Of a DNA stretch of 64,000 nucleotides, positions 1 through 64,000 are shown in pieces. The translations under genes were made by a program, and so were the position numbers. Origin of the DNA: a bacterium (GTDB lineage Bacteria; UBP6; UBA1177); contig JAEESW010000004.1 in the NCBI GenBank assembly GCA_016290135.1, positions 1 through 64,000 on the forward strand, given 5' to 3'. The number at the start of each line of letters is the position of its first letter. Position 1 is the first letter of the stretch. The notes under the pieces are model-generated. The model was not told the origin of the DNA. It ran no database searches and was given only the letters and a program-made list of their open reading frames with translations.

Positions 1-66
1 TTTTCAGATGGTCTGAAAAAGCAGAAGACGGCACTGAAACCGAGAAAGCGGTATCAGTAGAAATGG

Positions 67-273
67 TTGTTAAGTAACATCAGCGACGAACCTATCGCAA
101 GCCCGATCGTTCAGGCTTATGACGCGGCAGTCGTTTTCAACCAGCCTTCGCTTGAAAAATTCGAGTCGAAAGTAAAACCCGGCGGCGTTCTCGTCTGGGA
201 AAGCTCCACGATCAAAAAGCACCCGACCCCGCTCTGGAATTTTTACCCTGAAAGAAGCATTTTTTGTTCTTAA
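67..273 (+). pseudogene. Fragment of a 2-oxoacid:acceptor oxidoreductase gamma subunit (KorC/PorC-like)
   Basis: About 50 residues ([10 protein letters not shown], then [16 protein letters not shown], then [11 protein letters not shown]) match the middle of the gamma subunit of 2-oxoacid:ferredoxin oxidoreductases, which helps convert 2-oxoacids plus CoA to acyl-CoA. The similarity starts right after an in-frame TAG at 58-60, so the conserved N-terminal half (GxGGQG region) is absent. It stops after KKHPT, where the family would continue with a further 60 or more residues. Another frame closes at TAA 75-77 and may be the end of the preceding gene. I read this as a decayed or truncated copy; a sequence or assembly error at the window edge is the alternative. 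Confidence 0.6.
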
Positions 274-278
274 AAATG

Positions 279-306
279 TCGAAATTTGCATAAAAAATGG
301 TAAAAT
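279..306 (+). promoter_or_regulatory. Promoter of the DUF4416-recC-kinase operon
   Basis: TCGAAA (279-284), 16 bases, TAAAAT (301-306), then discriminator GCCGCG and a T-run. It lies 32 bases before the chosen start of the DUF4416 gene and fits the 16-base-spacer pattern seen across the window. Confidence 0.55.
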
Positions 307-338
307 GCCGCGTTTTTGAGTTTTTGAGACGGAGCGCC

Positions 339-890
339 ATGAGCGAACTTCTTGAGCCGGTAAAGGCGAATCTCACGATTTCGGTAATGTTCAGAGACGG
401 GACGCTGCTTGAGGAAATACGCAGCATCCTCGAAAAAAAATATGGAAAAACCGACGCAGTTTCAGAGGTTTACGATTTTTCATCGATATCGCCGTACTAC
501 GATCCGGAGATGGGAAGCGGCATAAAGAAGATCGTTTTCAGTTTCAAGGAGCCCGTCCCGCGCGATCTTCTCAAGGATGTCAAACTTTTCTGCGCCGGAC
601 TTGAAAAAAAATATTCGGATAACGGGAACAGGCTTGTAAACCTTGATCCCGGCCTGGTCACACTTGAAAATTTCATTCTGGCGACAGGAAAAAACTACAG
701 CCACAGAATATATCTCGGAAGCGGTGTCTTTGCCGAAGTTACGCTCATGTTCGGCAAAAAAAACGCCGTGAAGGAGCTTCCGTGGAGTTATCGCGATTAT
801 CTTTACGAACCTGCGCGTTCATTTCTGCTCGAAGTCCGTGAACTGTACCGGGCAAAAAGGGCTGCGCTTTTGAAAAATATGGAGAATTGA
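339..890 (+). CDS. DUF4416 family protein
   Basis: 183-residue cytosolic protein. It carries the family's conserved blocks: YDFSSISPYYDPEMG (45-59), VNLDPG (100-105) and SHRIYLGSGVFAEVTL (121-136), followed by WSYRDY near 149. DUF4416 proteins are of unknown function and are common in deltaproteobacteria and related anaerobes. An in-frame start exists at 297, but ATG 339 has a GGAG four bases upstream and gives the usual family length. First gene of an operon that continues into the nucleosidase-like gene after one base. Confidence 0.85.
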   Translation: MSELLEPVKANLTISVMFRDGTLLEEIRSILEKKYGKTDAVSEVYDFSSISPYYDPEMGSGIKKIVFSFKEPVPRDLLKDVKLFCAGLEKKYSDNGNRLVNLDPGLVTLENFILATGKNYSHRIYLGSGVFAEVTLMFGKKNAVKELPWSYRDYLYEPARSFLLEVRELYRAKRAALLKNMEN

Positions 891-891
891 A

Positions 892-1452
892 TTGAATCTC
901 ATCGTTTTTCCGCTCAAACACGAAAACCCTTTTCCAAACAAGGTCTCAACAGGTTCCGTCACAAAGATCCACGACAATCTGATGCTTCTCTGCTCCGGAA
1001 TGGGAAGTTCCGGCGTCCTCACTTTAGGCAGAACCCTTGCGGAATATCCCGAAATAAAGACCGTGTGCGAGTTCGGCACCGCGGCATCGGTTTCAAAAGG
1101 AGTTGTCGGGGAGATCTACGAATGCACCACTTTCTGCGACTTCAACGGCGGGATAATCGCATCGGCGCAGAGCTTTACCGACCTTCCGACCGCGGCCGTA
1201 ACAGGTGACGACAGGCTTTACACGGGCGACGGATACGACTGGGCCGACCTCCTTGAAATGCCGCTTCTCTACACGATGGAGACTTTGCGTTTTCGCAACA
1301 TAACCCTTGAATTTAAAAAGCATTTTTTCTCAATACGCCTTGCCTCCGACATGGGAGACGGCAACATCCGGGAACAAGTGGTGCAGGAACTCTGCAAAGC
1401 AAAAAAGCAGATCCGCGGGATATTTTCCGCTTTTGAAAACCTTTCCGTCTAA
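892..1452 (+). CDS. Nucleoside phosphorylase / MTA-SAH nucleosidase superfamily protein
   Basis: 186 residues from a TTG start one base after the previous stop, with GGAG at 881-884. The N-terminal half has the PNP/UDP phosphorylase fold signatures: a glycine-rich GMGSSG (36-41), and EFGTAASVSKGVVGEIYECT (60-79), equivalent to the GxAG...GD(V) segment of MTA/SAH nucleosidases and futalosine hydrolases. The C-terminal half (DMGD near 150) is in the place of the active-site EMES/D region. It is shorter than typical MTAN (about 230 residues), so the substrate cannot be assigned. Probably hydrolyses a purine nucleoside or futalosine-like compound. Confidence 0.65.
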   Translation: MNLIVFPLKHENPFPNKVSTGSVTKIHDNLMLLCSGMGSSGVLTLGRTLAEYPEIKTVCEFGTAASVSKGVVGEIYECTTFCDFNGGIIASAQSFTDLPTAAVTGDDRLYTGDGYDWADLLEMPLLYTMETLRFRNITLEFKKHFFSIRLASDMGDGNIREQVVQELCKAKKQIRGIFSAFENLSV

Positions 1453-1460
1453 GGGGCCTT

Positions 1461-4400
1461 ATGTCCGAAGAGCGCAGATTCAGGATCTACAGAAGCAATA
1501 AACTCGAGAACTTTCTGACAGACGTGTGCCTGATCATAGAAAGGCTTGCGAAAGGAGCTCCGCTGCAGAAAAAGAGCATCGTCATCCAAAGCAACGGAAT
1601 GGCGCGCTGGCTCACGCTGAAAGCCGCTTCGATACACGGAGCTTTCGCCAATTTCGACTTTGTCGAACCCGATACCTTCCTCAGGACTTTCGCCGTGGAA
1701 CATCTCGGGATAGAGCCTGACTCGTTCTACAACAAGAAAAAGGCCGAATGGGCGCTTTATTCGCTGCTCAGAAGCGAAAAGAACTCTCCTGCGGCATCGT
1801 ATATCGGAAACAACGATTCCCGCGCTTTCAGGTTCAGCATGATCCTTGCCGACCTTTTCGAGCAGTATTTCGTCTACCGTCCGAAAATGATGGAATGCTG
1901 GCAGGCCGGAAGGACCATGACCGACGACCCGAACGAATCATGGCAGTTCGAAATATTCCGCAGACTCGCGGAAAAGATGGCGGTACGCGGCTTTGCGCAG
2001 CTCTTTAACGAAAAATGCAAAAGCGCACCGCAAGACAGCTCCTACCCGAAAGAGCTCATTCTGTTCGGCATCTCGATAATGAACAGATATCAGCTCAACA
2101 TGTTCCTCAACCTTTCCCGCCTTTTCCCGATCCACCTTTTTGCGGTCACTCCGAGCAGGGAGTTCCTTGATTCGGCCTCGAAGAAAAAGGGGGATTTTGA
2201 GGACGCACCCGAGGAAAGCGGGTTTTCCGCCGGAAACGCACCCGACACTTTTTTCAGAAGATTCTGCGCCGCAGGGCTTGATTTCGCCGACTTCACAGCC
2301 GAGAACATCTCTGACGAGACAGATCTTTTTGAACAACCGGCCGCAGGATCGCTGCTTTCGTCTATCCAGCTCGACATACTGAACGATGCGGAGACTCCGG
2401 AGAAGACAGACGCCGACAGTTCCGTGAAAATAATATCATGCCGCGACAAAATGCGCGAGATCGAGGTCTTGAAGGACATCCTTCTCGAACTTTTCAGAGA
2501 CAAAGAGCTCAAACCCGGGGATATCGCCGTCATGGCACCGAAAATAAACGACTACGCGCCTTACATCTCGGCAGTCTTCGGCAGCACCGATCCTCAGGAC
2601 AAAGATAAAACTTTCATTCCCTATGAAATTTCCGACAGGGGTTTCTCCAGCGAAAGCGGGATCACCTCGGCTTTTCTGGAGCTCCTCAAACTCACGAGAT
2701 CCGATTTCGAAAAGTCGAAAGTCCTCTCGCTCTTCAATGCCCAGCCGGTCCGCACGCGCTTCGGCACTGACATGAAAAGCATCGGCCGGATCGCGGAACT
2801 TGTCGAAAAAAGCGGTATCCGCTGGGGCCTCGATGCAGATTCAAGAGACGGGAAAAACGGCCAGAACACCTGGGATTCCGGTCTTTCGAGAATAATGATG
2901 ACTCTTTTTATGCCATTCTCTGAAAAAGGGGAGTGTTTTGAAAATATTCTGCCGATGGAAAATATTTCCAAGGACGATTTAGAAAATATTTCAGGCTTTC
3001 TGACCTTTGCCGCAAAACTTTTCCGCTGTTCAAAGGAGCTTTCCGCCACCGAAAGGTCTCCCGAAAAATTCAAAGAGATGCTCAAAGAGATACTCGACAC
3101 CTTTTTTGCCTTCGAAAGCAGCGACAAGAACTCCCAAAAGGAAGCGGGCTGCATAAGGAACATGATCGACGACTTCGCAGAGACGGCCGGCGTTGCCGGA
3201 AAGATCTCTTTCGACGCTCTTCTGCAGTATTTTGACAACGAACTCGGATACGAACGTTCCGGCAAAGAGTTTTTGTCGGCAAAAGTGAACTTCTGCTCAC
3301 TCAAGCCTCTGCGGGCGCTGCCGTTCAAGGTGATCTGCCTGATCGGGATGGGAGACGGCGAGTTCCCCCGCAGCGAGAACAGATACGCTTTCGATCTGAC
3401 GCAGAAAAGACCTGCGGAAGAAAACGATGCGCCGCGGCCGCGTTCGGTAAGGGACAACGACAAGTATCTCTTTGCCGAAGCTGTCATTTCGGCGCGGGAA
3501 AAGCTCTTCATAAGCTACGAGGCAAAAGATCTTTCCGACGATTCTAAAAAACGCCGTCTGCCAGCCATGCCGGTGCGGATCCTGGAGAAATACATCGAAA
3601 AGAAGACCGGGGTGGATACTGAGGAACTGGAGACAAAATACCCGGCACAGCCCTATTCGCAGGAATATTTTGAAAAAGAGAGCGGTTTCAGGACATTTTC
3701 CAGGAAAGACCACGACATTGCGGAAGCAGTGTTTCACGTGGAGCAAAACCCGAGATCCCCTCTTCCGAACGACATTTCAGAGGAGAAATCCGATTCTTGC
3801 GGCGACACCGGGACCGAAGTCGTTGAGCTCGAAAAACTGATTTCCTTCTTAAAAGATCCGGCTAAATACTATCTCACGAAAAACCTTCACCTGGAATTCC
3901 CGGACAACCAGGAGGACAACGGTGACGAGGAACTTTTCGACTATTCCAAGGAGTATCTGCTCGCCTACAACATCCGCAGCACCTACATTAAAATGGCGAA
4001 AAACATGCCGGAAACGTTTTTAACGGAGCACGACCGATTCGAGGAAGCCTTCATCAACCGTATAAAATGCGAAGGAAACATCCCTTTCGGCTCTTTCGGA
4101 AAAGCCCTCCTGAAAACGTTGATCAACGATGGTACGTCACAAAATCTGGACGCCCTTGCAAGGAATGCTGTCGTGAAAGATCTTGAGTCTGAACATGTCT
4201 CGATAGAGCTGAGACCCTCTTCGACAAAGCTGGAGGGGATGATAAAAAACATCAGCCGCGCCGACAGACGCATGATCATCGTTTCACCTGCAAAATCAAA
4301 GGCAAAATACCAGATCGAGGCTTTGATCCGGCACCTTGCGGCCAACGCAGGCGGCATAGAAGTCGACACTGACGCCATGTACTTAGATAAAAAATACCGG

Positions 4401-4784
4401 CTGAAACACGTAAGTGCTGAAGCGGCAAAAATGCATCTCCACAGTTTTATTGAACTCTGGAAGTTTGCCGAGCACAAAATGCCGATCTACGATCCCGACC
4501 TCATCGATGCTTTCAAGGCACCTGTCAAAGCGGCCGGCACAGGCAATATGAGCAGTGAAGCTGTCAGAGATACCGTCATCGAGTTTTTCAAAAAGAAGCA
4601 GAATGATAAAAAGGGAGGTTTTGGTTCTCTTTCCCAAGGATTCCTTCTTCTCATGGAGCAGTTCTCGGATCCTGAGCGGCAGGAGCGCTTTCTTGAAAGC
4701 TTCCCCGCTTCGGAAGTTCAGGAAGCAGCCTCTCTTTTGGACGAATTTTACTCAACTACCACAAACAGAAGCAGTAAAAAATGA
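1461..4784 (+). CDS. recC: Exodeoxyribonuclease V gamma subunit (RecC)
   Basis: 1107 residues, close to E. coli RecC (1122). The start shows the RecC N-terminal pattern: SNKLENFL (12-19), VIQSNGMARWL (41-51) and AFANFDFVEP (61-70). A middle segment LPFKVICLIGMGDGEFPR (near 630) matches the conserved region that precedes the RecC nuclease-like domain. RecC forms the Chi-recognising scaffold of the RecBCD helicase-nuclease in double-strand break repair. recB and recD are not downstream and nothing similar is visible elsewhere in the window; they must be encoded elsewhere if the complex is functional. It sits in one operon with the nucleosidase (8-base gap) and the kinase (4-base overlap). A degenerate parS-like word lies inside at 3730-3745. 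Confidence 0.9.
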   Translation: MSEERRFRIYRSNKLENFLTDVCLIIERLAKGAPLQKKSIVIQSNGMARWLTLKAASIHGAFANFDFVEPDTFLRTFAVEHLGIEPDSFYNKKKAEWALYSLLRSEKNSPAASYIGNNDSRAFRFSMILADLFEQYFVYRPKMMECWQAGRTMTDDPNESWQFEIFRRLAEKMAVRGFAQLFNEKCKSAPQDSSYPKELILFGISIMNRYQLNMFLNLSRLFPIHLFAVTPSREFLDSASKKKGDFEDAPEESGFSAGNAPDTFFRRFCAAGLDFADFTAENISDETDLFEQPAAGSLLSSIQLDILNDAETPEKTDADSSVKIISCRDKMREIEVLKDILLELFRDKELKPGDIAVMAPKINDYAPYISAVFGSTDPQDKDKTFIPYEISDRGFSSESGITSAFLELLKLTRSDFEKSKVLSLFNAQPVRTRFGTDMKSIGRIAELVEKSGIRWGLDADSRDGKNGQNTWDSGLSRIMMTLFMPFSEKGECFENILPMENISKDDLENISGFLTFAAKLFRCSKELSATERSPEKFKEMLKEILDTFFAFESSDKNSQKEAGCIRNMIDDFAETAGVAGKISFDALLQYFDNELGYERSGKEFLSAKVNFCSLKPLRALPFKVICLIGMGDGEFPRSENRYAFDLTQKRPAEENDAPRPRSVRDNDKYLFAEAVISAREKLFISYEAKDLSDDSKKRRLPAMPVRILEKYIEKKTGVDTEELETKYPAQPYSQEYFEKESGFRTFSRKDHDIAEAVFHVEQNPRSPLPNDISEEKSDSCGDTGTEVVELEKLISFLKDPAKYYLTKNLHLEFPDNQEDNGDEELFDYSKEYLLAYNIRSTYIKMAKNMPETFLTEHDRFEEAFINRIKCEGNIPFGSFGKALLKTLINDGTSQNLDALARNAVVKDLESEHVSIELRPSSTKLEGMIKNISRADRRMIIVSPAKSKAKYQIEALIRHLAANAGGIEVDTDAMYLDKKYRLKHVSAEAAKMHLHSFIELWKFAEHKMPIYDPDLIDAFKAPVKAAGTGNMSSEAVRDTVIEFFKKKQNDKKGGFGSLSQGFLLLMEQFSDPERQERFLESFPASEVQEAASLLDEFYSTTTNRSSKK

Positions 4785-7700
4785 GCAGTAAAACAGTCGA
4801 ATTTTTAGTAGAAAGCGGTGAAAATATTGAGAAAATACCAAACCATGTAACCGATGAGGCGGCGGGCAGATACGAATCCATCGAAGAGATCGCACGAGGC
4901 GGTTCAGGAAGGATCCTTGCCGTTTTTGACAGGCACATCGGCAGAAAGATCGCTATGAAAGAACTTCTCGCCGACCTCAACAAAAACCCTTCCGAAGAGG
5001 ACGACCTGCAGGAAACAGCGACAAGGAACCGATTCCTCCGCGAGGCAAGAGTCACAGGGAGGCTCGAACACCCTTCTATCGTGCCGGTATATGAGATCGG
5101 CAGACACGCCGACGGCTCGTTCTACTACACGATGCGTCTTGTCAAAGGAACGACAATGCTCAGCGCGATCAAAAGATGCAGAGATGTCTTCCAGAGGCTT
5201 GAACTCCTCCCCCACTTCCTCAATGTCTGCAACGCTGTCGCATACGCCCACAGCAACGGGGTCATCAACCGCGACCTGAAGCCATCCAACGTCATGATCG
5301 GAGAATTCGGCGAAACGGTGGTGCTCGACTGGGGACTTGCCAAGATCAAGGATTCGGAGGAGACGATATTTGTCCGCCAGATCAGCGGCGGAGTCGGAGA
5401 AACAGTCTTCGGCAGAGCTATCGGGACCCCTTCCTACATGCCGCCGGAACAGGCGGAAGGAAAGATCAGCGACATCGACGAAATATCAGACATATATTCG
5501 CTCGGAGCCATTCTTTACCAGATTCTGACAGGAAAACCGCCCGTTTCAGGCAAATCGCTGGACGAAATAATCCAGAAAGTCCTGACAGAAGAGGTCGAAA
5601 ACGCCGTAAAAAAAGAGAAAGATGCTCCGCCGGAGCTTGCCGCGATAGCCGAAAAGGCCCTCTCGAAAGACAAAAACGACCGCTACACCTCCGTGAGTGA
5701 TATGATCGACGACCTCACGGCATATATGTCGGGCAGAAAAGTCGGAGTCTACCACTATTCAGTTTTCGAGAGCCTGAAATTCGTCGCATCAAGGCACAAA
5801 ACGGCTTTCATCTCCTCTCTTGTCATAATTGCGATCGGCGTTTTCGCCGCCGTACAGATACTGCTCGCCCTCAACAGGACGACTTTGGCAAAACAGGAAG
5901 CTGAACTCGGAAAAGTAACGGCAAACTACCGCACGGCACAGGCTTTCAGCGAAAAATCCGACAGACTCGGAAGCGAAAAGGACTACATCGCATCAAGAGT
6001 TTACGCGGCGGCAGCGATGTATTACAACCCGCTCAACAAGAAAAGTCCTGAATACAATACCGAATTTGCAGTCACTTCAGGCGATTCTGAAGAGATGCTT
6101 TCCAGCGCGGCATCTAAATTCTATATAGAAAACTTCCACAGGGGCGCAGTCTTTGAGCACGATATTTCCACACACTGCAGGATCACTGCTGCGGCAGTCT
6201 CACGCGCCGAAAATATCGCGGCGACAGGCTGCGACAACGGGATAGTGACTCTTTTCAATCTGCCGGAACTTTCCGAAATATATAAATTCAACCTTGAGAG
6301 CCGTGTCTCCGGACTCAGTTTTTCCAACGACGACAAAAAACTTTCGGCAGAGACATCCGGAAAAGGGACATTTGTCATAGACATTCATGCAAAAACCGCT
6401 GAAACCCGCTTCGGAAGCACCTTTGGCGGCAATGAAACCGAATTCGGGAAGGTCGCCGAAAAATGGTATCAAAAAGAAAACGAAAAAATTGACTCGTTCG
6501 CCATCTCTCCTGACAAAAAAATAATACTTGCGGGAAGCGAAAGCGGAAAAATCGCTGTTTTTTCAAGAGAGAAAAAAGAGTTCGTCAACACAGTATCGTT
6601 CTGGACTTCCCCGGTCGTCGGCATAAGTTTCCAAAGTGACGGAAGCCACTTTCTGACCGTGTCGAAAGAAGGGAGGATCCTGGTGTGGGAAACCGAAAAG
6701 ATGAGGCCTCTCTTTGTAATAAACGGCCACGATTCAGCCGTCACCGCAGCATTTTTCACGGGCAGCGACCGGATAGTGTCAGCCGGCGAAGACGGGCTTC
6801 TGCGTATTTGGAAAAAACACGGCAAACAAGTGACCGAAACTTTTGACATTGGCAGCGAAGATATCAGAAAAGCCGTATTGTTAAAAGGTTTGAGCGCAAT
6901 TTTTGCATTAAGCGGCAACAAAATTTCGATCGTATCAAAAAATAACACACCTTTGTTCGAGCGTAAAGAGGATCTTCAAGTGACAGACGTCAGTGCATCT
7001 TCAGACGGCAGATATATCGCCACAGCAGAGAAAGACGGACTCCTCGGGTTTTACGACAGAGAGAACATTACTGAAAAAAAGATCGCGCTCAAAGAAGAGA
7101 TACGTTCGGTCGACATTTCGCCCGACAGCAGCCACGCGGCAGTTGCAGGAGACACGGAGATCTTCCTCGTTTCGTTCGAAAAGGACGAAGTCAAAAGCGC
7201 AGCCTGCATACGCAACAGGGCTGTAAGACCGGCTTTTTCGCCCGGCGGCAAAAAACTTGCGGCACTCTGCAGCGACACGATAACGATCTTTTCCGTGCCG
7301 GACTTTTCAGTCTCCGGCGAAATCAAGATCGAAGGGCGGAAAACTGTTTCTTTGGAATTCCTGCCTGACTCGACTCTTCTCGCAGGTTTCGACAAAGGAA
7401 CTCTCAGCCACATCGACACTTACGACAACTCCATAATGGATTTCAGCGGCAGATTCGATCCGACCGACAAGACGGCGGTCTCTTTCGACGGGGCTTTCGC
7501 GGCAACTGTCGCAGCCCACAACGGCGTAAGGATCTGGAATGTGCGCGAACACAGGCTCTTCTTTACGATCTCGACCGACAAGGAGCCGGGATGCCTTGTC
7601 TTTGCCCGGGACAAAAACTCTCTCGGGATCTGTTCCGGCGGAAAAATCAGATTCTATCCGCTCGAAGCGCCTGATCTTGAGCTTCCTCCGGCGAAACTCC

Positions 7701-7798
7701 TCCGCAAAATGGAGCGCGAGGCGGGCATGGAACTCAGAGATTTCTATCTCGAGACCCTTACGACTGAAGAGATCCAGAAAAACGACGGAAAAAGTTAG
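4781..7798 (+). CDS. Membrane-anchored Ser/Thr protein kinase with C-terminal WD40-like repeats
   Basis: 1005 residues. Residues 31-315 form a Hanks-type kinase: glycine loop ARGGSGRI (38-45), ATP lysine K60 in AMKEL, alpha-C glutamate near E88, catalytic loop NRDLKPSN (163-170), DWG (183-185) and the PPE (221-223) activation-loop end. The usual HRD histidine is Asn (NRD) and DFG is DWG, while the catalytic Asp, Lys and Asn are kept. One transmembrane helix (about 341-363) separates it from a region (about 450-960) of repeated blades such as INGHDSAVTAAFF and GEDGLLRIW, typical of WD40 beta-propellers. The propeller likely lies on the other side of the membrane. ATGA overlap with recC shows translational coupling, though no functional link to recombination is known. 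Confidence 0.88.
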   Translation: MSSKTVEFLVESGENIEKIPNHVTDEAAGRYESIEEIARGGSGRILAVFDRHIGRKIAMKELLADLNKNPSEEDDLQETATRNRFLREARVTGRLEHPSIVPVYEIGRHADGSFYYTMRLVKGTTMLSAIKRCRDVFQRLELLPHFLNVCNAVAYAHSNGVINRDLKPSNVMIGEFGETVVLDWGLAKIKDSEETIFVRQISGGVGETVFGRAIGTPSYMPPEQAEGKISDIDEISDIYSLGAILYQILTGKPPVSGKSLDEIIQKVLTEEVENAVKKEKDAPPELAAIAEKALSKDKNDRYTSVSDMIDDLTAYMSGRKVGVYHYSVFESLKFVASRHKTAFISSLVIIAIGVFAAVQILLALNRTTLAKQEAELGKVTANYRTAQAFSEKSDRLGSEKDYIASRVYAAAAMYYNPLNKKSPEYNTEFAVTSGDSEEMLSSAASKFYIENFHRGAVFEHDISTHCRITAAAVSRAENIAATGCDNGIVTLFNLPELSEIYKFNLESRVSGLSFSNDDKKLSAETSGKGTFVIDIHAKTAETRFGSTFGGNETEFGKVAEKWYQKENEKIDSFAISPDKKIILAGSESGKIAVFSREKKEFVNTVSFWTSPVVGISFQSDGSHFLTVSKEGRILVWETEKMRPLFVINGHDSAVTAAFFTGSDRIVSAGEDGLLRIWKKHGKQVTETFDIGSEDIRKAVLLKGLSAIFALSGNKISIVSKNNTPLFERKEDLQVTDVSASSDGRYIATAEKDGLLGFYDRENITEKKIALKEEIRSVDISPDSSHAAVAGDTEIFLVSFEKDEVKSAACIRNRAVRPAFSPGGKKLAALCSDTITIFSVPDFSVSGEIKIEGRKTVSLEFLPDSTLLAGFDKGTLSHIDTYDNSIMDFSGRFDPTDKTAVSFDGAFAATVAAHNGVRIWNVREHRLFFTISTDKEPGCLVFARDKNSLGICSGGKIRFYPLEAPDLELPPAKLLRKMEREAGMELRDFYLETLTTEEIQKNDGKS

Positions 7799-7936
7799 AT
7801 CCCTGCTGCCTCCGCCCGAAATACCGATATCCGGAATATCGTGTCTGCGGCAGGATCACTGCGGCGGCGGCAAAGGTTGCGGCGGCATGTTTTTTGTGGT
7901 ATAAGCGCCCGTTTTTTGTCATTTTGAGAGGATAAG

Positions 7937-9130
7937 ATGTCTGTTGTTTCTTCAATCGAAACCCCGAAAACCAACCTTAACAAAATAACTTTCGACGACG
8001 GAAAAGTGCTTTATCTTATCGGAACGGCGCATGTTTCCGGCGATTCCGTGAAGTTCGTCGAAGAGTGCATCACCGAATTTGCGCCCGACACTGTCGCAGT
8101 TGAGCTCGACAAAAACAGGATGGATGCTCTCAAAGACCGCAAAAAGTTTGAAGAGACTGATATTTTCGACATTTTCAAAAAGAAAAAAGTCCTTTTTTTC
8201 ACAGTTCAGCTCATGATGTCGAGTTACCAGAAAAAAATCGCAGAAAAAACAGGCTCTGCGCCGGGATCGGAATTCAAAAAAGCGATAGAAATGGCTGAGG
8301 AAAAGGAACTCAAACTCGTAAACGCGGACCGCGACATCTCTGTGACACTGAAACGCACTCTGAACTCGATGACATTTGCGGAAAAGGCAAAATTCATCAC
8401 AGGAATGCTTTTCGGCGACGACAAGGATGTCGATGAAAAAGCGATAGAAGAGCTGAAAAAGGGCGATATGCTGATGCAGCTCATCGGCGAGATGCAGGAT
8501 CACTTCCCCTCGATCAAACGGACCATCCTTGACGAAAGAGACCGCTATCTGGCGGCAAATATCGCGCAGAATCTGGGAGAAACGACCGTTGCGGTAGTCG
8601 GAGCGGCGCATGTTCCCGGCATTTTGCGCAGACTTCAGGAGGAAAAACCGGCTGAAGACAACCTCGAAGACATAAATTTCGTCCCGAAAGGCTCAAAAAT
8701 CACAAAACTGATCCCGTGGATCATCCCGCTTATCATAATCGGCATGTTCATCTACGGATTTTTCAACGGAAACGCCCCCGACACCCTTGAAGCGGCAGTC
8801 TGGTGGATCCTGATAAACGGAACTCTTTCAGCTGTGGGCTGCGCACTCGCTTTCGGGCATCCGCTCACGATTCTGGCAGGCTTTGTCGCTGCGCCGATAA
8901 CGAGCCTCAATCCGACGATCGGAGCAGGGATCGTCACGGGATTAGTCCAGCTTTACCTCGTCAGACCTAAAGTCCTCGACCTGCAGAACATTTCCCAGGA
9001 CACGACAAAACTCAAAGGATGGTGGAAAAACAAGATCTCAAGAGCCCTTCTCGTCTCGCTCTTTTCCTCTATCGGCAGCGCAATAGGAACTTTCGCAGCA
9101 CTGCCCTTCCTCATGAAACTGCTGATGTAG
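7937..9130 (+). CDS. TraB/PrgY-type membrane protein
   Basis: 397 residues. The N-terminal soluble domain (about 18-235) has TraB/TIKI signatures: LYLIGTAHVSGDS (25-37), VAVELDKNR (53-61) and a late AVVGAAHVPGI. The C-terminal third contains four or so hydrophobic segments beginning with LIPWIIPLIIIGMFIYGF. TraB-family proteins carry a TIKI-like metalloprotease fold; PrgY lowers pheromone levels in enterococci, but most bacterial members have no proven role. GAGAGG-like ribosome site just upstream. A possible promoter, TTGCGG (7877-7882) / TATAAG (7900-7905) with a 17-base spacer and CGCCCG plus T-run, precedes it. Single-gene unit. Confidence 0.85.
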   Translation: MSVVSSIETPKTNLNKITFDDGKVLYLIGTAHVSGDSVKFVEECITEFAPDTVAVELDKNRMDALKDRKKFEETDIFDIFKKKKVLFFTVQLMMSSYQKKIAEKTGSAPGSEFKKAIEMAEEKELKLVNADRDISVTLKRTLNSMTFAEKAKFITGMLFGDDKDVDEKAIEELKKGDMLMQLIGEMQDHFPSIKRTILDERDRYLAANIAQNLGETTVAVVGAAHVPGILRRLQEEKPAEDNLEDINFVPKGSKITKLIPWIIPLIIIGMFIYGFFNGNAPDTLEAAVWWILINGTLSAVGCALAFGHPLTILAGFVAAPITSLNPTIGAGIVTGLVQLYLVRPKVLDLQNISQDTTKLKGWWKNKISRALLVSLFSSIGSAIGTFAALPFLMKLLM

Positions 9131-9161
9131 TTTTAAAATCACGTAAAAACAGCCAAGAAAT

Positions 9162-9245
9162 AAAGTTTGTCTGATTATAATCCGATAAACTCGCAAAAAA
9201 TCGTAAGTTTGTCAGGTTATAACCCGATAAAATTGACAAAAAATC
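9162..9245 (+). repeat. Two tandem 42-base units, each holding a 24-base palindrome
   Basis: Units 9162-9203 and 9204-9245. Each contains TTTGTC, one base, a ten-base self-complementary core, one base, GATAAA: palindromes at 9165-9188 and 9207-9230. The core is GATTATAATC in copy 1 and GGTTATAACC in copy 2, so the two internal changes are symmetric. CAAAAAATC follows both. They lie 48-114 bases before the start of the ATPase gene and look like a double operator or a hairpin-forming leader. Confidence 0.75.
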
Positions 9246-9278
9246 TTTTTTTATTAAAAATTGCAATGGAGGTGGAGC

Positions 9279-10487
9279 ATGATCTACAGAAAAAAATATA
9301 TGGAAAAAATACTTCCGTTTGTGGATACGCCGTTCGTGAAGATTTTTACCGGCATCAGACGTTGCGGCAAATCGACAATCATGCAGATGCTTCGCGAAGC
9401 TCTGGCTGAGCGCGGGATCAAAGTTGAGCAGATTCTTTTTTACAAGCTTGATTCGCTTGAATACGAGAACATGACAAACATTGAACTCTTCAACGAAATC
9501 AAGGCTCACCTCTGCAAAAACAGAAAAACGTACATTTTTCTTGATGAAATTCAGGAAGTTGAATCGTGGGAAAAGACTGTAAACTCTCTGATGAGCGGTT
9601 TTGACACCGATATTTATGTCACTGGCTCGAATTCGAGGATGATGTCTGGCGAAATCTCGACTTATCTGACGGGAAGATACATCTCTTTCCGCATTTTTCC
9701 ACTTACTTTTTCTGAATATCTCGATTTTAGGGAAGCATACACCGAAAAAGGGACTTTGAAAGAGGAATTCGCCCGTTTCATGCGTTTCGGCGGCTTTCCG
9801 GCGATACATCTGCGCAATTATTCGGAGGATGAGGCTTACACGATTGTCCGCGATATTTACAATTCCACTATTTTCACAGACATTGTGAAAAGAAACGAAA
9901 TCCGCAAAGTCGACCAGCTTGAAAGGGTTGTTAAATACGCTTTTGACAACGCGGGACGGATTTTTTCAGGGCTGACGCTTTCAAAATATATGAAAAAACA
10001 GAACAGAACCATGGATCCCGAAACCGTTTACAGCTATCTGGAAAAGCTTGAAAAAGCCTATATTCTGCACCGATGCCAGCGCTATGACATAAAAGGAAAA
10101 GAGTTTCTTAAAACGCAGGAAAAATTCTATTTAGCCGACACTTCGCTGCGTTATTCCGTGCTCGGGTACAATTCTGACACGGTTTCTGCTATGATGGAAA
10201 ACATCATTTATATCGAGCTTTTGTCTCGCGGTTATTCCGTTTATGTCGGAAAAATGGATTCTTTTGAAATCGATTTCGTTGCCATCAGACAGAATGAAAA
10301 ACTCTATATTCAGGTCTGCCGCGAAATAAACACCGCCAAAACCGAAACCCGGGAATACGAAAACCTTCATAAAATCAAAGACAACTATCCGAAATATGTA
10401 GTAAGAATGGACGATTTCGCCGGCGGAAACAGCGAAGGAATCCGCACAATGCACATTTCAGATTTTCTCCTTAGCAGTGACTATTAA
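9279..10487 (+). CDS. AAA ATPase with DUF4143 C-terminal domain
   Basis: 402 residues. The AAA_14 domain has Walker A GIRRCGKST (25-33), Walker B YIFLDEIQ (85-92), a sensor TGSNSRM (115-121) and the family-typical SGEISTYLTGRY (123-134). The C-terminal part (about 200-402) matches DUF4143, which resembles a restriction-endonuclease-like fold (FEIDFVAIRQNEKLYIQV near 330). These genes are widespread, multi-copy and of unknown function, often in accessory DNA. ATG 9279 is chosen over TTG 9261 because GGAGG at 9268-9272 is six bases away. Flanked by palindromic repeats upstream and a 33-base tandem repeat downstream, which may be part of its unit. Confidence 0.88.
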   Translation: MIYRKKYMEKILPFVDTPFVKIFTGIRRCGKSTIMQMLREALAERGIKVEQILFYKLDSLEYENMTNIELFNEIKAHLCKNRKTYIFLDEIQEVESWEKTVNSLMSGFDTDIYVTGSNSRMMSGEISTYLTGRYISFRIFPLTFSEYLDFREAYTEKGTLKEEFARFMRFGGFPAIHLRNYSEDEAYTIVRDIYNSTIFTDIVKRNEIRKVDQLERVVKYAFDNAGRIFSGLTLSKYMKKQNRTMDPETVYSYLEKLEKAYILHRCQRYDIKGKEFLKTQEKFYLADTSLRYSVLGYNSDTVSAMMENIIYIELLSRGYSVYVGKMDSFEIDFVAIRQNEKLYIQVCREINTAKTETREYENLHKIKDNYPKYVVRMDDFAGGNSEGIRTMHISDFLLSSDY

Positions 10488-10538
10488 ACTCGCCGGAATC
10501 ACGAAAAAGCGACTCCAAGAAATCACCACCAAATCGGC

Positions 10539-10603
10539 GATATGTCAAAAAATCGGCATTTTTACGAAAAAGATATGTCGAAAAATTGGCATTTTTTACA
10601 AAA
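10539..10603 (+). repeat. 33-base tandem repeat, two copies
   Basis: Copies start at 10539 and 10572. Both read GATATGTC, then A-run, TYGGCATTTTT, AC, A-run, with few mismatches. They lie 50 bases after the ATPase stop and 75 bases beyond the end of the opposing lipoprotein gene. Not a simple terminator: there is no strong GC stem. Confidence 0.6.
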
Positions 10604-10678
10604 GCACTTGATTTTTTTGAATTTTTCAAGACTCACTGTTCGCAGAGTGATAAATTTGATTCCTCGTGTCAGTTAAGA

Positions 10679-11545
10679 TCAGTTTTCATCAATCTGAATT
10701 TCAACAGGTACAGTTATTTTTGAACCAGGAATGTTGAAAGAGGCTGTGTTGTTGTAAGTTTCAATAGTAAGAGCAATTTTTTCATCAGCGTTGTATGAGT
10801 AAAAGTAGGCATTGTCGAGCGGAGCATTGGGATAATATTCGTCATTGTGCTGAAAATTAACGATTTTAAAAGTTTCGTTGTCTGTTGCAAAATAGAATTT
10901 GGGACAAGGGTCAAGACACGGATGTGCATCCTCAGCTGAGCCTCCGGCATGATATATATCACAGCCTGTAAGGTGTGAAAAAGCCATCGAATCAGGAATG
11001 AAATCATGGGATGTCTCAGAATCTTTTTTAAAAATTATCGTTGCTTTCTGGAGTTTGAAAATAAACTCTGCTGCATCAAATTGATAAGGATAGCAGTCAA
11101 CTTTTTGTGCCTCTCTTGCACAGTCATTGAAAACATTGCTTTCGTCTCTAGTGAATGATGTCGAGCCGTAGGAAGTTTTTGTGCTGCATCCGTCACTGTA
11201 ACCTCCGGAATTGCCGGAATCAGTGTCGTCCGGATCATCATCAGGCTGCGGTTCATATGAATCTCCGTTATCTGGATCTGAGTCAGACAGATTCGTATCA
11301 ACTATATCGGCATCTGCATCGTTCGCAGTCTCGTCGGAACCAGTGTCGTCCGGATCATCGTCAGGCTGCGGTTCATAAGAATCTCCGTTATCCGAATCTG
11401 AGTCAGAAGAATTCGTATCAATCTTATCGGCATCTGCGTCATTAGCTGCCTCGCCCGAATCGGTTTTATCTTCGTTTTTCGAGTTTCCGCAGCCTGCGAG
11501 CAGAATCGTTACGAAAATCACACCGAGAAAGAGAAGTTTTTTCAT
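10679..11545 (-). CDS. Lipoprotein with repeated acidic linker
   Basis: 288 residues. Signal peptide with lipobox LAGC (Cys19). Residues about 28-107 are two near-identical 40-residue acidic repeats (NDADAD, IDTN or VDTN, SDSD, NGDSYEPQPDDDPDDT). A globular part without recognised domain follows (about 120-288), containing four or more cysteines (CAREAQKVDC, GCDIYHAGG, PCLDPC). Probably a surface-exposed outer-membrane lipoprotein with the Asp-rich region as a spacer. I do not recognise the C-terminal domain. Single gene with its own promoter. Confidence 0.8.
   Translation of the reverse strand: MKKLLFLGVIFVTILLAGCGNSKNEDKTDSGEAANDADADKIDTNSSDSDSDNGDSYEPQPDDDPDDTGSDETANDADADIVDTNLSDSDPDNGDSYEPQPDDDPDDTDSGNSGGYSDGCSTKTSYGSTSFTRDESNVFNDCAREAQKVDCYPYQFDAAEFIFKLQKATIIFKKDSETSHDFIPDSMAFSHLTGCDIYHAGGSAEDAHPCLDPCPKFYFATDNETFKIVNFQHNDEYYPNAPLDNAYFYSYNADEKIALTIETYNNTASFNIPGSKITVPVEIQIDEN
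11221..11460 (-). repeat. 120-base direct repeat inside the lipoprotein gene
   Basis: 11221-11340 and 11341-11460 are in-frame tandem copies of exactly 120 bases with scattered substitutions, coding the two 40-residue acidic repeats. The length is a multiple of three, so copy number can change without loss of frame. Confidence 0.85.
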
Positions 11546-11576
11546 TTGAACCGCCTAAACAGCAAAAAATCGAATA

Positions 11577-11604
11577 ATTTTAAGTAAAATCAAGAAAAAG
11601 GCAA
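11577..11604 (-). promoter_or_regulatory. Promoter of the acidic-repeat lipoprotein gene
   Basis: On the minus strand TTGCCT (11604-11599), 16 bases, TAAAAT (11582-11577), then TATTCG and a T-run, 32 bases before the start codon. Confidence 0.65.
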
Positions 11605-11633
11605 GTTAAAGGGTGCAATGTCTGTTTTTTTTC

Positions 11634-11693
11634 TTGCCGTTATCGGCAAAAAATTGCATTTTTAAGGTGAATTTTATAAAATCTTGCCGATAA
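11634..11693. promoter_or_regulatory. Inverted TTGCCG-type operator before the HTH-Fic gene
   Basis: TTGCCGTTATCGGCAA (11634-11649) is a 6-base inverted repeat around TTAT. Its right arm TTATCGGCAA (11640-11649) is repeated in inverted form as TTGCCGATAA (11684-11693). The latter overlaps a candidate -10, TAAAAT (11691-11696), followed by GTTCGG and a T-run. Layout suggests autoregulation, possibly by the N-terminal helix-turn-helix of the Fic protein. Confidence 0.5.
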
Positions 11694-11718
11694 AATGTTC
11701 GGTTTTTAAGAGGTGTTT

Positions 11719-12600
11719 ATGGAATTTTTGTCTGTGGCTCAGTTCGCCGAAAAGTACGGCATAAGCGAAAGGACAGTCCGCAACTACTGCGCGACCGGAA
11801 AGATGGGAGGAGCGTTTCTTGTCGGAAAAACGTGGAATATTCCATCAGATGCGGTTCTGCCAAAGCGCACTAAAACAAAGACAACTCCGCTTTTGACCGC
11901 ACTACGCGAGCAGAAGGAATCCAAACTAAAGGGCGGGATCTACCACAGGACGCAGGTTGAACTGACATACAGCTCGAACCACATCGAAGGGAGCAGACTC
12001 ACGAAAGATCAGACGCGGTTTATATTTGAGACCAACACGCTCGGTTTCGCGTCAAAAAACACAAATGTCGATGATATTATTGAAACCGTCAATCATTTCA
12101 GGTGTATAGACTTTGTTATCGACCACGCTCAAGAAAAAATCACAGAATCCCACATAAAGCAGCTTCACTCGATTTTGAAGGAATCGACTTCGGATAGCCG
12201 CAAATCATGGTTTGCGGTCGGCGCATACAAACGTTTTCCGAATGAAATCGGATTCGAGGAAACAACATTGCCTGAGGATGTCCACAGCCGTGTGAAAACG
12301 CTTCTTGCCGCTTACAACGCGCTGAAAGAGGTTAAATTTGACGATATTCTCGATTTTCATGTGCAGTTCGAGCGGATCCATCCGTTCCAGGACGGAAACG
12401 GCAGAGTCGGCAGGCTTCTCATGTTCTGGCAGTGCCTTAAATCGGGAATTGTCCCCTTCATAATCACAGAGAATCTGCGCCTTTATTATTACCGCGGGAT
12501 CCAGAACTGGGGAAAACACAACGCATTCCTGCGCGACACATGCCTTTCGGCGCAGGATGACTACAAAGCACTGCTCGATTATTTCAGGATCAAATATTGA
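11719..12600 (+). CDS. Fic family protein with N-terminal helix-turn-helix
   Basis: 293 residues. Residues 1-45 (SVAQFAEKYGISERTVRNYC) form a MerR/excisionase-like helix-turn-helix. Then a Fic domain with catalytic motif HPFQDGNGRVGR (221-232), which transfers AMP or another phosphate group to protein hydroxyls. SSNHIEG (85-91) fits the N-terminal inhibitory motif (S/T)xxxE(G/N) of self-inhibited class II Fic proteins. ATG 11719 is chosen over GTG 11713 because AGAGG lies just upstream at the right distance. The next gene, a WYL regulator, begins 88 bases later and could be cotranscribed. Confidence 0.88.
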   Translation: MEFLSVAQFAEKYGISERTVRNYCATGKMGGAFLVGKTWNIPSDAVLPKRTKTKTTPLLTALREQKESKLKGGIYHRTQVELTYSSNHIEGSRLTKDQTRFIFETNTLGFASKNTNVDDIIETVNHFRCIDFVIDHAQEKITESHIKQLHSILKESTSDSRKSWFAVGAYKRFPNEIGFEETTLPEDVHSRVKTLLAAYNALKEVKFDDILDFHVQFERIHPFQDGNGRVGRLLMFWQCLKSGIVPFIITENLRLYYYRGIQNWGKHNAFLRDTCLSAQDDYKALLDYFRIKY

Positions 12601-12688
12601 AAATCACGAAAAAACAGCTTGCGGCCTGTTTTCTTGCAAGGTTTTTCTAAATTCATTAGATTTATTATTGTTTTTTTTGGAGAGTAAA

Positions 12689-13654
12689 ATGGCGAATTTA
12701 GAAAGAATTGCTTACATGAACCACAGGATCAAGACGCGCGGTTTTGTTACGCGTCAGGAAGTTGCGGAACGCTTTGAAGTCCACATCGACACGGTCCTTC
12801 GGGACATCGGATATATGCGGGACTATCTTTCCGCGCCGATAAAATACAGCCGCGAGCTGGGCGGTTATGTTTACGAATCGCCTTTCGAGATGCTTTTTGA
12901 TTCATTCGACGACGCTGTTTTCTACTATATTTTCGTGAAGCAGCTGAGTGATTCGATGAATCTGAACGGAATCCCTTATGTGCCTGTTATTTCTAAAGAA
13001 ATTCTTTCAAAAATCTCAAGCTACATTCCTGCGGAATTTGAGGAGCTGCTTGATAAAATCTCTTACGATTCTTCAGATCTGGACACTATGGAGCTGACCA
13101 ATTTCAGAAATATTCTGGAATCACTGCTCTTGAAAGTGCGGCTTGAAATAAAGTATCTCGACTCAAAAGGCGACATAACTTTAAGAGCGATAGAACCGAT
13201 AAGGCTCATAAATTATTCAGGAAAATGGTATCTCCTGGCTTACTGCCACAAGCGGCACGGACTTCGCGAGTTTCTTGTTTCGCGCTTTGTAGAAAGCCGC
13301 ATCACGGAAGAACCTTTTTCCGAAATCTACACGAAATCAGAGATCGACAAATTCGTCGGAAGTACCTTCGGAATATACCCGTCTGAAAAATCGGAAACGG
13401 CGATTATCCGCATTTTTGAACCTGCATCCTACTTTTTCCTTAAGCAGAAATGGCACAAAGACCAGGTCACGAAAGAAACCGTAGTTGACGGGAAAAAATG
13501 TCTTGAAATCACCCTTCCGATCGGCGAATACCACAGCGAGATCATTGCCCGTGTAATGAGATATTCGCCTGAATGCGAGATCGTTTCTCCGCCGTCGCTT
13601 CGCAAAGAGTGGCTTGACCACATCAAAATGATCTACAACAAATTCTGCAAATAG
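12689..13654 (+). CDS. WYL-domain transcriptional regulator
   Basis: 321 residues. N-terminal winged helix-turn-helix (about 3-62; TRQEVAERFEVHIDTVLRDIGYM). A WYL domain follows at about 175-230 with AIEPIRLINYSGKWYLLAYC and a trailing REFLVSRFVES, then a C-terminal WCX-like extension. WYL proteins bind nucleic-acid-type ligands and often control defence or stress genes. Start chosen at ATG 12689 with GGAGAG at 12679-12684; the longer frame upstream lacks a ribosome site. Target unknown; the Fic gene before it and the LRR gene after it are candidates by position. Confidence 0.88.
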   Translation: MANLERIAYMNHRIKTRGFVTRQEVAERFEVHIDTVLRDIGYMRDYLSAPIKYSRELGGYVYESPFEMLFDSFDDAVFYYIFVKQLSDSMNLNGIPYVPVISKEILSKISSYIPAEFEELLDKISYDSSDLDTMELTNFRNILESLLLKVRLEIKYLDSKGDITLRAIEPIRLINYSGKWYLLAYCHKRHGLREFLVSRFVESRITEEPFSEIYTKSEIDKFVGSTFGIYPSEKSETAIIRIFEPASYFFLKQKWHKDQVTKETVVDGKKCLEITLPIGEYHSEIIARVMRYSPECEIVSPPSLRKEWLDHIKMIYNKFCK

Positions 13655-13700
13655 GACCCTTCAGTCGGCTTTGCCGCCAGCTCCCCTTCTTAAGGGGCGC
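13655..13700 (+). terminator. Hairpin with CCCCTT-CTT-AAGGGG stem
   Basis: CCCCTT (13683-13688) pairs with AAGGGG (13692-13697) and is preceded by CAGTCGGCTTTGCCGCCAGC. The combination resembles dispersed intergenic hairpin elements found in many bacterial genomes. No T-run follows, so its terminator role for the WYL gene is uncertain. Confidence 0.4.
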
Positions 13701-13720
13701 CAAGATAAGGTAAATAATCT

Positions 13721-13812
13721 TCTGAAAAAAATTTCACTACGACGCTATATGTCGTAGCGGGCTTTTACAATCCGTTTTCAGGTGGGACAGAACACTGTTC
13801 CCATGTTTTTAA
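13721..13812 (+). repeat. Shared leader/promoter element, copy 1
   Basis: About 90 bases nearly identical to 16443-16534. Contains palindrome CTACGAC-N7-GTCGTAG (13737-13757), then TACAAT (13766-13771), CCG and a T-run, TTTTCAGGT and GTTCCC-TGTTTTT. The order palindrome, -10-like hexamer, CG and T-run fits a promoter whose -35 region is replaced by an operator. Confidence 0.75.
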
Positions 13813-13832
13813 TGAAGAAAATGGAGGCGGAC

Positions 13833-14519
13833 ATGACGATTTTGGATGAAAAAATGGCAAAAGAACTTTTAAACAATGGAAGAAACCATGTGGTTATACC
13901 TGATTTTGTGACAGAAATCGGCGATTATGCATTTGAAGACTGCGAAGAACTGACTTCGGTGGTTATTCCGAATTCAGTTAGAAAAATCGGTAAAGGTGCA
14001 TTCCGTTGGTGCGACCACCTGATTTCTGTAGTTATTCCGAATTCAGTCGAGAAAATCGAATATGGCGCATTTGACTGTTGCGCCCAGCTGAAATCAGTAA
14101 TCATTCCCGATTCCGTGACAGAAATCGGCGAAAATGTTTTTCACTGTTGCTTCGAACTGACTTCGATCACCGTTGACAAAAACAATCCGAGATACGACTC
14201 CCGCGAAGACTGCAACGCAATAATCGAAACAGCCACAAACACTTTGATCCAAGGCTGTTCAAACACGATAATTCCAGATACAGTGACAACTATCGGTAAT
14301 AATGCCTTTGAAAACTGCGACATGACATCCGTGGTCATTCCAAATTCAGTTACAAAGATAGAAGATTACGCATTTTTCTGCTGTCAGGATCTAATATCCA
14401 TAACGATACCCGATTCCGTAACACAAATCGGAAAAGCTGTCTTTTGCGGTTGCCCAAAAATATCGGAAGAAAGCAAAAAACGGCTTAAAGAACTCGGATA
14501 TGATTTTGATGGGGATTAG
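13833..14519 (+). CDS. BspA-type leucine-rich repeat protein
   Basis: 228 residues made of about seven LRR_5 repeats of 23 residues with the pattern VVIPNSVTKIGDYAFEDC / LTSVVIP. No signal peptide or anchor is visible, so it is probably cytosolic or exported by another route. BspA-like repeats mediate protein binding in gut and oral bacteria. ATG 13833 is preceded by GGAGG at 13823-13827; upstream in-frame starts lie inside the shared leader element. The repeated codons (ATTCCGAATTCAGT) make the gene prone to repeat-number change. Confidence 0.9.
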   Translation: MTILDEKMAKELLNNGRNHVVIPDFVTEIGDYAFEDCEELTSVVIPNSVRKIGKGAFRWCDHLISVVIPNSVEKIEYGAFDCCAQLKSVIIPDSVTEIGENVFHCCFELTSITVDKNNPRYDSREDCNAIIETATNTLIQGCSNTIIPDTVTTIGNNAFENCDMTSVVIPNSVTKIEDYAFFCCQDLISITIPDSVTQIGKAVFCGCPKISEESKKRLKELGYDFDGD

Positions 14520-14616
14520 AAAATGCAAACGACAGATTCAGGCAATCTGGTAATTTTATTGATGTTTCGTAAAATACAGCGGTTTTGGTCGGCTGTTTAA
14601 CAAAAAGGAGGGAAAA

Positions 14617-15438
14617 ATGACTACGCAAATCGCAGAATTTAATTCAGAAATTCATGAAAAATTAAAATCTTATGTCTACAGATTGGTTGATCCAAGAAAC
14701 GGAAAAACTTTTTATGTAGGCAAAGGAAAAGGAAATCGTGTTTTTGACCATGCAAAAGCTGTAAATCCAAAGGAATTTTACGCAGAAAATCCAGATTTCG
14801 AACCAACTGAAGACAACAAAGACCCTGCAAAAATCGAAATGATTTTAGAAATCAAGGATAAAGGTTTGGAAGTAATTCATATTATTCAACGCTGGGGCAT
14901 GTCAGACTCGACAGCATTTGAAGTTGAAGCTGCTTTTATTGATTATTTTGGTCTTGAACATTTAACCAACAAACAAAAAGGTCATGATTATGAAAGAGGA
15001 ATGAGATGGACAGATGATTTGAATCGTGAACTTTCTGCCGAACCATTTGAGGATTACAATAAAAACAATGAATGTCAAAAATTTATCCTTATTAAAATTA
15101 CAGACTACAGCATTAATTTACATGATGGAACAGAAAAAGAAAAAATATACCAAGCCGTCAGGGCAAGCTGGAGAATAACTCCCAAAATCGCAAATCAATA
15201 TCCTTATGTTCTCGCAGTCAGACACGGAATAGTTGTCGGAGTTTATAAAATTGATGAAAACGGATGGAAAAAAGATCCTAGCGATATAACAGGAAAAAGA
15301 GCATTGTTTGATGGAATTCCAGCAGAAGAGAAAGTGAAAAATTATTTCATGGGTAAAAAAATCCCAAAAAGATATATAAAACGTCAAAATCCTGTCAGTT
15401 ATTGTGATAGAAATCTTGTGGAAGCTGAAGAAAAATAA
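14617..15438 (+). CDS. GIY-YIG domain nuclease-like protein (LEM-3-like)
   Basis: 273 residues. N-terminal GIY-YIG-type fold: SYVYRLVDPRNGKTFYVGKGKGNRVFDHA with VYR and YVG in place of GIY and YIG, followed by an Arg/His helix and FEVEAAFIDYFG with a likely metal-binding Glu. The C-terminal half (about 145-273; ILIKITDYSIN, YQAVRASWRI) is unassigned but resembles tails found on LEM-3-like nucleases. Strong AAGGAGGG ribosome site. The gene is clearly richer in A+T than its neighbours (many AAA, GAA, TTT codons), suggesting transfer. Candidate -10 TAAAAT (14570-14575) with ACAGCG and a T-run. Confidence 0.8.
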   Translation: MTTQIAEFNSEIHEKLKSYVYRLVDPRNGKTFYVGKGKGNRVFDHAKAVNPKEFYAENPDFEPTEDNKDPAKIEMILEIKDKGLEVIHIIQRWGMSDSTAFEVEAAFIDYFGLEHLTNKQKGHDYERGMRWTDDLNRELSAEPFEDYNKNNECQKFILIKITDYSINLHDGTEKEKIYQAVRASWRITPKIANQYPYVLAVRHGIVVGVYKIDENGWKKDPSDITGKRALFDGIPAEEKVKNYFMGKKIPKRYIKRQNPVSYCDRNLVEAEEK

Positions 15439-15478
15439 GTCAGCTGATTTTCAATAAAAGCTCATCTTTAAGTCGACT

Positions 15479-15496
15479 GTACGAAGAAATCGTACA
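15479..15496. other. Short hairpin between convergent genes
   Basis: TGTACGA, four-base loop, TCGTACA, midway in the 84-base gap between the ends of the GIY-YIG and NYN genes. Could end transcription from either side, but T-runs are poor. Confidence 0.4.
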
Positions 15497-15522
15497 ACTC
15501 ATTCGGAACTTAAAAAACTTAT

Positions 15523-16233
15523 TTATTCTTCAGTTTCGCACTCTTCTTTTTGCAGACTCTTATAATTTGAGCGCAATCCGTCAATATGCTCGAACAAATT
15601 GGAATTTACGGTTTTTCCCATCGGGTCAAGGATAAAGTCTATGCCTTCGCGGCGTGCAAGTTTTGCGGCAGGAACAAAATCGCTGTCTCCGGCAATAAGA
15701 ACAATCTGGTCAACTTGCTTTTTGTAGGCAAGCGAAGCGATATCAAGACCGATTTTCATATCAACACCTTTTTGTCGGATAGTCACAAAAAAGTCTTTTT
15801 CCGTTATGTCGTCAACGCTTATTTCTTTTCTGAAGAATTTTTTGAGAATGCTGTTGTCAAGCGTGTAAAACGCTTCTTCTGCCGCCAGAAAACCAAGCCT
15901 TAGCGCGAATTTCCGTTTTTCTTTCAGACAGACAAGAAAATCGTTCATCCACTTGAATGTCGGCTGCTTTGAAAAATCAATGCTTGTCTTTAAAAGCGGA
16001 TGATAAACCTTCTTCGCGACAGGTTCGCAGTCGTAATAAAAAATTCTGTATAAATCGGAATATTGGTAATGTTTCTGTTTTTTTTCGTCAATCGTGAAAA
16101 CATCGCGGTTCCGCAGATGCTTGCGGCAGTATGATTCGAGTTCGGCAGCTCTTTCGAGTGGAGTTTTTTCGCCTGCATAGTGCTTCGCAAGCTTTCTGTA
16201 ATAGCCGCCGTCAACAAGAATAGCTGTTTTCAT
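15523..16233 (-). CDS. NYN domain (PIN-like) ribonuclease-type protein
   Basis: 236 residues. Starts with AILVDGGYYRK (4-14), which holds the first metal-binding Asp. The second acidic cluster is KGVDMKIGLDIASLAY (near 160) and the third LIAGDSDFVPAAKLARREG (near 182), the standard LabA/DUF88 arrangement. NYN domains are metal-dependent RNases used in RNA processing, silencing or defence. A frame extending to 16281 exists, but it runs through the structured leader; ATG 16233 follows GGGG. Promoter and attenuator-like leader lie upstream, so expression is probably controlled after initiation. Confidence 0.85.
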   Translation of the reverse strand: MKTAILVDGGYYRKLAKHYAGEKTPLERAAELESYCRKHLRNRDVFTIDEKKQKHYQYSDLYRIFYYDCEPVAKKVYHPLLKTSIDFSKQPTFKWMNDFLVCLKEKRKFALRLGFLAAEEAFYTLDNSILKKFFRKEISVDDITEKDFFVTIRQKGVDMKIGLDIASLAYKKQVDQIVLIAGDSDFVPAAKLARREGIDFILDPMGKTVNSNLFEHIDGLRSNYKSLQKEECETEE

Positions 16234-16246
16234 TTTGACCCCGCAT

Positions 16247-16306
16247 AAAAAAAAGACCCGTAATCTTGGCTCAGCCCTCATCTCGGGGCGGCTTTTTCAT
16301 TACGGG
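16247..16306 (-). promoter_or_regulatory. Attenuator-like structured leader of the NYN gene
   Basis: On the minus strand: CCCGTAAT, an interior arm with GCCC-N8-GGGC, ATTACGGG, TC, and eight T (16254-16247), ending 13 bases before the NYN start codon. An 8-base closing helix plus U8 has the form of an intrinsic terminator, but it sits between a promoter and its gene. A palindrome ATGGATTGAATCCAT (16319-16333) lies near the 5' end of the leader. Confidence 0.6.
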
Positions 16307-16342
16307 CCCGTTAAAAGCATGGATTGAATCCATTCAGCGACT

Positions 16343-16370
16343 TCTTACAAATGTTTGATTAAAAAGTCAA
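16343..16370 (-). promoter_or_regulatory. Promoter of the NYN gene
   Basis: Minus strand TTGACT (16370-16365), 16 bases, GTAAGA (16348-16343), then AGTCGC. The -10 is weak. It predicts a leader of about 100 bases. Confidence 0.45.
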
Positions 16371-16442
16371 GAAAAAAAGTATAAAAAATTTATTTTTGAT
16401 TTTTAGATAAGAAATTTTTCATTTAAATCACTGTGGCAAAAA

Positions 16443-16534
16443 TTCTGCAAAAAATTTTCACTACGACGCTATATGTCGTAGCGGACTCCTACAATCCGTT
16501 TTCAGGTCGGGCGACAGTTCCCGTGTTTTTTAAA
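16443..16534 (+). repeat. Shared leader/promoter element, copy 2
   Basis: Near-identical to 13721-13812. Palindrome CTACGAC-N7-GTCGTAG at 16461-16481, TACAAT at 16490-16495, then CCG and a T-run. Ends 25 bases before the start of an EGF/DUF1566 lipoprotein gene. Confidence 0.75.
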
Positions 16535-16558
16535 TGCTGAAAATTGGAGGAGAAAAAG

Positions 16559-17944
16559 ATGAAAAAAATTCTTGTTATTTCGGCTGTTTTGGCAGCTGTC
16601 TTCTTTCTGTTTTCCTGTGATTCCGGAACAACAGCAGAGATGTCGCAAAATGATTCAAACGAGAGCGAAAATTCTGAAAACAGCGAATCAAATACGCCTG
16701 AACAAAACGATGACAGCGTCTCTGAAAACGAAAATTTTTCTGACTATGACAGCGACGATTCAATCTCCGAAAACTCGGAAGAACCGGACGATTCCGACAC
16801 CGGAGAATCCGAACACTATGAACAAGGCGACCTTTACGGCGAATGCTATCCGAATGAAACATGCAATACAGGGCTTGTCTGCGATGCTGAAAACAATATC
16901 TGTATAAAGGATCCCGGCAATTCAAACGAAAATAATGAAAATGAGCCTGAAGAAAATCCGTGCAAAAACAATCCATGCTCAGGAATTTTAAATTCAACAG
17001 GAGTGTGTAACCCCGTTGGAAGCAGTAAGTATTCATGCGGATGCTACGAAAATTACACTTGGAACGGCTCGTATTGCAAGGCTGATTCAAGAACCGTAAG
17101 CTGCACCGGGCTTCCGGCAAATGCAAGCTGGAACACAGCTTCATCAATAACGCAGATTTGGACCGGATACAGCTGGGTTCCGTCAAATATCGGGACATAC
17201 AGCAAAACATCAAGCAGTGAAGAGTGCTACTTTCAATGCAATTCCGGCTACGACTGGAACGGTTCCCAGTGTGTAGAAGCGGTAGATCCGTGTGATCCCA
17301 ATCCATGCAACGCCAACTTTGTCGCAAATGCAACAGGAATCTGCATTGCAGCAGGAGCAGCTTATGCATGCGAATGCAAACCAGGATACAGCTGGAAAGA
17401 TTCTGCCTGCGTATCAAATATTCCTGCGTGCAGTAAAAATACGACCTCATTTCCATGCAAGGATGAGTCCAAAGGCTATTTCTGGTCGGCAAAATCAGTT
17501 GATCGTATAGATTGGGAATCAGCAAACGAACTTTGCAACAATTTAAATCAAGATAACTACGGCGGTTTCAACAGCGCCTGGCATCTGCCTAATATTGATG
17601 AGTTAAGAACACTTCTTATAAACAGCAATACAAGATACTGTAATGTTTCGGAAAGCTGCGGTTCCAAGGATCATTGCTGGAACTGCGAAAACTGCGCGGC
17701 AGAAGCTACTGCTTCAACAAGCGGCAACCAGTGCGCACTTTGGGGTAATGATTACAAAGACGGAAGGTATAGTAAATTAGGCGACATAATCAGTTTGTGG
17801 TCATCAACCCATGTATACTCTTCTTCACATCCATCAGAAACTAATTTATGGGTTTGGGACGTAAATTTCTTAAACGGCAGCATAAAGGATGTGAAAACAA
17901 CCGGCACTCTCTATGTCCGCTGTGTCAGAAATGCGGAAGAATGA
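16559..17944 (+). CDS. Lipoprotein with EGF-like modules and a C-terminal DUF1566 domain
   Basis: 461 residues. Lipobox LFSC (Cys20), then an acidic Ser/Asn/Glu linker to about 85. Cysteine-rich modules follow: one around CYPNETCNTGLVCD, two EGF-like units (PCKNNPCSGIL...CGCYENYTW and PCDPNPCNANF...CECKPGYSW). The C-terminal DUF1566/Lcl domain (about 290-461) has WESANELCNNL, WHLPNIDELRTLL, WSSTH and YVRCVRN, the usual markers. Such proteins are typically exposed on the outer surface; ligand unknown. ATG 16559 follows GGAGGAG at 16546-16552. Paralogous in design to the 961-residue protein at 33-36 kb. Confidence 0.85.
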   Translation: MKKILVISAVLAAVFFLFSCDSGTTAEMSQNDSNESENSENSESNTPEQNDDSVSENENFSDYDSDDSISENSEEPDDSDTGESEHYEQGDLYGECYPNETCNTGLVCDAENNICIKDPGNSNENNENEPEENPCKNNPCSGILNSTGVCNPVGSSKYSCGCYENYTWNGSYCKADSRTVSCTGLPANASWNTASSITQIWTGYSWVPSNIGTYSKTSSSEECYFQCNSGYDWNGSQCVEAVDPCDPNPCNANFVANATGICIAAGAAYACECKPGYSWKDSACVSNIPACSKNTTSFPCKDESKGYFWSAKSVDRIDWESANELCNNLNQDNYGGFNSAWHLPNIDELRTLLINSNTRYCNVSESCGSKDHCWNCENCAAEATASTSGNQCALWGNDYKDGRYSKLGDIISLWSSTHVYSSSHPSETNLWVWDVNFLNGSIKDVKTTGTLYVRCVRNAEE

Positions 17945-18031
17945 TACAGTCGTGCGAGAGCGGCTTGTTCCGTCAAAACGATCTATAAAAAACTCAGCAG
18001 CAATCAAAATTTAAATTAAAGAAGTTTTTTC

Positions 18032-18059
18032 TTTCAATTTTCATTTTCTTTACTATAAT
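18032..18059 (+). promoter_or_regulatory. Promoter of the Bro-N/Fic gene
   Basis: TTTCAA (18032-18037), 16 bases, TATAAT (18054-18059), then ATTCAACG and a T-rich stretch; the start codon is 31 bases downstream of the -10. Confidence 0.65.
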
Positions 18060-18090
18060 ATTCAACGATTTGGTTTTTAGGAGTGCGCGA

Positions 18091-18963
18091 ATGAGCAAAA
18101 TTTCAATCCGTTTCTTTAATGACCGCGAGGTCAGAGCCGTATGGGACGAGGAAAATTCGAAGTGGTGGTTTTCAGCTATTGACATAATTCAGGCAATTAA
18201 CAAAGAACCTGACTATGTCAAAGCCGGAAACTACTGGAGATGGTTAAAAAAGAAATTTACAGCTGAAAATATTCAACTCGTGAGTGTCACTCACGACTTC
18301 AAATTCAAGGCTCCAGATGGAAAAAAACGTGCGGCAGATGCGCTCGACTACGATGCGGTTCAGATTCTGGCAAAAAACTTCCCGAACAACAAAGCCGTGA
18401 ATTTCCTTGATTGGTTTAATTACAGCGACAATACTCTTGACGGTCAGAGCAAGAAAAAAGCATATACTTTTTTGCAAAGTAATCTTATCGCCGAGGAGGA
18501 TGTCGGAACAACAAAGGCTCTGCAACAAATCCACGCATACATTTTCGGCGGCTTGTACGATTTCGCGGGGCAGATCCGCACAAAAACGATAAGCAAGGGC
18601 GGATTTAAGTTTTGTGTCGCCGAATATCTGGAGAGTGCGCTGAAAAAAATCGAGCAAATGCCCGAAAACACTTTTGATGAGATTGTTGACAAATATGTCG
18701 AAATGAATGTTGCTCACCCGTTTATGGAAGGAAACGGCCGAAGCACACGCATCTGGCTTGACATGATATTCAAAAAACGCCTTTCAAAATGCGTCGACTG
18801 GAGCATGATCGGAAAGAAAGACTATCTTGACGCCATGAGGGAAAGTCACTACGACCCGGCAAAAATCAAAGAGCTGCTGAGAAATGCTCTCACCGACAAA
18901 ATCGACGACCGCGAAATGTTTATGAAAGGTATCGACTATTCGTATTATTACGAAGAAATATAA
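18091..18963 (+). CDS. Fic/Doc family protein with N-terminal Bro-N-like domain
   Basis: 290 residues. Residues 1-115 resemble the Bro-N/phage antirepressor domain (IRFFNDREVRAVWDEENSKW, WFSAIDIIQAI, and a Tyr-Trp-rich helix). Residues 120-290 are a Fic domain: FAGQIRTKTISKGGFKF (158-174) for the flap and HPFMEGNGRSTR (209-220) for catalysis. No (S/T)xxxE(G/N) inhibitory motif is evident in the protein, and no small antitoxin gene precedes it in the 146-base gap. AGGAG at 18079-18083 supports ATG 18091. Likely a toxin-like AMPylator tied to DNA-binding control; partner and target unknown. Confidence 0.85.
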   Translation: MSKISIRFFNDREVRAVWDEENSKWWFSAIDIIQAINKEPDYVKAGNYWRWLKKKFTAENIQLVSVTHDFKFKAPDGKKRAADALDYDAVQILAKNFPNNKAVNFLDWFNYSDNTLDGQSKKKAYTFLQSNLIAEEDVGTTKALQQIHAYIFGGLYDFAGQIRTKTISKGGFKFCVAEYLESALKKIEQMPENTFDEIVDKYVEMNVAHPFMEGNGRSTRIWLDMIFKKRLSKCVDWSMIGKKDYLDAMRESHYDPAKIKELLRNALTDKIDDREMFMKGIDYSYYYEEI

Positions 18964-18984
18964 TCGTTAATAGAGTCTGATGAA

Positions 18985-19992
18985 TCAGCTTTTTACTGCC
19001 TTGACTCTGTCTGCGATTTTTTTCGTGAAATTGCGCTCGGAGTAGCGTTTTAATCTCAAAATCGCGTTTTTGAACGCCTTTTTGTCGCTTCTGCCGTGAC
19101 CGATCCCGACAAAGTGGTTGATCCCGAGCAGGAACGCCGTTCCGTAAAGGTTGTACTGGAAATTTCTGAAAACTTCGCCGAAAACTTTGTTGAAGACAAA
19201 AGTCTGCACTTTGGCAAGCTGCGGCGGCGCGATCTTGGCCTTGATGAGCTGCGAGATCGTTTCTGTCAAACCTTCGACAGTTTTCAGCGCGACATTCCCG
19301 GTGAAAGCGTCTGTCACGACAACATCGGTTTCGGGATGCGAAAAAAGGATGTTGCTTTCAATGAAACCTTTGTAATTCAGCGGAGATTCCTTGAACATTT
19401 CAGCTGCTTCAGCGATTTTTTTGCTTCCTTTGCCTTCTTCTGTGCCGACATTCAGGATCGAAATTTTCGAATCCTCAAGACCGGTCATGAAAAAGCGGTA
19501 AGCCTCGCCCAGAACGCCGAAATCAAAAAGGTTTTCCGCTTTCGGGTCGAGAGTCGCGCCGAGATCCAGAATGATGAGTTTGTGCTTGTCGACAGAAGGA
19601 TAACTCGTTGCCAGAGCGGGGCGTGTGATATTCGGTATAACGCCGCTTTTGAAGTATGCAGCTGTAACGATCGCGCCGGTATTTCCAGCTGAAAAGAACG
19701 CGTCGCCTTTGCCCTGAACAAGCAGATCGAGCGCGACATGGACCGAAGAATTTCCTTTATTCCGGAAAGCAAGAGAAGGAGTTTCACCCATTTCGATACT
19801 TTCACCGGCATCGATAATTTCAAGGTTTTCAGGGATTTTCGCATCGTCCAGAGTGTCTTGGATCAGATTTTTGGAACCGACAAGCAGAATTTTGATGTCA
19901 GGATTTTCGTTACAGACTTCTAAAGATGAAAAAACGGGAACAACAGGAGCGTTGTCCCCGCCCATAGCATCAACAATGACAGTTGATGTCAT
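18985..19992 (-). CDS. plsX: Phosphate acyltransferase PlsX
   Basis: 335 residues, full length. Makes acyl-phosphate from acyl-ACP for phospholipid synthesis, as a peripheral membrane enzyme. Typical segments: VDAMGGDNAP (7-16), GNTGAI (103-108), LDLGAT, VVTDAFTGNVALK and a C-terminal FVGIGHGRSDKKAF. Last gene of the yceD-rpmF-plsX operon, six bases after rpmF. The common next gene fabH is absent: the opposing Fic gene follows at once. Confidence 0.96.
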   Translation of the reverse strand: MTSTVIVDAMGGDNAPVVPVFSSLEVCNENPDIKILLVGSKNLIQDTLDDAKIPENLEIIDAGESIEMGETPSLAFRNKGNSSVHVALDLLVQGKGDAFFSAGNTGAIVTAAYFKSGVIPNITRPALATSYPSVDKHKLIILDLGATLDPKAENLFDFGVLGEAYRFFMTGLEDSKISILNVGTEEGKGSKKIAEAAEMFKESPLNYKGFIESNILFSHPETDVVVTDAFTGNVALKTVEGLTETISQLIKAKIAPPQLAKVQTFVFNKVFGEVFRNFQYNLYGTAFLLGINHFVGIGHGRSDKKAFKNAILRLKRYSERNFTKKIADRVKAVKS

Positions 19993-19998
19993 TTAAAC

Positions 19999-20181
19999 CT
20001 ATTGTTCGGAAACAGAGATTATCTCTTTGCCTTTATAGTTGCCGCAGCTCGGGCAGATACGGTGCGGAAGCATCGGTTCGCCGCATTTCGGGCATGCTAT
20101 AGTGGTCATCGGGTTTGATTTAAGGTGTCCGCCTCTTCTTTTTTTCGAGCGTGCTGAGCAGTGTTTTCTCTTTGGAACCAT
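19999..20181 (-). CDS. rpmF: 50S ribosomal protein L32
   Basis: 60 residues. VPKRKHCSARSKKRRGGHL is the L32 N-terminus, and Cys30, Cys33, Cys43 and Cys46 form the zinc site. AGGAGG ribosome site just upstream of ATG 20181. Between yceD and plsX, the classical order. Confidence 0.96.
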   Translation of the reverse strand: MVPKRKHCSARSKKRRGGHLKSNPMTTIACPKCGEPMLPHRICPSCGNYKGKEIISVSEQ

Positions 20182-20200
20182 TGAATCCTCCTAATTTAGT

Positions 20201-20638
20201 TTATTCGCCGGATCTGTCGCAGCCGCAGTCTCCGAGATTGAGGTCTGCGCCGCACTTTGAGCAGAGGCCTTTGCAATCCTCGCTGCAAAGCACTTTTCCC
20301 GGCATGTTCATAACAAGTGTCTCCCTGACATAATCGTCAAGCTCTATCTCGTCGCCTGAATAAAAATAGTCGACATCCGGCGTGTTTTCGGGAAAAAGAT
20401 AGTAGGTCTCGTCCAGATCCATATCCAGTTCCAGATCAGCAAGACATCTGTCGCACGCAGTCAGGACCGTCGCATTTCCGAAAAATCTGAGGCAGATAGT
20501 TTCAGCGGCGCGGTAAAACTCGACTTTGAGCGAGACATTTTTTATTTTGGCGCTTTCTCCGAGCTCGTCTCCCGCGATGTTGTATTCAACATTCCGAGTG
20601 ACCTTCGACTCGGTGATTTCACTAAGATAAAGCAGCAT
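20201..20638 (-). CDS. yceD: YceD/DUF177 family protein
   Basis: 145 residues. DUF177 pattern: VLTACDRCLADLELDMD in the centre and the C-terminal EDCKGLCSKCGADLNLGDC. The family is needed for normal 23S rRNA levels and is nearly always placed before rpmF, as here. ATG 20638 is preceded by GGTGG; an in-frame GTG lies slightly upstream. First gene of the operon, with a strong promoter. Confidence 0.9.
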   Translation of the reverse strand: MLLYLSEITESKVTRNVEYNIAGDELGESAKIKNVSLKVEFYRAAETICLRFFGNATVLTACDRCLADLELDMDLDETYYLFPENTPDVDYFYSGDEIELDDYVRETLVMNMPGKVLCSEDCKGLCSKCGADLNLGDCGCDRSGE

Positions 20639-20665
20639 TTCAACCACCAAAAAAATAACTGCGGG

Positions 20666-20693
20666 AATATACTCGTAAAAGTTGAAATGTCAA
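20666..20693 (-). promoter_or_regulatory. Promoter of yceD-rpmF-plsX
   Basis: Minus strand TTGACA (20693-20688), 16 bases, TATATT (20671-20666), CCCGCAG, then a T-run. Best match to the window's consensus. Confidence 0.75.
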
Positions 20694-20735
20694 GGTAAAT
20701 TTGATTCTGCCGTGATTCAGAGTGCGCCCGAATTG

Positions 20736-20763
20736 TGGAATTTCTCAGGAATGCAGATATAAT
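20736..20763 (+). promoter_or_regulatory. Promoter of the polytopic membrane protein gene
   Basis: TGGAAT (20736-20741), 16 bases, TATAAT (20758-20763), GCCGTGC, then TTTTG. Divergent from the yceD promoter with about 40 bases between the -35 elements. Confidence 0.6.
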
Positions 20764-20787
20764 GCCGTGCTTTTGTCGGAGGTGTGA

Positions 20788-22587
20788 ATGTTCGCAAAAC
20801 ACCGCAACATGGTTGCTTTTCTGTTTTATTTTTTCTTTTTCGCCCTTCTTTTTCTGCAGCTTCCGCTCCGGCACGAGATCTCCGGCAACTGTGATTCGTG
20901 GCTCGCGCTGACTTATTCCGCCCGCTCTCTGGAAACTCTGAAATCTCTCTTTTCGGGTGAAGAGACCGCGATGGCAATGTTTCCGGCCGAAGATCCTGCC
21001 GCCTACGGTGAATCAGCTCCGGGTATGCAGCTTTTCATAATGTTTTTCAAGGCTTTCGGACTTGGAGATCATTGGACGAACTATCTTTTCATAACTCTTA
21101 TCCTGGCTTTGACCGCGTTCGGGATCTTTGTTTTTACAGGCAATTTTACGAAGTCTTTTCCGGCCGGGCTTTTTGCCGGATTCTGTTTCACATGCAGCAA
21201 CATGGTCTTCGCCCACATCGACGATTCAGTCATAATTTTCTTTTTCTTCCCTGCGCTGGCACTTCATCTGATATACCGCCACTTTGAAGAAGGCAAAAGA
21301 AAATATCTAATAATTTCAAGCATTTTGGCTGGTTTAGAAATATATTTTTCCTTTTATGTCTTCTTTTATCAGTTCCTTATGGTCTTTGTCCTCTATTTCT
21401 TCCTCGCTCACATGAACAAAGTGAAGAGAGGCCGCGCCGTGAAAGAACTTTCCCTCTATTCCGCGATCGCCTTTCTCATTGCAGCCCCCAATTTCGCCTA
21501 CTATCTCAACACGCTCTACAACCTTGATTTCGTTCCGGTTTTCGAATCTTTTTACACTGCGAAGATGGCGAGCTTCAATCTTATCGACACGCTTCTTGTC
21601 CTCCCCGGCAACTTGATATACCCGAACATCGGACAATTCTTCAACATCCCCTTGAACTGGGGTTTTGTAAGGCATTACAACTTCATCGGGCTGCTCCCGC
21701 TCGCACTTTTTATCTATTCGCTTTTCAAGTGGAACAGCAAAAACAGGCTCTTATTTATTATGCTTGCAGCTGTCAGCGTGTTTTTCGCCTGCGGACCGGT
21801 CTTTATGTTCAACATGAAGGAAGTTTTTTATTCGCCCCTCTACATTTTCTACAGACCGATCCCGGTCTTGAAGTTCCTCCGCGTCGCAGTCAGAGCATAT
21901 TTCATATTTCTTTTCGCCGTTTCAGTCTCGGCAGCACTGTCGTTTGAAAGGATCTGCCGCAGAGTAAGGCACCGCCGCACCGCAGCTGCACTCTTTTTTG
22001 CATTTTGTTTTCTCGAGAACACTCCCGTGCCTCTGAAAGGTTTCGATGCGGCTCTCACCGAAAAAGTGCCTGAAATTTACAAAACGGTCAAAGAACAGAA
22101 CATAAAAAGGCCGCTGATCCTGGAACTTCCGGCCGAGATGAATATCAAATTTCCGGAAGAAAAAATGAAAATGTTCGCCGATCCTAAGGATTTCGTTGCA
22201 AAAAACAGCTTCAATCCGCAACTTGAAGTGACAAACATGGGAATGTTCGTTGATTCGTGGGACGATCTCTTCCAATACAACCGGGAAATCATTTACACGA
22301 ACTGGCAGAACAGCCACAAAACAGACTCGATAAACGGCGTGAACGGCTATTTTCCGACGCCGCGCATGATCTTTCAGTATCACATAAACCGCCTGCCCGA
22401 TCCGGGATCATTCGAATTTTTGCGGAAATCAGGGGTAAATTTCGTAGTCTGGCACGAATTCATGAAGATAAAGGCCGACTCTCTGTCGCTGAGCTCTCTC
22501 GAAAGCTCTCCGTGCCTCAGAAAAATAGCCGAAAACAGTGAAGGAAGCGCGCTTTTCAGGATTCTGGACTGCAAAAGCGGCCGATGA
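20788..22587 (+). CDS. Polytopic membrane protein, GT-C glycosyltransferase-like
   Basis: 599 residues. About ten transmembrane helices up to residue 410, then a soluble domain of about 185 residues. The N-terminal helix is followed by a periplasmic loop (HEISGNCDSWLALTYSARSL), and the protein has the shape of GT-C or YfhO-like enzymes that use lipid-linked sugars. No unequivocal catalytic motif is visible, so the substrate is unknown. GGAGG ribosome site before ATG 20788. Ends tail to tail with the next gene (one base between the stops). Confidence 0.6.
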   Translation: MFAKHRNMVAFLFYFFFFALLFLQLPLRHEISGNCDSWLALTYSARSLETLKSLFSGEETAMAMFPAEDPAAYGESAPGMQLFIMFFKAFGLGDHWTNYLFITLILALTAFGIFVFTGNFTKSFPAGLFAGFCFTCSNMVFAHIDDSVIIFFFFPALALHLIYRHFEEGKRKYLIISSILAGLEIYFSFYVFFYQFLMVFVLYFFLAHMNKVKRGRAVKELSLYSAIAFLIAAPNFAYYLNTLYNLDFVPVFESFYTAKMASFNLIDTLLVLPGNLIYPNIGQFFNIPLNWGFVRHYNFIGLLPLALFIYSLFKWNSKNRLLFIMLAAVSVFFACGPVFMFNMKEVFYSPLYIFYRPIPVLKFLRVAVRAYFIFLFAVSVSAALSFERICRRVRHRRTAAALFFAFCFLENTPVPLKGFDAALTEKVPEIYKTVKEQNIKRPLILELPAEMNIKFPEEKMKMFADPKDFVAKNSFNPQLEVTNMGMFVDSWDDLFQYNREIIYTNWQNSHKTDSINGVNGYFPTPRMIFQYHINRLPDPGSFEFLRKSGVNFVVWHEFMKIKADSLSLSSLESSPCLRKIAENSEGSALFRILDCKSGR

Positions 22588-22588
22588 T

Positions 22589-23095
22589 TCAGACTCCCCT
22601 TTTCATTATCCTGCGGATGAAAAAAAACGATCCCGAAAAAACGACTGCAAGATAAAAAAGATAGACATATCCGTAGACCGTCCGCATCTCTGAGCTGTAT
22701 CGCGGAAGCCAGTATCCCGAAGAAAGACCTCCCTTTTCGACTGCGAACGAACAAAAATTGAGAAGAAAAAGCGAAACGATGAATATGGACAGCGAAACAT
22801 ATCTGTTCGCCGAGAGCTCCGATATTTTCGCGGCAGCAAAGTTGACAGCACAGCTGTAAGCGGCACTCAAAAGAACGATCGCGACAGGAAACGCAGATCC
22901 CGGAAAGAAAAGGAGCGAGCCGGGATAGTAAGTCCCTTCTCCCGCAAAAACACATTCGTTGACGATTTCCAAAGCGACAGAGACAAGCGCCGGTGCAAGA
23001 ACCGGAAAGAACATCCTTTTTGAGATCAGAAAATATGCGAGCAACGGAAGAGTCACAGCAAAAATCACTGTTTCGATTAGAAGGAAAGGAGCCAT
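22589..23095 (-). CDS. Small integral membrane protein, unknown function
   Basis: 168 residues with five or six hydrophobic helices and short loops. FAGEGTYYPGSLLFFPG lies in the second loop. A faint resemblance to carotenoid/lycopene-cyclase-type domains (acidic residue in a helix, Tyr and Gly-Pro in the next loop) is too weak for a call. ATG 23095 follows GGAGG; a longer frame to 23176 runs into the gap. Last gene of the operon tkt-rlmD-tcdA. Confidence 0.65.
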   Translation of the reverse strand: MAPFLLIETVIFAVTLPLLAYFLISKRMFFPVLAPALVSVALEIVNECVFAGEGTYYPGSLLFFPGSAFPVAIVLLSAAYSCAVNFAAAKISELSANRYVSLSIFIVSLFLLNFCSFAVEKGGLSSGYWLPRYSSEMRTVYGYVYLFYLAVVFSGSFFFIRRIMKRGV

Positions 23096-23135
23096 TTCAA
23101 CCTCCGGGAGGCATGTTTCCGAGGCACAAAAATCA

Positions 23136-23918
23136 TCATATCTCCTGGTTTCCGGGACTCTTAACTTTTGCGGCAAGATCGTTAATGATCTCTCCGGCTA
23201 TAATAAGACCGACAACCGAAGGGACAAATGCCGTGGAACCGGGAATATCTCTGCGTTCCGTACATTTTCTGGCCGTTCCCGGCGGGCAGATACAGTGCAT
23301 CCGGCAACTGATCGACATATCCTCCAGAGGTCTGACCGGTTTTTCTTTGGAATAGACCACTTTCAGAGATCTGATCCCGCGCTTTCTGCATTCTTTGCGC
23401 ATGACTTTCGACAGCGGACATATCGACGTTTCGTAGATATCCGCGACTTCAAATGCCGCAGGGTCTACTTTGTTGCCGGCTGCCATGGAGGATATCACAG
23501 GGACTCCGGCTCTATTCGCATTTTCGATGATGGCAAGTTTTCCGGTGACGGTGTCGATGGCGTCCACAACGTAATCATACTCGCTGAAATCGAACTGATC
23601 CTGAGTGTCGGGGAGGTAGAATATCTTGTAAGTCCTGACCTTGCAGTCCGGATTGATCTCGCGGATCCGTTCTTCGGCGACATCCACTTTATATTTCCCG
23701 ACAGTCTTTCTTGTTGCCAGGATCTGCCGGTTGAGATTGGTCAGGCAGACCTTGTCGTCATCGATAAGATCAAGCGCCCCGATCCCCGAACGTGCCAGCG
23801 CTTCCACGACGTAGCCGCCGACACCGCCGATACCGAATACAGCAATACGGCATGACGCGAAATGATCCATTGCTTCCTTACCGTAAAGCAGCTGAGTCCT
23901 TGAAAACTGATTCAGCAT
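23136..23918 (-). CDS. tcdA: tRNA threonylcarbamoyladenosine dehydratase (TcdA)
   Basis: 260 residues, ThiF/E1-like. FGIGGVGGYVVEALARSG (29-46) is the ATP-binding loop, with LIDDDKVCLTNLNRQ after it. VVDAIDTVTGK and the C-terminal CRMHCICPPGTARKC and GSTAFVPSVVGL mark the TcdA (YgdL/CsdL) branch. It cyclises t6A37 to ct6A in tRNAs reading ANN codons. 20 bases after rlmD, second-last of the operon. Confidence 0.93.
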   Translation of the reverse strand: MLNQFSRTQLLYGKEAMDHFASCRIAVFGIGGVGGYVVEALARSGIGALDLIDDDKVCLTNLNRQILATRKTVGKYKVDVAEERIREINPDCKVRTYKIFYLPDTQDQFDFSEYDYVVDAIDTVTGKLAIIENANRAGVPVISSMAAGNKVDPAAFEVADIYETSICPLSKVMRKECRKRGIRSLKVVYSKEKPVRPLEDMSISCRMHCICPPGTARKCTERRDIPGSTAFVPSVVGLIIAGEIINDLAAKVKSPGNQEI

Positions 23919-23938
23919 TCAATCGCCTCCATTGCTGA

Positions 23939-25039
23939 TCATTTTCCCGTTTCCCTGGAAAGGACAGCAACCGTCTCAAAGTGCGGAGTGTCGGGAAAAA
24001 GGTCAATAATATAAAAATGTTTTACACAAAAACCTTTTGCAAGAAATGTTTTGAGATCGCGGACAAGGTTAGGCGGCTCACATGCGATATAGACCACATT
24101 TTCCGTGCAGTCGCAGATGATCCCGGAAAGTTTCGCTCCCAGCCCTGCCCTCGGAGGATCGGCTACGACCAGCCCGGTCTTTTCAAGCCGCTCCAGGCTG
24201 TAGGCGTTCATTTTCACGATTTCTGCTTTGCCGCCGAGGTTTTCAGCATAACTAATGCACGCCGCCTCTTCGATCTCGAAACCTGTCGTTTTGATCCCTT
24301 TGTCAGTGAGAAAAAGTGAAAAAAGACCGCTTCCGCAGAAGAGATCGACCGCATTTTCCGCTTTTGCCGCCTCAGCTTCGCGCATGACGAGCGAACACAT
24401 TATCCCGGCCCCTTCTTCAGATGACTGGAAAAAACTGTTCCGGCGGATCTTCATGGTCTTCCCGTTCACCGATTTCCTCAAAGTTTCTGCCCCCGGCATG
24501 AAATCACCGGTGAATTTTGAATATTCGAACTGCGTGTCTCCGTGCCGCTTCGGGATGTCGCGCACTATTTTTTCAAAAAAAACAGGGTCGAGAAGCGGAC
24601 AGTCGTCAATCTGGACGAAATCACTGCTTCTTTTTCTGCGGTAGGCAGGCTTTCCTTTAAGGGAAAAAAATTTCGCCCGGGTCCTAAGCCCCGTTTCTCC
24701 GGGAGTCACAACGACAGGATCAATATCAAGATCTATTTGATTTTGCCTCAAAAGCTCTGAAAATATTGCCTTTTTCATCCTCAACTGCGCCGGATAGGAA
24801 GCATGCTGGAGCAAACAGCCGCCGCATATTCCGTAATGTTTGCAGAAAGGCTTCCTTCTTTCGGGTGAAGTCCCGATAAGCTCGTGATCTTCGACATAAA
24901 AGAAACTTTTTTCCTTCAACGCGCTTTTGACTCTGACGATCTCGCCGGGCAGAGTGTAGGGAACAAAGAAAGTTTTTCCTTCCGCCCAGCCTATTCCGCA
25001 GCCGTTTGATATTATTTTTGCGATCCTGACTTCCGTCAT
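23939..25039 (-). CDS. rlmD: 23S rRNA (uracil-C5)-methyltransferase of the RlmD/TrmA family
   Basis: 366 residues. N-terminal TRAM-like domain, then an iron-sulfur cluster motif CKHYGICGGC (66-75) and a Rossmann methyltransferase with DLFCGSGLFSLFL, a late VVADPPRAGL, and catalytic cysteine in YIACEPP (usually SCNP). Somewhat shorter than E. coli RlmD (433). Could be RlmC/RlmD-type; exact target uridine is not decidable. ATG directly abuts the stop of tkt. Confidence 0.85.
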   Translation of the reverse strand: MTEVRIAKIISNGCGIGWAEGKTFFVPYTLPGEIVRVKSALKEKSFFYVEDHELIGTSPERRKPFCKHYGICGGCLLQHASYPAQLRMKKAIFSELLRQNQIDLDIDPVVVTPGETGLRTRAKFFSLKGKPAYRRKRSSDFVQIDDCPLLDPVFFEKIVRDIPKRHGDTQFEYSKFTGDFMPGAETLRKSVNGKTMKIRRNSFFQSSEEGAGIMCSLVMREAEAAKAENAVDLFCGSGLFSLFLTDKGIKTTGFEIEEAACISYAENLGGKAEIVKMNAYSLERLEKTGLVVADPPRAGLGAKLSGIICDCTENVVYIACEPPNLVRDLKTFLAKGFCVKHFYIIDLFPDTPHFETVAVLSRETGK

Positions 25040-27034
25040 CTATTTCGATTTAGCGGCTTTGACGATGTTTTCAGCGGTGAAACCGTATTTTTCCATGACC
25101 AGGCTGCCCGGAGCGGAAGTGCCGAACGTATCAACGGCAATGATCTTTCCTTTGTCTCCTGCGTATTTTTCCCAGCCGAAACTTGTTCCGGCTTCAACGA
25201 CAACGCGGTTTTTGACCGATCTCGGAAGCACCGATTCCCTGTACGCAGCAGGCTGTTTCTCAAATGTTTCACGTGAAACCATGTTGACGACACGCACTTT
25301 CGATCCCTCTTTTCTCAAGGTTTCGGCAGCTTCGAGCGCGATGTGGACTTCGGATCCTGTTGCGATGATCATCGTGTCAGGAGCTGCTTCTTCAAGTATC
25401 GCGTAAGCTCCTTTCAGAGCGTTTTCAGCAGCGGCGTATTTCGTTCTGTCGATGACCGGAACATCCTGGCGTGTCAGAATGAGGGCAACAGGCTGGTTTT
25501 TGTTTTCGAGGATATGTTTCCAAGCGACCGAGACTTCGTTCGCATCGGCCGGACGCCATACTTCAAGTCCCGGGATGCAGCGCAGAGAGGCAAGCTGTTC
25601 GACCGGCTGGTGCGTCGGACCGTCCTCGCCTACCGCAAGCGAATCGTGAGTGAAAAGGAACACCGAGCCCAGTTCAGCGAGAGCGGCAAGCCTTATCGGA
25701 GGACGCATATAGTCAACGAACGAGAAGAAAGTTCCTGTGTATGGTTTGAGCATCCCGTGGTAGAAAATACCGTTTGCGATAGCTCCCATCGCGTGCTCCC
25801 TGACTCCGAAGTGGATGTTTCTGCCCGAAAAATCGTCGGCTGAGAACCATTTTTCACCCGAGATCGTCGTTTTGGTCGAGCAGCTGAGGTCGGCGTCGCC
25901 TCCTACGAGCCACGGAACCGCTTTGCCTATAGCGGCAAGGACTTTTCCGTCCGCGGCACGTGTCGCCATTTTCGTTCCAGCCTCGAATTTGGGAAGGATC
26001 TTATCCAAATTTTCGACTTTGAGTTCCTGCATAGCCTTGAACTGAGCCGCTTCTTCCGGATATTTCTCCGAATATTCTGCAAAAAGTTTGTTCCAGGCCG
26101 TTACGGCACGCTTTCCGGCGCGTTTTATCGAAGCAAAATCCTTTTTGACGTCGTCATCGACGAAGAAAAACTTTTCGGGATCCATTCCGAAACCCTTTTT
26201 TACCGCCGCAAGCTCCTCTGCACCGAGCGGAGAACCGTGGGAGGAAGAGCTTCCCGCCTTGTTCGGAGAGCCGAAACCGATAGTCGTTTTGACGATGATG
26301 AGAGTCGGTTTTGAGAGCTCTTTTTTCGCCTTTGCTATCGCGCGGTCGATCGATTTGAGGTCGCTGTTGCCGTCTGCAACGGTGAGGACCTGAAAACCGT
26401 AGCTTTCAAAATGTTTTTTTACGTCTTCGGTAAAGGTGAGCGATGTCGGACCGTCGAGCGAAATGTCGTTGGAATCGTAAAGGAGAATGAGCTTTCCGAG
26501 TTTGAGGTGCCCCGCGAGAGAAGCTGCTTCGGAAGCGATGCCTTCCATAAGGCAGCCGTCGCCCAAAAGTGCGTAGGTAAAGTGATCGATCAGCTCGAAT
26601 CCCGGCTTGTTGAACCTTGCTGCGAGCATTCTTTCAGCTATCGCCATGCCGACTGCGTTCGCAACACCCTGCCCCAAAGGACCGGTCGAAGCGTCAACAC
26701 CCGGAGTTACGCCGAATTCGGGATGCCCCGGAGTCTTGCTTTTCCACTGCCTGAAATTCTTCAGATCGTCCATCGAAAGTTTATATCCTGCCAAGTGGAG
26801 CATCGAATAGAGAAGTGCGCTGCCGTGACCTGCCGAAAGGACGAAACGGTCTCTGTTTATCCAGTCAGGATGCACCGGAGAGACCTTCAGATGCCGCTTC
26901 CAAAGCGTATAAGCTGCAGGAGCCGCACCCATCGGAAGACCGGGATGCCCCGAGTTCGCCTTCTGGATCATGTCTGCTGACAAAACGCGGACGGTATTTA
27001 CACTTTTTTCAGAAATTTTATCGGGAAAAGCCAT
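25040..27034 (-). CDS. tkt: Transketolase
   Basis: 664 residues, the standard length. Thiamine diphosphate motif DGCLMEG (region 155-180, ending in [11 protein letters not shown]), transketolase signature ADGNSDL, and the C-terminal [14 protein letters not shown] and [15 protein letters not shown]. Transfers two-carbon units in the pentose phosphate pathway. A longer frame to 27274 lacks similarity; ATG 27034 follows GGAG. A parS word (15 of 16) is embedded at 25265-25280 as codons for VSRET. Heads the operon tkt-rlmD-tcdA-membrane protein. Confidence 0.96.
25265..25280. promoter_or_regulatory. parS site (15/16)
   Basis: TGTTTCACGTGAAACC differs from the ParB consensus TGTTTCACGTGAAACA only in the last base. 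It lies inside tkt. Confidence 0.7.
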
Positions 27035-27067
27035 TTTCAACTCCACAAAAAGTTCACAAATCGGCTG

Positions 27068-27095
27068 AATATACAAAAAAATAGGCAAACGACAA
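27068..27095 (-). promoter_or_regulatory. Promoter of the tkt operon
   Basis: Minus strand TTGTCG (27095-27090), 16 bases, TATATT (27073-27068), CAGCCG, ATTTG. The rest of the 318-base divergent gap (27035-27352) holds a -10 for the opposing gene (TATAAT 27213-27218, ACAGCG, T-run) and no further gene. Confidence 0.65.
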
Positions 27096-27352
27096 GATAA
27101 AAATGATATCAGATCAATCTTTTGAAAAAGTTTTTTCAACAAAACCGGATCCGCCAGAGCAAGGTCTTTCCGATTTGAACATCCCCTCTCGTTTTTTTTC
27201 AAAAAATCGAGTATAATACAGCGGTTTTTACGGATTGAGATGAAATGTTGCCGCTCTTGAAAATGCATGCGCAAGACCGGATCCGAGAGTGTTTCTGCTT
27301 GCGAAAAGAGCGGTCGAGACGATATCCGGCGGTCCTGTTCACGGAGGAGAAT

Positions 27353-28045
27353 ATGTGCACAAGCATAATTTCAAACAGAAAAAAGACGATAGTCGGCTGG
27401 AACCTCGATATTCTCGATATGGAATACCGCGTGCGGCCCGACAAACTCGGCGTATATATCGAGATAAACGACCCGAAGGAAGGGTGGATGCCGCTTTTCG
27501 GGGCGAATTCGCGCGGTGATTTCGTGGGAATGCCGACCTGCTGGCCGTTTGACAAAAGGAGCGATCCTGCAGGCGGGGAAAACCACATCATCCTCCTGGA
27601 TATCGATCTGCTTTTGATGAAAAAAACGCTGAAAGAGATCAAAGAGACCGCTGAAAAAGGCAGAGTCTGCAGCGTGCCCGGCATTACCTTCATGTCGTCA
27701 CTTTCAGATGCGGACGGCAATCTCCTGCAGATAGTTCCGGGGCAAGGCTGCATGTATTTCCAAAAGCCTAAGTTCAAGGTAATGACGAACTTTTCACCTT
27801 ACAAAATGGACAGCGAAACACATCCTTGGATGGGCTGGGACCGCTATCAGAAAGCGGCAGCCATGCTTGAGGCGGCAAACGACGATTTTGATGTCACAGA
27901 CTGTTTCGCCATACTGAAGGAAGTCTCCCAGACCGTGTGCCCGACGGTAGTTTCAATGGTCTATGACGTCTCGGAAAGGACTGTTTACTGGTGCGAAAAC
28001 AGAAACTGGGATCAGTTGGAAAAGTTCGATCTGCTCCAGAAATAG
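27353..28045 (+). CDS. Ntn hydrolase, acyltransferase/choloylglycine-hydrolase-like
   Basis: 230 residues. Begins Met-Cys-Thr-Ser (MCTSIISN), so after Met removal Cys2 can act as the N-terminal nucleophile. Further matches to the C45/C59-type Ntn families: VGWNLD (15-20, the place of the conserved Arg/Asp-rich strand) and [28 protein letters not shown]. These enzymes cleave amide bonds in beta-lactams, bile salts or acyl-amines; substrate unknown. ATG 27353 has GGAGG five bases upstream; a frame from 27245 would hide the Cys and is rejected. Confidence 0.75.
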
Positions 28046-28113
28046 ATAGAACGGCAGATTCTACAAAAAAACTGGTTTGTATCAGCCTTCGACCAGCACG
28101 AAAAAAACAGGCC

Positions 28114-28141
28114 TTGGCAAATCACACAAAATCTGTAACAT
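28114..28141 (+). promoter_or_regulatory. Promoter of the candidate small RNA
   Basis: TTGGCA (28114-28119), 16 bases, TAACAT (28136-28141), CATTGCG and a T-run. The promoter does not lead to any protein gene on this strand. Confidence 0.6.
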
Positions 28142-28147
28142 CATTGC

Positions 28148-28261
28148 GTTTTTAGCGCGAAGCTGAGAATTGCCGATGCGGTGGCACCCTGCTGTTTAGC
28201 GCACAGCGTGGGGACTTAATCCGGGTGGTGTTTGGCTCCCGGACAGCTTCACATCTTTTTT
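28148..28261 (+). ncRNA. Candidate free-standing structured RNA
   Basis: About 114 bases between the ends of the Ntn hydrolase and the opposing msrA. Closing helix GAAGCTG (28159-28165) with CAGCTTC (28244-28250), followed by ACATC and six T (28256-28261). Inside are a hairpin CACCC-T-GCTGT / ACAGC-GT-GGGG (about 28186-28212) and CCGGG / CCCGG (28221-28225 / 28238-28242), so a three-way arrangement is possible. A promoter of the common type sits upstream. I see neither the SRP GGAAGCAGC loop nor tmRNA or RNase P cores; 6S RNA is not excluded but the length is short. The rest of the 346-base gap shows nothing. Confidence 0.6.
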
Positions 28262-28391
28262 CTTAGCCCGAATAATCTAAAACTTGTTCGTATTTTTAAA
28301 CCTTTACCGGAATATTTCGCCGGTTAAGGTGGTAAAAATCGCAAAAAATTTAAAAGTTACCCCCTTAACTTGAAAAATGCCCCGTTAAATT

Positions 28392-28925
28392 TCAATTTTT
28401 GCTGTCAGAATATTCAGCCGGTCTTTCCTTCATCGCGATGCAAAAAAGCTCGAGCGGCAGATGGCAGTAGCCGTTGGGATTTTTGACAAGATATTTCTGG
28501 TGATACTCTTCCGCGGGATAGAAGTTTTCGAGCGGCATGACTTCGACCGCGAATTTTGCCGCTTTTTCGCCGAGAGCAAGTTTTTCGCTATTGACTGCTG
28601 CCTCGATATCTGGAAGAAGCGTTTCATCGGTGTAATAGATCCCTGTGCGGTACTGAATGCCGCAGTCGCATCCCTGCTGGTTGACCGAGAGCGGATCGAT
28701 CGCCCGGAAATAGTAGCCGATGAGCTTTTGTGTCGGCAGAACTGTCTCGTCGTATTCGATTTTCACTGTTTCGGCGTGTCCGCTGCCGCCGCAGACATCC
28801 TGATAGCTCGGATCTTCAGTTTTTCCGTTAGCGTAACCGACGACTGTTGATTTTATGCCGTTAAACTGATCGAAAAAACGCTGTGTTCCCCAGAAACAGC
28901 CCCCTGCAAGATAGATAGTTTTCAT
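28392..28925 (-). CDS. msrA: Peptide methionine sulfoxide reductase MsrA
   Basis: 177 residues. GGCFWG (8-13) with catalytic Cys10, VGYANGKTEDPSYQDVCGGSGHAE, YYFRAIDPLSVNQQG and the ENFYPAEEYHQKYL region are the MsrA hallmarks. Reduces methionine-S-sulfoxide in proteins. No signal peptide, so cytosolic. Single gene. Confidence 0.96.
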   Translation of the reverse strand: MKTIYLAGGCFWGTQRFFDQFNGIKSTVVGYANGKTEDPSYQDVCGGSGHAETVKIEYDETVLPTQKLIGYYFRAIDPLSVNQQGCDCGIQYRTGIYYTDETLLPDIEAAVNSEKLALGEKAAKFAVEVMPLENFYPAEEYHQKYLVKNPNGYCHLPLELFCIAMKERPAEYSDSKN

Positions 28926-28940
28926 GGTTCCCTCCGCTTC

Positions 28941-28968
28941 TTGCCTTTTTCCTGCTTGTTTCTATAAT
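28941..28968 (+). promoter_or_regulatory. Promoter of the duplicated Cys-rich lipoprotein gene
   Basis: TTGCCT (28941-28946), 16 bases, TATAAT (28963-28968), ATCGCG, then six T. Start codon 40 bases downstream of the -10. Confidence 0.7.
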
Positions 28969-29007
28969 ATCGCGTTTTTTGTTTATCAACTTTTTAAGGA
29001 GAGAAAA

Positions 29008-29886
29008 ATGAAAAAGCTTTTTATTTTGACGGCTGTTTTTAGTGCAATGTTTCTGATGATGTCATGCGGCGGAAGTGGTATCTCAGGTGACGGATACTAC
29101 TCCGACGGAGACAAAGTATGCTCCGATTACTCCGACTCCGGAGACTGCAAAGGACATGATGTCAGAGCCTGTGTAGAAGGCGACGATTGGTGGTATGAAG
29201 TCGAAGGAACAGGTAAAAAATTCAAATGCGACGATGGCGACTGCACTAAAGCTGCATTCGATCTGAACAACTACTGCTACGACACAAACATTGATTACGA
29301 CGAAGAAGACGGTGCGACGTGTGTTACTACCGAAGAACCTGAGACCTGCGGCGGCAAAGCTGTCAAATTCTGCACGAAAGATGAATCCTACTGGTATGAA
29401 GTAGACGGCAAAAAATACGAATGTAAAGACGCCGGTTCGGAAGAGTGCACTCAGGCAATGATGGATTTCTCAAACTACTGCGCTAAAGCCGAAGAAGAAG
29501 CGGAAGAAAACGGCGAATCGGGATTCGAAACAGAGCCGACAGCATATCTGCCGGCATCTTACGCAGACAAGACCCTGGATGCATGGTATATGCTCAAAGA
29601 AGCAGATGAAGACAAAATAAAAATCGAAGCAGTCTTCCTTTTCAACGACAACACTCTGGTTGTAACCAGCAGCAAAGTCTACTCTGTAGAAGACGGCAGA
29701 GAGCCTGAGAAGAAAATCAACGCTGAAGGCACTTTCACGATCACTTCCGGCGATTACGACAACGGCGAAGCCCATGTTGTAGCCGGTGAAATGGAATTCG
29801 ACGTCACCATCAGCGACGGTATCCTCTCGGCAATGGATGCGGAATTCGCAAAACAGGACAACGCAGACGCACCTGAAGCGCAATAA
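29008..29886 (+). CDS. Lipoprotein with a duplicated cysteine-rich module
   Basis: 292 residues. Lipobox MMSC (Cys20). Two similar modules of about 55 residues follow: C-x-DYSDSGDCKG...CVEGDDWWYEVEG...CDDGDC...NNYC, and C-x-TEEPETCGG...CTKDESYWYEVDG...CKDAGSEEC...SNYC. Then a Glu-rich spacer and a C-terminal domain (about 175-292; DAWYMLKEADEDKIK...VFLFNDNTLVVTSSKV) that looks like a lipocalin-type or DUF-type beta domain. No family recognised. AAGGAGAG before ATG 29008. Confidence 0.8.
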   Translation: MKKLFILTAVFSAMFLMMSCGGSGISGDGYYSDGDKVCSDYSDSGDCKGHDVRACVEGDDWWYEVEGTGKKFKCDDGDCTKAAFDLNNYCYDTNIDYDEEDGATCVTTEEPETCGGKAVKFCTKDESYWYEVDGKKYECKDAGSEECTQAMMDFSNYCAKAEEEAEENGESGFETEPTAYLPASYADKTLDAWYMLKEADEDKIKIEAVFLFNDNTLVVTSSKVYSVEDGREPEKKINAEGTFTITSGDYDNGEAHVVAGEMEFDVTISDGILSAMDAEFAKQDNADAPEAQ

Positions 29887-29921
29887 TCTCTTCTGAATCT
29901 TTCCCATAATTTCCGATTTAT

Positions 29922-29949
29922 TTGAATTGCCCCGAAATAAAAGTATATT
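29922..29949 (+). promoter_or_regulatory. Promoter of ahcY
   Basis: TTGAAT (29922-29927), 16 bases, TATATT (29944-29949), then TTCCGCG. A second candidate -10, TATAAT (29993-29998), has TTGAAG at 18 bases. Confidence 0.55.
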
Positions 29950-29997
29950 TTCCGCGCCACATTGATCATTGAAGTGTTTTTATTTGAATAACTATAA

Positions 29998-31416
<1,419 letters not shown>

Positions 31417-31520
31417 CCGTGTGAAACCTTGACGGATGAAAACGGTCTTAAAAAAGTTTTTGACCCAGACTTTGCCCTCTCCGCGGTGGAAAGGGAAATA
31501 AAAGGGCGACCGGAGGAATT

Positions 31521-32354
31521 ATGAAAAGGATTTTTTTAACACTTATCTCTTTGATTTTATTAGCTTTTTGTCTATCAGCCGAAGATGCGGCGCAGGCAAA
31601 GACTGATGCCGAGACCCATGCGACCCAAAAAGCGGGCGATGCAAAGGTTGAACCAGCGAAAGATGCGCCTGAAAAGGACAAAGTTTATGCCGGAATGCCG
31701 ATAACTCCTGAATTTTCGAAAGAAGTGATAGACAAGATCACGGCAAAATATTCAAAAATGTACGAAAGTTATGACGGTGTGAAAAACACGCGCCATGTCA
31801 CGGTCGAATACCGCGATCCCAAGACAAACGAACTTCTCGAGACCGAAAAATATGTCTACACACGCTGGGATTACTGGTACAAAGATCTGAAATATGAGCT
31901 CCACTCCTGCGAATCGGACGGAAAACCGAGAAAACCGGGCGTCATCGCATGCGATCCGCACGAATCGAAGCCGGGTATCCCCCACTTCGACAAAAACGGC
32001 GAGAAAGAGTACATCCGCGAGCTCGTCGCAGTCGAAAAACTCAACGGAAGGCTTGCATACAAGATCAAAATGACGGCAAGAAAACCGAAAGGAGAACATT
32101 TTGTCGGGCACGTCTGGATCTCCGTCGACAAGCTCGAATATATGCAGAACGAGGGAAAGGCCGGCAAAAAGAGGATGGGCGAAAAGGACCTTTACGTCAA
32201 ATACCAGGCTAAAGACTTCAACAACGGGCAGTATTTCCACTTCACGAGCGGCACGACAAGAGTCGAGATAAGCGTAATGGGCTACAAACGTGTCCTTGTC
32301 TACAAATTCGAGAACAAAGATATCGAACTCATGCCTAAAAAGGACAAAAAATAA
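31521..32354 (+). CDS. Secreted protein, LolA-like/DUF1571-type
   Basis: 277 residues. Cleavable signal peptide (cleavage near LSA-ED at 19-22), an Ala/Lys/Glu/Asp spacer to about 55, then a beta-rich domain with YDGVKNTRHVTVEYRDPKT, RLAYKIKMTARKPKG and HVWISVDKLEYMQNEGKAG. The last two resemble the central strands of outer-membrane lipoprotein sorting (LolA-like) folds, in which a half-barrel carries lipid. The assignment is tentative. GGAGG before ATG 31521. Overlaps the next start by one base (TAATG). Confidence 0.6.
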   Translation: MKRIFLTLISLILLAFCLSAEDAAQAKTDAETHATQKAGDAKVEPAKDAPEKDKVYAGMPITPEFSKEVIDKITAKYSKMYESYDGVKNTRHVTVEYRDPKTNELLETEKYVYTRWDYWYKDLKYELHSCESDGKPRKPGVIACDPHESKPGIPHFDKNGEKEYIRELVAVEKLNGRLAYKIKMTARKPKGEHFVGHVWISVDKLEYMQNEGKAGKKRMGEKDLYVKYQAKDFNNGQYFHFTSGTTRVEISVMGYKRVLVYKFENKDIELMPKKDKK

Positions 32355-33100
32355 TGGAAAAACTATACTTTTGGACACTTGTCTTCATCTTCGTGAGCGG
32401 AGTTTTCACCTGGATCGCGCTCTACTTCGTCACGGCGGGCTACGGCAGATACGGCAGCAGAAAATGGGGCCCGGCTATAAATCCGAAACTCGGCTGGCTC
32501 ATCATGGAGTCTCCTGTCGTCATTCTCCCGATAGTTTTCGCGTTTTTGGGAAATGTCACGACTGTCACCGCGGTGATGCTCGGGATCTGGCTTTCGCACT
32601 ATGTCCAGCGCGATCTCATCTATCCGTTCCTCATCAAAAACGGAGCAAAAATGCCCCTTTCGATCATCTCGATGTCCCTTTTCTTCAACTGCATGAACGG
32701 CTTTGTGAACGGCTACTGGCTCTTCTTCCTCTCGAAATATGAAATTTCGTGGTTCACCACGCCGCAGTTCGTGATCGGAGCCATAGTCTTCTACTGCGGG
32801 ATGTTCATCAATATCCAGTCTGACCACATCGTCCGCAATCTCAGAAAGGAGAACGGTCCCGGCTACCACATCCCGATGAAAGGATTCCACAGATTCGTCG
32901 CAAGCCCCAACTACTTCGGCGAGATCGTCGAATGGGCGGGCTGGGCGATCCTTACATGGTCGATCCCGGGACTCGCGTTCGTATTCTTCTCTATGGCGAA
33001 CCTCGTTCCCAGAGCGCACACAAACCGTCAGTGGTACATCGAAAAATTCGGCGACAAATACCCGAAATCAAGAAAAAGAGTTTTCCCGTTTATTTACTGA
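32354..33100 (+). CDS. Steroid 5-alpha-reductase-like membrane protein
   Basis: 248 residues, five to seven helices. The C-terminal domain has the family's NADPH-binding pattern: FINIQSDHIVRNLR (near 155), GYHIPMKGFHRFVASPNYFGEIVEWAGWA (near 175-205) and YPKSRKRVFPFIY at the end. The same architecture occurs in 3-oxo-5-alpha-steroid 4-dehydrogenases and in bacterial enzymes that reduce polyprenols or other lipids. Coupled to the LolA-like gene by TAATG, so the pair may act on one lipid. Confidence 0.82.
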   Translation: MEKLYFWTLVFIFVSGVFTWIALYFVTAGYGRYGSRKWGPAINPKLGWLIMESPVVILPIVFAFLGNVTTVTAVMLGIWLSHYVQRDLIYPFLIKNGAKMPLSIISMSLFFNCMNGFVNGYWLFFLSKYEISWFTTPQFVIGAIVFYCGMFINIQSDHIVRNLRKENGPGYHIPMKGFHRFVASPNYFGEIVEWAGWAILTWSIPGLAFVFFSMANLVPRAHTNRQWYIEKFGDKYPKSRKRVFPFIY

Positions 33101-33116
33101 TGTTTCACGTGAAACA
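33101..33116. promoter_or_regulatory. parS site (16/16)
   Basis: TGTTTCACGTGAAACA, a perfect ParB site, right after the stop of the 5-alpha-reductase-like gene and outside coding sequence. Confidence 0.85.
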
Positions 33117-33154
33117 TTTTCAGGAAATCAAGATCTCAGGGAAGGTCCGGATCA

Positions 33155-36040
33155 TCAATAACGGATGCAGATGACGTCTTTTTTTGATGTTTTAAGGTAA
33201 TCGCTCTTCACCAGACCTTCGGAGAAATCGAGATAATAAGCTGAAGAATTATAAGAAGAATAAGTCGTCGAGGACCAGAATTTTCCGTTTGCTTTAAGAC
33301 CCGGAAACTCGGAAGCGGGAGCCGATCTGCTATAGTTTACAAGCGCCGAAAGTTCGTTGATATTCGGAAGATGCCATGCGTCGGATCCTGCATAATTTAG
33401 ATTTTCGCAGTAAGCGAGAGCCTCTTCCCAAGTCTTCTCTTCGGCGTAGACCTTTGTGTAATACGGTGCCGTTCCGCTGCTTGTTAAGGCAAGATACTCC
33501 TGCGAATTCGATATCTTCGTCGTGAACCATGCCGGCGAGATCTGTTTGCCGCGGACACAGAGAACATGGTTGGTATTGATCTTCGGCTCTTTATAGGAAA
33601 ATCCCGGCTTACCGTCAGGATCCGGCGTTGCCGCCCATACCGTATCGGAATAAGCGGTCTTTGAGCTGACTGTCCAGACGGCAGTCTCTTCCAAGCCGTT
33701 GAATATGTTTTTGAAAAGCTGGTCGTCGAACGATATCATCTGCATTTCGTACATATTCGGAACTCTCCAGTCCTTACGCCCCGCATAGTTGAGAGCCCCG
33801 CAGTAGACCTGCGCCTCATTCCAGTTGTAGAACTTTTCCGAAACGCCGGACCACTCCAGACCGTTATTGCTGTCGATGATATACATTTCCTCATCATTTA
33901 TTCCCTGAGTGAAACTCTTTTTGGTGCAGGAGTTGTTTCTGAACTGCGCGTCCTGACCGTAGAAACTCTCTCCTTCTGCAGGACATGTGATCTCGGCGCT
34001 GTTGTTGTAGCACTTCGTCTGTTCCGTGCAGACATTGTATATTTTGTTAACTTGAGTTTTTGCCGAATCGGATGCTGTGCAGTTTTTACCGTCCCAGAGG
34101 TATCCGCTTGTGCATCCGCAGTAGAAGCTCTCGAGATCTCCCGCTATACATGTTCCGTTTGAATCTGCAACGACTGCGCATGGGTTCGAGCCGTTTTTAC
34201 GACAAGGAGTTACACAAGCCGAACCGTCCCAGAAATATCCTTCGCTGCAGACACATTCGTAAGTTTCGACAGTTTTGGGGATGCAGGAGCCTGTAGAGTT
34301 CGTGATCGAGCAGCTTGACGAGTTGCACGGATCGGCGACGCAGTCTTCACCGTCCCAGAAATAACCGCTCCGGCAGAGAGCCGACCTGACGCACAGCGCA
34401 GAATACTTGTTGGTTGCTTCACTTTGAACAAGTTCATATCTGGGATAAAAGTTCACCATCTTTATATATGACGATGTCCAGTATTTTGCATTCAACATTA
34501 TGCCTTCTAAAGGAATGAGTACCGACATCAATTCGTTTTCATTGGGAAGTCTCCAGTCCGAATAGCCGGCATGGATCAGGTTTTCGCAGTATTCAAGAGC
34601 CTGACGGCGGTTTTTGTCAGGAGCTCCCGCCTTCATCCACATAAGTTTCGTCAACGGGTCGCTGTATACTTCCGTTCCGTTTGCTACCCATGTCTCAAGA
34701 TCCTGAAAATCAGACATTTCATCGCCGTGGACACACAGCGCATAAGCTTTACTGTCAGAATCCACATTGATCAGTTTCAAACTTTTGGAATAAGAGATGT
34801 TCGCAACCCAGACCCTGGTAATTCCCGAGTTGCTCCAGTAATCGACGTTCGTGTAATCGCCGAAATAGGTCTTGAACGATTTGTCAAAAAGCATCGTCAT
34901 AAGTTCGTGTATGTTAGGAAGTCTCCAGCCGGCATTCTGCTGAGCATTGAGGCTTTCGCAATATTCCGCGGCTTCAGCATAGCTAAGGGTGTTTTCCGAT
35001 ATTTTTCTGCTCCACTCAAGCCCGGTCGTGACGCTTGTCAGCGTTTCTCCGCCTTCTTCAAAGTACTGAGTGAGGAAGTGCGGACTCCCGGCATACTGCG
35101 GGTCCTGACCGTAGAGATCCTCGCCCGGCACAGGACATTCGATATTGCTGTTATATCCCAAGTCATATCCGTAGCATCTGGTCTCTCCGGTGCGGAGATT
35201 GCCGAAAGCAGGCCTGTCGCCGGTGCAGCCGAGCATCGTTCCGTTCCAGAAATACCCCTGTTCGCAACCGCAGATATAATCATTATGACTTATCGGATAA
35301 CAAGTTCCGCCCTGCGCAAGATCGAAAGTTGCACAAGGATTGTTGTAACACGGATCGACACATTCAGAGCCGTTCCAAAAGTAGCCCTCTTTGCATTCGA
35401 AACAGCAGTTCCAGCAATTTTTTTCATTATACTTCCCCTCAGCCGACGGAGAATAATCTTCAGCACCGGGATTCCAGTTCTGGTTCACTTCCGAACTGCC
35501 GACCCATTCGGCGTTTTGGGGAAGACCTTCGCACTGTACGACTCTCCGTTCCACCTCACAGCTGCTGCCGGACCACTGATAATGTTCGAGGCATCCGCAG
35601 GTATAGCGGTAATAATCGTTCTTGTTTTCGTTGAACGAACACTTGCCGTCTGAATCCGGCATATCATTACACGGGTTGGGATCGCACGGATCGAAACACT
35701 TTTCGGTTTCCCAGTCCCATGCATAGTTTTCGATACATTCGCATTCGTAGTAGCCCTCATGCGAGATACATCCTGTCGCATTCTCTATGCCTGCACACGG
35801 ATCGTCGGAACACGGATCAGGAGCGGCGGTGTCCGCATCGTCAGATGTCGTGTCTGCGTCATCCGGAGCTTCAGTGTCACCGGTCGGTTCAGTGTCTCCT
35901 GTCGGTTCAGTGTCGGCCGTGTCCTCGTCAGTCACCGTCTCACCCGTGTCAGGGTTGTCCTCAGTCTTCTTCTTACCGCCGCACGAAACAACAAAAATAA
36001 CTGCCGCAGCAAGCACAAAAGCAGTAAAGATTTTCTTCAT
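33155..36040 (-). CDS. Large lipoprotein with EGF-like modules and four DUF1566 domains
   Basis: 961 residues. Lipobox VVSC (Cys20), Thr/Asp/Glu linker with GDTEPT repeats to about 75. EGF-like units (PCSDDPCAG, PCDPNPCND, PCYNNPCAT) to about 285 are followed by two DUF1566/Lcl domains (WRLPNIHELMTML; WRLPNENELMSVL), two or three more EGF-like units (CNSSSCSI, NPCAVVAD), then two more DUF1566 domains (WRVPNMYEMQMI; WHLPNINELSALV). Each DUF1566 ends in a conserved CVRG/CIRY. Exposed adhesive or sensory surface protein by inference. Preceded by ATTATA (-10, minus strand TATAAT 36087-36082) and AGGAGG. Confidence 0.88.
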   Translation of the reverse strand: MKKIFTAFVLAAAVIFVVSCGGKKKTEDNPDTGETVTDEDTADTEPTGDTEPTGDTEAPDDADTTSDDADTAAPDPCSDDPCAGIENATGCISHEGYYECECIENYAWDWETEKCFDPCDPNPCNDMPDSDGKCSFNENKNDYYRYTCGCLEHYQWSGSSCEVERRVVQCEGLPQNAEWVGSSEVNQNWNPGAEDYSPSAEGKYNEKNCWNCCFECKEGYFWNGSECVDPCYNNPCATFDLAQGGTCYPISHNDYICGCEQGYFWNGTMLGCTGDRPAFGNLRTGETRCYGYDLGYNSNIECPVPGEDLYGQDPQYAGSPHFLTQYFEEGGETLTSVTTGLEWSRKISENTLSYAEAAEYCESLNAQQNAGWRLPNIHELMTMLFDKSFKTYFGDYTNVDYWSNSGITRVWVANISYSKSLKLINVDSDSKAYALCVHGDEMSDFQDLETWVANGTEVYSDPLTKLMWMKAGAPDKNRRQALEYCENLIHAGYSDWRLPNENELMSVLIPLEGIMLNAKYWTSSYIKMVNFYPRYELVQSEATNKYSALCVRSALCRSGYFWDGEDCVADPCNSSSCSITNSTGSCIPKTVETYECVCSEGYFWDGSACVTPCRKNGSNPCAVVADSNGTCIAGDLESFYCGCTSGYLWDGKNCTASDSAKTQVNKIYNVCTEQTKCYNNSAEITCPAEGESFYGQDAQFRNNSCTKKSFTQGINDEEMYIIDSNNGLEWSGVSEKFYNWNEAQVYCGALNYAGRKDWRVPNMYEMQMISFDDQLFKNIFNGLEETAVWTVSSKTAYSDTVWAATPDPDGKPGFSYKEPKINTNHVLCVRGKQISPAWFTTKISNSQEYLALTSSGTAPYYTKVYAEEKTWEEALAYCENLNYAGSDAWHLPNINELSALVNYSRSAPASEFPGLKANGKFWSSTTYSSYNSSAYYLDFSEGLVKSDYLKTSKKDVICIRY

Positions 36041-36123
36041 TTTATCCTCCTAAAAAATGAACCGCCGAAATTACGGCGAAATTATAGCCTTCGGTAAAAA
36101 AAAAGACAAAAAACAAATAATTA

Positions 36124-36151
36124 TTGAAAAATTCAATGTTTTTACTATAAT
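36124..36151 (+). promoter_or_regulatory. Promoter of the lipoprotein-mnmE-mnmG cluster
   Basis: TTGAAA (36124-36129), 16 bases, TATAAT (36146-36151), ACTGCG and five T. Leader of about 70 bases. Confidence 0.75.
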
Positions 36152-36165
36152 ACTGCGTTTTTATT

Positions 36166-36186
36166 CCCCATCTGAGTTAGAGGGGG
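36166..36186 (+). other. Leader hairpin
   Basis: CCCCATCT, five-base loop, AGAGGGGG with one mismatch, between the promoter and the start codon at 36230. Followed by GCCGAAGGCTGGGG. Resembles the CCCCTT hairpin element at 13655-13700. Role unknown. Confidence 0.45.
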
Positions 36187-36229
36187 TGCCGAAGGCTGGG
36201 GCGCGTGTTCCCCAAAAATGGAGGCTGAT

Positions 36230-37246
36230 ATGAAGAAATTTTTGCTCTTTCTGCTTTTCTTTAGTTTGTTTTTTATCGTTTCATGCGGCGCGGACGATGC
36301 ATCGGACAACGAGGAGCTTTCGGATATTCCCGACTGGGATTATTCCAATGTCGTAAGTGACGACGAAGCGGAAAATTCCGCAGCTCCGACCGACAACACA
36401 GAGCCCGACAGCACCGATAGTGCAGCAGATCCGGGATATCAGGACCCGACCAACGATCCCGGCACGTCTGATGAGATGCCTGACAACGAGAACGCTCTTC
36501 CCGAAGGCTGCGGAAACGAGACTGTGGAATACGGTGAAAGATGCGATTCCGCTGCACCGATAACCTGCTCGAACCTCAATTCCAACATGTCGGGCGCAAC
36601 AAAATGCCTCCCCGACTGCACAGCTTTCGACATGTCGACATGTGATAAAAAAGTGTGGGGCGTTCTGAATGTCCGCTTCTTCACAAGATTCATAATGGAC
36701 AACGCAAAAACCGGCGATCCTAACTATTTCGCGCAGGGCACACTCCCCTACTCTGCTTTCAACGGGCTCTACGGCGATACAACAAAATTTTTCCCGCAGA
36801 GCGGCGATTTTTCCGTTTCGTTCGCCGTCACAGACAACTACACCGGCACTTTCGGCGCGAACAAACGCCAGCTTTTCGTAAAACAGAACCCCGCTTCAGG
36901 CTATCCGAGGCACGAGCTCGAGTTTGCTCCCGGCACGATAAAAAGCGGCGCCGAATACAAGATCAACGCCGTTTCGCTCTTTGATCTGGTCGACAATCTG
37001 CTGAAACTCGTCCGCTACAGACTCGTGGACAAACAGAACGGTCAGGAGTGCATAATGGGGATCGGCTATTCCGGCTCTGTCTTCATCACATCAGTATATC
37101 CTGAAAATGCCGATCTTTACGAAGGCGGCAGCGTAGAGATCGTTGCAAATAACGTCGATTTCTACTATCCGACCGAAGTTCCCGGACTTGACGAAGAAAC
37201 GACTGTTCCCGAAGAAGTCCTCAAATACCCGCTCTGCTCAAAATAG
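36230..37246 (+). CDS. Lipoprotein with DUF4215-like Cys motif
   Basis: 338 residues. Lipobox IVSC (Cys19), acidic Asp/Ser/Pro linker to about 88. Then GCGNETVEYGERCD...C...C...C (about 91-140), which resembles the Myxococcus-type Cys-rich DUF4215 repeat (CGxGxxExGExCD). The C-terminal 190 residues form an unassigned domain (VWGVLNVRFFTRFI, GTFGANKRQLFVKQ, ending in VEIVANNVDFYYP). GGAGG before ATG 36230. mnmE starts nine bases after the stop, so it may be cotranscribed. Confidence 0.8.
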   Translation: MKKFLLFLLFFSLFFIVSCGADDASDNEELSDIPDWDYSNVVSDDEAENSAAPTDNTEPDSTDSAADPGYQDPTNDPGTSDEMPDNENALPEGCGNETVEYGERCDSAAPITCSNLNSNMSGATKCLPDCTAFDMSTCDKKVWGVLNVRFFTRFIMDNAKTGDPNYFAQGTLPYSAFNGLYGDTTKFFPQSGDFSVSFAVTDNYTGTFGANKRQLFVKQNPASGYPRHELEFAPGTIKSGAEYKINAVSLFDLVDNLLKLVRYRLVDKQNGQECIMGIGYSGSVFITSVYPENADLYEGGSVEIVANNVDFYYPTEVPGLDEETTVPEEVLKYPLCSK

Positions 37247-37255
37247 TTCCGAAAA

Positions 37256-38596
37256 ATGTATTTCGACAGAATAAATTCAACAATATGCGCCCTTGCCACA
37301 GCTAAAGGGAGCAGCATCGGAATAATCAGAGTAAGCGGCAGAAAATCATTTGAAATAGCCGGAAAACTCACCGGCAGAACAAATTTCGGGCATAAAAAAG
37401 CTGAATTCGTGAAAATATTTGACGGCGGAAAAGTGGTGGAAAAGTGCCTGATACTTACTTTTCATGCACCTTTCAGCTTCACGGGCGAGGATGTAGCCGA
37501 ATTCCACGTCCACGGGGCGGCAGAAAACGCATCCGAAATCATGCGGCTCATCTTCAAAAACGGCGCGATACCCGCATTGAAAGGGGAGTTCTCGTTCAGA
37601 GCAGTTCTCAATTCAAAAATGAGCGTTGACGAGGCAATTGCCCTAAATACGGTCATAACGTCGGAAAACCCTTTTTCGACAGACCTTTCGCGCAAGGCAG
37701 CATTTGAAAAAAATCCGCTGGAAAAACTTAACGACCTTATTCCGCAGTGGGAGTATTTCCACACTTTAGCCACTGCTGTTGTGGATTTCCCGGATCAGGT
37801 CTCTACGGATCTCGATTTTGAAAAACTGAAAAATCTTATAAAACGCTCAAACCTCGATATTTCCAAGGTTTTATCCAATTCTGAGGCTCTTTCAAGACTT
37901 TTGAACTACCATATTGTCATTTTAGGCAAGCCGAATGTCGGAAAATCCTCTCTTTTCAATATCTTAATCGAACGAGACCGTGCAATTGTCGCAGATTTGC
38001 CCGGAACGACACGCGATTATATCTCTGAAACCTTTTACGCAAAGGGGTTTCAGGCACTTTTAACAGACTCTGCCGGCCTCAGAACTGCTTCATCAGAAGT
38101 CGAAGCGAAAGGGATAGAAAAGAGCCGAAACCTGCTTGAGAAGGGGGATTTGCTGATTTTAGTCTTTGACGGCTCGAAACCGCTTGACCTTGAAGATTTG
38201 GAATTATTGCGTGAAACCTGCATGAAACCTAGGTTACTCGTCAAAAATAAGTGCGATTTTGCCCAGGCAGAGAATCCCGAACTTACAGAAGCGACCGAAA
38301 TAAGCTGCAAAGAGGGGAGGGGGATCGATGTTTTAGTCGACAAGATCTGCGAAAACATTGAAAAAAATATGCCTGATAAAAATGAAGCGATATTTTTCAG
38401 CGACTGGCAGAAAAAGAAAGCGGAAGAAATTCTGGACAAAATGGAAGAGCTCAAAGTTTATTTAAACTCTGACCAAATAGAAATTATACTTTTCTTTATT
38501 TCTGAAATTTTTGGCGGGATCCGCGACCTTTCAGGCGATCTCACGAGCCACGATGTCTACGACAAAATTTTCGGCGGTTTCTGCCTGGGGAAATGA
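37256..38596 (+). CDS. mnmE: tRNA modification GTPase MnmE
   Basis: 446 residues. N-terminal folate-binding domain (ICALATAKGSSIGIIRVSG), then the G domain with GKPNVGKSSLFN, DLPGTTRDY, and NKCD, and the C-terminal FGGFCLGK carrying the conserved Cys. Acts with MnmG to add aminomethyl groups at the wobble uridine of tRNAs. Followed by mnmG after 139 bases that contain no gene. Confidence 0.95.
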   Translation: MYFDRINSTICALATAKGSSIGIIRVSGRKSFEIAGKLTGRTNFGHKKAEFVKIFDGGKVVEKCLILTFHAPFSFTGEDVAEFHVHGAAENASEIMRLIFKNGAIPALKGEFSFRAVLNSKMSVDEAIALNTVITSENPFSTDLSRKAAFEKNPLEKLNDLIPQWEYFHTLATAVVDFPDQVSTDLDFEKLKNLIKRSNLDISKVLSNSEALSRLLNYHIVILGKPNVGKSSLFNILIERDRAIVADLPGTTRDYISETFYAKGFQALLTDSAGLRTASSEVEAKGIEKSRNLLEKGDLLILVFDGSKPLDLEDLELLRETCMKPRLLVKNKCDFAQAENPELTEATEISCKEGRGIDVLVDKICENIEKNMPDKNEAIFFSDWQKKKAEEILDKMEELKVYLNSDQIEIILFFISEIFGGIRDLSGDLTSHDVYDKIFGGFCLGK

Positions 38597-38735
38597 TGCG
38601 CAAAAGGAACGATTTTCAAAATAACGCCGCATTTGGCCCGTATTCAACGATTTTTTGCCAAACGATAAACCAATCGGGTCCAGGCTGGTTTTTGCCTCAG
38701 AAGTCAAATTTGGAAGCCGTTTTTCAGAGGTTCAA

Positions 38736-40601
38736 ATGAAAAATTTTGATGTCATTGTTATCGGCGGCGGCCATGCCGGGATCGAAGCCGCTTACGCTTC
38801 TGCGAGAACAAAAGCTAAAACTTTGCTCGTCACGATCTCGATCGACAAAATAGGAGAGATGTCGTGCAATCCGTCGATCGGCGGACAGGCGAAAGGTCAG
38901 CTCGTGCGCGAAGTCGATATGCTTGGCGGAGCGATGGGAAGAGCGGCCGATTTTGCGGCGATCCAATACCGTGTCCTGAACAGAAGAAAAGGGCCGGCAG
39001 TCCAGGCTCTCCGCGCTCAGTGCGACAAAAATCTATATAAAAATTTCATGCAGGCTTTTGTCTTCAAAGTCGAAGATCTCACCGTTTTCCAGGGCGAGAT
39101 AATTTCGCTTGAACACAAGAATTCAACCTTTACGGTAAAGTCAAAAGACGGATTCGTTTTTTCCTCGCGTGCTGTAGTCATCACGAGCGGAACTTTTCTC
39201 AACGGCCTGATCCACATTGGACGCGACATGTTTTCAAGCGGCAGGTTAGGGGAGCCGGCTTCTGTTGAATTATCCGATTTTTTGGTTGATTTAGGGCACA
39301 AAAAATTCCGTCTCAAAACCGGGACTCCTGTCAGGATCATCGGAAAAACGATCGATTTTTCAAAGATGGAGATCCAGCCCGGAGAGACCGATTACACTCC
39401 TTTTTCGGTGAGAACGGAAGGAAGGCTTACGAAACAGATCCCGTGCTTTCTGACCCGCACGAGCGAAAAAACAAGAGAGGCGGTTATTTCAAACCTTGAC
39501 CTTTCACCGATGTACGGAAGCGCGAAATCGATCGAAGGAATCGGCCCGAGATACTGCCCTTCGATCGAAGACAAATTCATGAAATTCCCCGAAAAAGAGT
39601 CGCATCAGATATTTATCGAACCTGAAGGGTGGGACTGCCGCGAATACTATCCGAACGGCATTTCCACTTCCCTCCCCGTTTTTGTCCAGAAAGAGATGCT
39701 GGAGTCTATCCCGGGGCTTGAAAATGCAGAAATTTCGCGCCCCGCCTATGCTATCGAATACGACGCTTACGATCCGAGAGACCTTACGATGACGCTTGAA
39801 AGCAAATTCGTGAAAGGACTTTTCTTCGCGGGACAGGTGAACGGAACAAGCGGTTACGAAGAGGCTGCCGCTCAGGGCCTGCTTGCCGGAGCGAATGCGG
39901 GTTTTTCAGCAACAGAAAACGGGAAAGAACTTATTCTCAACAGAAGCGATTCTTACACCGGAGTAATGATAAGCGACATCACTTCAAAAGGGGTCGACGA
40001 ACCTTACCGCATGTTCACTTCCCGCGCCGAATTCAGACTTTCGATCAGAGACAACAACACAGCAGAAAGACTTCTTGGAAAATCCTTCGCGGCCGGTCTT
40101 ATCGACGAAAAAATTTATGAAATCGAAAAGGCGAAATGTGAGCGGGTTCAGAACCTGATTTCTGAAATAAACGCTTTCCCAGTTTACCCGACAGCCGAAA
40201 TAAACAAAAAACTGGAAGAAGCAGGGGAGTCGCCTCTTTCAAAAGCCGGAAACCTTGCGACTTTGCTTCGCAGACCTTGCGTCTCGCGCTCTCAGATAGA
40301 GGCTGTCACGGGATTTGTTTCACGTGAAACATCTGAGATCTGGGACAGGGCGGAAGTCGAAATAAAATACTCATCCTTCATCGAAAGGGAAAAAGAGGAG
40401 ATCAAAAAATTTGAAGGCCTCGCATCGATCGCTATCCCGGAAATTTTCGATTTCAGCAACTTGAGCGGTCTCACGAACGAAGTTAAGCAGAAACTGACGA
40501 AACAAAAACCTGCCAATCTGGCAGAGGCTTCGTCGATCCCGGGAATAACTCCGGCGGCGATCTCAATTTTGATAATGCATTTGAAAAAAGGCCATGAATA
40601 G
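38736..40601 (+). CDS. mnmG: tRNA uridine 5-carboxymethylaminomethyl modification enzyme MnmG
   Basis: 621 residues. FAD motif [14 protein letters not shown] (7-20), the GidA signatures [24 protein letters not shown] and [11 protein letters not shown], and [17 protein letters not shown]. Partner of MnmE. ATG 38736 follows CAGAGG; a longer frame from 38655 lacks the family start. A perfect parS word (40316-40331) is coded as VSRET near residue 530. Confidence 0.96.
40316..40331. promoter_or_regulatory. parS site (16/16)
   Basis: TGTTTCACGTGAAACA inside mnmG, 286 bases before a second perfect site. Confidence 0.85.
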
Positions 40602-41232
40602 AGATAAAAACGGAAATGTTTCACGTGAAACATTACATCAGATATTGACAAAAAACCTTGAAAAATACGGCATTTGCGTCACTGAAGAGATGGCAGAAAG
40701 ATGCTTTTTGTTCTGGGACAGACTCGTTTTCTGGAACAAGACCCACAACCTGACGACAGTGACCGATTTTCACGAAGCGGCGCTTCTGCATTTTGTCGAC
40801 TCGTTCTTTCCGGCAAGTGAAAAAAGCGTCTTTTTTGACGGAGCGAAAGTCCTCGATCTCGGAACGGGCGGCGGATTTCCGGGGATTCCTCTCGCGCTTT
40901 ACTTTCCGAAAGCGGACTTCAAACTTTTAGACAAAAGCAGGAAGAAGATCTCATTCATAAACCTGACGGCGGCAGAACTCGGAATAGTAAACGCCGAAGG
41001 GATCAACCAGAACTTTTTCGAGATCACGGAACTTTACGATGTCGTCGTTTCAAGAGCGGTAAGAATCGATGACGAAATTTTTGAACACTGCAGAAAAATC
41101 ATAAACCCGAACGGCCGTCTTGTCGTTTTCTACTCCTCGCAACAGGAACCGTTTCAGAACAAATCGCTTGAATACACAAAGTCTTATGATTTTGAAAAAG
41201 GGGAAAGGATTGTCGCGTTTTACAGGTTTTAA
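40594..41232 (+). CDS. rsmG: 16S rRNA (guanine527-N7)-methyltransferase RsmG
   Basis: 212 residues. Conserved [13 protein letters not shown], then [17 protein letters not shown] (SAM site, near 88-104), [12 protein letters not shown] and VVSRAVR. Overlaps mnmG by eight bases, the usual gidA-gidB order near oriC. A perfect parS lies at codons 8-13, giving the VSRET in its N-terminus. Confidence 0.95.
40617..40632. promoter_or_regulatory. parS site (16/16)
   Basis: TGTTTCACGTGAAACA at the start of rsmG. Confidence 0.85.
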
Positions 41233-41254
41233 TTTTGAAAACTAATTTGAAATT

Positions 41255-42076
41255 TTAATAGCAACGCAGGTCTTTACCCGACCAGAAACATTCAACATCG
41301 GGAACTTCTTCTTCACCTATCTCTATCGGAGCAATCGCCATTCTTTCGGTTTCTTTTCCGTCATCGTCCGTGTCAATCCATACAACAGTGGCTTCACCTT
41401 TTCCCAACTTTAAATCAGCTGTAAAATAGGCCGTTCCGTCATATCTGTAACCCTTTACAAAATCGCCGCCGTCTTTGTCCGCTCCGACATAGACGATCGG
41501 GAATTGAACATCGTTTGTCCAATAATAAACATCTGCACATGGCGCTGTGCAATCGGATTCAGGAACAATACTGTAAATCTCGCATCCGGCCCTCCTTCCG
41601 AAATAAAAATAGTCAAGAAGAAAAACAGGGCATTTGCGCCATTCATCTTCAACCGGATAGTAACATCTTTTAAACGGAGCATCTTCCACTAAATATAAAA
41701 AGCGAACTTCCAGATTTTCTATCTCGGAAAAATGTTTTCTTGCACTTTCTTCGCTTTCCTGCCATGAACATCCGGGATGAAGAGCTTCGGTCATGCGCTC
41801 TATACATGAATCAGAAATGGTTTCTCTTGTAAAATTCACACCGTATCTTTCGGAAACTATGCATTTTTCATCATCGGGTTTTTCAGCAAAAACATCATCA
41901 TTTTCTTCAACTTCTTCTCCCGATACTGGATCTTCGTCGTTTTCTCCAACTTCTTCTTCCGATGCTGGATCTTCGTCACTTTTTTCAACAGTTTTTTCGT
42001 TACCGCCCTTTCCGCCGCCGCAGGATATCAGAACGAGCAGACTTAAACAAACTAAAAAAATAAAAAACTTTTTCAT
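41255..42076 (-). CDS. Lipoprotein with acidic repeats
   Basis: 273 residues. Lipobox LISC (Cys19), Gly-Gly-Gly, then two or three acidic repeats (DEDPxSxEEVxEND, about 33-62). The remaining 200 residues hold eight or more cysteines (CIVSERYGVNF, CIERMTEALHPGC, CYYPVEDEWRKC, CTAPC) and end in CFWSGKDLRCY. Domain not recognised; possibly related in its C-terminal half to the lipoprotein at 10.7-11.5 kb (both have a CTAPC or CLDPC segment followed by YxxTDN or YWTND). GGAGG before ATG 42076. Confidence 0.75.
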   Translation of the reverse strand: MKKFFIFLVCLSLLVLISCGGGKGGNEKTVEKSDEDPASEEEVGENDEDPVSGEEVEENDDVFAEKPDDEKCIVSERYGVNFTRETISDSCIERMTEALHPGCSWQESEESARKHFSEIENLEVRFLYLVEDAPFKRCYYPVEDEWRKCPVFLLDYFYFGRRAGCEIYSIVPESDCTAPCADVYYWTNDVQFPIVYVGADKDGGDFVKGYRYDGTAYFTADLKLGKGEATVVWIDTDDDGKETERMAIAPIEIGEEEVPDVECFWSGKDLRCY

Positions 42077-42103
42077 TTCAGCCTCCATTCAAAAAACAGA
42101 CTT

Positions 42104-42131
42104 ATTATCTTCCGCAACCGCAAATTTGCAA
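42104..42131 (-). promoter_or_regulatory. Promoter of the 41.3-42.1 kb lipoprotein gene
   Basis: Minus strand TTGCAA (42131-42126), 16 bases, GATAAT (42109-42104), AAGTCTG, then a T-run. Confidence 0.6.
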
Positions 42132-42195
42132 AATAATTTATTATTATTAAACTCTTGCGGTTTTTGGGTTTTTTAACTTTTTTTTGGAGGATAAA

Positions 42196-43488
42196 ATGTT
42201 GAATCTGAAGTACATCCCGAGTGTTGACCCGGAAGTTGCAGCCATCATCGAGAAAGAGGCTGAGAGACAGGAAGGCGGTCTTGAGCTTATCGCCAGCGAA
42301 AACTTTACGAGCAATGCTGTTATGGAAGCCCAGGGCTCGCTGCTTACGAACAAATATGCCGAAGGTTATCCGAAAAAGAGATACTACGGCGGCTGCGAAG
42401 TTGTTGACCAGGTCGAAAAACTTGCGAAAGAGAGAGCTTGCGAACTTTTCGGCGCAGAATGTGCGAACGTTCAGCCCCACAGCGGCTCCCAGGCAAATAT
42501 GAGCGTTTACTTCACCGTCTGCAAACCGGGTGACACTGTTCTCGCGATGAACCTTAACCACGGCGGCCACCTCACTCACGGCAGTCCTGTAAACTTCTCC
42601 GGAAAACTTTACAATATCGTTCCTTACGGCGTTGCGAAGGAAACCGGCAGGATCGACTACGACGAAATGGAAAGACTCGCTGTCGAAAACAAGCCGAGAA
42701 TGATCCTTGCAGGCGCATCTGCTTACCCGAGAATCATCGACTTCAAAAGGATCCGTGAAATATGCGACAAAGTCGGCGCGATCATGTGGGTCGATATGGC
42801 TCATATCGCCGGCCTCGTTGCTGCAGGACTTCATCCGAGTCCTGTTCCTTACTGCGATTTCGTAACTTCTACGACTCACAAAACCCTCAGAGGCCCGAGA
42901 AGCGGTCTTGTTCTTGCGAAGAAAGAATACGAAAAAGACCTCAACTCAGCTGTTTTCCCCGGAATGCAAGGCGGCCCGCTCATGCACGTCATCGCTGCAA
43001 AGGCTGTATGCTTCAAGGAAGCGCTTGACCCGAGCTTCAAAGTCTACATGACTCAGGTCGTCAAAAACGCAGCTGCAATGGCTGACGAATTCAACAAAAT
43101 GGGCTACAACCTTGTTTCGGGCGGCACTGACAACCACCTTATGCTCATCGACCTCAGAAACAAAGGCAAAACCGGCAAAATCGTCGAGAAAGCTCTTGAC
43201 AAGGCTCACATCACCGTTAACAAGAACATGGTTCCGTTCGACGATCAGTCACCTTTCATCACGAGCGGTATCCGTGTAGGAACTCCTTTCCTCACCACAA
43301 GAGGTCTCAATGAAGACGATGTCCGCCACGTTGCAAGACTTATGGACAAAGTCATCATGAACATCAAGAGCAACGAGTTCAACCCGAAAATCGGTATTGA
43401 CGACAGCATCATCGACAACAAAGTTATCGAAGAAGTCCATGCTGAAGTCGTAGAACTCTGCAAAAAATACCCGCTCATCAACAGATAG
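42196..43488 (+). CDS. glyA: Serine hydroxymethyltransferase
   Basis: 430 residues. [29 protein letters not shown], then PLP-lysine motif [15 protein letters not shown] (near 220-234). Converts serine and tetrahydrofolate to glycine and methylene-THF. TGGAGG and ATG 42196 fit; an in-frame start at 42184 has no ribosome site. Followed by nrdR after 32 bases. A T-rich leader follows a CTCTTGCG discriminator. Confidence 0.97.
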
Positions 43489-43520
43489 TCCTTTTTCATA
43501 AATTTTTTCAGAGTATCAAA

Positions 43521-43979
43521 ATGAGATGTCCATACTGCGGTTCCATTAAGGACAAAGTTATTGATTCACGTTCCACCAAAGACGACTGCGAGATCAGAAG
43601 AAGACGCGAGTGCGAAGACTGCGGAGGAAGATTCACGACTTACGAACGGATCGAAGAGATCATGCCTGTCGTAAAAAAGAAAAACGGCGAGCGTGAACCC
43701 TACGACCGCAACAAGATCAGAAAAGGGCTCATGATCTCGTGCCAGAAGCGCCCTGTCTCAGCCGAAATGATCGATATGATGATCGACAAGATCGAAAAGG
43801 AACTTCAGGCTTACGAGAAAAAAGAGGTCGAAACGAGTTTCATCGGCGACCTCGTCATGGACGCCCTGAAAGAAGTCGACAAAGTCGCTTTCATCCGCTT
43901 CGCATCAGTCTATAAAGAGTTCGTCGATCCCAAAGACTTCATCGCCAAAGCTAACGAAGTAGGTGAAGAAAAGAAATAA
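43521..43979 (+). CDS. nrdR: Transcriptional repressor NrdR
   Basis: 152 residues. Zinc ribbon (CPYC at 3-6 and CEDC in RRRECEDCGGRFTTYERIEE), then an ATP-cone (VVKKKNGEREPYDRNKIRKGL). Represses ribonucleotide reductase genes by sensing ATP/dATP. Placed after glyA, as in many genomes. Confidence 0.96.
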   Translation: MRCPYCGSIKDKVIDSRSTKDDCEIRRRRECEDCGGRFTTYERIEEIMPVVKKKNGEREPYDRNKIRKGLMISCQKRPVSAEMIDMMIDKIEKELQAYEKKEVETSFIGDLVMDALKEVDKVAFIRFASVYKEFVDPKDFIAKANEVGEEKK

Positions 43980-44122
43980 TTTTTTTCTTTTGCGTGCCGA
44001 AAAACCGTTTAAACTCTGTTTTTTCCGAAAAAAATCCGTATAATCACCCGATTTTTGATTTTTCCTTTATTCCTCCGTCATATCGGAGAGGATCAGGGTA
44101 AGGTTTTTATTGGGAGGTGATG

Positions 44123-45085
44123 ATGAAAAAATTCCTTTTGTTTACGCTGCTTTTTGTTGTTTTTCTCTTTTTAAACTCGTGTATCGCTATGAAAGACGAT
44201 GTTGACATGGCGAAATCGGAGCTTCGCGCAGAGACGACCGCAAAAATGAAGATTCTTGAAGAGAACGTGACAAAAAATGTGACTCAGTCTCTCAAGGAAG
44301 AAGTTGAAAAGCTCAATGCCCGTCTCGACGAGATAGAAAAAACGCAGCAGACTGAAAAACAGATGCAGAAAAACAAGATCGATCTTTCCTTCAACAACCT
44401 TGAAGAGCTGCGCGAGACCATCAAGGAGCTCAATCAGCGGATCGACAATGTCGATATGACGGCGCAAAAAAACTCGCTTTTCTCGGAACAGATAAGCGCT
44501 CTCGAGAAAAAGATCGCCGAAAACGAAGCAGAACTCGCCCTGCTGAAAGAAAACCTCAACTCGCAGATAGAGAACCTCAAGCCTGTCGATAAATTCACTG
44601 TGACGAAAGACGGGGCTATAAGGCTTCCCGACAGCGAATCAAAAAGCTACAACCAGCTCGTAGAATACACAAAAAGCGGGAACTGCGACCCGGCGATCGC
44701 GAGGAAAGCTTGGGAGACTTACGCCGACAAATGGTCGGAAAGCAGAAAATGCGACGTCGATTTCTGGATCGGCGAGACATACTACATGGAAAAAAGCTAC
44801 AACAAGGCCATAGAAACGCTGCAGCCAATCGAAAAGACCTATCCCGGATGTCCGAAAATCGAAAGAAGCTATCTTCATATCGCGTTTTCTCTTTATCACA
44901 TCGGCAAAGTAGATGTTGCAAATGCCATTCTGGAAAGCATGAAGCAAAAATTCCCGAAACCGGCGTTTCCCGATGAAGTCAAAGAGCTCGAAAAACTCAT
45001 AAACTCAAAGATGCCTAAAAAAGCTGCTCCGGCAAAGACACCTGCCAAACAGCAGACAAAAACTCCCTCAAAAACGAAAAAGTAA
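44123..45085 (+). CDS. CpoB/YbgF-like lipoprotein with coiled coil and TPR
   Basis: 320 residues. Lipobox LNSC (Cys20), coiled coil (about 30-155, heptads rich in Glu/Lys/Leu), then a TPR-like C-terminal part (about 170-290; IGETYYMEKSYNKAIETLQPIEKTYPG, YLHIAFSLYHIGKVDVA) and a Lys/Pro/Ala tail. Same plan as CpoB, which couples peptidoglycan synthesis to outer-membrane constriction, but here it is a lipoprotein and no tol-pal genes are near. GGGAGG supports ATG 44123 (GTG-ATG-ATG cluster). Candidate -10 TATAAT (44039-44044) with CACCCG and T-run. Confidence 0.75.
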   Translation: MKKFLLFTLLFVVFLFLNSCIAMKDDVDMAKSELRAETTAKMKILEENVTKNVTQSLKEEVEKLNARLDEIEKTQQTEKQMQKNKIDLSFNNLEELRETIKELNQRIDNVDMTAQKNSLFSEQISALEKKIAENEAELALLKENLNSQIENLKPVDKFTVTKDGAIRLPDSESKSYNQLVEYTKSGNCDPAIARKAWETYADKWSESRKCDVDFWIGETYYMEKSYNKAIETLQPIEKTYPGCPKIERSYLHIAFSLYHIGKVDVANAILESMKQKFPKPAFPDEVKELEKLINSKMPKKAAPAKTPAKQQTKTPSKTKK

Positions 45086-45135
45086 TTCTAAAATCTTATT
45101 TCTGGCAGGATCCTTTAGAAAAAAGGCAAAAAAAA

Positions 45136-45211
45136 TGGCTCCTCGTGACGGACTTGAACCGCCGACCTAGTGGTTAACAGCCACCCGCTCTACCGACTGA
45201 GCTAACGAGGA
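45136..45211 (-). tRNA. tRNA-Asn (GTT)
   Basis: Minus strand. Acceptor stem TCCTCGT (45211-45205 side) with ACGAGGA, D-loop AGCTCAGTCGGTAGAGC, anticodon loop CTGTTAA (GTT; plus-strand AAC at 45176-45178), T-loop GGTTCAAGTCC, discriminator G and a coded CCA. The only tRNA seen in the window. Confidence 0.96.
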
Positions 45212-45254
45212 ACCTTAAAAAAAGTATCGAATGTAACGAACTCAAACGGGCGGG

Positions 45255-45282
45255 AGTATACCCTTGGAAAGGCAATAGTCAA
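45255..45282 (-). promoter_or_regulatory. Promoter of tRNA-Asn
   Basis: Minus strand TTGACT (45282-45277), 16 bases, TATACT (45260-45255), then CCCGCCCG, a very GC-rich discriminator as expected of a stable-RNA gene under stringent control. Confidence 0.75.
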
Positions 45283-45309
45283 ATAAAATCTTCCATTTTT
45301 TTGCGATAC

Positions 45310-45325
45310 ATTGATTTTTATCAAT
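45310..45325. promoter_or_regulatory. FNR/CRP-type palindrome
   Basis: ATTGATTTTTATCAAT contains the FNR consensus TTGAT-N4-ATCAA exactly. It is 28 bases upstream of the tRNA-Asn -35 element. Chance occurrence in AT-rich DNA is possible. Confidence 0.35.
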
Positions 45326-45378
45326 AAAAACAAGTAATTACATTTGCAAAAGTCGCGTTTTCAACAAAAATGAAGGGC

Positions 45379-45403
45379 AAAAAAAATCCCCCGTTTCCGG
45401 GGG
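45379..45403 (-). terminator. Intrinsic terminator of the zinc-ribbon gene
   Basis: Minus strand CCCCCG, GAAA-type loop, CGGGGG, A, then eight T. Located 46 bases after the stop of the minus-strand gene. Together with the tRNA and its promoter it accounts for the 363-base gap 45086-45448. Confidence 0.88.
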
Positions 45404-45448
45404 ACGCCGTTTGAGTATTACAACATAACCTAAGGGGGGACTAAATCA

Positions 45449-45709
45449 TCAGCTTACTTTAGCTGTTTTTTTGTGGTCTTTGAAAACCATCGGGATAAAT
45501 TTGGCCGATTCTACCGTTTCTGCGATAAAGTGCATGAAATCGCTCGTCGGTTCTGTCTGCCAGATCTTTCCGCATTCGGAACATCTGAAAACGCGTCTTT
45601 TTCCGTCGAAGAAGACCGCATCGTGATAGTTCCCGTTGTTTGCTTCATATATACTTTTTCTTATTTCGAGCGATTCTCCGCCGCCGCAGCATTCACATTT
45701 CAAACTCAT
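45449..45709 (-). CDS. Small zinc-ribbon protein
   Basis: 86 residues. Two Cys pairs: CECCGGGE (5-12 region) and CSECGKIWQ (near 45), a likely zinc ribbon with the second half typical of rubredoxin-like knuckles. No other domain. GGAGG before ATG 45709. Intrinsic terminator downstream, so a monocistronic gene. Function unknown. Confidence 0.75.
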   Translation of the reverse strand: MSLKCECCGGGESLEIRKSIYEANNGNYHDAVFFDGKRRVFRCSECGKIWQTEPTSDFMHFIAETVESAKFIPMVFKDHKKTAKVS

Positions 45710-45932
45710 TCTTGCCTCCAAAAATCAAAAAACACGCTTATTTAGTTGCATCAGGTGCCGATTTTTCTGACTCCAAAAGGAACTTTTTTTGAAAAAAGTT
45801 GATAAGTGCTGATTTTTATTGGTGATTTTTTGTGCATTTTTTTAGGCGGAAAAACTTAAAAGAGACCTTTCTTGACTTTTTCCCCAGTGATTATAGCGTT
45901 TCGCGTTTAATTTTTATGTTCCGGAGTGAAAG

Positions 45933-48185
45933 ATGATAAAGTTCATAAAAAACAAAATCGGTAATGATTTAAATACCTTTTCCGATGTCAGAAGCGGTTC
46001 TCTCAACAGTCTCGACAAGTTTCTGATCATTCTCACGGTCGTTCTGTGCGCTCTGCTCTATATACCGATGCTCGGCAACTTTTTCATGATAGATCCGTGG
46101 GAAAACCACTATTCGCATGTTGCCTGGGAAACGCTTGAAAACAACTCTTTCGCAAAACTCTGGTTCCAGCATTCAAACAAATTCTGGTCAAAACCTCCGC
46201 TTCTTTTCTGGATGCTGATGCCTTTTTACAAATTCAATATTTCAGAATTTTCAGGAAGGCTGCCGATCGTCCTGTTCTCGATACTCACTTTAGTCGGTTT
46301 CTATATCCTTCTGACGCGCCTTATCTCGCGAAGATCGGCAATAATCTCAACATTTGTGCTTATGCTTTCTCCTCAGTATTTCATGCTTTCGCGCCAGATC
46401 ATGGTAGATCTTCCGTTTGTCGCACTCAACACTGTCGCGATACTCTGCATGGCGGTTTATTACTTCGGAAGTATTGATAAAGACGAAAAAATATTCAGAA
46501 AGATTCCGCGCGGCGACTTTTATCTTTACCTTTTTTACTTTTTTGAAGGCTGGGCTTTCCTTGCAAAAGGGCTCCTTTCTATACTTATTCCCGGCATCAC
46601 ACTTTTTATTTTCATGGTATTTTCGCGCAATTTCCGCTGGTTTTTTGCGTGGGAACACCTCAAAAAGCATCTTATCGGCATGGTCATCTATCTCGCTGTC
46701 GTAATGCCGTGGTTCGGTTATATGTGGATAAGCGAAGGAAAAAGTTTCTTCGACACTTTCATTATCTACCACCATTTCAAAAGAACTACCGGTGAGATCC
46801 ACAAACCGAATGATCTCTATACGCTTTATGTAAGGATCTTAGGCTATGCGATGTTTCCGTGGAGTGCTTTTCTTCCGGCCGCTCTTTACAATTTTCTTAC
46901 AAAAAAAGAGGAAAATACTGAAAAGATCAAAAAACTTTTCTTTTTCAGCTCGTTCATAGGGCCTTTCCTTTTCTTCTCTTTCTCATCAACTAAATTTTAT
47001 CACTATATTGCTCCGGTAGTTCCTTTTCTCGCAATATTTTTAGGTATTTACATTGATAAATTGTGGAGCGTGCGCTGGACTCTCGCAGCAAAAGCTGAAG
47101 CGATCATCTCAATATTTTTAGTTGCAGCGATAGGCCGCGACATTGGTGACAAACATACTCTTTTCCTTCACCTCGTAACATTCTACAACACGAGAAAAGT
47201 TCCCGTTCCGGCTTCATGGGAACCTACTATAATTTCTGTTTTCGCTGTTTTCTGCTTCATCATTTTCCTAATGATTTTAAACAGGAATGCACAGAAAAAA
47301 GGTTTTTTCCTTCTTTTCGCGCTTAGCGCCGGATTCATGACATACTACTTTGCCGAGCCGCTTCCCGAGATCTCGAAATACTACTCTCTGAAGCCTCATG
47401 TCGATGCTTATCTCAAAGACAGTCCTGAAAGAGCTCCGATAGCCGATTACTACAAATGGTTAAGAAAATCGGCAGGTTTCTGGCTTAAAAATGAAATAAC
47501 CTTTCTGCAGACGGACAAAGAAAAGAACGTTATACGGTTTTTTGACAAACCCGGCGTCCAGTACGTTATACTCCGCGACAACGACAAAAAACGCTTTGAA
47601 TCGTTGATGAAAAGGATAAACAAGAGAACTCTGACTGTCTACAGCGGCGCAAAAAACACCCTTATGAAAGTTTATGGAAAAGGTCAGGAGCGCGATATAT
47701 CAAGATCAAATGCCTATATTGTAAAGGAACTTCCTGAAAATCTGATAAAAACGAACATAATTTTTGACAATGTCATAAAACTCGAAGGTTTTGTAATAAA
47801 AAGTGCCAACATAACAAAGCGTGACGGAAAATACTTTGCAAAAGAAGGCTCAAATATAGATGTGGAGCTCTATTTCAGATCCATAGCTGACAAAATAAAC
47901 AAGGATTACGATGTTTTCCTGCACAACGAAGGCAACAATAAGGACAAAAGGACTAAAAGCGACGGAAATATGGCGAACGGCACTTATCCGACAGATTTCT
48001 GGAAAAAGGGAGAAATAGTCCGCCATCCGCTGAAGATAAAAATACCTGAAGGTTCCAAGAATAACTATTATACGGCTTACACAGGGCTCTATCAGGAAGA
48101 ATACAGAGCAAATGTCTCAAACAAGGAAGAAGTTGAGGAAAGTGACAACAGAGCTGAACTTTTAAAGATCTATCTCGACAGATAA
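45933..48185 (+). CDS. ArnT/PMT-type glycosyltransferase (GT39/GT83-like)
   Basis: 750 residues. Around 11-12 transmembrane helices to about 460, with MIDPWENHYSHVAWETLENN (52-71) carrying the Asp-Glu catalytic pair region of PMT_2 enzymes and SKPPLLFWMLMPFYKF after it. A C-terminal soluble beta-rich domain (about 575-750) contains LEGFVIKSANITKRDGKYF and GNIDVELYF-like strands. Transfers sugars from polyprenyl phosphate to lipid A or proteins in this family. The 3' end overlaps recF (opposite strand) by 16 bases. Confidence 0.85.
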   Translation: MIKFIKNKIGNDLNTFSDVRSGSLNSLDKFLIILTVVLCALLYIPMLGNFFMIDPWENHYSHVAWETLENNSFAKLWFQHSNKFWSKPPLLFWMLMPFYKFNISEFSGRLPIVLFSILTLVGFYILLTRLISRRSAIISTFVLMLSPQYFMLSRQIMVDLPFVALNTVAILCMAVYYFGSIDKDEKIFRKIPRGDFYLYLFYFFEGWAFLAKGLLSILIPGITLFIFMVFSRNFRWFFAWEHLKKHLIGMVIYLAVVMPWFGYMWISEGKSFFDTFIIYHHFKRTTGEIHKPNDLYTLYVRILGYAMFPWSAFLPAALYNFLTKKEENTEKIKKLFFFSSFIGPFLFFSFSSTKFYHYIAPVVPFLAIFLGIYIDKLWSVRWTLAAKAEAIISIFLVAAIGRDIGDKHTLFLHLVTFYNTRKVPVPASWEPTIISVFAVFCFIIFLMILNRNAQKKGFFLLFALSAGFMTYYFAEPLPEISKYYSLKPHVDAYLKDSPERAPIADYYKWLRKSAGFWLKNEITFLQTDKEKNVIRFFDKPGVQYVILRDNDKKRFESLMKRINKRTLTVYSGAKNTLMKVYGKGQERDISRSNAYIVKELPENLIKTNIIFDNVIKLEGFVIKSANITKRDGKYFAKEGSNIDVELYFRSIADKINKDYDVFLHNEGNNKDKRTKSDGNMANGTYPTDFWKKGEIVRHPLKIKIPEGSKNNYYTAYTGLYQEEYRANVSNKEEVEESDNRAELLKIYLDR

Positions 48186-49198
48186 AAAACTTCTATATCA
48201 TTAAAATTATTAGTATTTTCTATAGAACTTGTCATCAGTATCTGGTTTTTCAAAGCCTCTGTCTCCTTAAAAAGAGTCTTTTTGGTATCATCGTCAACAA
48301 AGACAAAAATATCATCTATAAGAAATATAGGAAACTCATTTTTCTCGGCGTAAATGCTGAGTTCGGCAAGTTTTATGAGAAATGAAGTTATATAGGTTTC
48401 TCCCATTGAGATGTTGTTTTTAGCATTTCCTATTTCAGTGGTGATATTTATGTTGTCGAGATGCGGACCGTATATGGAAAAACCTTTTTCAAGCTCTTTT
48501 TCAAGCCTGCTTTCAAGTTTTTCAGCACAGTTTTCATCTGTGTTGTAAGTGAAGAAAACTTTCATTCCTGAGAAGAGTTTTTCCAATAAAATAGAGACTT
48601 TTTTATTGATTGTTTCACATGAAACATTCCTCTTTTTCCTTATTCTGTCTATCAGCGGAGCTGCCGCAGCATTAAGATATTTCACTACTTCGGCATTCTT
48701 ATCTTTAAGGGCAGCGTTCTTGTTTCTTATGAATCTTATATATTCGCTCATATCGTCAAAGTAGCTTTTATCTTCTGTAAAACATATTTTATCTATGAAA
48801 TCCCTGCGGAATTTCGGACTTCCGGTCACTATGAACATGTCGTCAGGAGAATGGACTACAGGATATGCTATACTCATAAGATCCTTTCTTGAAGAAACAT
48901 TGCCGTCGATGATTATCTTTTTATTTCCCTTTCTGTCATAAGCTACAGATACTTTTCTGTCGTAACCTTCAAAATCGTCAAAATCTGATTCAATGTAAAA
49001 ATTCTGACTTTCTTTTGATATACATTCCTTTATGTCGAAAGTTTTAAAGGATCGTCCGCTCGAAACGACAAAACAAGCTTCAAGGATGGAAGTTTTTCCA
49101 GAACCTGTTTTACCTTTTATGAGAAGTTTTTGTGGTAGATCCAGAGAAAAATCAGAGAGTGATCTGAAATTTGATATGAAAACTGAATTTATCTTCAT
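48170..49198 (-). CDS. recF: DNA replication and repair protein RecF
   Basis: 342 residues. SMC-like ATPase: Walker A IKGKTGSGKTS (28-38), signature region MGETYITSFLIKLAEL and Walker B FPIFLIDDIFVFVDD. RecF loads RecA at gaps with RecO and RecR. It begins four bases after dnaN, the classical order dnaA-dnaN-recF. A parS-like word at 48611-48626 codes VSCET. Confidence 0.92.
   Translation of the reverse strand: MKINSVFISNFRSLSDFSLDLPQKLLIKGKTGSGKTSILEACFVVSSGRSFKTFDIKECISKESQNFYIESDFDDFEGYDRKVSVAYDRKGNKKIIIDGNVSSRKDLMSIAYPVVHSPDDMFIVTGSPKFRRDFIDKICFTEDKSYFDDMSEYIRFIRNKNAALKDKNAEVVKYLNAAAAPLIDRIRKKRNVSCETINKKVSILLEKLFSGMKVFFTYNTDENCAEKLESRLEKELEKGFSIYGPHLDNINITTEIGNAKNNISMGETYITSFLIKLAELSIYAEKNEFPIFLIDDIFVFVDDDTKKTLFKETEALKNQILMTSSIENTNNFNDIEVFYLSR
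48611..48626. promoter_or_regulatory. parS-like site (15/16)
   Basis: TGTTTCACATGAAACA; single change in the centre of the ParB consensus. In recF. Confidence 0.6.
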
Positions 49199-49202
49199 AA
49201 AA

Positions 49203-50351
49203 TCAGATTCTGAGAGGCATTATCATGTGAACATAAAGATAATCGTCATTTTCTTCTTTTATAGTCATAGCTTTGTTTGCAGCTTCCTCAACTATGATAT
49301 TCACATTGTTGTCATCTATTATACTTATAACTTCAATGAAGTATTTTGCATTGACTGCAACACCTCTTTCTGTAGAAAATCCTTTTTCAATGATTATCTC
49401 GTCTGAAGAATTTCCGCCTGAATTTGAATTTGCCGTCATTTTAAGGACATTCTCATTGAAAACATACTTTGAGGGCCATATTTTTTCTTCGGAATTAAGA
49501 ACTATTACTCTTTTGATGGCTTCAATGAGCTCTTTTCTGTTTACAACTGCAAATTCCTTGTTGTTGAGAGTTTCATAGGTCCCTATTATAGGACGGTGCT
49601 TCGGAAATTCATTTTTGAAGAGTCTGGAAATAAATATAACATCATCTTTCTTTATAAAAATCTTTTCGTCATCTATAGCTACAAAAGCATCTTCAGTATC
49701 AGCAAAAATCTTAGCTATTTCAGTAAAATTCTTTCCTGGAATAACTATTCCCGTATCAAACTCAGTTATGTCAAGATCAAGATTTTTAAGCATAAGAACA
49801 GAAAGTCTGTGAATATCTGTCGTGACCATGTCAACAGTCTCTGTTCCGTCGTCGTTCTTTACTTTTATGATAAGAACGCCTGAATAAGCCTTGCTTATAT
49901 AGTTGTCGCTCATAGAAAACTGAACTTTTTTATAGAAAGATATAAGTTTGTTTATCTTAACAGGCTTATATTCTTTTGAAGTGTCCGAAACAGCCGGAAA
50001 ATCAGCTGAATCGAAGCAGGGAACTTTGTATTCCGACTTGTCAGCCTTAATATCGAGGACGTTTGAGGATTCATCATAATTAAAAACTATAACTTCTGCT
50101 CTTGAAAGACGGCATATATCGTGAATCGATCTTGCCGGAACGGCTATCTTTCCTTCAGGAACAGCATCTTCAAGATGAACTTTTGCTATGACAGTGGTCT
50201 CAAGATTGGTGGCATTGAGAGTGCACTCTTTTTCACTGAAATTAAAAAGAATACTCGTAAGGATCACCATCGGGTGTTTTTTCTCGATCGAAGAACTGCA
50301 GTAGTCGAGAGCCTTGAGAAGCTCGTCCTTTTTGAAGGTTAATTTAATCAT
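49203..50351 (-). CDS. dnaN: DNA polymerase III beta subunit (sliding clamp)
   Basis: 382 residues. Start MIKLTFKKDELLKALDYCSSSIEKK and the C-terminal YLYVHMIMPLRI (conserved MPLR-like ending) identify the clamp. Rings DNA to give polymerase processivity. Strongly AT-rich codon use compared with flanking genes. Separated from dnaA by the candidate origin. Confidence 0.95.
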   Translation of the reverse strand: MIKLTFKKDELLKALDYCSSSIEKKHPMVILTSILFNFSEKECTLNATNLETTVIAKVHLEDAVPEGKIAVPARSIHDICRLSRAEVIVFNYDESSNVLDIKADKSEYKVPCFDSADFPAVSDTSKEYKPVKINKLISFYKKVQFSMSDNYISKAYSGVLIIKVKNDDGTETVDMVTTDIHRLSVLMLKNLDLDITEFDTGIVIPGKNFTEIAKIFADTEDAFVAIDDEKIFIKKDDVIFISRLFKNEFPKHRPIIGTYETLNNKEFAVVNRKELIEAIKRVIVLNSEEKIWPSKYVFNENVLKMTANSNSGGNSSDEIIIEKGFSTERGVAVNAKYFIEVISIIDDNNVNIIVEEAANKAMTIKEENDDYLYVHMIMPLRI

Positions 50352-50525
50352 AATTTTCTCCTTAAATTAAAAAACAATTATTATCAACCCTGTTATAATG
50401 TTTAATGTTCTGAAATAGTCAATAAAAACATGACTGTTACGCTGTTTTTCAGTGTTGAAAGAAATGTTTGTTTTTTGTTGTTTTTTCATAGTTCTAAGTT
50501 TTCAACAGCAAATTTTCAACATTTG
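50352..50525. other. Candidate oriC segment (dnaA-dnaN spacer)
   Basis: 174-base AT-rich spacer. Variant DnaA boxes: TTTTCAACA at 50499-50507 and 50513-50521, TGTTGAAAG (reverse strand CTTTCAACA) at 50453-50461, and TTATCAACC at 50381-50389. None is the perfect TTATCCACA. The dnaN promoter also lies here (TTGACT with CATTAT at 16 bases on the minus strand). Confidence 0.5.
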
Positions 50526-51851
50526 TTATAAATTTTTGTTTGAAGCCTCTATGTCGCGGCTTATTTTGTTTATAAGTTTAGCTACTTGCTCATCGTCGAG
50601 TATCATTTTTTCTATGTTGGAGATGGATGTTATAACAGTTGAATGATCTCTTCCTCCGAATTTTTCACCTATTTCTTTATAGGTCTTTGAAGTGTATTTT
50701 CTCGACAGATATATTGCTATCTGTCTTGACAGCGATATTCCTTTTGTCCTCTTTGTCGAGACTATGTCAGAGGGTTTGACTTTTGTAGCTGCGGAAACAG
50801 TTTTTATAATACTGTCTATGTCGGCAGGTTTCTTTTTTATGATGTCTTTAAGAATCTTCTCTGCAAATTTAAGGTCTATAATAGAGTTTCCTATGAATTC
50901 TTTTGATATTTTGAGAGTTTTAAGTGCTCCTTCTATCTCTCTGACATTGTTTTTAAGGTTCATTGCTATGAAATCAACTACCTGTTCGTCTATTTTTACA
51001 TCGAAAAGTTCAGATTTTTTCTTAACTATAGCAACTCTAGTTTCGTATTCAGGAGGCGTTATATCAAGAATGACACCCATACCAAAACGTGATCTCAGCC
51101 TGTCGTCTATATCGTTTATTTCATTGACATGCTTATCGGAAGTTATGACTATCTGCTTCTTTTTGTCGTAAAACTGGTTGAATATATAGAATATTTCGTT
51201 CTGAGTTCCTGTTTTTCCTGATAAAAACTGAACATCATCGACAAGAAGTACATCATTTTTTATAATATTTTCCTTAAATTCATTGGTGCTTTTGTTTTCT
51301 ATAGCTTTTACATAGTCGTTAGTAAATTCCATGGCTGTCGTGTAGTAGACCTTTTTATGCTTGTTCTGGATGATGTAGTTTTCTATAGCATGGATTATGT
51401 GAGTTTTTCCGAGTCCTGAATCACCGAATATGAAAAAAGGATTATAGCCTGTTCCGGGATTTTTGGCTATAGCTTGTGCAGCATGATATACTGTTGCGTT
51501 GGAAGGGCCTGATATGAAGTTGTCGAAGGTGTAGCTTTCATAGTTTTCGTTTTGTTCTAATAACTTATTGTTTTTGTTAGTATTTTTATTGTTTTCAAAG
51601 TTAAATTCAAGTTGGATGTCTTCATCTTTTGCAACTATGAAACAAACTTCAGTATTCTCATCAAAAAGTGCTTTGGCTATATTGTTTATTTTTTCCAAGT
51701 ATTTGTTTTTATTAAGAAAATCATAGGCATATTTGCTTTGACACTTTACAGTTATCTTTTCTCGTGTTTCTTCAACAGGAGAAAGGGAATTTTTAAAGTT
51801 TTTTATTGATTTGTCTGTCTTTTCAAACTCTTTTATTATCGTATTCCACAT
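50526..51851 (-). CDS. dnaA: Chromosomal replication initiator DnaA
   Basis: 441 residues. AAA+ domain with FGDSGLGKTHIIHAIE (about 143-158) and DDVQFLSGKTGTQNEIF, and the C-terminal helix-turn-helix with GGRDHSTVI. Melts the origin by binding DnaA boxes. Domain II is Asn/Lys-rich and short. Confidence 0.97.
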   Translation of the reverse strand: MWNTIIKEFEKTDKSIKNFKNSLSPVEETREKITVKCQSKYAYDFLNKNKYLEKINNIAKALFDENTEVCFIVAKDEDIQLEFNFENNKNTNKNNKLLEQNENYESYTFDNFISGPSNATVYHAAQAIAKNPGTGYNPFFIFGDSGLGKTHIIHAIENYIIQNKHKKVYYTTAMEFTNDYVKAIENKSTNEFKENIIKNDVLLVDDVQFLSGKTGTQNEIFYIFNQFYDKKKQIVITSDKHVNEINDIDDRLRSRFGMGVILDITPPEYETRVAIVKKKSELFDVKIDEQVVDFIAMNLKNNVREIEGALKTLKISKEFIGNSIIDLKFAEKILKDIIKKKPADIDSIIKTVSAATKVKPSDIVSTKRTKGISLSRQIAIYLSRKYTSKTYKEIGEKFGGRDHSTVITSISNIEKMILDDEQVAKLINKISRDIEASNKNL

Positions 51852-51883
51852 TAAGGCCTCTAAGTCTTACAAAAGTTCCCAAT

Positions 51884-51911
51884 ATTTTGCCAAACATTCG
51901 CTACTTTTCAA
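51884..51911 (-). promoter_or_regulatory. Promoter of dnaA
   Basis: Minus strand TTGAAA (51911-51906), 16 bases, CAAAAT (51889-51884), ATTGGG. Start codon 33 bases downstream of the -10. Confidence 0.55.
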
Positions 51912-51932
51912 GAAAAAAAAATTTTTTCTGAT

Positions 51933-52628
51933 TCATCCTTTAATATAGAGGTTTTCCCTGACAGCTTTGCCGGGAAAGTCCGATATTATCCCACTCGTAA
52001 AGTCGTTTTTCAAAGTTTTCCTCATCCCGTCTGAGGTGTCTACACCCCAATATATTGCCTTGATACTGAAAGGAATCGAAGGAATGAGTTCGTTTACTGT
52101 GAAATCAAAATTTTTGAAGTCCGGGAGGATGAAGTCGGGCCTGAGATCAATGACTCTTTCCCTCAAATTGTCTTTTGTTGAGTCATCAAACAGCAACCCT
52201 TTTTTTAACTGCTTAAAATTATTGTTTATTTTTGTTATAACACTGTCATGGAATGAAGTTATTATAAAATCATCGGGACTGAAGACGGAAAGGGTCTTTA
52301 CAGCAGTTTCTTCTGTCGTTTCAGGCTCTTTTATCTCGATATCGAGCTTTATTTTTCCTCTGCATAATTCAAGGACATCTTCCAAAAGCGGGACTTTATA
52401 GCCCTTGCTCCTTGAAAGAGCGGTTATTTCGTCATAATCCATGTCTTTGAGGATATTTCCGTCAATATCGGGATTGTGATGGACTATCAGCTTTTTATCC
52501 TTTGAATATCTTATATCGAACTCTATGAAGTCGGCTCCGTCCAGTATAGCGGACGAAAAACTTTCAATGGTGTTTTCATGGGCTTTTTCAGGACTTCCGC
52601 GGTGTCCTCCTATAAGTTTTTCCGACAT
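51933..52628 (-). CDS. Glycerophosphodiester phosphodiesterase
   Basis: 231 residues. GHRGSPEKAHENTIESF (8-24) and the HHNPDID (58-64) region, with FDIRYSKD, are the GDPD active-site motifs. Cytosolic: no signal peptide. Splits glycerophosphodiesters to glycerol-3-phosphate. AAGGAG before ATG 52628; a longer frame to 52676 has no ribosome site. Confidence 0.92.
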   Translation of the reverse strand: MSEKLIGGHRGSPEKAHENTIESFSSAILDGADFIEFDIRYSKDKKLIVHHNPDIDGNILKDMDYDEITALSRSKGYKVPLLEDVLELCRGKIKLDIEIKEPETTEETAVKTLSVFSPDDFIITSFHDSVITKINNNFKQLKKGLLFDDSTKDNLRERVIDLRPDFILPDFKNFDFTVNELIPSIPFSIKAIYWGVDTSDGMRKTLKNDFTSGIISDFPGKAVRENLYIKG

Positions 52629-52706
52629 AGCATACTCCTTTTTAAAACTATAAACGCTGCTGATTTTATGCTCCATGGAAAAATAAGCACTATTTTTTCA
52701 GTTATA

Positions 52707-52734
52707 TTGAATAAATATCAGAAAATTATATAAT
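52707..52734 (+). promoter_or_regulatory. Promoter of the HEAT-HD-GYP-RlmI operon
   Basis: TTGAAT (52707-52712), 16 bases, TATAAT (52729-52734), ATTCGG and T-run. Confidence 0.75.
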
Positions 52735-52758
52735 ATTCGGACTTTTTAGGAGGGAGAA

Positions 52759-54651
52759 ATGCTGTATATCGGAAAAAAACTCGAACTTGTCGAATATTTC
52801 AGGTCTGTTCCGCTCGAGCAGAAAGCGCAGCTTTACAGAGGGATACGTTCCATAATGGCAATGCTCGTCAAAGTGTCGAAAATGACAGAAATCTATTCTG
52901 TGCGTGACAAGATATTTTCAGAATTTACCGAAACGATGAAGCAGAATATGGACGTTATCCATAATCTTCTCCCTTTTGCCACTCTTTCCACGAAAAAGGT
53001 AGGTTTTTATTATCAGGAACGGAAAATCAAGCTTTTTGACGAAGGTGAGAGAAAGTTCAGAAATATATTCCTGACCAACGAGATCAGGGAATTGTATTTC
53101 GTAAAGGGCATCACACCTCAGGAGATAGTCGACTTTTTCGCGGTCATCCAGGAGACTTTGAACTACACTCTGCTCGACTACGATTTCAACACCAGACTTT
53201 GGGATTACGGCATAACTCATATCGGGACTATTTCCGATCCCGACATGGGCGATCCGGAACCGTGGGAGGAGAGCTGGTTCAAAAGCGATGTCGCAACAGT
53301 CACGCCTGAACAGCTTTTCTCGATGAAGCCGCAGAACGTCAACGAACTTTCTGACATAGCCAACGAGTTCAACATGCTTCCTGTCGTTGACATGGAAAAG
53401 TTCAGCAAATGGGCGGAAAACTGCGGAAAGGATGCCGTTGTCGGAAAATATCTTGAAAAAGCGGTGAGATCTGTCCTCATGAACCCTGACAGCGACTCCA
53501 ACAAGAATATTGTAGGAAAAATTTGCGAATATGCTGTCAAAAACATTCAGAACGGGGATTTCATTTCAGGTTATATCTATATCGACAGTCTGATCGTGCT
53601 GGAAAAAAACATAGTTGACAAAGGCGGTGTGATATACCAAAAAATCAGCGAAGTCCTCGGCAGGATAAGATCGGAGGATTTTCTCAATACTGTTTTTGAA
53701 GTCGCGTTCGGAATATCGGATCCGATGCAGATCGAAAGTTTCAGCAAACTTCTCAATGTCATCAGCGAAGAGCAGTTTGAAACGGCTTTCACTAAACTCT
53801 GCGAACTTGATAACAAAGCGGTGCGTCTCGCGTGTCTCGAAGGGCTTGCCAAAAACCTGAAGGATAAGGAAGTGGTCCAGAGATTCATCGAAAATCCGGA
53901 CTGGCATGTCGTAAGGAATTTCCTCTATATCCTGCGCTTTGCCTACAATCCGGAGTTCCTGCCGCAGGTCCGCGAAGTCATGAACCATCAGGTAAAGCAG
54001 ATAAGGATCGAAGCAGCACACGTTCTCAGTATTTACGATGCCGACGAGAACCTCGAATACTGGGAGCGCGCGGTTTTCTGTCCTGACGAGGAAGTGCGGA
54101 TCCTTGCTGTTGAGAACCTTGTGAAAGTCAAAGATATGAAGGTCAAAAGCATTTTCAACGAGATATTCAAACCGGCGAACCGGTCGAAATTCAACCTTAC
54201 AGACTACGAACGCTACATGGACCGCATCCTTGCTTCAGGGAGAAATGAATTTTTTGACCTGCCGGGTTCGATGATATTTTCGGAAAACAGGGAATTGAGG
54301 ATCATCGCGTTGAAATCATTGAACAAGATCAGCAATCCTTCAATGGTCCTCATGCAGTTGAAAAGAAGGATAAAAAGTCCCGAATTTCTGTCGCTTGATA
54401 AAGAAGAGATAGAACTTATCCTCGGTCTGATGAAGGGTGAACTGATAACGCCGATGCTTGAAAATCTCGAGTATCTTTTTACGCTTCACGGGAACTTATT
54501 TAATAAAAACAAATACTTGCCGTTAAAACAGCAGGTCTTTGGATTTGTCATGCAGAGAGCTGCCAAAAATATGGCTATGCGCAACTGGATCGAAAAGGGG
54601 AAACAGACGGGTGACAACGAAACACGTTCCGTTTTTGAGGGAAGGAGTTAG
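52759..54651 (+). CDS. HEAT-repeat protein
   Basis: 630 residues. Residues 1-170 form a conserved N-terminal module (FFAVIQETLNYTLLDYDFN; YQERKIKLF; NEIRELYFVKGITPQEIVDFF) known from delta-type bacteria. The rest is alpha-helical HEAT/armadillo repeat (LACLEGLAKNL, IRIEAAHVLSIYD, VRILAVENLVKV). No catalytic site. Possibly a scaffold. GGAGGG ribosome site. The next gene starts two bases after its stop and its N-terminus resembles this module, so the two proteins may bind each other. Confidence 0.8.
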   Translation: MLYIGKKLELVEYFRSVPLEQKAQLYRGIRSIMAMLVKVSKMTEIYSVRDKIFSEFTETMKQNMDVIHNLLPFATLSTKKVGFYYQERKIKLFDEGERKFRNIFLTNEIRELYFVKGITPQEIVDFFAVIQETLNYTLLDYDFNTRLWDYGITHIGTISDPDMGDPEPWEESWFKSDVATVTPEQLFSMKPQNVNELSDIANEFNMLPVVDMEKFSKWAENCGKDAVVGKYLEKAVRSVLMNPDSDSNKNIVGKICEYAVKNIQNGDFISGYIYIDSLIVLEKNIVDKGGVIYQKISEVLGRIRSEDFLNTVFEVAFGISDPMQIESFSKLLNVISEEQFETAFTKLCELDNKAVRLACLEGLAKNLKDKEVVQRFIENPDWHVVRNFLYILRFAYNPEFLPQVREVMNHQVKQIRIEAAHVLSIYDADENLEYWERAVFCPDEEVRILAVENLVKVKDMKVKSIFNEIFKPANRSKFNLTDYERYMDRILASGRNEFFDLPGSMIFSENRELRIIALKSLNKISNPSMVLMQLKRRIKSPEFLSLDKEEIELILGLMKGELITPMLENLEYLFTLHGNLFNKNKYLPLKQQVFGFVMQRAAKNMAMRNWIEKGKQTGDNETRSVFEGRS

Positions 54652-54653
54652 TC

Positions 54654-56069
54654 ATGGATGAAAGAAGAAACAGGCCGGAATATGACAGTTCGCCTAAGAA
54701 ATGGCGCTACAACTTTTCCAAATCGCTCTTCACTTTTTGGAAAAACGTCAAAATGTACGGCGACAAAAACGAAAGGATCACCGAAGAGATCACGTTTTTC
54801 AAGCAGGTCCTTGATTTTTTCTTTGCTGAAAAGGATGAACTGTCGATCCTCTTTGACGGAATAGACATAAAAGTCGACAAAGTCAGGATCAGAGGCCAGC
54901 GCCAGGACGACAAATATTTTGAGGATATCTATGACCTCTTTCTTTCACTTTGCATGTCGGGGATAACTTTCAAAAAAGGCGTCCGCGACGAAGAGATCCT
55001 CACGCTTCTCGGCGTCATGGGCAAGTATCCGGTTGGACGCGAGCCTAAGATCCAGGCTTACGAGCGTGTCAGAGGCGACCTTCCTCCGCTTGAGCACATC
55101 GAGATCTATCCCTACGATCCGGAAGAGTCGGGCAACCTGCCTATCTACACTCCGGAACAGTCACTGCGCAGGATATACTGTTCTCTGGCGCGCGACTTCG
55201 GAGACATCCGCAAAATGATCGATGCGGCCGAAAGCATCCCGCTCCGCATGACAGAACGCAGAGTCCAGGATCTCATAAGTATAGTTTCAAACGCAAAAAA
55301 GATAGAAACCCTTGAATTTATTATGTTTTTGGCTTCAGTTCCTTCTTTTGAAGGGTCAAGTGAAAGCGCTTTCGCCGTTTCGATGGTCATCTGGTCGGTC
55401 CTGATCGCAAAAAAACTCAAACTCGACATACAGTCGGTAAAAAGGGTCGCTGTGTCTGCATATTTTCAGTATTTTTCCAAGGATAAAGAGAAAGGCTATA
55501 CTGCACTCTCAAGAATGGACGAGTTCAACTACGACCGCATCGAAGCAGCGCTCAACGCATCATCCAGGATAAGCGATTTTTCAGAACAGGCGCTTCTCTC
55601 AGACAAAACGGCATCAAGCGGGACGGTTTCGGGCGAAATACTAAAGGTCGCGGCATATTTTTCAGCAGTCACAAGAAAATGGTCCGCAGATTCATTCTAC
55701 AAAGGACCGCTTATGACAAGACCGCAGGCTGTCCGTTCCGTGGTGAAACTCTGCTCGAAAGGGGTGTTCAACAAAGAGATATCTGAGGCATTCTTTTCAA
55801 TGGCAGGCATCTATCCGTTGGGCAGCATCGTCAGACTTTTCGACGGAAGTGTCTGTGTGGTCGTCAAAAAATTCAAGAACTTCTTTGAAAACTCGGAAGT
55901 CCTTCTTCTTGACAAGGATCTTTCCATCGGTGAAAGAAGAAGCGTGACAGCCGAGAACGTTTTGGATATTCCTGACGCTGCAGGAGTCGTTCTTCCCGAA
56001 AAGACGACAGTTCAGATCCTCAACACGTTCCTTGACGAAAGAGAAATTTCAAATGAAAAACAGCAATAA
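54654..56069 (+). CDS. Degenerate HD-GYP-type protein
   Basis: 471 residues. The N-terminal 150 residues resemble the same region of the preceding HEAT protein (LSILFDGIDIKVDKVRIRGQ; MSGITFKKGVRDEEILTLLG). The C-terminal part follows the HD-GYP scaffold (FAVSMVIWSVLIAKKLKLDIQ, AVRSVVKLCSKGVFNKEISEAFFSMAGIYPLGSIVRLFDGSV), but the catalytic H, HD, HHE and GYP motifs are replaced (AFAVSM, AYFQYF, SSRISDF). It is likely a non-catalytic c-di-GMP effector or regulator. Overlaps the RlmI gene by 17 bases. Confidence 0.65.
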   Translation: MDERRNRPEYDSSPKKWRYNFSKSLFTFWKNVKMYGDKNERITEEITFFKQVLDFFFAEKDELSILFDGIDIKVDKVRIRGQRQDDKYFEDIYDLFLSLCMSGITFKKGVRDEEILTLLGVMGKYPVGREPKIQAYERVRGDLPPLEHIEIYPYDPEESGNLPIYTPEQSLRRIYCSLARDFGDIRKMIDAAESIPLRMTERRVQDLISIVSNAKKIETLEFIMFLASVPSFEGSSESAFAVSMVIWSVLIAKKLKLDIQSVKRVAVSAYFQYFSKDKEKGYTALSRMDEFNYDRIEAALNASSRISDFSEQALLSDKTASSGTVSGEILKVAAYFSAVTRKWSADSFYKGPLMTRPQAVRSVVKLCSKGVFNKEISEAFFSMAGIYPLGSIVRLFDGSVCVVVKKFKNFFENSEVLLLDKDLSIGERRSVTAENVLDIPDAAGVVLPEKTTVQILNTFLDEREISNEKQQ

Positions 56070-57243
56070 GACAGTCACACTTGAAAAAGGGCGTGAAAGA
56101 CTGGCAAAAAACCACAATCCGTGGGTCTATTCAAAAGCGCTGAAACATATTTCAGAAGGGATCTCGGACGGTGACACCGTTGCAGTCCTTGATTATGCCG
56201 GAGACTTTGTGGCTTGGGCGCATTACAACGGGAGATCTGGCATCGCGCTCCGTCTTTTGGAGTGGGAGAAGGCGAAATATCCCGATGAAAACTGGCTGAA
56301 AGAGAAAATTTCAAGGGCGGTTGCTCTAAGAAAAAGGATAATTCCTGAAAACACGGGCATTTACAGGCTGATCTTTTCGGAATCGGACATGCTTCCGGGA
56401 ATAGTCTGCGATGTTTTTGAGAAAACGGGGGTTCTGCAGATCTCGACTCCTGCGTTTGACAGAATAAAAGAGCAGGTTGCCGTGATCATTGCCGGAGCGG
56501 CAGGACTTGAGGCAGTCTATGAAAAAAGCGACGGCGACGGAAGAAAGATCGAAGGTTTGCCGGAAAGTGCAGGATTTCTTTACGGAAAACAAGAACTTAC
56601 AAAAATTGTTTCACGTGAAAACAATCTTTTTTTCGAAGCGGATCTTGAAGGGCAGAAGACAGGTTTTTATGCTGATCAGCGGGATAACCGCAGATTTTTC
56701 GGAGAGGCCGCGAAAGGGGAGGTCCTCGATATCTGCGCGTTTTCAGGCGCATTTTCGGTCTATGCTCTGAAAAACGGAGCCGAACACGCGACTTTATTGG
56801 ATATTTCGAAAGAATCCGAGGCGCTTGTCAGGCGGAACATGGAACTCAATTCGATCGATCCCTCGCGCTACACTTTCATAAAAGGCGATGTTTTCGAACT
56901 TCTGCGCAAATTTGCTGCGGAAGGAAGGATCTTTGATTCGGTAGTGCTCGATCCGCCGAAGCTGGTCCCTTCGAACAAATACATTGAAAAAGGTCTGCGT
57001 GCTTATAAAGATCTGAATTTCAATGCTCTCAGACTTGTAAAAAAGGGAGGAGTTTTTGCGACATTTTCCTGCTCCGGAGCTGTAACACTCGCCGATTTCA
57101 GAAGTGCTGTCGCCTTTGCTGCACACGATGCCGGGCGCGAACTCAAGATCCTCCGGCAGCTCCACCAGGCTCCCGACCATCCGATACGCGTGAATGCGCC
57201 GGAAACCGAATATCTGAAAGGGATCCTGGCTGAAGCGGAATAA
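56053..57243 (+). CDS. rlmI: 23S rRNA (cytosine1962-C5)-methyltransferase RlmI-like
   Basis: 396 residues, the RlmI length. N-terminal PUA-like domain (HNPWVYSKALKHI), then a Rossmann methyltransferase: FYADQRDNRRFF, EVLDICAFSGAFSVYA, VVLDPPKLVPSNK and CSGAVT with the catalytic Cys. TTG 56032 is the alternative start. A 14/16 parS-like word lies at 56607-56622. Confidence 0.9.
   Translation: MKNSNKTVTLEKGRERLAKNHNPWVYSKALKHISEGISDGDTVAVLDYAGDFVAWAHYNGRSGIALRLLEWEKAKYPDENWLKEKISRAVALRKRIIPENTGIYRLIFSESDMLPGIVCDVFEKTGVLQISTPAFDRIKEQVAVIIAGAAGLEAVYEKSDGDGRKIEGLPESAGFLYGKQELTKIVSRENNLFFEADLEGQKTGFYADQRDNRRFFGEAAKGEVLDICAFSGAFSVYALKNGAEHATLLDISKESEALVRRNMELNSIDPSRYTFIKGDVFELLRKFAAEGRIFDSVVLDPPKLVPSNKYIEKGLRAYKDLNFNALRLVKKGGVFATFSCSGAVTLADFRSAVAFAAHDAGRELKILRQLHQAPDHPIRVNAPETEYLKGILAEAE
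56607..56622. promoter_or_regulatory. Degenerate parS word (14/16)
   Basis: TGTTTCACGTGAAAAC: core GTTTCACGTGAAA kept, last two consensus positions differ. In the RlmI-like gene, coding VSREN. Confidence 0.45.
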
Positions 57244-57246
57244 AAA

Positions 57247-57996
57247 TCACAGGATCTCTTTCGACGGCTTTTTCAGCAGAAAATCGGGTTTTTGATTGTA
57301 TAAAGCCTTGAAAATATTGTTCTTTGCCGTTTTGTCGTGTTTGACGACTTCTTCTATGAGCGAGCGGATGTATGCCCGTTCCGAAACTTTTCCGAAAGGG
57401 CAGCCGGAATCGAAAATTTTGAGGCCGGTATTTTCTGCTTCTGCTTTGACGGAACTTTCTTTGATGTAGAGCATCGGCCGGATTATGCGGTATTTCCCTT
57501 TGAAAAACGGATTGACGGGCTTCATCGCCTCAAGCGAACCGTTGAAAAAGAGGTTCATGAGAAACGTCTGGACAAAGTCGTCGCGGTGATGCCCGAAAGC
57601 TATCACGCTTGCGCCGATCTCGTCGGCAAGATCAAAAAGAGCAAGCCTTCTCGTCCTTGAGCAGAGGTAGCACGGCTGCTTTTTTTCTGCTGCCATGGTC
57701 TTTTCGAGCGATCTTTCGATCTCAAAAAATTTTACGCCGTTTTCTTCGCTGAAATTGCGGAGATATCCGGAGATCTCGTCGTCGTTTTTAAAACCCATTT
57801 TCACGAAGACCGATGAAATTTTGAAATCGTTGGTCGTCTGGATCTTTTTTCTTGCCAAAAGTCTGAGCAGCATAGAACTGTCCTTTCCGCCCGAAAGACC
57901 GACCAAAATATGATCGCCGGGATTGATCATCTGATAGTCAAAAATCGCCGTTTCCAGCAGTTTGTGCATGCTCAGAAAACATTTGCTTTCGCCCAT
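57247..57996 (-). CDS. ttcA: TtcA-family tRNA thiolation ATPase
   Basis: 249 residues. PP-loop SGGKDS (34-39), CYLC (109-112 region) for the iron-sulfur cluster, GHHRDD and a third cysteine in SGCPFG. TtcA makes 2-thiocytidine at position 32 of tRNAs. Shorter than E. coli TtcA (311), so a related thiolase is possible. AGGAGG before ATG 57996; a longer frame to 58059 is rejected. Ends convergent with RlmI with three bases between. Confidence 0.85.
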   Translation of the reverse strand: MGESKCFLSMHKLLETAIFDYQMINPGDHILVGLSGGKDSSMLLRLLARKKIQTTNDFKISSVFVKMGFKNDDEISGYLRNFSEENGVKFFEIERSLEKTMAAEKKQPCYLCSRTRRLALFDLADEIGASVIAFGHHRDDFVQTFLMNLFFNGSLEAMKPVNPFFKGKYRIIRPMLYIKESSVKAEAENTGLKIFDSGCPFGKVSERAYIRSLIEEVVKHDKTAKNNIFKALYNQKPDFLLKKPSKEIL

Positions 57997-58052
57997 GAAA
58001 CCTCCTAAAAGCGGAAAATCATACTGAAAAATCGGAAAAAAGCGAGAAACCG

Positions 58053-58080
58053 TTGACAATCTTGTTTTTACACTTAGAAT
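58053..58080 (+). promoter_or_regulatory. Promoter of the MCE operon
   Basis: TTGACA (58053-58058), 16 bases, TAGAAT (58075-58080), then CGCGCG. Strong -35. Confidence 0.7.
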
Positions 58081-58106
58081 CGCGCGTGTGAATTTTTGAG
58101 GGTGCT

Positions 58107-59096
58107 ATGCAGGTTACTTCAGCTCAAAAAAGGCGCGTGGCGGTATTTTTCATTTTCGGGATATTTGTGCTTGTCGGTCTTGCTGCTCTTCTTGTAGGCA
58201 ACCGTCTGCTCAAACGCGAGGACTGCTACTTCACCCGTTTCGAGGATATTTCGGTCGCAGGTCTTTCGGAAGGTTCGACTGTAAAATTCCAGGGTATGAA
58301 CATCGGAACGGTCTCGAAAATTTCAGTCGACAAGGAAAATACGGCGGTTGTCGAAGTCGCTTTCTGCCTTAAACCCGGCGTTCCGATCAAAGAGGGAACA
58401 AAGACGCAGCTCGGGACTATCGGCATCACCGGTCTTAAATTCCTCGAACTCAAAGGGGGCGGTCAAGGCGCGAACATCCCTGTCGGCGGCGAGATCCCTT
58501 CAGAAAAAAGCGGATGGGACGAGATCACAGGAAAGGCTTCGGTCATCGCCGAAAAGCTCGAATCGATACTCAACCAGTTCAACGAGGCTCTGAAAGGAGT
58601 GCAGAAAGATGATGTTGAAAAGATCGTCAAAAACGTGAACGGCATTTCAACTTCGCTTGATGAGCTTCTTGCAAAAAACAAAAACGAGATCAGCGGCGTC
58701 ATAAAAGAAGCGAATGTTTTTATGAAAGAGCTCAACGGAAATATGGACAATGTCAAAGCGATCACCACAAACGTCCGCGAACTCACCTCGAAGGAAGGCT
58801 CGCTTGCAAAGACGCTTTCGATGATGGAGGCTGCTGTCTCCGATTTCAGGGAGGATTACAAAGAGGCGAACGTTCAGGACAAGGTCGACAGAATGTTCGG
58901 CCTCGTCGAATCGACGCAGAGGACAGTCGACACGCTTCAGCTCACATTTGAAAGAAGCACCGAAAAGATCGACAAGTCGCTTGACGACCTTTCGGACGCG
59001 ATGAGCAACTTCAGCGAATTTACGAGAATAATCATGGAAAATCCGTCGGCTCTTTTCGGCGGCGGCAACTCGGATGCACAAGAGGATAAAAAATGA
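58107..59096 (+). CDS. MlaD-type MCE family protein
   Basis: 329 residues. One N-terminal transmembrane helix (10-30), MCE domain (about 38-125; FEDISVAGLSEGSTVKFQGMNIGTV, IGITGLKFLELKGG), then a long helical region (about 140-315) that predicts a needle-like assembly. MCE proteins carry phospholipids between inner and outer membrane. The next gene codes an auxiliary lipoprotein, but no ABC ATPase or permease (mlaF/mlaE) is present nearby. Confidence 0.88.
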   Translation: MQVTSAQKRRVAVFFIFGIFVLVGLAALLVGNRLLKREDCYFTRFEDISVAGLSEGSTVKFQGMNIGTVSKISVDKENTAVVEVAFCLKPGVPIKEGTKTQLGTIGITGLKFLELKGGGQGANIPVGGEIPSEKSGWDEITGKASVIAEKLESILNQFNEALKGVQKDDVEKIVKNVNGISTSLDELLAKNKNEISGVIKEANVFMKELNGNMDNVKAITTNVRELTSKEGSLAKTLSMMEAAVSDFREDYKEANVQDKVDRMFGLVESTQRTVDTLQLTFERSTEKIDKSLDDLSDAMSNFSEFTRIIMENPSALFGGGNSDAQEDKK

Positions 59097-59695
59097 AAAA
59101 AACCGCTATTTTGATCGTTTGCTTTATAGCTCTTTTCGCACTTTCTTCCTGTTCCCTCTTCTCTTCCAAAGCGCCTCTCAAACACTATTATCAGGTCTAC
59201 TATCAGCCGCAGGTCGGCTCCGAGCAGCCGATAAAGGCGACACTCAGGATAAAGACTTTCAGCGCCGACAAGGCTTACAAGAAATACAATCTGGTCTACA
59301 GGACTTCCTACGAGGAGATGTTCTACTACAACACCCATTTTTGGGCTTCAAGACCGGATGATATGATCACTGACCTTGTTGCGAACCATTTCGCAAAGCA
59401 GCGGGTGTTTTCCGACATCATAATCACGATGGATAAAAAACCGGACTACGTTCTGAGCGGCAGGATCTTGGCGCTGGACGAAGTTGTCGAAGATGAAAAA
59501 AGTTACGCCAGAGTCGCTATAATTTTTGAACTTAAAGACTATAAGACCACGGAGGTCGTAGTCGCTCACTCTTTTGACACAAAGCTTGAAGCAAAAGGTC
59601 GCAAGCCGGTGGATGTGGTACGTGCGATGGGGGAAATAATAAATTCCGAGACAGAGCTCTTTATCTCAAAAATTTATGAGACCGCCGAACATTAA
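59093..59695 (+). CDS. PqiC/ABC-transport auxiliary lipoprotein
   Basis: 200 residues. Lipobox LSSC (Cys20). Mature part matches the ABC_trans_aux family: ATLRIKTFSADKAYKKYNLVYRTSYEEMFYY, then LSGRILALDEVVEDEKSYARV and a C-terminal ELFISKIYETAEH. PqiC-type lipoproteins sit at the outer membrane as the docking point of MCE tunnels. ATGA overlap of four bases with the MCE gene. Confidence 0.82.
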   Translation: MKKTAILIVCFIALFALSSCSLFSSKAPLKHYYQVYYQPQVGSEQPIKATLRIKTFSADKAYKKYNLVYRTSYEEMFYYNTHFWASRPDDMITDLVANHFAKQRVFSDIIITMDKKPDYVLSGRILALDEVVEDEKSYARVAIIFELKDYKTTEVVVAHSFDTKLEAKGRKPVDVVRAMGEIINSETELFISKIYETAEH

Positions 59696-59762
59696 CGCTT
59701 GTTGATTGACAAAAGATCTTTTTGATATCTGATATTTAACCAATAAAATGAGAGGTTTGTAG

Positions 59763-62216
59763 GTGAACAGCAAAATAAAACTGATATTTCTGATGCTTTC
59801 TTCGGGCATCTTTTTCGTTCTGCCGCCGTTCCTTCTCGGCGGAGTCTATTACCACATCGGTACGAACCTCGTCATCATGTTCATCGGTGCTTTCGCGATG
59901 TTCTGCTATTCGGTCTATCTGCTCGCGACGAAAAAATCTTTTGCAATTTCTTCGGTGATCTTTCCGCTCGCCGCTATAGTCTTTTTTGCACTGTTTCAGC
60001 TCATCCCGCTGCCGCTGCCTCTGCTCAAAATACTTTCTCCGCAGGGATATTTCTTTCATACTCTCGAAGGAAGCGGCGCACATCCTCTCACGATGTCGGT
60101 AAACGATACTGTTTATTCGATATTCCGCGTCCTGACGCTGATCTTCCTTTCCTGCATCCTTGCGCGCAACATATTTCTCGGCAACAAAAAGTGGAAGCAG
60201 AACACTATCGACACGGTGATCCTGATCTCGACTGTAGCCATAATCCTTTCAATCGCGCTGAGGTTCCTGCAGTCCGATGCTTGGCTTTACGGCAGGCTGC
60301 GCCATGGTGGATTTTTCATGGAGTCGATACTTATCAACACGAACAATGCGGCAGGATACTTCGGGATCTCGGGTCTTCTCGCCCTCACTTCGATATATAC
60401 GAGTAATTTTCAGCGGAAAAAGATCTTTTATGCTTCTCTTTTCTTCCTTCATTCGGCAGCCGTTGCGGCGACGCTTTCGAGAGGCGGCATCGCGGCTTAT
60501 GTTGCAGCCTTGATACTTTTCTTTTTTATCAATAGAAAATCTGTAAAAAATTCAACTGGTTATAAGTTTTATCTGCCGGTTGCCGCACTTGTCCTGGCAC
60601 TTGTTTTAGTCTATCAGACAGGACTGAAGCTCCTTGAACACGAGTTCGATTTTGGCAGGGAAGATTATTTTAATAAGATCAGCGATATAGCCCGTGCGAA
60701 AGACTATTTTTACGATTTCCTCTTCACCGGTTCGGGTCTCGGCAGCTTTTCGAAAGTTTTCTCATACTATCAGTCGAATCTCTGGATCTATGCCCGCGAA
60801 CTTGAGAACGAGCCGATACAGTTCATCCTTGAGACCGGCATAATTTTTGCCCTTTTTATATTTGGATTTTTCATCTGGCTCGTCATCTTCGGGAAACGCG
60901 AAACCAAGCGGAAAAACGGACTCATGGCGATACTCTTTTTCATAGTGATGCACAATACTTTCGATTTCAACCTGCACAATTTTTCGACGCTTTTCCCAAT
61001 CATCCTTGTGCTCGTGCTTCTCGTAAAACCGATGGAACTGCGCGGAAACAAAAAAGTCGTTTCGCTCGCATCCCTTGCCGTTCTCTCTCTGGCAACAATG
61101 CTGTTCACCGCGACGGAAGGAGGGCAGAAACTTTTAGGTTATCAGCCCGATGATGCTCCGGCGGTCCCCTACGAAGAGGCGGTCTATCTTGAACCTGCAA
61201 ATTTCAAGATCCCGCTGAATGCCGGTGTCGGCAAGCTCAATTCGGGAGACCAGGAACAAGTCATTTCGGCCGGAGCGGAACTCTCTTCGGCGCTTGCAAA
61301 GGCTCCGAAATACTACTACACCCACTATATCAACGGCGTTTACATGCTTCGTCTCGGCGCTTACGAACAGGCTCTCGTCCTCTTCAAACAGGCGCTTGAC
61401 CTTTCGGGAAAAAAATATGCAAAAGTGCTTGAAACGGTCTACGACAGGATGTCGCGCTACGGTTTGCAGGAACGGATAACGGAGATAATCTCGCTGAATG
61501 AGAACAACAAAACCGAACTCGAAAGGTTTATTTTCAAAATTTCGGACTCAAACGATGCCGCGCTCGATTTTGCCAATAAAAATCAGGATGTTTTCTTCAT
61601 TTCTGTCATCAGGAACATGCTGAAGGAGAAGCGTTATGACGAGGCTCTCGAGATGATAAGGAGGATCCAGAGCGAAAGAAAGGATCTCACTGATTTCGAG
61701 CGCGGACAGTTATTGATCTACAACGGCAGAATTCTTGAAAAAGACAAACTTTACAAAGAAGCATTCGACCTTTATATGCGCGGTGCCGACCTCACTGAAA
61801 AGTTCAGCGACTATCTCACCGCGGCTTACTGCTCGCTCAAACTTGAAAAAGAGTCGCAGGATCTTGTTGAAAGCAGTCTCAAAAACATGACTTTGAGGAC
61901 TTCCGGGAATCTCGGGAGCTACTACCGCTGGCTTTCGACGCGTGAATTTGCAGCGAAAAATCAAGCGGCGGGCTTCAAATATCTGGAAAGAGCGGCCGAA
62001 GTCGCGCACAATCCGTACTGGCAGCTTGAAGTCGCGAATATGTACGCAAAACGCGGGATGCACTACTTTGCGGCGCAGACGTTCCTGAAAATCACAAGAG
62101 ATTACCCGAAATTCAAGCCTGAAGAGATGAAAAAGCGCTACGAAGACGAAAAGCAGAAAATGGAGCGCGACGAAGAGAAAAATCTCAAAGAACTGATGTT
62201 CAGAGAGAAGAAATAA
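59763..62216 (+). CDS. O-antigen-ligase-like protein with C-terminal TPR domain
   Basis: 817 residues from a GTG start. Ten to twelve transmembrane helices to about 455. A periplasmic loop LFTGSGLGSFSKVFSYYQSNLWIYARELENEP (near 322-350) holds the Wzy_C-type motif with a conserved His/Arg environment. The last 350 residues are TPR repeats (YYTHYINGVYMLRLGAYEQALVLFKQALDL) and a coiled Lys/Glu tail. The family ligates or polymerises lipid-linked glycans, or transfers glycans to proteins. Confidence 0.82.
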   Translation: MNSKIKLIFLMLSSGIFFVLPPFLLGGVYYHIGTNLVIMFIGAFAMFCYSVYLLATKKSFAISSVIFPLAAIVFFALFQLIPLPLPLLKILSPQGYFFHTLEGSGAHPLTMSVNDTVYSIFRVLTLIFLSCILARNIFLGNKKWKQNTIDTVILISTVAIILSIALRFLQSDAWLYGRLRHGGFFMESILINTNNAAGYFGISGLLALTSIYTSNFQRKKIFYASLFFLHSAAVAATLSRGGIAAYVAALILFFFINRKSVKNSTGYKFYLPVAALVLALVLVYQTGLKLLEHEFDFGREDYFNKISDIARAKDYFYDFLFTGSGLGSFSKVFSYYQSNLWIYARELENEPIQFILETGIIFALFIFGFFIWLVIFGKRETKRKNGLMAILFFIVMHNTFDFNLHNFSTLFPIILVLVLLVKPMELRGNKKVVSLASLAVLSLATMLFTATEGGQKLLGYQPDDAPAVPYEEAVYLEPANFKIPLNAGVGKLNSGDQEQVISAGAELSSALAKAPKYYYTHYINGVYMLRLGAYEQALVLFKQALDLSGKKYAKVLETVYDRMSRYGLQERITEIISLNENNKTELERFIFKISDSNDAALDFANKNQDVFFISVIRNMLKEKRYDEALEMIRRIQSERKDLTDFERGQLLIYNGRILEKDKLYKEAFDLYMRGADLTEKFSDYLTAAYCSLKLEKESQDLVESSLKNMTLRTSGNLGSYYRWLSTREFAAKNQAAGFKYLERAAEVAHNPYWQLEVANMYAKRGMHYFAAQTFLKITRDYPKFKPEEMKKRYEDEKQKMERDEEKNLKELMFREKK

Positions 62217-62241
62217 TCTGAAAAACGCGTCAAAAAATTTC

Positions 62242-62269
62242 TTGCAGAAAAGGCAAAAATCGGTATTTT
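62242..62269 (+). promoter_or_regulatory. Promoter of prs
   Basis: TTGCAG (62242-62247), 16 bases, TATTTT (62264-62269), TCAGCG. Start codon 35 bases after the -10. Confidence 0.6.
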
Positions 62270-62304
62270 TCAGCGGTTGTTTGAATAACTCTCGGAGGTA
62301 AAAA

Positions 62305-63333
62305 ATGAGTGCGGATCGCGGTCAGCTTGGTATTGTTGCCTGCAATTCAGGCAAAGTTTTTGCGGATGCAATGGTCGAATATCTGAAGGAAAAGTACAAA
62401 AAGGAGCACTTGGAAGAGCGGTTCCGCTATATCCAGAGCACTGAAACGCACTTCGCGAACGGTGAGATAAAGACTTCAATAGATGAGCCTATCCGCGGCA
62501 TGGATGTTTATGTCGTTCAGCTCATGGACGATCCTCTTTCTCCTTATTCGGTAAACGACAACCTTATGGCGCTCGCGACGGCTCTGAATGCGGTCCACAA
62601 CAGCGACGCGGCTTCTATCACGGCAGTCATTCCGCAGTTCCCGAACGCCCGTCAGGAGCGCAGAAAAGGGCGTGAAAGCGTGACGGCTTCGATGGTGGCA
62701 TCATTTATCGAGGCGAGCGGTGCTTCGAGAGTCCTCACGATCGATATCCACGCTGAGGCGATCTCCGGTTTCTTCCATATTGCAAGACTCGACAACCTTC
62801 ATGCATCGAAACAGCTGATGAATTCGATGAACAGAAGAAATCTTATCACCGAAAATACCGTCGTTGTCGCTCCCGATGTCGGTTCAGCCGAGACCGCAAG
62901 ATACTATTCCCGTGCGCTGGAAACAGATATGGCTCTCATCGTCAAGGAACGTGACTACTCCAAGGCTTCCACAGTTGTTGATACCAAATTGGTAGGAAGC
63001 GTTGACGGAAGAGATGTCGTCATCGTCGACGACATGATCGCAACGGGCGGAACTTTGATCGCGGCATGCCAGAAACTCCATGAATTCGGCGCAAAAAATA
63101 TAGATGTTTTCTGCACTTTCCCGTTCTTCAACGGCGAGGCTGTGGCAAAACTCGACAAGGCTTATGCCGACGGTTTTGTCCGGAGCGTCACCGGAACGAA
63201 CGCAGTCATCCGCGGGGAAGAGTTCAAAAAAGCGCATCCGTGGTACAACGAAGTCGATGTCGCAAGATTCTTCGCGAAAGTCGTCTACAGCATAAACCAC
63301 ATGGAATCGATCTCGAACATCCTTGAATCATAG
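62305..63333 (+). CDS. prs: Ribose-phosphate pyrophosphokinase
   Basis: 342 residues. FANGEIKTSIDEPIRG (50-65), FPNARQERRKGRES, IDIHAEAISGFF and the PRPP loop VVIVDDMIATGGTLI (near 233-247). Makes PRPP from ribose-5-phosphate and ATP. Slightly longer than class I enzymes (about 315). CGGAGG ribosome site. mutS starts 48 bases later. Confidence 0.95.
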   Translation: MSADRGQLGIVACNSGKVFADAMVEYLKEKYKKEHLEERFRYIQSTETHFANGEIKTSIDEPIRGMDVYVVQLMDDPLSPYSVNDNLMALATALNAVHNSDAASITAVIPQFPNARQERRKGRESVTASMVASFIEASGASRVLTIDIHAEAISGFFHIARLDNLHASKQLMNSMNRRNLITENTVVVAPDVGSAETARYYSRALETDMALIVKERDYSKASTVVDTKLVGSVDGRDVVIVDDMIATGGTLIAACQKLHEFGAKNIDVFCTFPFFNGEAVAKLDKAYADGFVRSVTGTNAVIRGEEFKKAHPWYNEVDVARFFAKVVYSINHMESISNILES

Positions 63334-63381
63334 AGCTAAGCACCTTTCCCGATATTTCTGATTTAAAAACAAGGAGTTGAA

Positions 63382-64000
63382 ATGCCAGCAAAGACCGCGA
63401 TGGAAAAAGCGATGGAAACGCCGGCTATGCGCCAGTATCTTGAAATGAAAAAGCGCTACAGTGATGCCATCCTCTTTTTCCGCATGGGGGACTTTTACGA
63501 AATGTTTTTCGACGATGCTGTCGAAGCTTCCGAGATCCTTGGAATAACGCTCACGAGCCGTCACAAAGACGCCGACATCCCTCTTGCGGGCGTGCCGTGG
63601 CATGCAGCGGATTTCTATATCAAAAAGCTCCTCGAAGCGGGGAAAAAAGTCGCGGTATGCGAGCAGGGCGACACCATGGACAGCACGAAAAAGACGATGG
63701 AACGCAGCGTCGTCCGCATCATGACGCCGGGGACTGTCGTTGAGGAAAGTTCGCTCAACGAAAACAGGAACAACTGGCTGATGTCGGTCTTTTTCAAAAA
63801 GAAGGACGCTTTTTTCTGCTGGGTGGATGTAAGCTGCGGAAACGTGTTTTACGCTGTTTCGACCGAAGTTTCGGCTTCTGACATCATAGATCTGGTCGAT
63901 CCGAGGGAGACTATTCTTTCGGAAGCTTCTTCTTTTGTCAAAGGCGAAGTGCTCGATCTCGAAAAATTTGACGACTGGGTTCCGTCGGCAACAGCGGCCG
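63382..64000 (+). CDS. mutS: DNA mismatch repair protein MutS, N-terminal part
   Basis: First 206 residues; runs off the window end. TPAMRQYLEMKKRYSDAILFFRMGDFYEMFFDDA (13-47) carries the mismatch-contacting Phe-x-Glu motif (GDFYEMF), and CEQGDTMDSTKK and VVRIMTPGTVVEE follow as in all MutS. AAGGAG at 63371-63375 supports ATG 63382. No stop codon within the window, hence partial. Confidence 0.95.
   Translation, partial: MPAKTAMEKAMETPAMRQYLEMKKRYSDAILFFRMGDFYEMFFDDAVEASEILGITLTSRHKDADIPLAGVPWHAADFYIKKLLEAGKKVAVCEQGDTMDSTKKTMERSVVRIMTPGTVVEESSLNENRNNWLMSVFFKKKDAFFCWVDVSCGNVFYAVSTEVSASDIIDLVDPRETILSEASSFVKGEVLDLEKFDDWVPSATAA

Follow-up and report, generated by a model that had tools for sequence, protein, structure and literature searches.

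The PDC-S01 genes are candidate single-gene defence systems that encode AAA_14 and DUF4143 domains. The passages of PMC12988326 that deal with them describe PDC-S01 as awaiting validation and place it fourth in abundance among the defence systems of prokaryotes; according to the corresponding part of PMC13356809, no individual locus is more frequent in rumen genomes. No promoter, operator or autoregulation is mentioned in the available text of PMC12988326, nor are cis-elements in its PDC-S01 passages, and a search of the open literature for the function of DUF4143 (PF13635, COG1373) turned up almost nothing. The upstream repeats that are the subject of this analysis are an addition to PDC-S01, and were not found described in the open literature searched. 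A described precedent for repression by such an arrangement is RptR, a separate 9-kDa protein that represses a type I restriction-modification defence island through tandem palindromic repeats in the island's promoter; its site is a 6-bp palindrome in three 9-bp repeats (PMC12255303). PDC-S01 resembles that system as a candidate defence locus with tandem palindromic repeats in its own promoter, but it has a large ATPase as the only candidate binder, and its sites differ from gene to gene. The second likeness is to archaeal Orc1/Cdc6, in which AAA+ and winged-helix domains read repeated, partly symmetric DNA sites. Orc1/Cdc6 origin sites often lie near the initiator gene.

The window (the whole 64,000-nucleotide stretch of bacterial DNA that was analysed) contains a clear member of PDC-S01 at 9279-10487 on the plus strand. 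Its 402-residue product combines AAA_14 (PF13173, E=4.3e-35) with DUF4143 (PF13635, E=2.9e-17), both above the Pfam cut-offs, and is matched by the PADLOC model PDLC04787 (PDC-S01) at E=1.9e-151; a Shine-Dalgarno-like GGAGGTG occupies 9268-9274 (+). The gene stands alone, with a TraB-family gene upstream and a lipoprotein-like gene on the other strand (10679-11545, minus) downstream. Autoregulation in the style of type II toxin-antitoxin systems was considered and set aside, there being no small antitoxin partner gene in an operon. The lipoprotein-like gene has its own repeats, two 120-bp tandem copies at 11215-11454 coding for an Asp-rich stretch; coding repeats of this kind are frequent in the window's genome.

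The AlphaFold2 model of the ATPase (pLDDT 89.7, pTM 0.89) has an AAA+ domain, a winged helix (residues about 211-285, encoded at 9909-10133, +) and, as judged from the model and residue comparison, a PD-(D/E)XK-like C-terminal domain (residues about 299-400; 10173-10478, +). The modelled winged helix consists of helices at 211-223, 231-240 and 247-259 and strands at 263-270 and 275-285, and residues 214-258 give a sub-threshold profile match to RpoN (E=0.27). On the strength of the model it is proposed as the DNA reader. In its probable recognition helix (247-259), T249 and Y253 are nearly fixed and the adjoining positions are highly variable. The nuclease motif retains E330 and D332 but has Q345 and C347 where an intact motif has E and K; throughout the window's clade Q takes the E position in 100% of members and K is absent, so that, as far as residues can tell, the C-terminal domain in this clade is probably not a nuclease. 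The motif's E and K are present in 92-100% of clades A and B; the archaeal clade D mostly resembles the window's clade in these residues. A sequence search found no clear solved homologue. Foldseek matches of the model comprise SSO1545, Cdc6/Orc1 proteins and the NLR/Avs4 STAND proteins. SSO1545 (PDB 2fna), an archaeal AAA+ ATPase, is the best of them (E=1.9e-8, TM 0.51/0.58) but is only 14% identical to the window protein. The Cdc6/Orc1 matches include the DNA-bound forms 2qby and 2v1u, with low global TM-scores (0.30-0.35). The window protein differs from Orc1/Cdc6 in its PD-(D/E)XK-like domain, in having 23 family matches in one genome and in the privacy of their sites; nothing was seen to support an origin system.

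Two palindromes lie in the intergenic space that runs from the end of the TraB-family gene (9130) to the ATPase start codon (9279): TTTGTCTGATTATAATCCGATAAA at 9166-9189 and, 42 bp downstream, TTTGTCAGGTTATAACCCGATAAA at 9208-9231, neither having a strand. They sit within direct-repeat copies at 9163-9200 and 9205-9242 that are 82% identical (period 42, TRF score 124). The sequence-only reading that singled out this spot had described two 24-base palindromes in 42-base units, at 9165-9188 and 9207-9230; these are real, with the ten-base cores it gave, and lie one base to the right. Neither is perfect, each 24-mer having two non-complementary pairs. A search of the window for sequences resembling copy 2 gave three matches (0.01 expected), all of them inside the two palindrome sites. 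That reading had also proposed looking for solitary copies; in its own genome the window gene's site is confined to its promoter region except for one orphan with two mismatches, at C31:43222. Across a 257-Gb genome collection the 24-bp pattern was found in four stretches, three of which have it directly before a DUF4143 ATPase gene: a close relative (the same locus), a Methanoregulaceae archaeon and a Saccharibacterium. The fourth is a solitary Bacteroidales palindrome (L028:3534-3557), with no DUF4143 gene seen in the 8 kb of sequence inspected there.

Directly downstream of palindrome 2 is a candidate promoter, TTGACA-17-AAAAAT (9233-9261, +), which matches at 10 of 12 positions and, with 0.6 such sites expected in shuffles, is weak by itself; about 39 bp separate its -10 centre from the dyad centre of that palindrome. 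The Saccharibacteria homologue L111, 42% identical in protein sequence, carries this palindrome three times at a spacing of 42 bp, with a clearer promoter, TTGACA-16-TATAAT, after them. A promoter could be scored in 35 members of the window's clade. The best palindrome centre and the -10 centre are 36-44 bp apart in ten of these (the shuffled null puts 5.5% in that bin) and 76-88 bp apart in five, so that in part of the clade the -10 box stands one or two periods from the palindrome centre. Strong copies in this clade are upstream of the -35 box, a position that fits activation too.

The site travels with its gene. Nine same-genus orthologues, 87-99% identical, occupy several different genomic places and keep two palindromes 41-42 bp apart; their unrelated 5' flanks stop at the first repeat, and no matching 3' end was seen. 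A Bacteroidota homologue (50% identical) has related cores (TTATAACC, CATAACC) at 41 bp, and close homologues in different phyla have the element in common. Few genomes of Saccharibacteria (3 of 287) or Bacteroidota (7 of 297) have window-type genes, and cross-phylum comparison of the exact palindrome therefore rests on few cases. Upstream similarity follows protein identity (Mantel r 0.153, permutation maximum 0.151), with a median local upstream score of 13 above 55% protein identity and 9 below 45%. The link is a shallow one (r 0.15) because the sites diverge fast.

What holds for this gene holds, in altered form, for much of the family. The window's genome has 23 DUF4143 matches, and the upstream regions of these genes mostly have tandem repeats of their own, palindromic or not, with a sequence that is specific to the gene. 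When a repeat score was computed over the 160 bp preceding the start codon (starts being assigned automatically), the 99th percentile of the controls, 292 genes all drawn from this one genome (20 stretches of 20 kb plus the window), was exceeded by 15 of the 22 testable DUF4143 genes and not reached by the other seven; the median scores were 20.5 for the DUF4143 genes and 8 for the controls (P about 1e-9). In four other genomes (a close relative, a Bacteroidales, the archaeon and a Saccharibacterium) flanking windows served as the control, and 19 of 27 genes passed their 99th percentile (P about 1e-12), the sampled genes having been picked by homology score and being phylogenetically related. 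Sampling was extended, within incomplete search collections, to archaeal genomes, to plasmids (hosts in Bacillota, Pseudomonadota, Fusobacteriota, Spirochaetota, Bacteroidota and an archaeon) and to 43 viral-contig loci; these last came from an alignment query, a search with the window protein as single query having given no viral-contig match. Arrays are weaker there, the single-gene threshold being passed by 7 of 29 genes in archaea and 4 of 27 on viral contigs, and the preferred offsets in the three samples are mostly the same few values as elsewhere. (Of the 238 plasmid records in which the window protein has a homologue, 175 come from Acinetobacter.) The paralogues' elements are almost absent from the 464 kb of their own genome that were searched. 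The expectation of a conserved cis-element before AAA/DUF4143 genes, usable as a handle on them, is thus borne out by a family-wide excess of arrays with a clade-bound period: similar elements do stand before other family members, and in close relatives the symmetry is eroded, yet kept. The palindrome sequence itself is not shared across the family; its members have in common an arrangement, in which each gene has tandem repeats of its own at a period that depends on the clade. As an aside, sister DUF234 (PF03008) ATPases in related genomes (L230-L233) have a wide inverted repeat, AATCCGCAAAG...CTGTTTGCGGATT, upstream in two tandem copies at 58-59 bp, and a different repeat sequence, at 64 bp, precedes a DUF234 gene in L237; the principle of a self-addressed array may extend to them.

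The period is a property of the protein and not of the host. On a tree of 86 proteins it is 23, 32-33 or 39-42 bp according to clade, and by parsimony it changes 4 times, where none of 2,000 shuffles needed fewer than 12; host group, on the dereplicated set, changes 18 times against a shuffle mean of 17.6, which is to say that hosts are scattered as if shuffled. In 39 of 43 cases, where 16 were expected, a protein and its closest homologue from a different phylum agree in period class. Periodograms, for which clade membership was assigned by hand from the tree, peak at 33 bp (z 45), 40 bp (z 24) and 23 bp (z 17), with flat controls. The best offset is 32-34 bp in 17 of 17 clade B genes, and the archaeal clade peaks at 32-33 bp (z 13). 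The 40-bp peak belongs to the 72 genes of the window's clade (z 24), and persists (z 8) when only the 37 of them without a strong repeat of their own are taken. In clade A the 23-bp array is found in part of the genes only. Arrays are present in clades with and without an intact nuclease motif, and are therefore independent of it. The pattern as a whole suggests that each of these proteins recognises, and probably controls, its own gene.

The sequence-only reading had rested its case on symmetry kept by paired changes in the two arms. The dyad symmetry is real: over 19 distinct sites 80% of positions are complementary, against 18-37% with the axis shifted by 1-3 bases. The paired substitutions have fared less well. 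Only 27 of 5000 shuffles matched the total complementarity, but the 19 sites are related sequences. Core pair 12:19 is G-C in nine of the sites, A-T in three and half-changed in seven; with paired substitution weakly in excess and half-changed copies frequent, covariation is not taken as main evidence.

Some arrays have no DUF4143 gene behind them. Just downstream of the ATPase gene, at 10539-10603 (+), a tandem-repeat search located a two-copy array of GATATGTCRAAAAATYGGCATTTTT with a 33-bp period. In two related genomes (L129, L130) the same array has three copies and comes directly before a gene of the 33-bp clade, and in other related genomes it is, as in the window, without such a gene; by this comparison 10539-10603 is a relic of a lost PDC-S01 gene of that clade. 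The region L003:1501-1830 (from G000:C31:43222 onward) has a window-type palindrome, then a 23-bp array, then a DUF4143 C-terminal remnant whose best matches are 23-bp-clade proteins (E=9e-9). Here, therefore, the period predicted the clade of the lost gene, and the region, read from its sequence, is one spot with two generations of lost family members. About four copies at a 33-bp period at L080:13979-14092 (G000:C35:77979-78092), between two genes and with no DUF4143 gene nearby, are probably a further orphan. Such arrays mark lost family members.

We think it probable, if well short of certain, that the array is a cognate operator, bound cooperatively by the encoded ATPase via its winged helix, with autoregulation of its own gene as the outcome. 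Most PDC-S01 genes would carry two to four copies of a private DNA site in their own promoter region, the ATPase would recognise that site through its winged-helix domain and bind adjoining copies cooperatively at the spacing fixed for its clade (23, 32-33 or 39-42 bp, close to 2, 3 or 4 turns of the helix), and the resulting complex over the promoter would regulate transcription of that same gene, repression being the most likely effect. An ATPase that is mobile, a candidate for immunity and possibly costly to the cell would thereby carry its own thermostat into any host. We infer the binding by the ATPase, its cooperativity, the repression and the anti-phage role. Since the site is private, moves with the gene across hosts and has a clade-set spacing, the simplest reader is the encoded protein; spacing near whole helical turns puts the copies on one face of the DNA and so suggests cooperative binding, and placement in the promoter region suggests transcriptional autoregulation. 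Repression is favoured over activation on two grounds: several members have copies that lie over the -10 or the region of the start, and the expression of immune genes is commonly held low. A point against the proposal is that in related STAND proteins the winged helix often works in autoinhibition and not in binding DNA.

The alternatives differ in what they take the array to be for. One is that it acts as RNA, as leader hairpins or as a terminator of the upstream gene. Each copy is foldable (-8.7 and -6.5 kcal/mol, z -4.1 and -3.0), but in a longer fold of the region copy 1 pairs with copy 2, and nothing terminator-like was found. The choice between hairpin and symmetric protein site, on which the sequence-only reading took no side, falls to the symmetric DNA site because many family members have direct repeats that are not palindromic, because the copies are spaced by about whole helical turns and because a recognisable promoter follows the palindromes in the window and, more clearly, in L111; we regard the RNA reading as very improbable. 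Chance or low-complexity repeats in A+T-rich intergenic DNA could be entertained on the grounds that these upstream regions are indeed A+T-rich. The absence of such repeats from same-genome control genes and from dinucleotide shuffles disposes of that idea, and the sharply preferred offsets of 23, 32-33 and 39-42 tell against it too, leaving it a probability close to nil. A more conventional proposal makes the array the operator of a host regulator, and palindromes adjoining a -35 box are typical of ordinary regulators. A host regulator would not lead one to expect a different element at each paralogue in one genome, the same palindrome before homologues in different phyla and an archaeon, or a period that tracks the protein and not the host, and the copies elsewhere that a regulon calls for are essentially absent from the genome sequence searched. 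We therefore give this proposal little credence.

Two further readings grant the array to the gene and differ on its use. As a recombination or insertion end, it would be the edge of a mobile cassette. Near-identical genes in different places within the genus, with unrelated 5' flanks that stop at the first repeat, speak for this, as do the frequency of homologues on plasmids and the persistence of orphan arrays after gene loss. However, the matching 3' end was not seen, and conservation that begins at the first functional base would give the same picture; an insertion end seems to us decidedly unlikely. The other makes the array not mainly an operator but an assembly platform or a decoy in the defence reaction, on which, for example, an oligomer is held inactive until infection. 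The AAA+/STAND-like architecture, with NLR and Avs4 among the fold matches, speaks for it, as do the regular spacing of the sites, which suits an ordered oligomer, and the retention of repeats in clades with and without an intact PD-(D/E)XK motif. Against it, an independent platform would need neither the promoter position nor the -10 register seen in part of the window's clade, and we rate it as unlikely while taking it seriously. In a related and equally unlikely form, the ATPase may be parked as an ordered oligomer on its private array, with the clade setting the spacing, so that infection, on removing the binding or competing for it, would switch the gene on and also release active enzyme; were this sensor the true state of affairs, the privacy of the sites would prevent cross-talk among the many paralogues in one cell.

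The operator reading, which we prefer, has consequences for the family. PDC-S01 is among the most abundant candidate defence genes of bacteria and archaea, and the papers found, as far as their PDC-S01 passages go, give it no validated function; a cognate DNA site would provide it with a concrete and cheap biochemical assay. Each PDC-S01 gene predicts its own ligand, so that binding, dependence on ATP, oligomer geometry and regulation could be put to the test on dozens of independent pairs. The many natural pairs of protein and site would likewise be material for learning how winged helices shift their specificity. With the rule that period equals clade, orphan arrays may be read as fossils of lost members, and the turnover of these genes traced in the genomes through which they have passed.

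Follow-up and report, generated by a model that had tools for sequence, protein, structure and literature searches.

What occupies the 346-base gap at 28046-28391 of the window (the whole 64,000-nucleotide stretch of DNA that was analysed), and does it belong to one of its neighbours or act on its own? The flanking genes are convergent, because the + strand ORF on the left (27245-28045) has its last base at 28045 and the - strand peptide methionine sulfoxide reductase (PMSR) gene on the right (28392-28925) has its stop at 28392, coordinates that agree with the gap as originally predicted. The left-hand ORF gave nothing over the Pfam cut-off and nothing in NCBIfam, PHROGs or PADLOC; farther out lie genes for transketolase (25040-27274, - strand) and S-adenosylhomocysteinase (30016-31416, + strand). 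The original prediction for this gap was an independent structured small RNA, and this is supported by compensatory base changes, by reciprocal matches between models of two diverged types of the element and by a conserved promoter. Judged by such sequence comparison, the element is a new, uncatalogued family of structured RNA, accessory and stand-alone. Its features are as follows.

28114-28119, + strand: -35 element TTGGCA (TTG[AG]CA at this place in 6/6 promoter-proximal copies)
28136-28141, + strand: -10 element TAACAT after a 16-base spacer (spacer of 16 in all 6 promoter-proximal copies)
28147-28261, + strand: the RNA, ~115 nt (start inferred from the -10 element, end from the T-run)
28155-28158, + strand: 5' strand of pseudoknot PK1, GCGC, directly before P1 (30/32 cells pair, 8 copies)
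28159-28165, + strand: 5' strand of the closing helix P1, GAAGCTG (53/56 cells, both-sided changes in 3/7 pairs)
28172-28175, + strand: 5' strand of a possible pseudoknot PK2, GCCG (31/32 cells pair, shuffle mean 30.8)
28187-28194, + strand: 5' strand of hairpin P2, CCC and TGCTG (inner 5 pairs 40/40 cells, both-sided changes in 5/5)
28199-28202, + strand: 3' strand of PK1, GCGC, in the P2 loop (hand alignment)
28204-28212, + strand: 3' strand of hairpin P2, CAGCG and, after it, GGG (alignments)
28213-28219, + strand: unpaired conserved linker GACTTAA from P2 to P3 (alignments)
28220-28225, + strand: 5' strand of hairpin P3, TCCGGG (44/44 cells, both-sided changes in 3/6 pairs)
28233-28236, + strand: 3' strand of the possible PK2, TGGC, in the P3 loop (without covariation support)
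28238-28243, + strand: 3' strand of hairpin P3, CCCGGA (hand alignment)
28244-28250, + strand: 3' strand of the closing helix P1, CAGCTTC, abutting P3 without a linker (hand alignment)
28256-28261, + strand: T6 run, the presumed transcript end (sequence; end of the conserved block)

The sigma-70-like promoter TTGGCA-N16-TAACAT (28114-28141) has 9/12 consensus matches and is a weak match taken alone, as there are 7 promoter-like sites per 2.5 kb versus 2.7 expected. The promoter with a 16-base spacer that had been proposed is nevertheless borne out by its recurrence: TTG[AG]CA-N16-TA[AG][CT]AT precedes all six promoter-proximal copies of the element and neither of the two internal tandem copies, and the spacing is fixed in all six despite diverged spacer sequence. 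From this promoter the RNA would be transcribed on its own, ending near the T-run. Its 3' end is probably the T-run, because similarity between loci stops at 28259-28261 (the 3' limits relative to three other genomes are 28261, 28259 and 28260); the 5' limit of similarity to other loci varies (28104, 28043 and 28155). The suggestion that the unit has a T6 end held in part: the run is present and the conserved block ends there, but it is not a canonical hairpin-plus-T intrinsic terminator, because it begins 5 bases past P1 and was not listed by the terminator scan. Behind the first copy of a tandem pair in genome G001, the T-run doubles as the leader of the second copy. The copies vary by 1-2-base indels and the element is therefore not coding; noncoding character, compensatory changes in the helices and its own promoter place it, as a general kind, among the stand-alone structured noncoding RNAs.

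Eight copies of the element, four each of two diverged types (A and B), were found in 4/15 genomes of the genus. A blastn search of 61 genomes gave clear relatives in G006, G013 and G001, all of the same genus as the window. A covariance model built from the four A copies (R1) and run on 28 genomes of the phylum matched 4/28, all of them within the 15 genomes of the genus, and picked up each of the B copies (E 2.9e-8, 7.4e-8, 8.9e-8 and 5.3e-5). The genome of the window carries one of these four (G000:C57:10003-10114), G006 has one next to its A copy as a tandem, and G001:C27 holds the other two as a tandem pair. A second model (R2), for which just the four B copies served as input, was run on 290 genomes with the stricter filters used at that size; it matched the same four genomes (4/290) and every A copy in them (E 4.9e-10 to 8.4e-6), so that each type is recovered by a model built without it. 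One relaxed R1 match (G006:C27, 18 bits, E 0.46) was dropped, being inside a coding ORF. The carriers make up four of the nine genus genomes with completeness of 90% or more and contamination of 5% or less, the RNA being absent from the other five, and it is therefore accessory. Among the carrier assemblies are RUG12558 (deposited as uncultured Spirochaetales, with a prefix that we take to denote a rumen collection), RGIG7134 (water buffalo abomasum) and RGIG10212 (yak rumen). A pattern search of contigs returned 19, four of which were real by covariance model, all from the same genus. No copies outside the genus were found in the genomes, viruses, phages and plasmids searched. Pattern scans of viral contigs gave 0, 12, 2, 1 and 1 stretches, of which 14 (the 12 and the 2) scored nothing with R1 and the remaining two scored at chance level with R1 and R2. 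By blastn, type A had no match in phages or plasmids, and type B had none in plasmids and one chance 26-base match in phages.

Comparison of the copies shows a three-way-junction fold in which P1 closes the molecule, P2 and P3 form the inner hairpins and PK1 ties in the 5' end. In single-sequence folding the closing helix and two hairpins are the minimum free energy (MFE) structure; however, its energy (-44) is not lower than that of shuffled sequences (mean -41.6, z -0.60, 56/200 as good) and folding energy alone was therefore dropped as evidence. The single-sequence MFE folds of several copies also depart from the shared fold. The evidence comes instead from the eight copies aligned by hand, segment by segment and fitted to the fold, an alignment in which the four A rows are close relatives of one another, as are the four B rows. 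Omitting the outer CCC/GGG pairs of P2, which are present only in type A, 198/204 pair cells are standard in this alignment, compared to a mean of 160.9 when the 3' letters were dealt out anew 5000 times (0/5000 reached 198), and both-sided changes occur in 14/26 pairs, compared to 8.6 in the shuffles (0/5000 as high). Each type taken alone gives the same picture, with 99.1% of cells paired in the type A alignment (34.8-46.0% in slid versions) and 92.0% in the type B alignment (32.1-48.6%), and several G-U pairs are retained across copies. The closing helix and two inner hairpins of the ~114-base unit originally described have thus been upheld by compensatory changes, and the covariation check in relatives that it called for came out in its favour.

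A contact that was not in the original prediction, PK1, would pair the four bases that precede P1 with the loop of P2. This pseudoknot between the 5' end of the RNA and the P2 loop is supported by the alignment, as shuffles match its 30/32 cells 1 in 5000 times and its paired variants include GCGC/GCGC, GCGC/GCGU, GCAC/GUGC, GCCG/CGGC and GCUG/UGGC; the fourth pair is mismatched in two B copies. Likewise added to the earlier description are a further copy that the window's genome carries on G000:C57 and the tandem arrangements seen in other genomes. A second pseudoknot (PK2), between J1 and the P3 loop, is consistent with the alignment and is kept only as possible, because shuffles pair equally well.

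With regard to known families, Rfam gave no match at gathering level in the window, none below E 1.8 for the element and none up to E 5 in the five other copy-bearing loci, in line with the earlier statement that no Rfam family was recognisable. The 13-base core and the names RUG12558, RGIG7134 and RGIG10212 were not found in the papers searched, and novelty in print has been tested only to that extent so far. GOLLD, ROOL and OLE (PMC12286853) are orphan stand-alone structured bacterial RNAs. The RNA described here resembles them as a stand-alone noncoding RNA of complex fold and uncertain role, and differs in having no Rfam match. GOLLD and ROOL often lie in phage or mobile DNA, and all three are several times larger than this ~115-nt RNA. 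The pRNA of phage phi29 is a ~120-nt three-way junction whose loops pair; the likeness is in the similarly sized three-way junction with a loop contact, whereas the supported loop contact here reaches the 5' end of the RNA itself, there is no Rfam match, and one of the eight copies overlaps a phage gene.

On balance, we favour the view that the element is a complete gene of its own, encoding an accessory noncoding RNA of ~115 nt that stands alone and would work in trans by means of its fold, with protein binding as the likeliest mode. The fold and the conserved unpaired bases, namely the GACUUAA linker and the P3 loop, would be the parts through which it acts. We infer protein binding only because the fold is complex and Hfq is lacking: an Hfq gene was found in 0/15 genus genomes (5/14 in the positive control), and the RNA is therefore not an Hfq-type sRNA, leading us to regard a protein-bound RNA as more probable than an antisense sRNA of that type. 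The family is uncatalogued, and the covariation that supports it was drawn from no more than eight copies, all within a single uncultured genus. RNAs so patchy and so confined to one lineage are easily overlooked by surveys requiring wide conservation. The movable and tandem organisation, running from promoter to T-run, and the defined pseudoknot make it a concrete, testable object, and a bound protein, if found, could reveal a new ribonucleoprotein.

The nearest competitor is a trans-acting regulatory sRNA that would control mRNAs by base pairing, Hfq-free, through its unpaired GACUUAA or U-rich parts. The promoter, U-rich end, stand-alone position and tandem paralogues would all suit such a molecule. 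Most of the RNA, its own 5' end included, is however taken up in a conserved tertiary-like fold, and Hfq is missing in 15/15 genomes, and so we consider this explanation rather unlikely, if the best of the alternatives.

The surroundings of the copies bear on both the supposed neighbour dependence and a possible tie to defence systems. From promoter to T-run, the unit recurs in varied surroundings, alone or as tandem pairs and in both orientations to its neighbours. A riboswitch or leader of a neighbouring gene is excluded because the neighbours are convergent in the window and the flanking gene and orientation change from copy to copy, which extends the original argument from convergence. The G013 A copy has a YhcG-type nuclease gene on one side and RlaP (PF10127, a Pfam match for the G013 protein and assigned in G006 by homology) on the other, with an EcoRI-type methylase farther out; the G006 A copy adjoins RlaP and a YafQ toxin gene; and in G001 the A copy shares bases with the 3' end of a gene resembling a phage minor-head gene, with a C5 methylase nearby. 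The B copies of G000 and G001 have an MmeI-type IIG enzyme gene (divergent) on one side and a 79-aa hydrophobic ORF (convergent) on the other. The window locus is without any of the RlaP, YhcG, YafQ, MmeI, methylase, phage or 79-aa ORF neighbours seen elsewhere. RlaP, the MmeI-type IIG enzyme and the 79-aa ORF were each considered as a partner gene and rejected, as none tracks the RNA over the 15 genomes: RlaP is in 7/15, mostly without the RNA, the MmeI family is in 14/15 and the 79-aa ORF is in 3/15, one of these without the RNA. No single gene accompanies all copies at the RNA loci examined. Separately, this genus is unusually rich in MmeI-type IIG genes, with up to 18 matching pieces per genome, many of them fragmented (L082 6887-9847 and relatives).

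It is from these surroundings that one could argue for an RNA belonging to a mobile or defence system, which would travel with restriction-modification, toxin or phage genes and serve them or counter-defence. Its patchy presence in 4/15 genomes, its movable and tandem copies and the overlap with the phage minor-head gene are consistent with this. A PADLOC gene (E at most 1e-10) lies within ~1.5 kb of 4/6 RNA loci (MmeI-type IIG twice, the one in G001 being counted as a homologue of the other, YhcG and C5 methylase). However, defence genes were also near 3/13 chance loci (4/13 if UvrA-like matches count), a comparison in which the scan took in every ORF of 100 aa or more at the chance loci (39 in all) and only selected proteins at the RNA loci, which are moreover not independent; the association is suggestive at most. 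The window locus itself has no such gene, most RlaP-bearing genomes lack the RNA, MmeI relatives are nearly everywhere in the genus and no gene is at all copies. We therefore find a role of this kind improbable. Slightly more doubtful still, as a speculation on what the family might signify, is an accessory RNA class with its 5' end pseudoknotted into a hairpin loop, spread as a cassette through variable, defence-rich sites, multiplied in tandem and forming the core of a phage-defence or counter-defence ribonucleoprotein.

It is very unlikely that the element works at the level of DNA, as a single-strand hairpin, the end of a mobile element or a recombination site, with a merely coincidental promoter. 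Changing context, inverted repeats and the sharp end of the block at the T-run could be read in this way, but the promoter holds its fixed spacing in 6/6 promoter-proximal copies over diverged spacer sequence, G-U pairs are kept, long-range contacts such as PK1 are typical of folded RNA, and no transposase appeared among the family matches of the scanned neighbouring ORFs.

The 79-aa ORF, whose stop lies ~5 bases past the 3' end of the B RNA in convergent orientation (G000:C57 and G001:C27), raises the thought of a type I antitoxin RNA paired with a hydrophobic toxin. This was rejected, and we give it hardly any credence, since the small ORF stands beside B copies in two genomes only, is found neither at the A loci nor in the B-carrying G006, and is present in one RNA-less genome. 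The ORF has no Pfam match (L042 1617-1856; L040 1003-1275) and is a 90-aa frame in G001.

Equally remote is a diverged form of 6S, SRP, RNase P, tmRNA or Y RNA, which the size and closed-end fold recall in the general outline of 6S or Y RNAs, since there is no Rfam match, no TROVE/Ro60 gene in the 15 genomes and, unlike housekeeping RNAs, the element is absent from 5/9 good genus genomes. The bacterial Y RNA YrlA is ~110 nt long with an end-closing helix and sometimes lies near RNA-repair genes; the likeness extends to size, closing helix and the two A copies that adjoin RlaP. The genus of this RNA is however without TROVE/Ro60 (0/15 genomes, 1/14 in the positive control), and it is therefore not a Y RNA, nor does it match the family in Rfam. 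6S RNA likewise is stand-alone with closed ends and its own promoter, features shared here, and forms one long bulged rod. This RNA differs by its three-way junction and pseudoknot and by its patchy distribution, and 6S was ruled against as no Rfam 6S model matched.

Several further observations were made at this locus. The stretch 27135-28424, from transketolase to methionine sulfoxide reductase, is a variable site at which other members of the genus have RlaP, YhcG or YafQ-type genes. Just 3' of the RNA, at 28290-28400, is a second conserved noncoding element, present as one copy each in 9/15 genus genomes. In four of its nine genomes (G014, G009, G012 and G005) the gene immediately downstream of it encodes an AAA_14/DUF4143 ATPase, called by Pfam on the G014 copy and by likeness of the N-terminus in the other three. 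No such ATPase gene is beside the element in the window, where it looks like a remnant. Elsewhere in the window, 33155-36040 (- strand) encodes a predicted lipoprotein of 961 aa, in which an acidic, T/D-rich stretch at the N-terminus and cysteine-rich EGF-like repeats were made out by eye.
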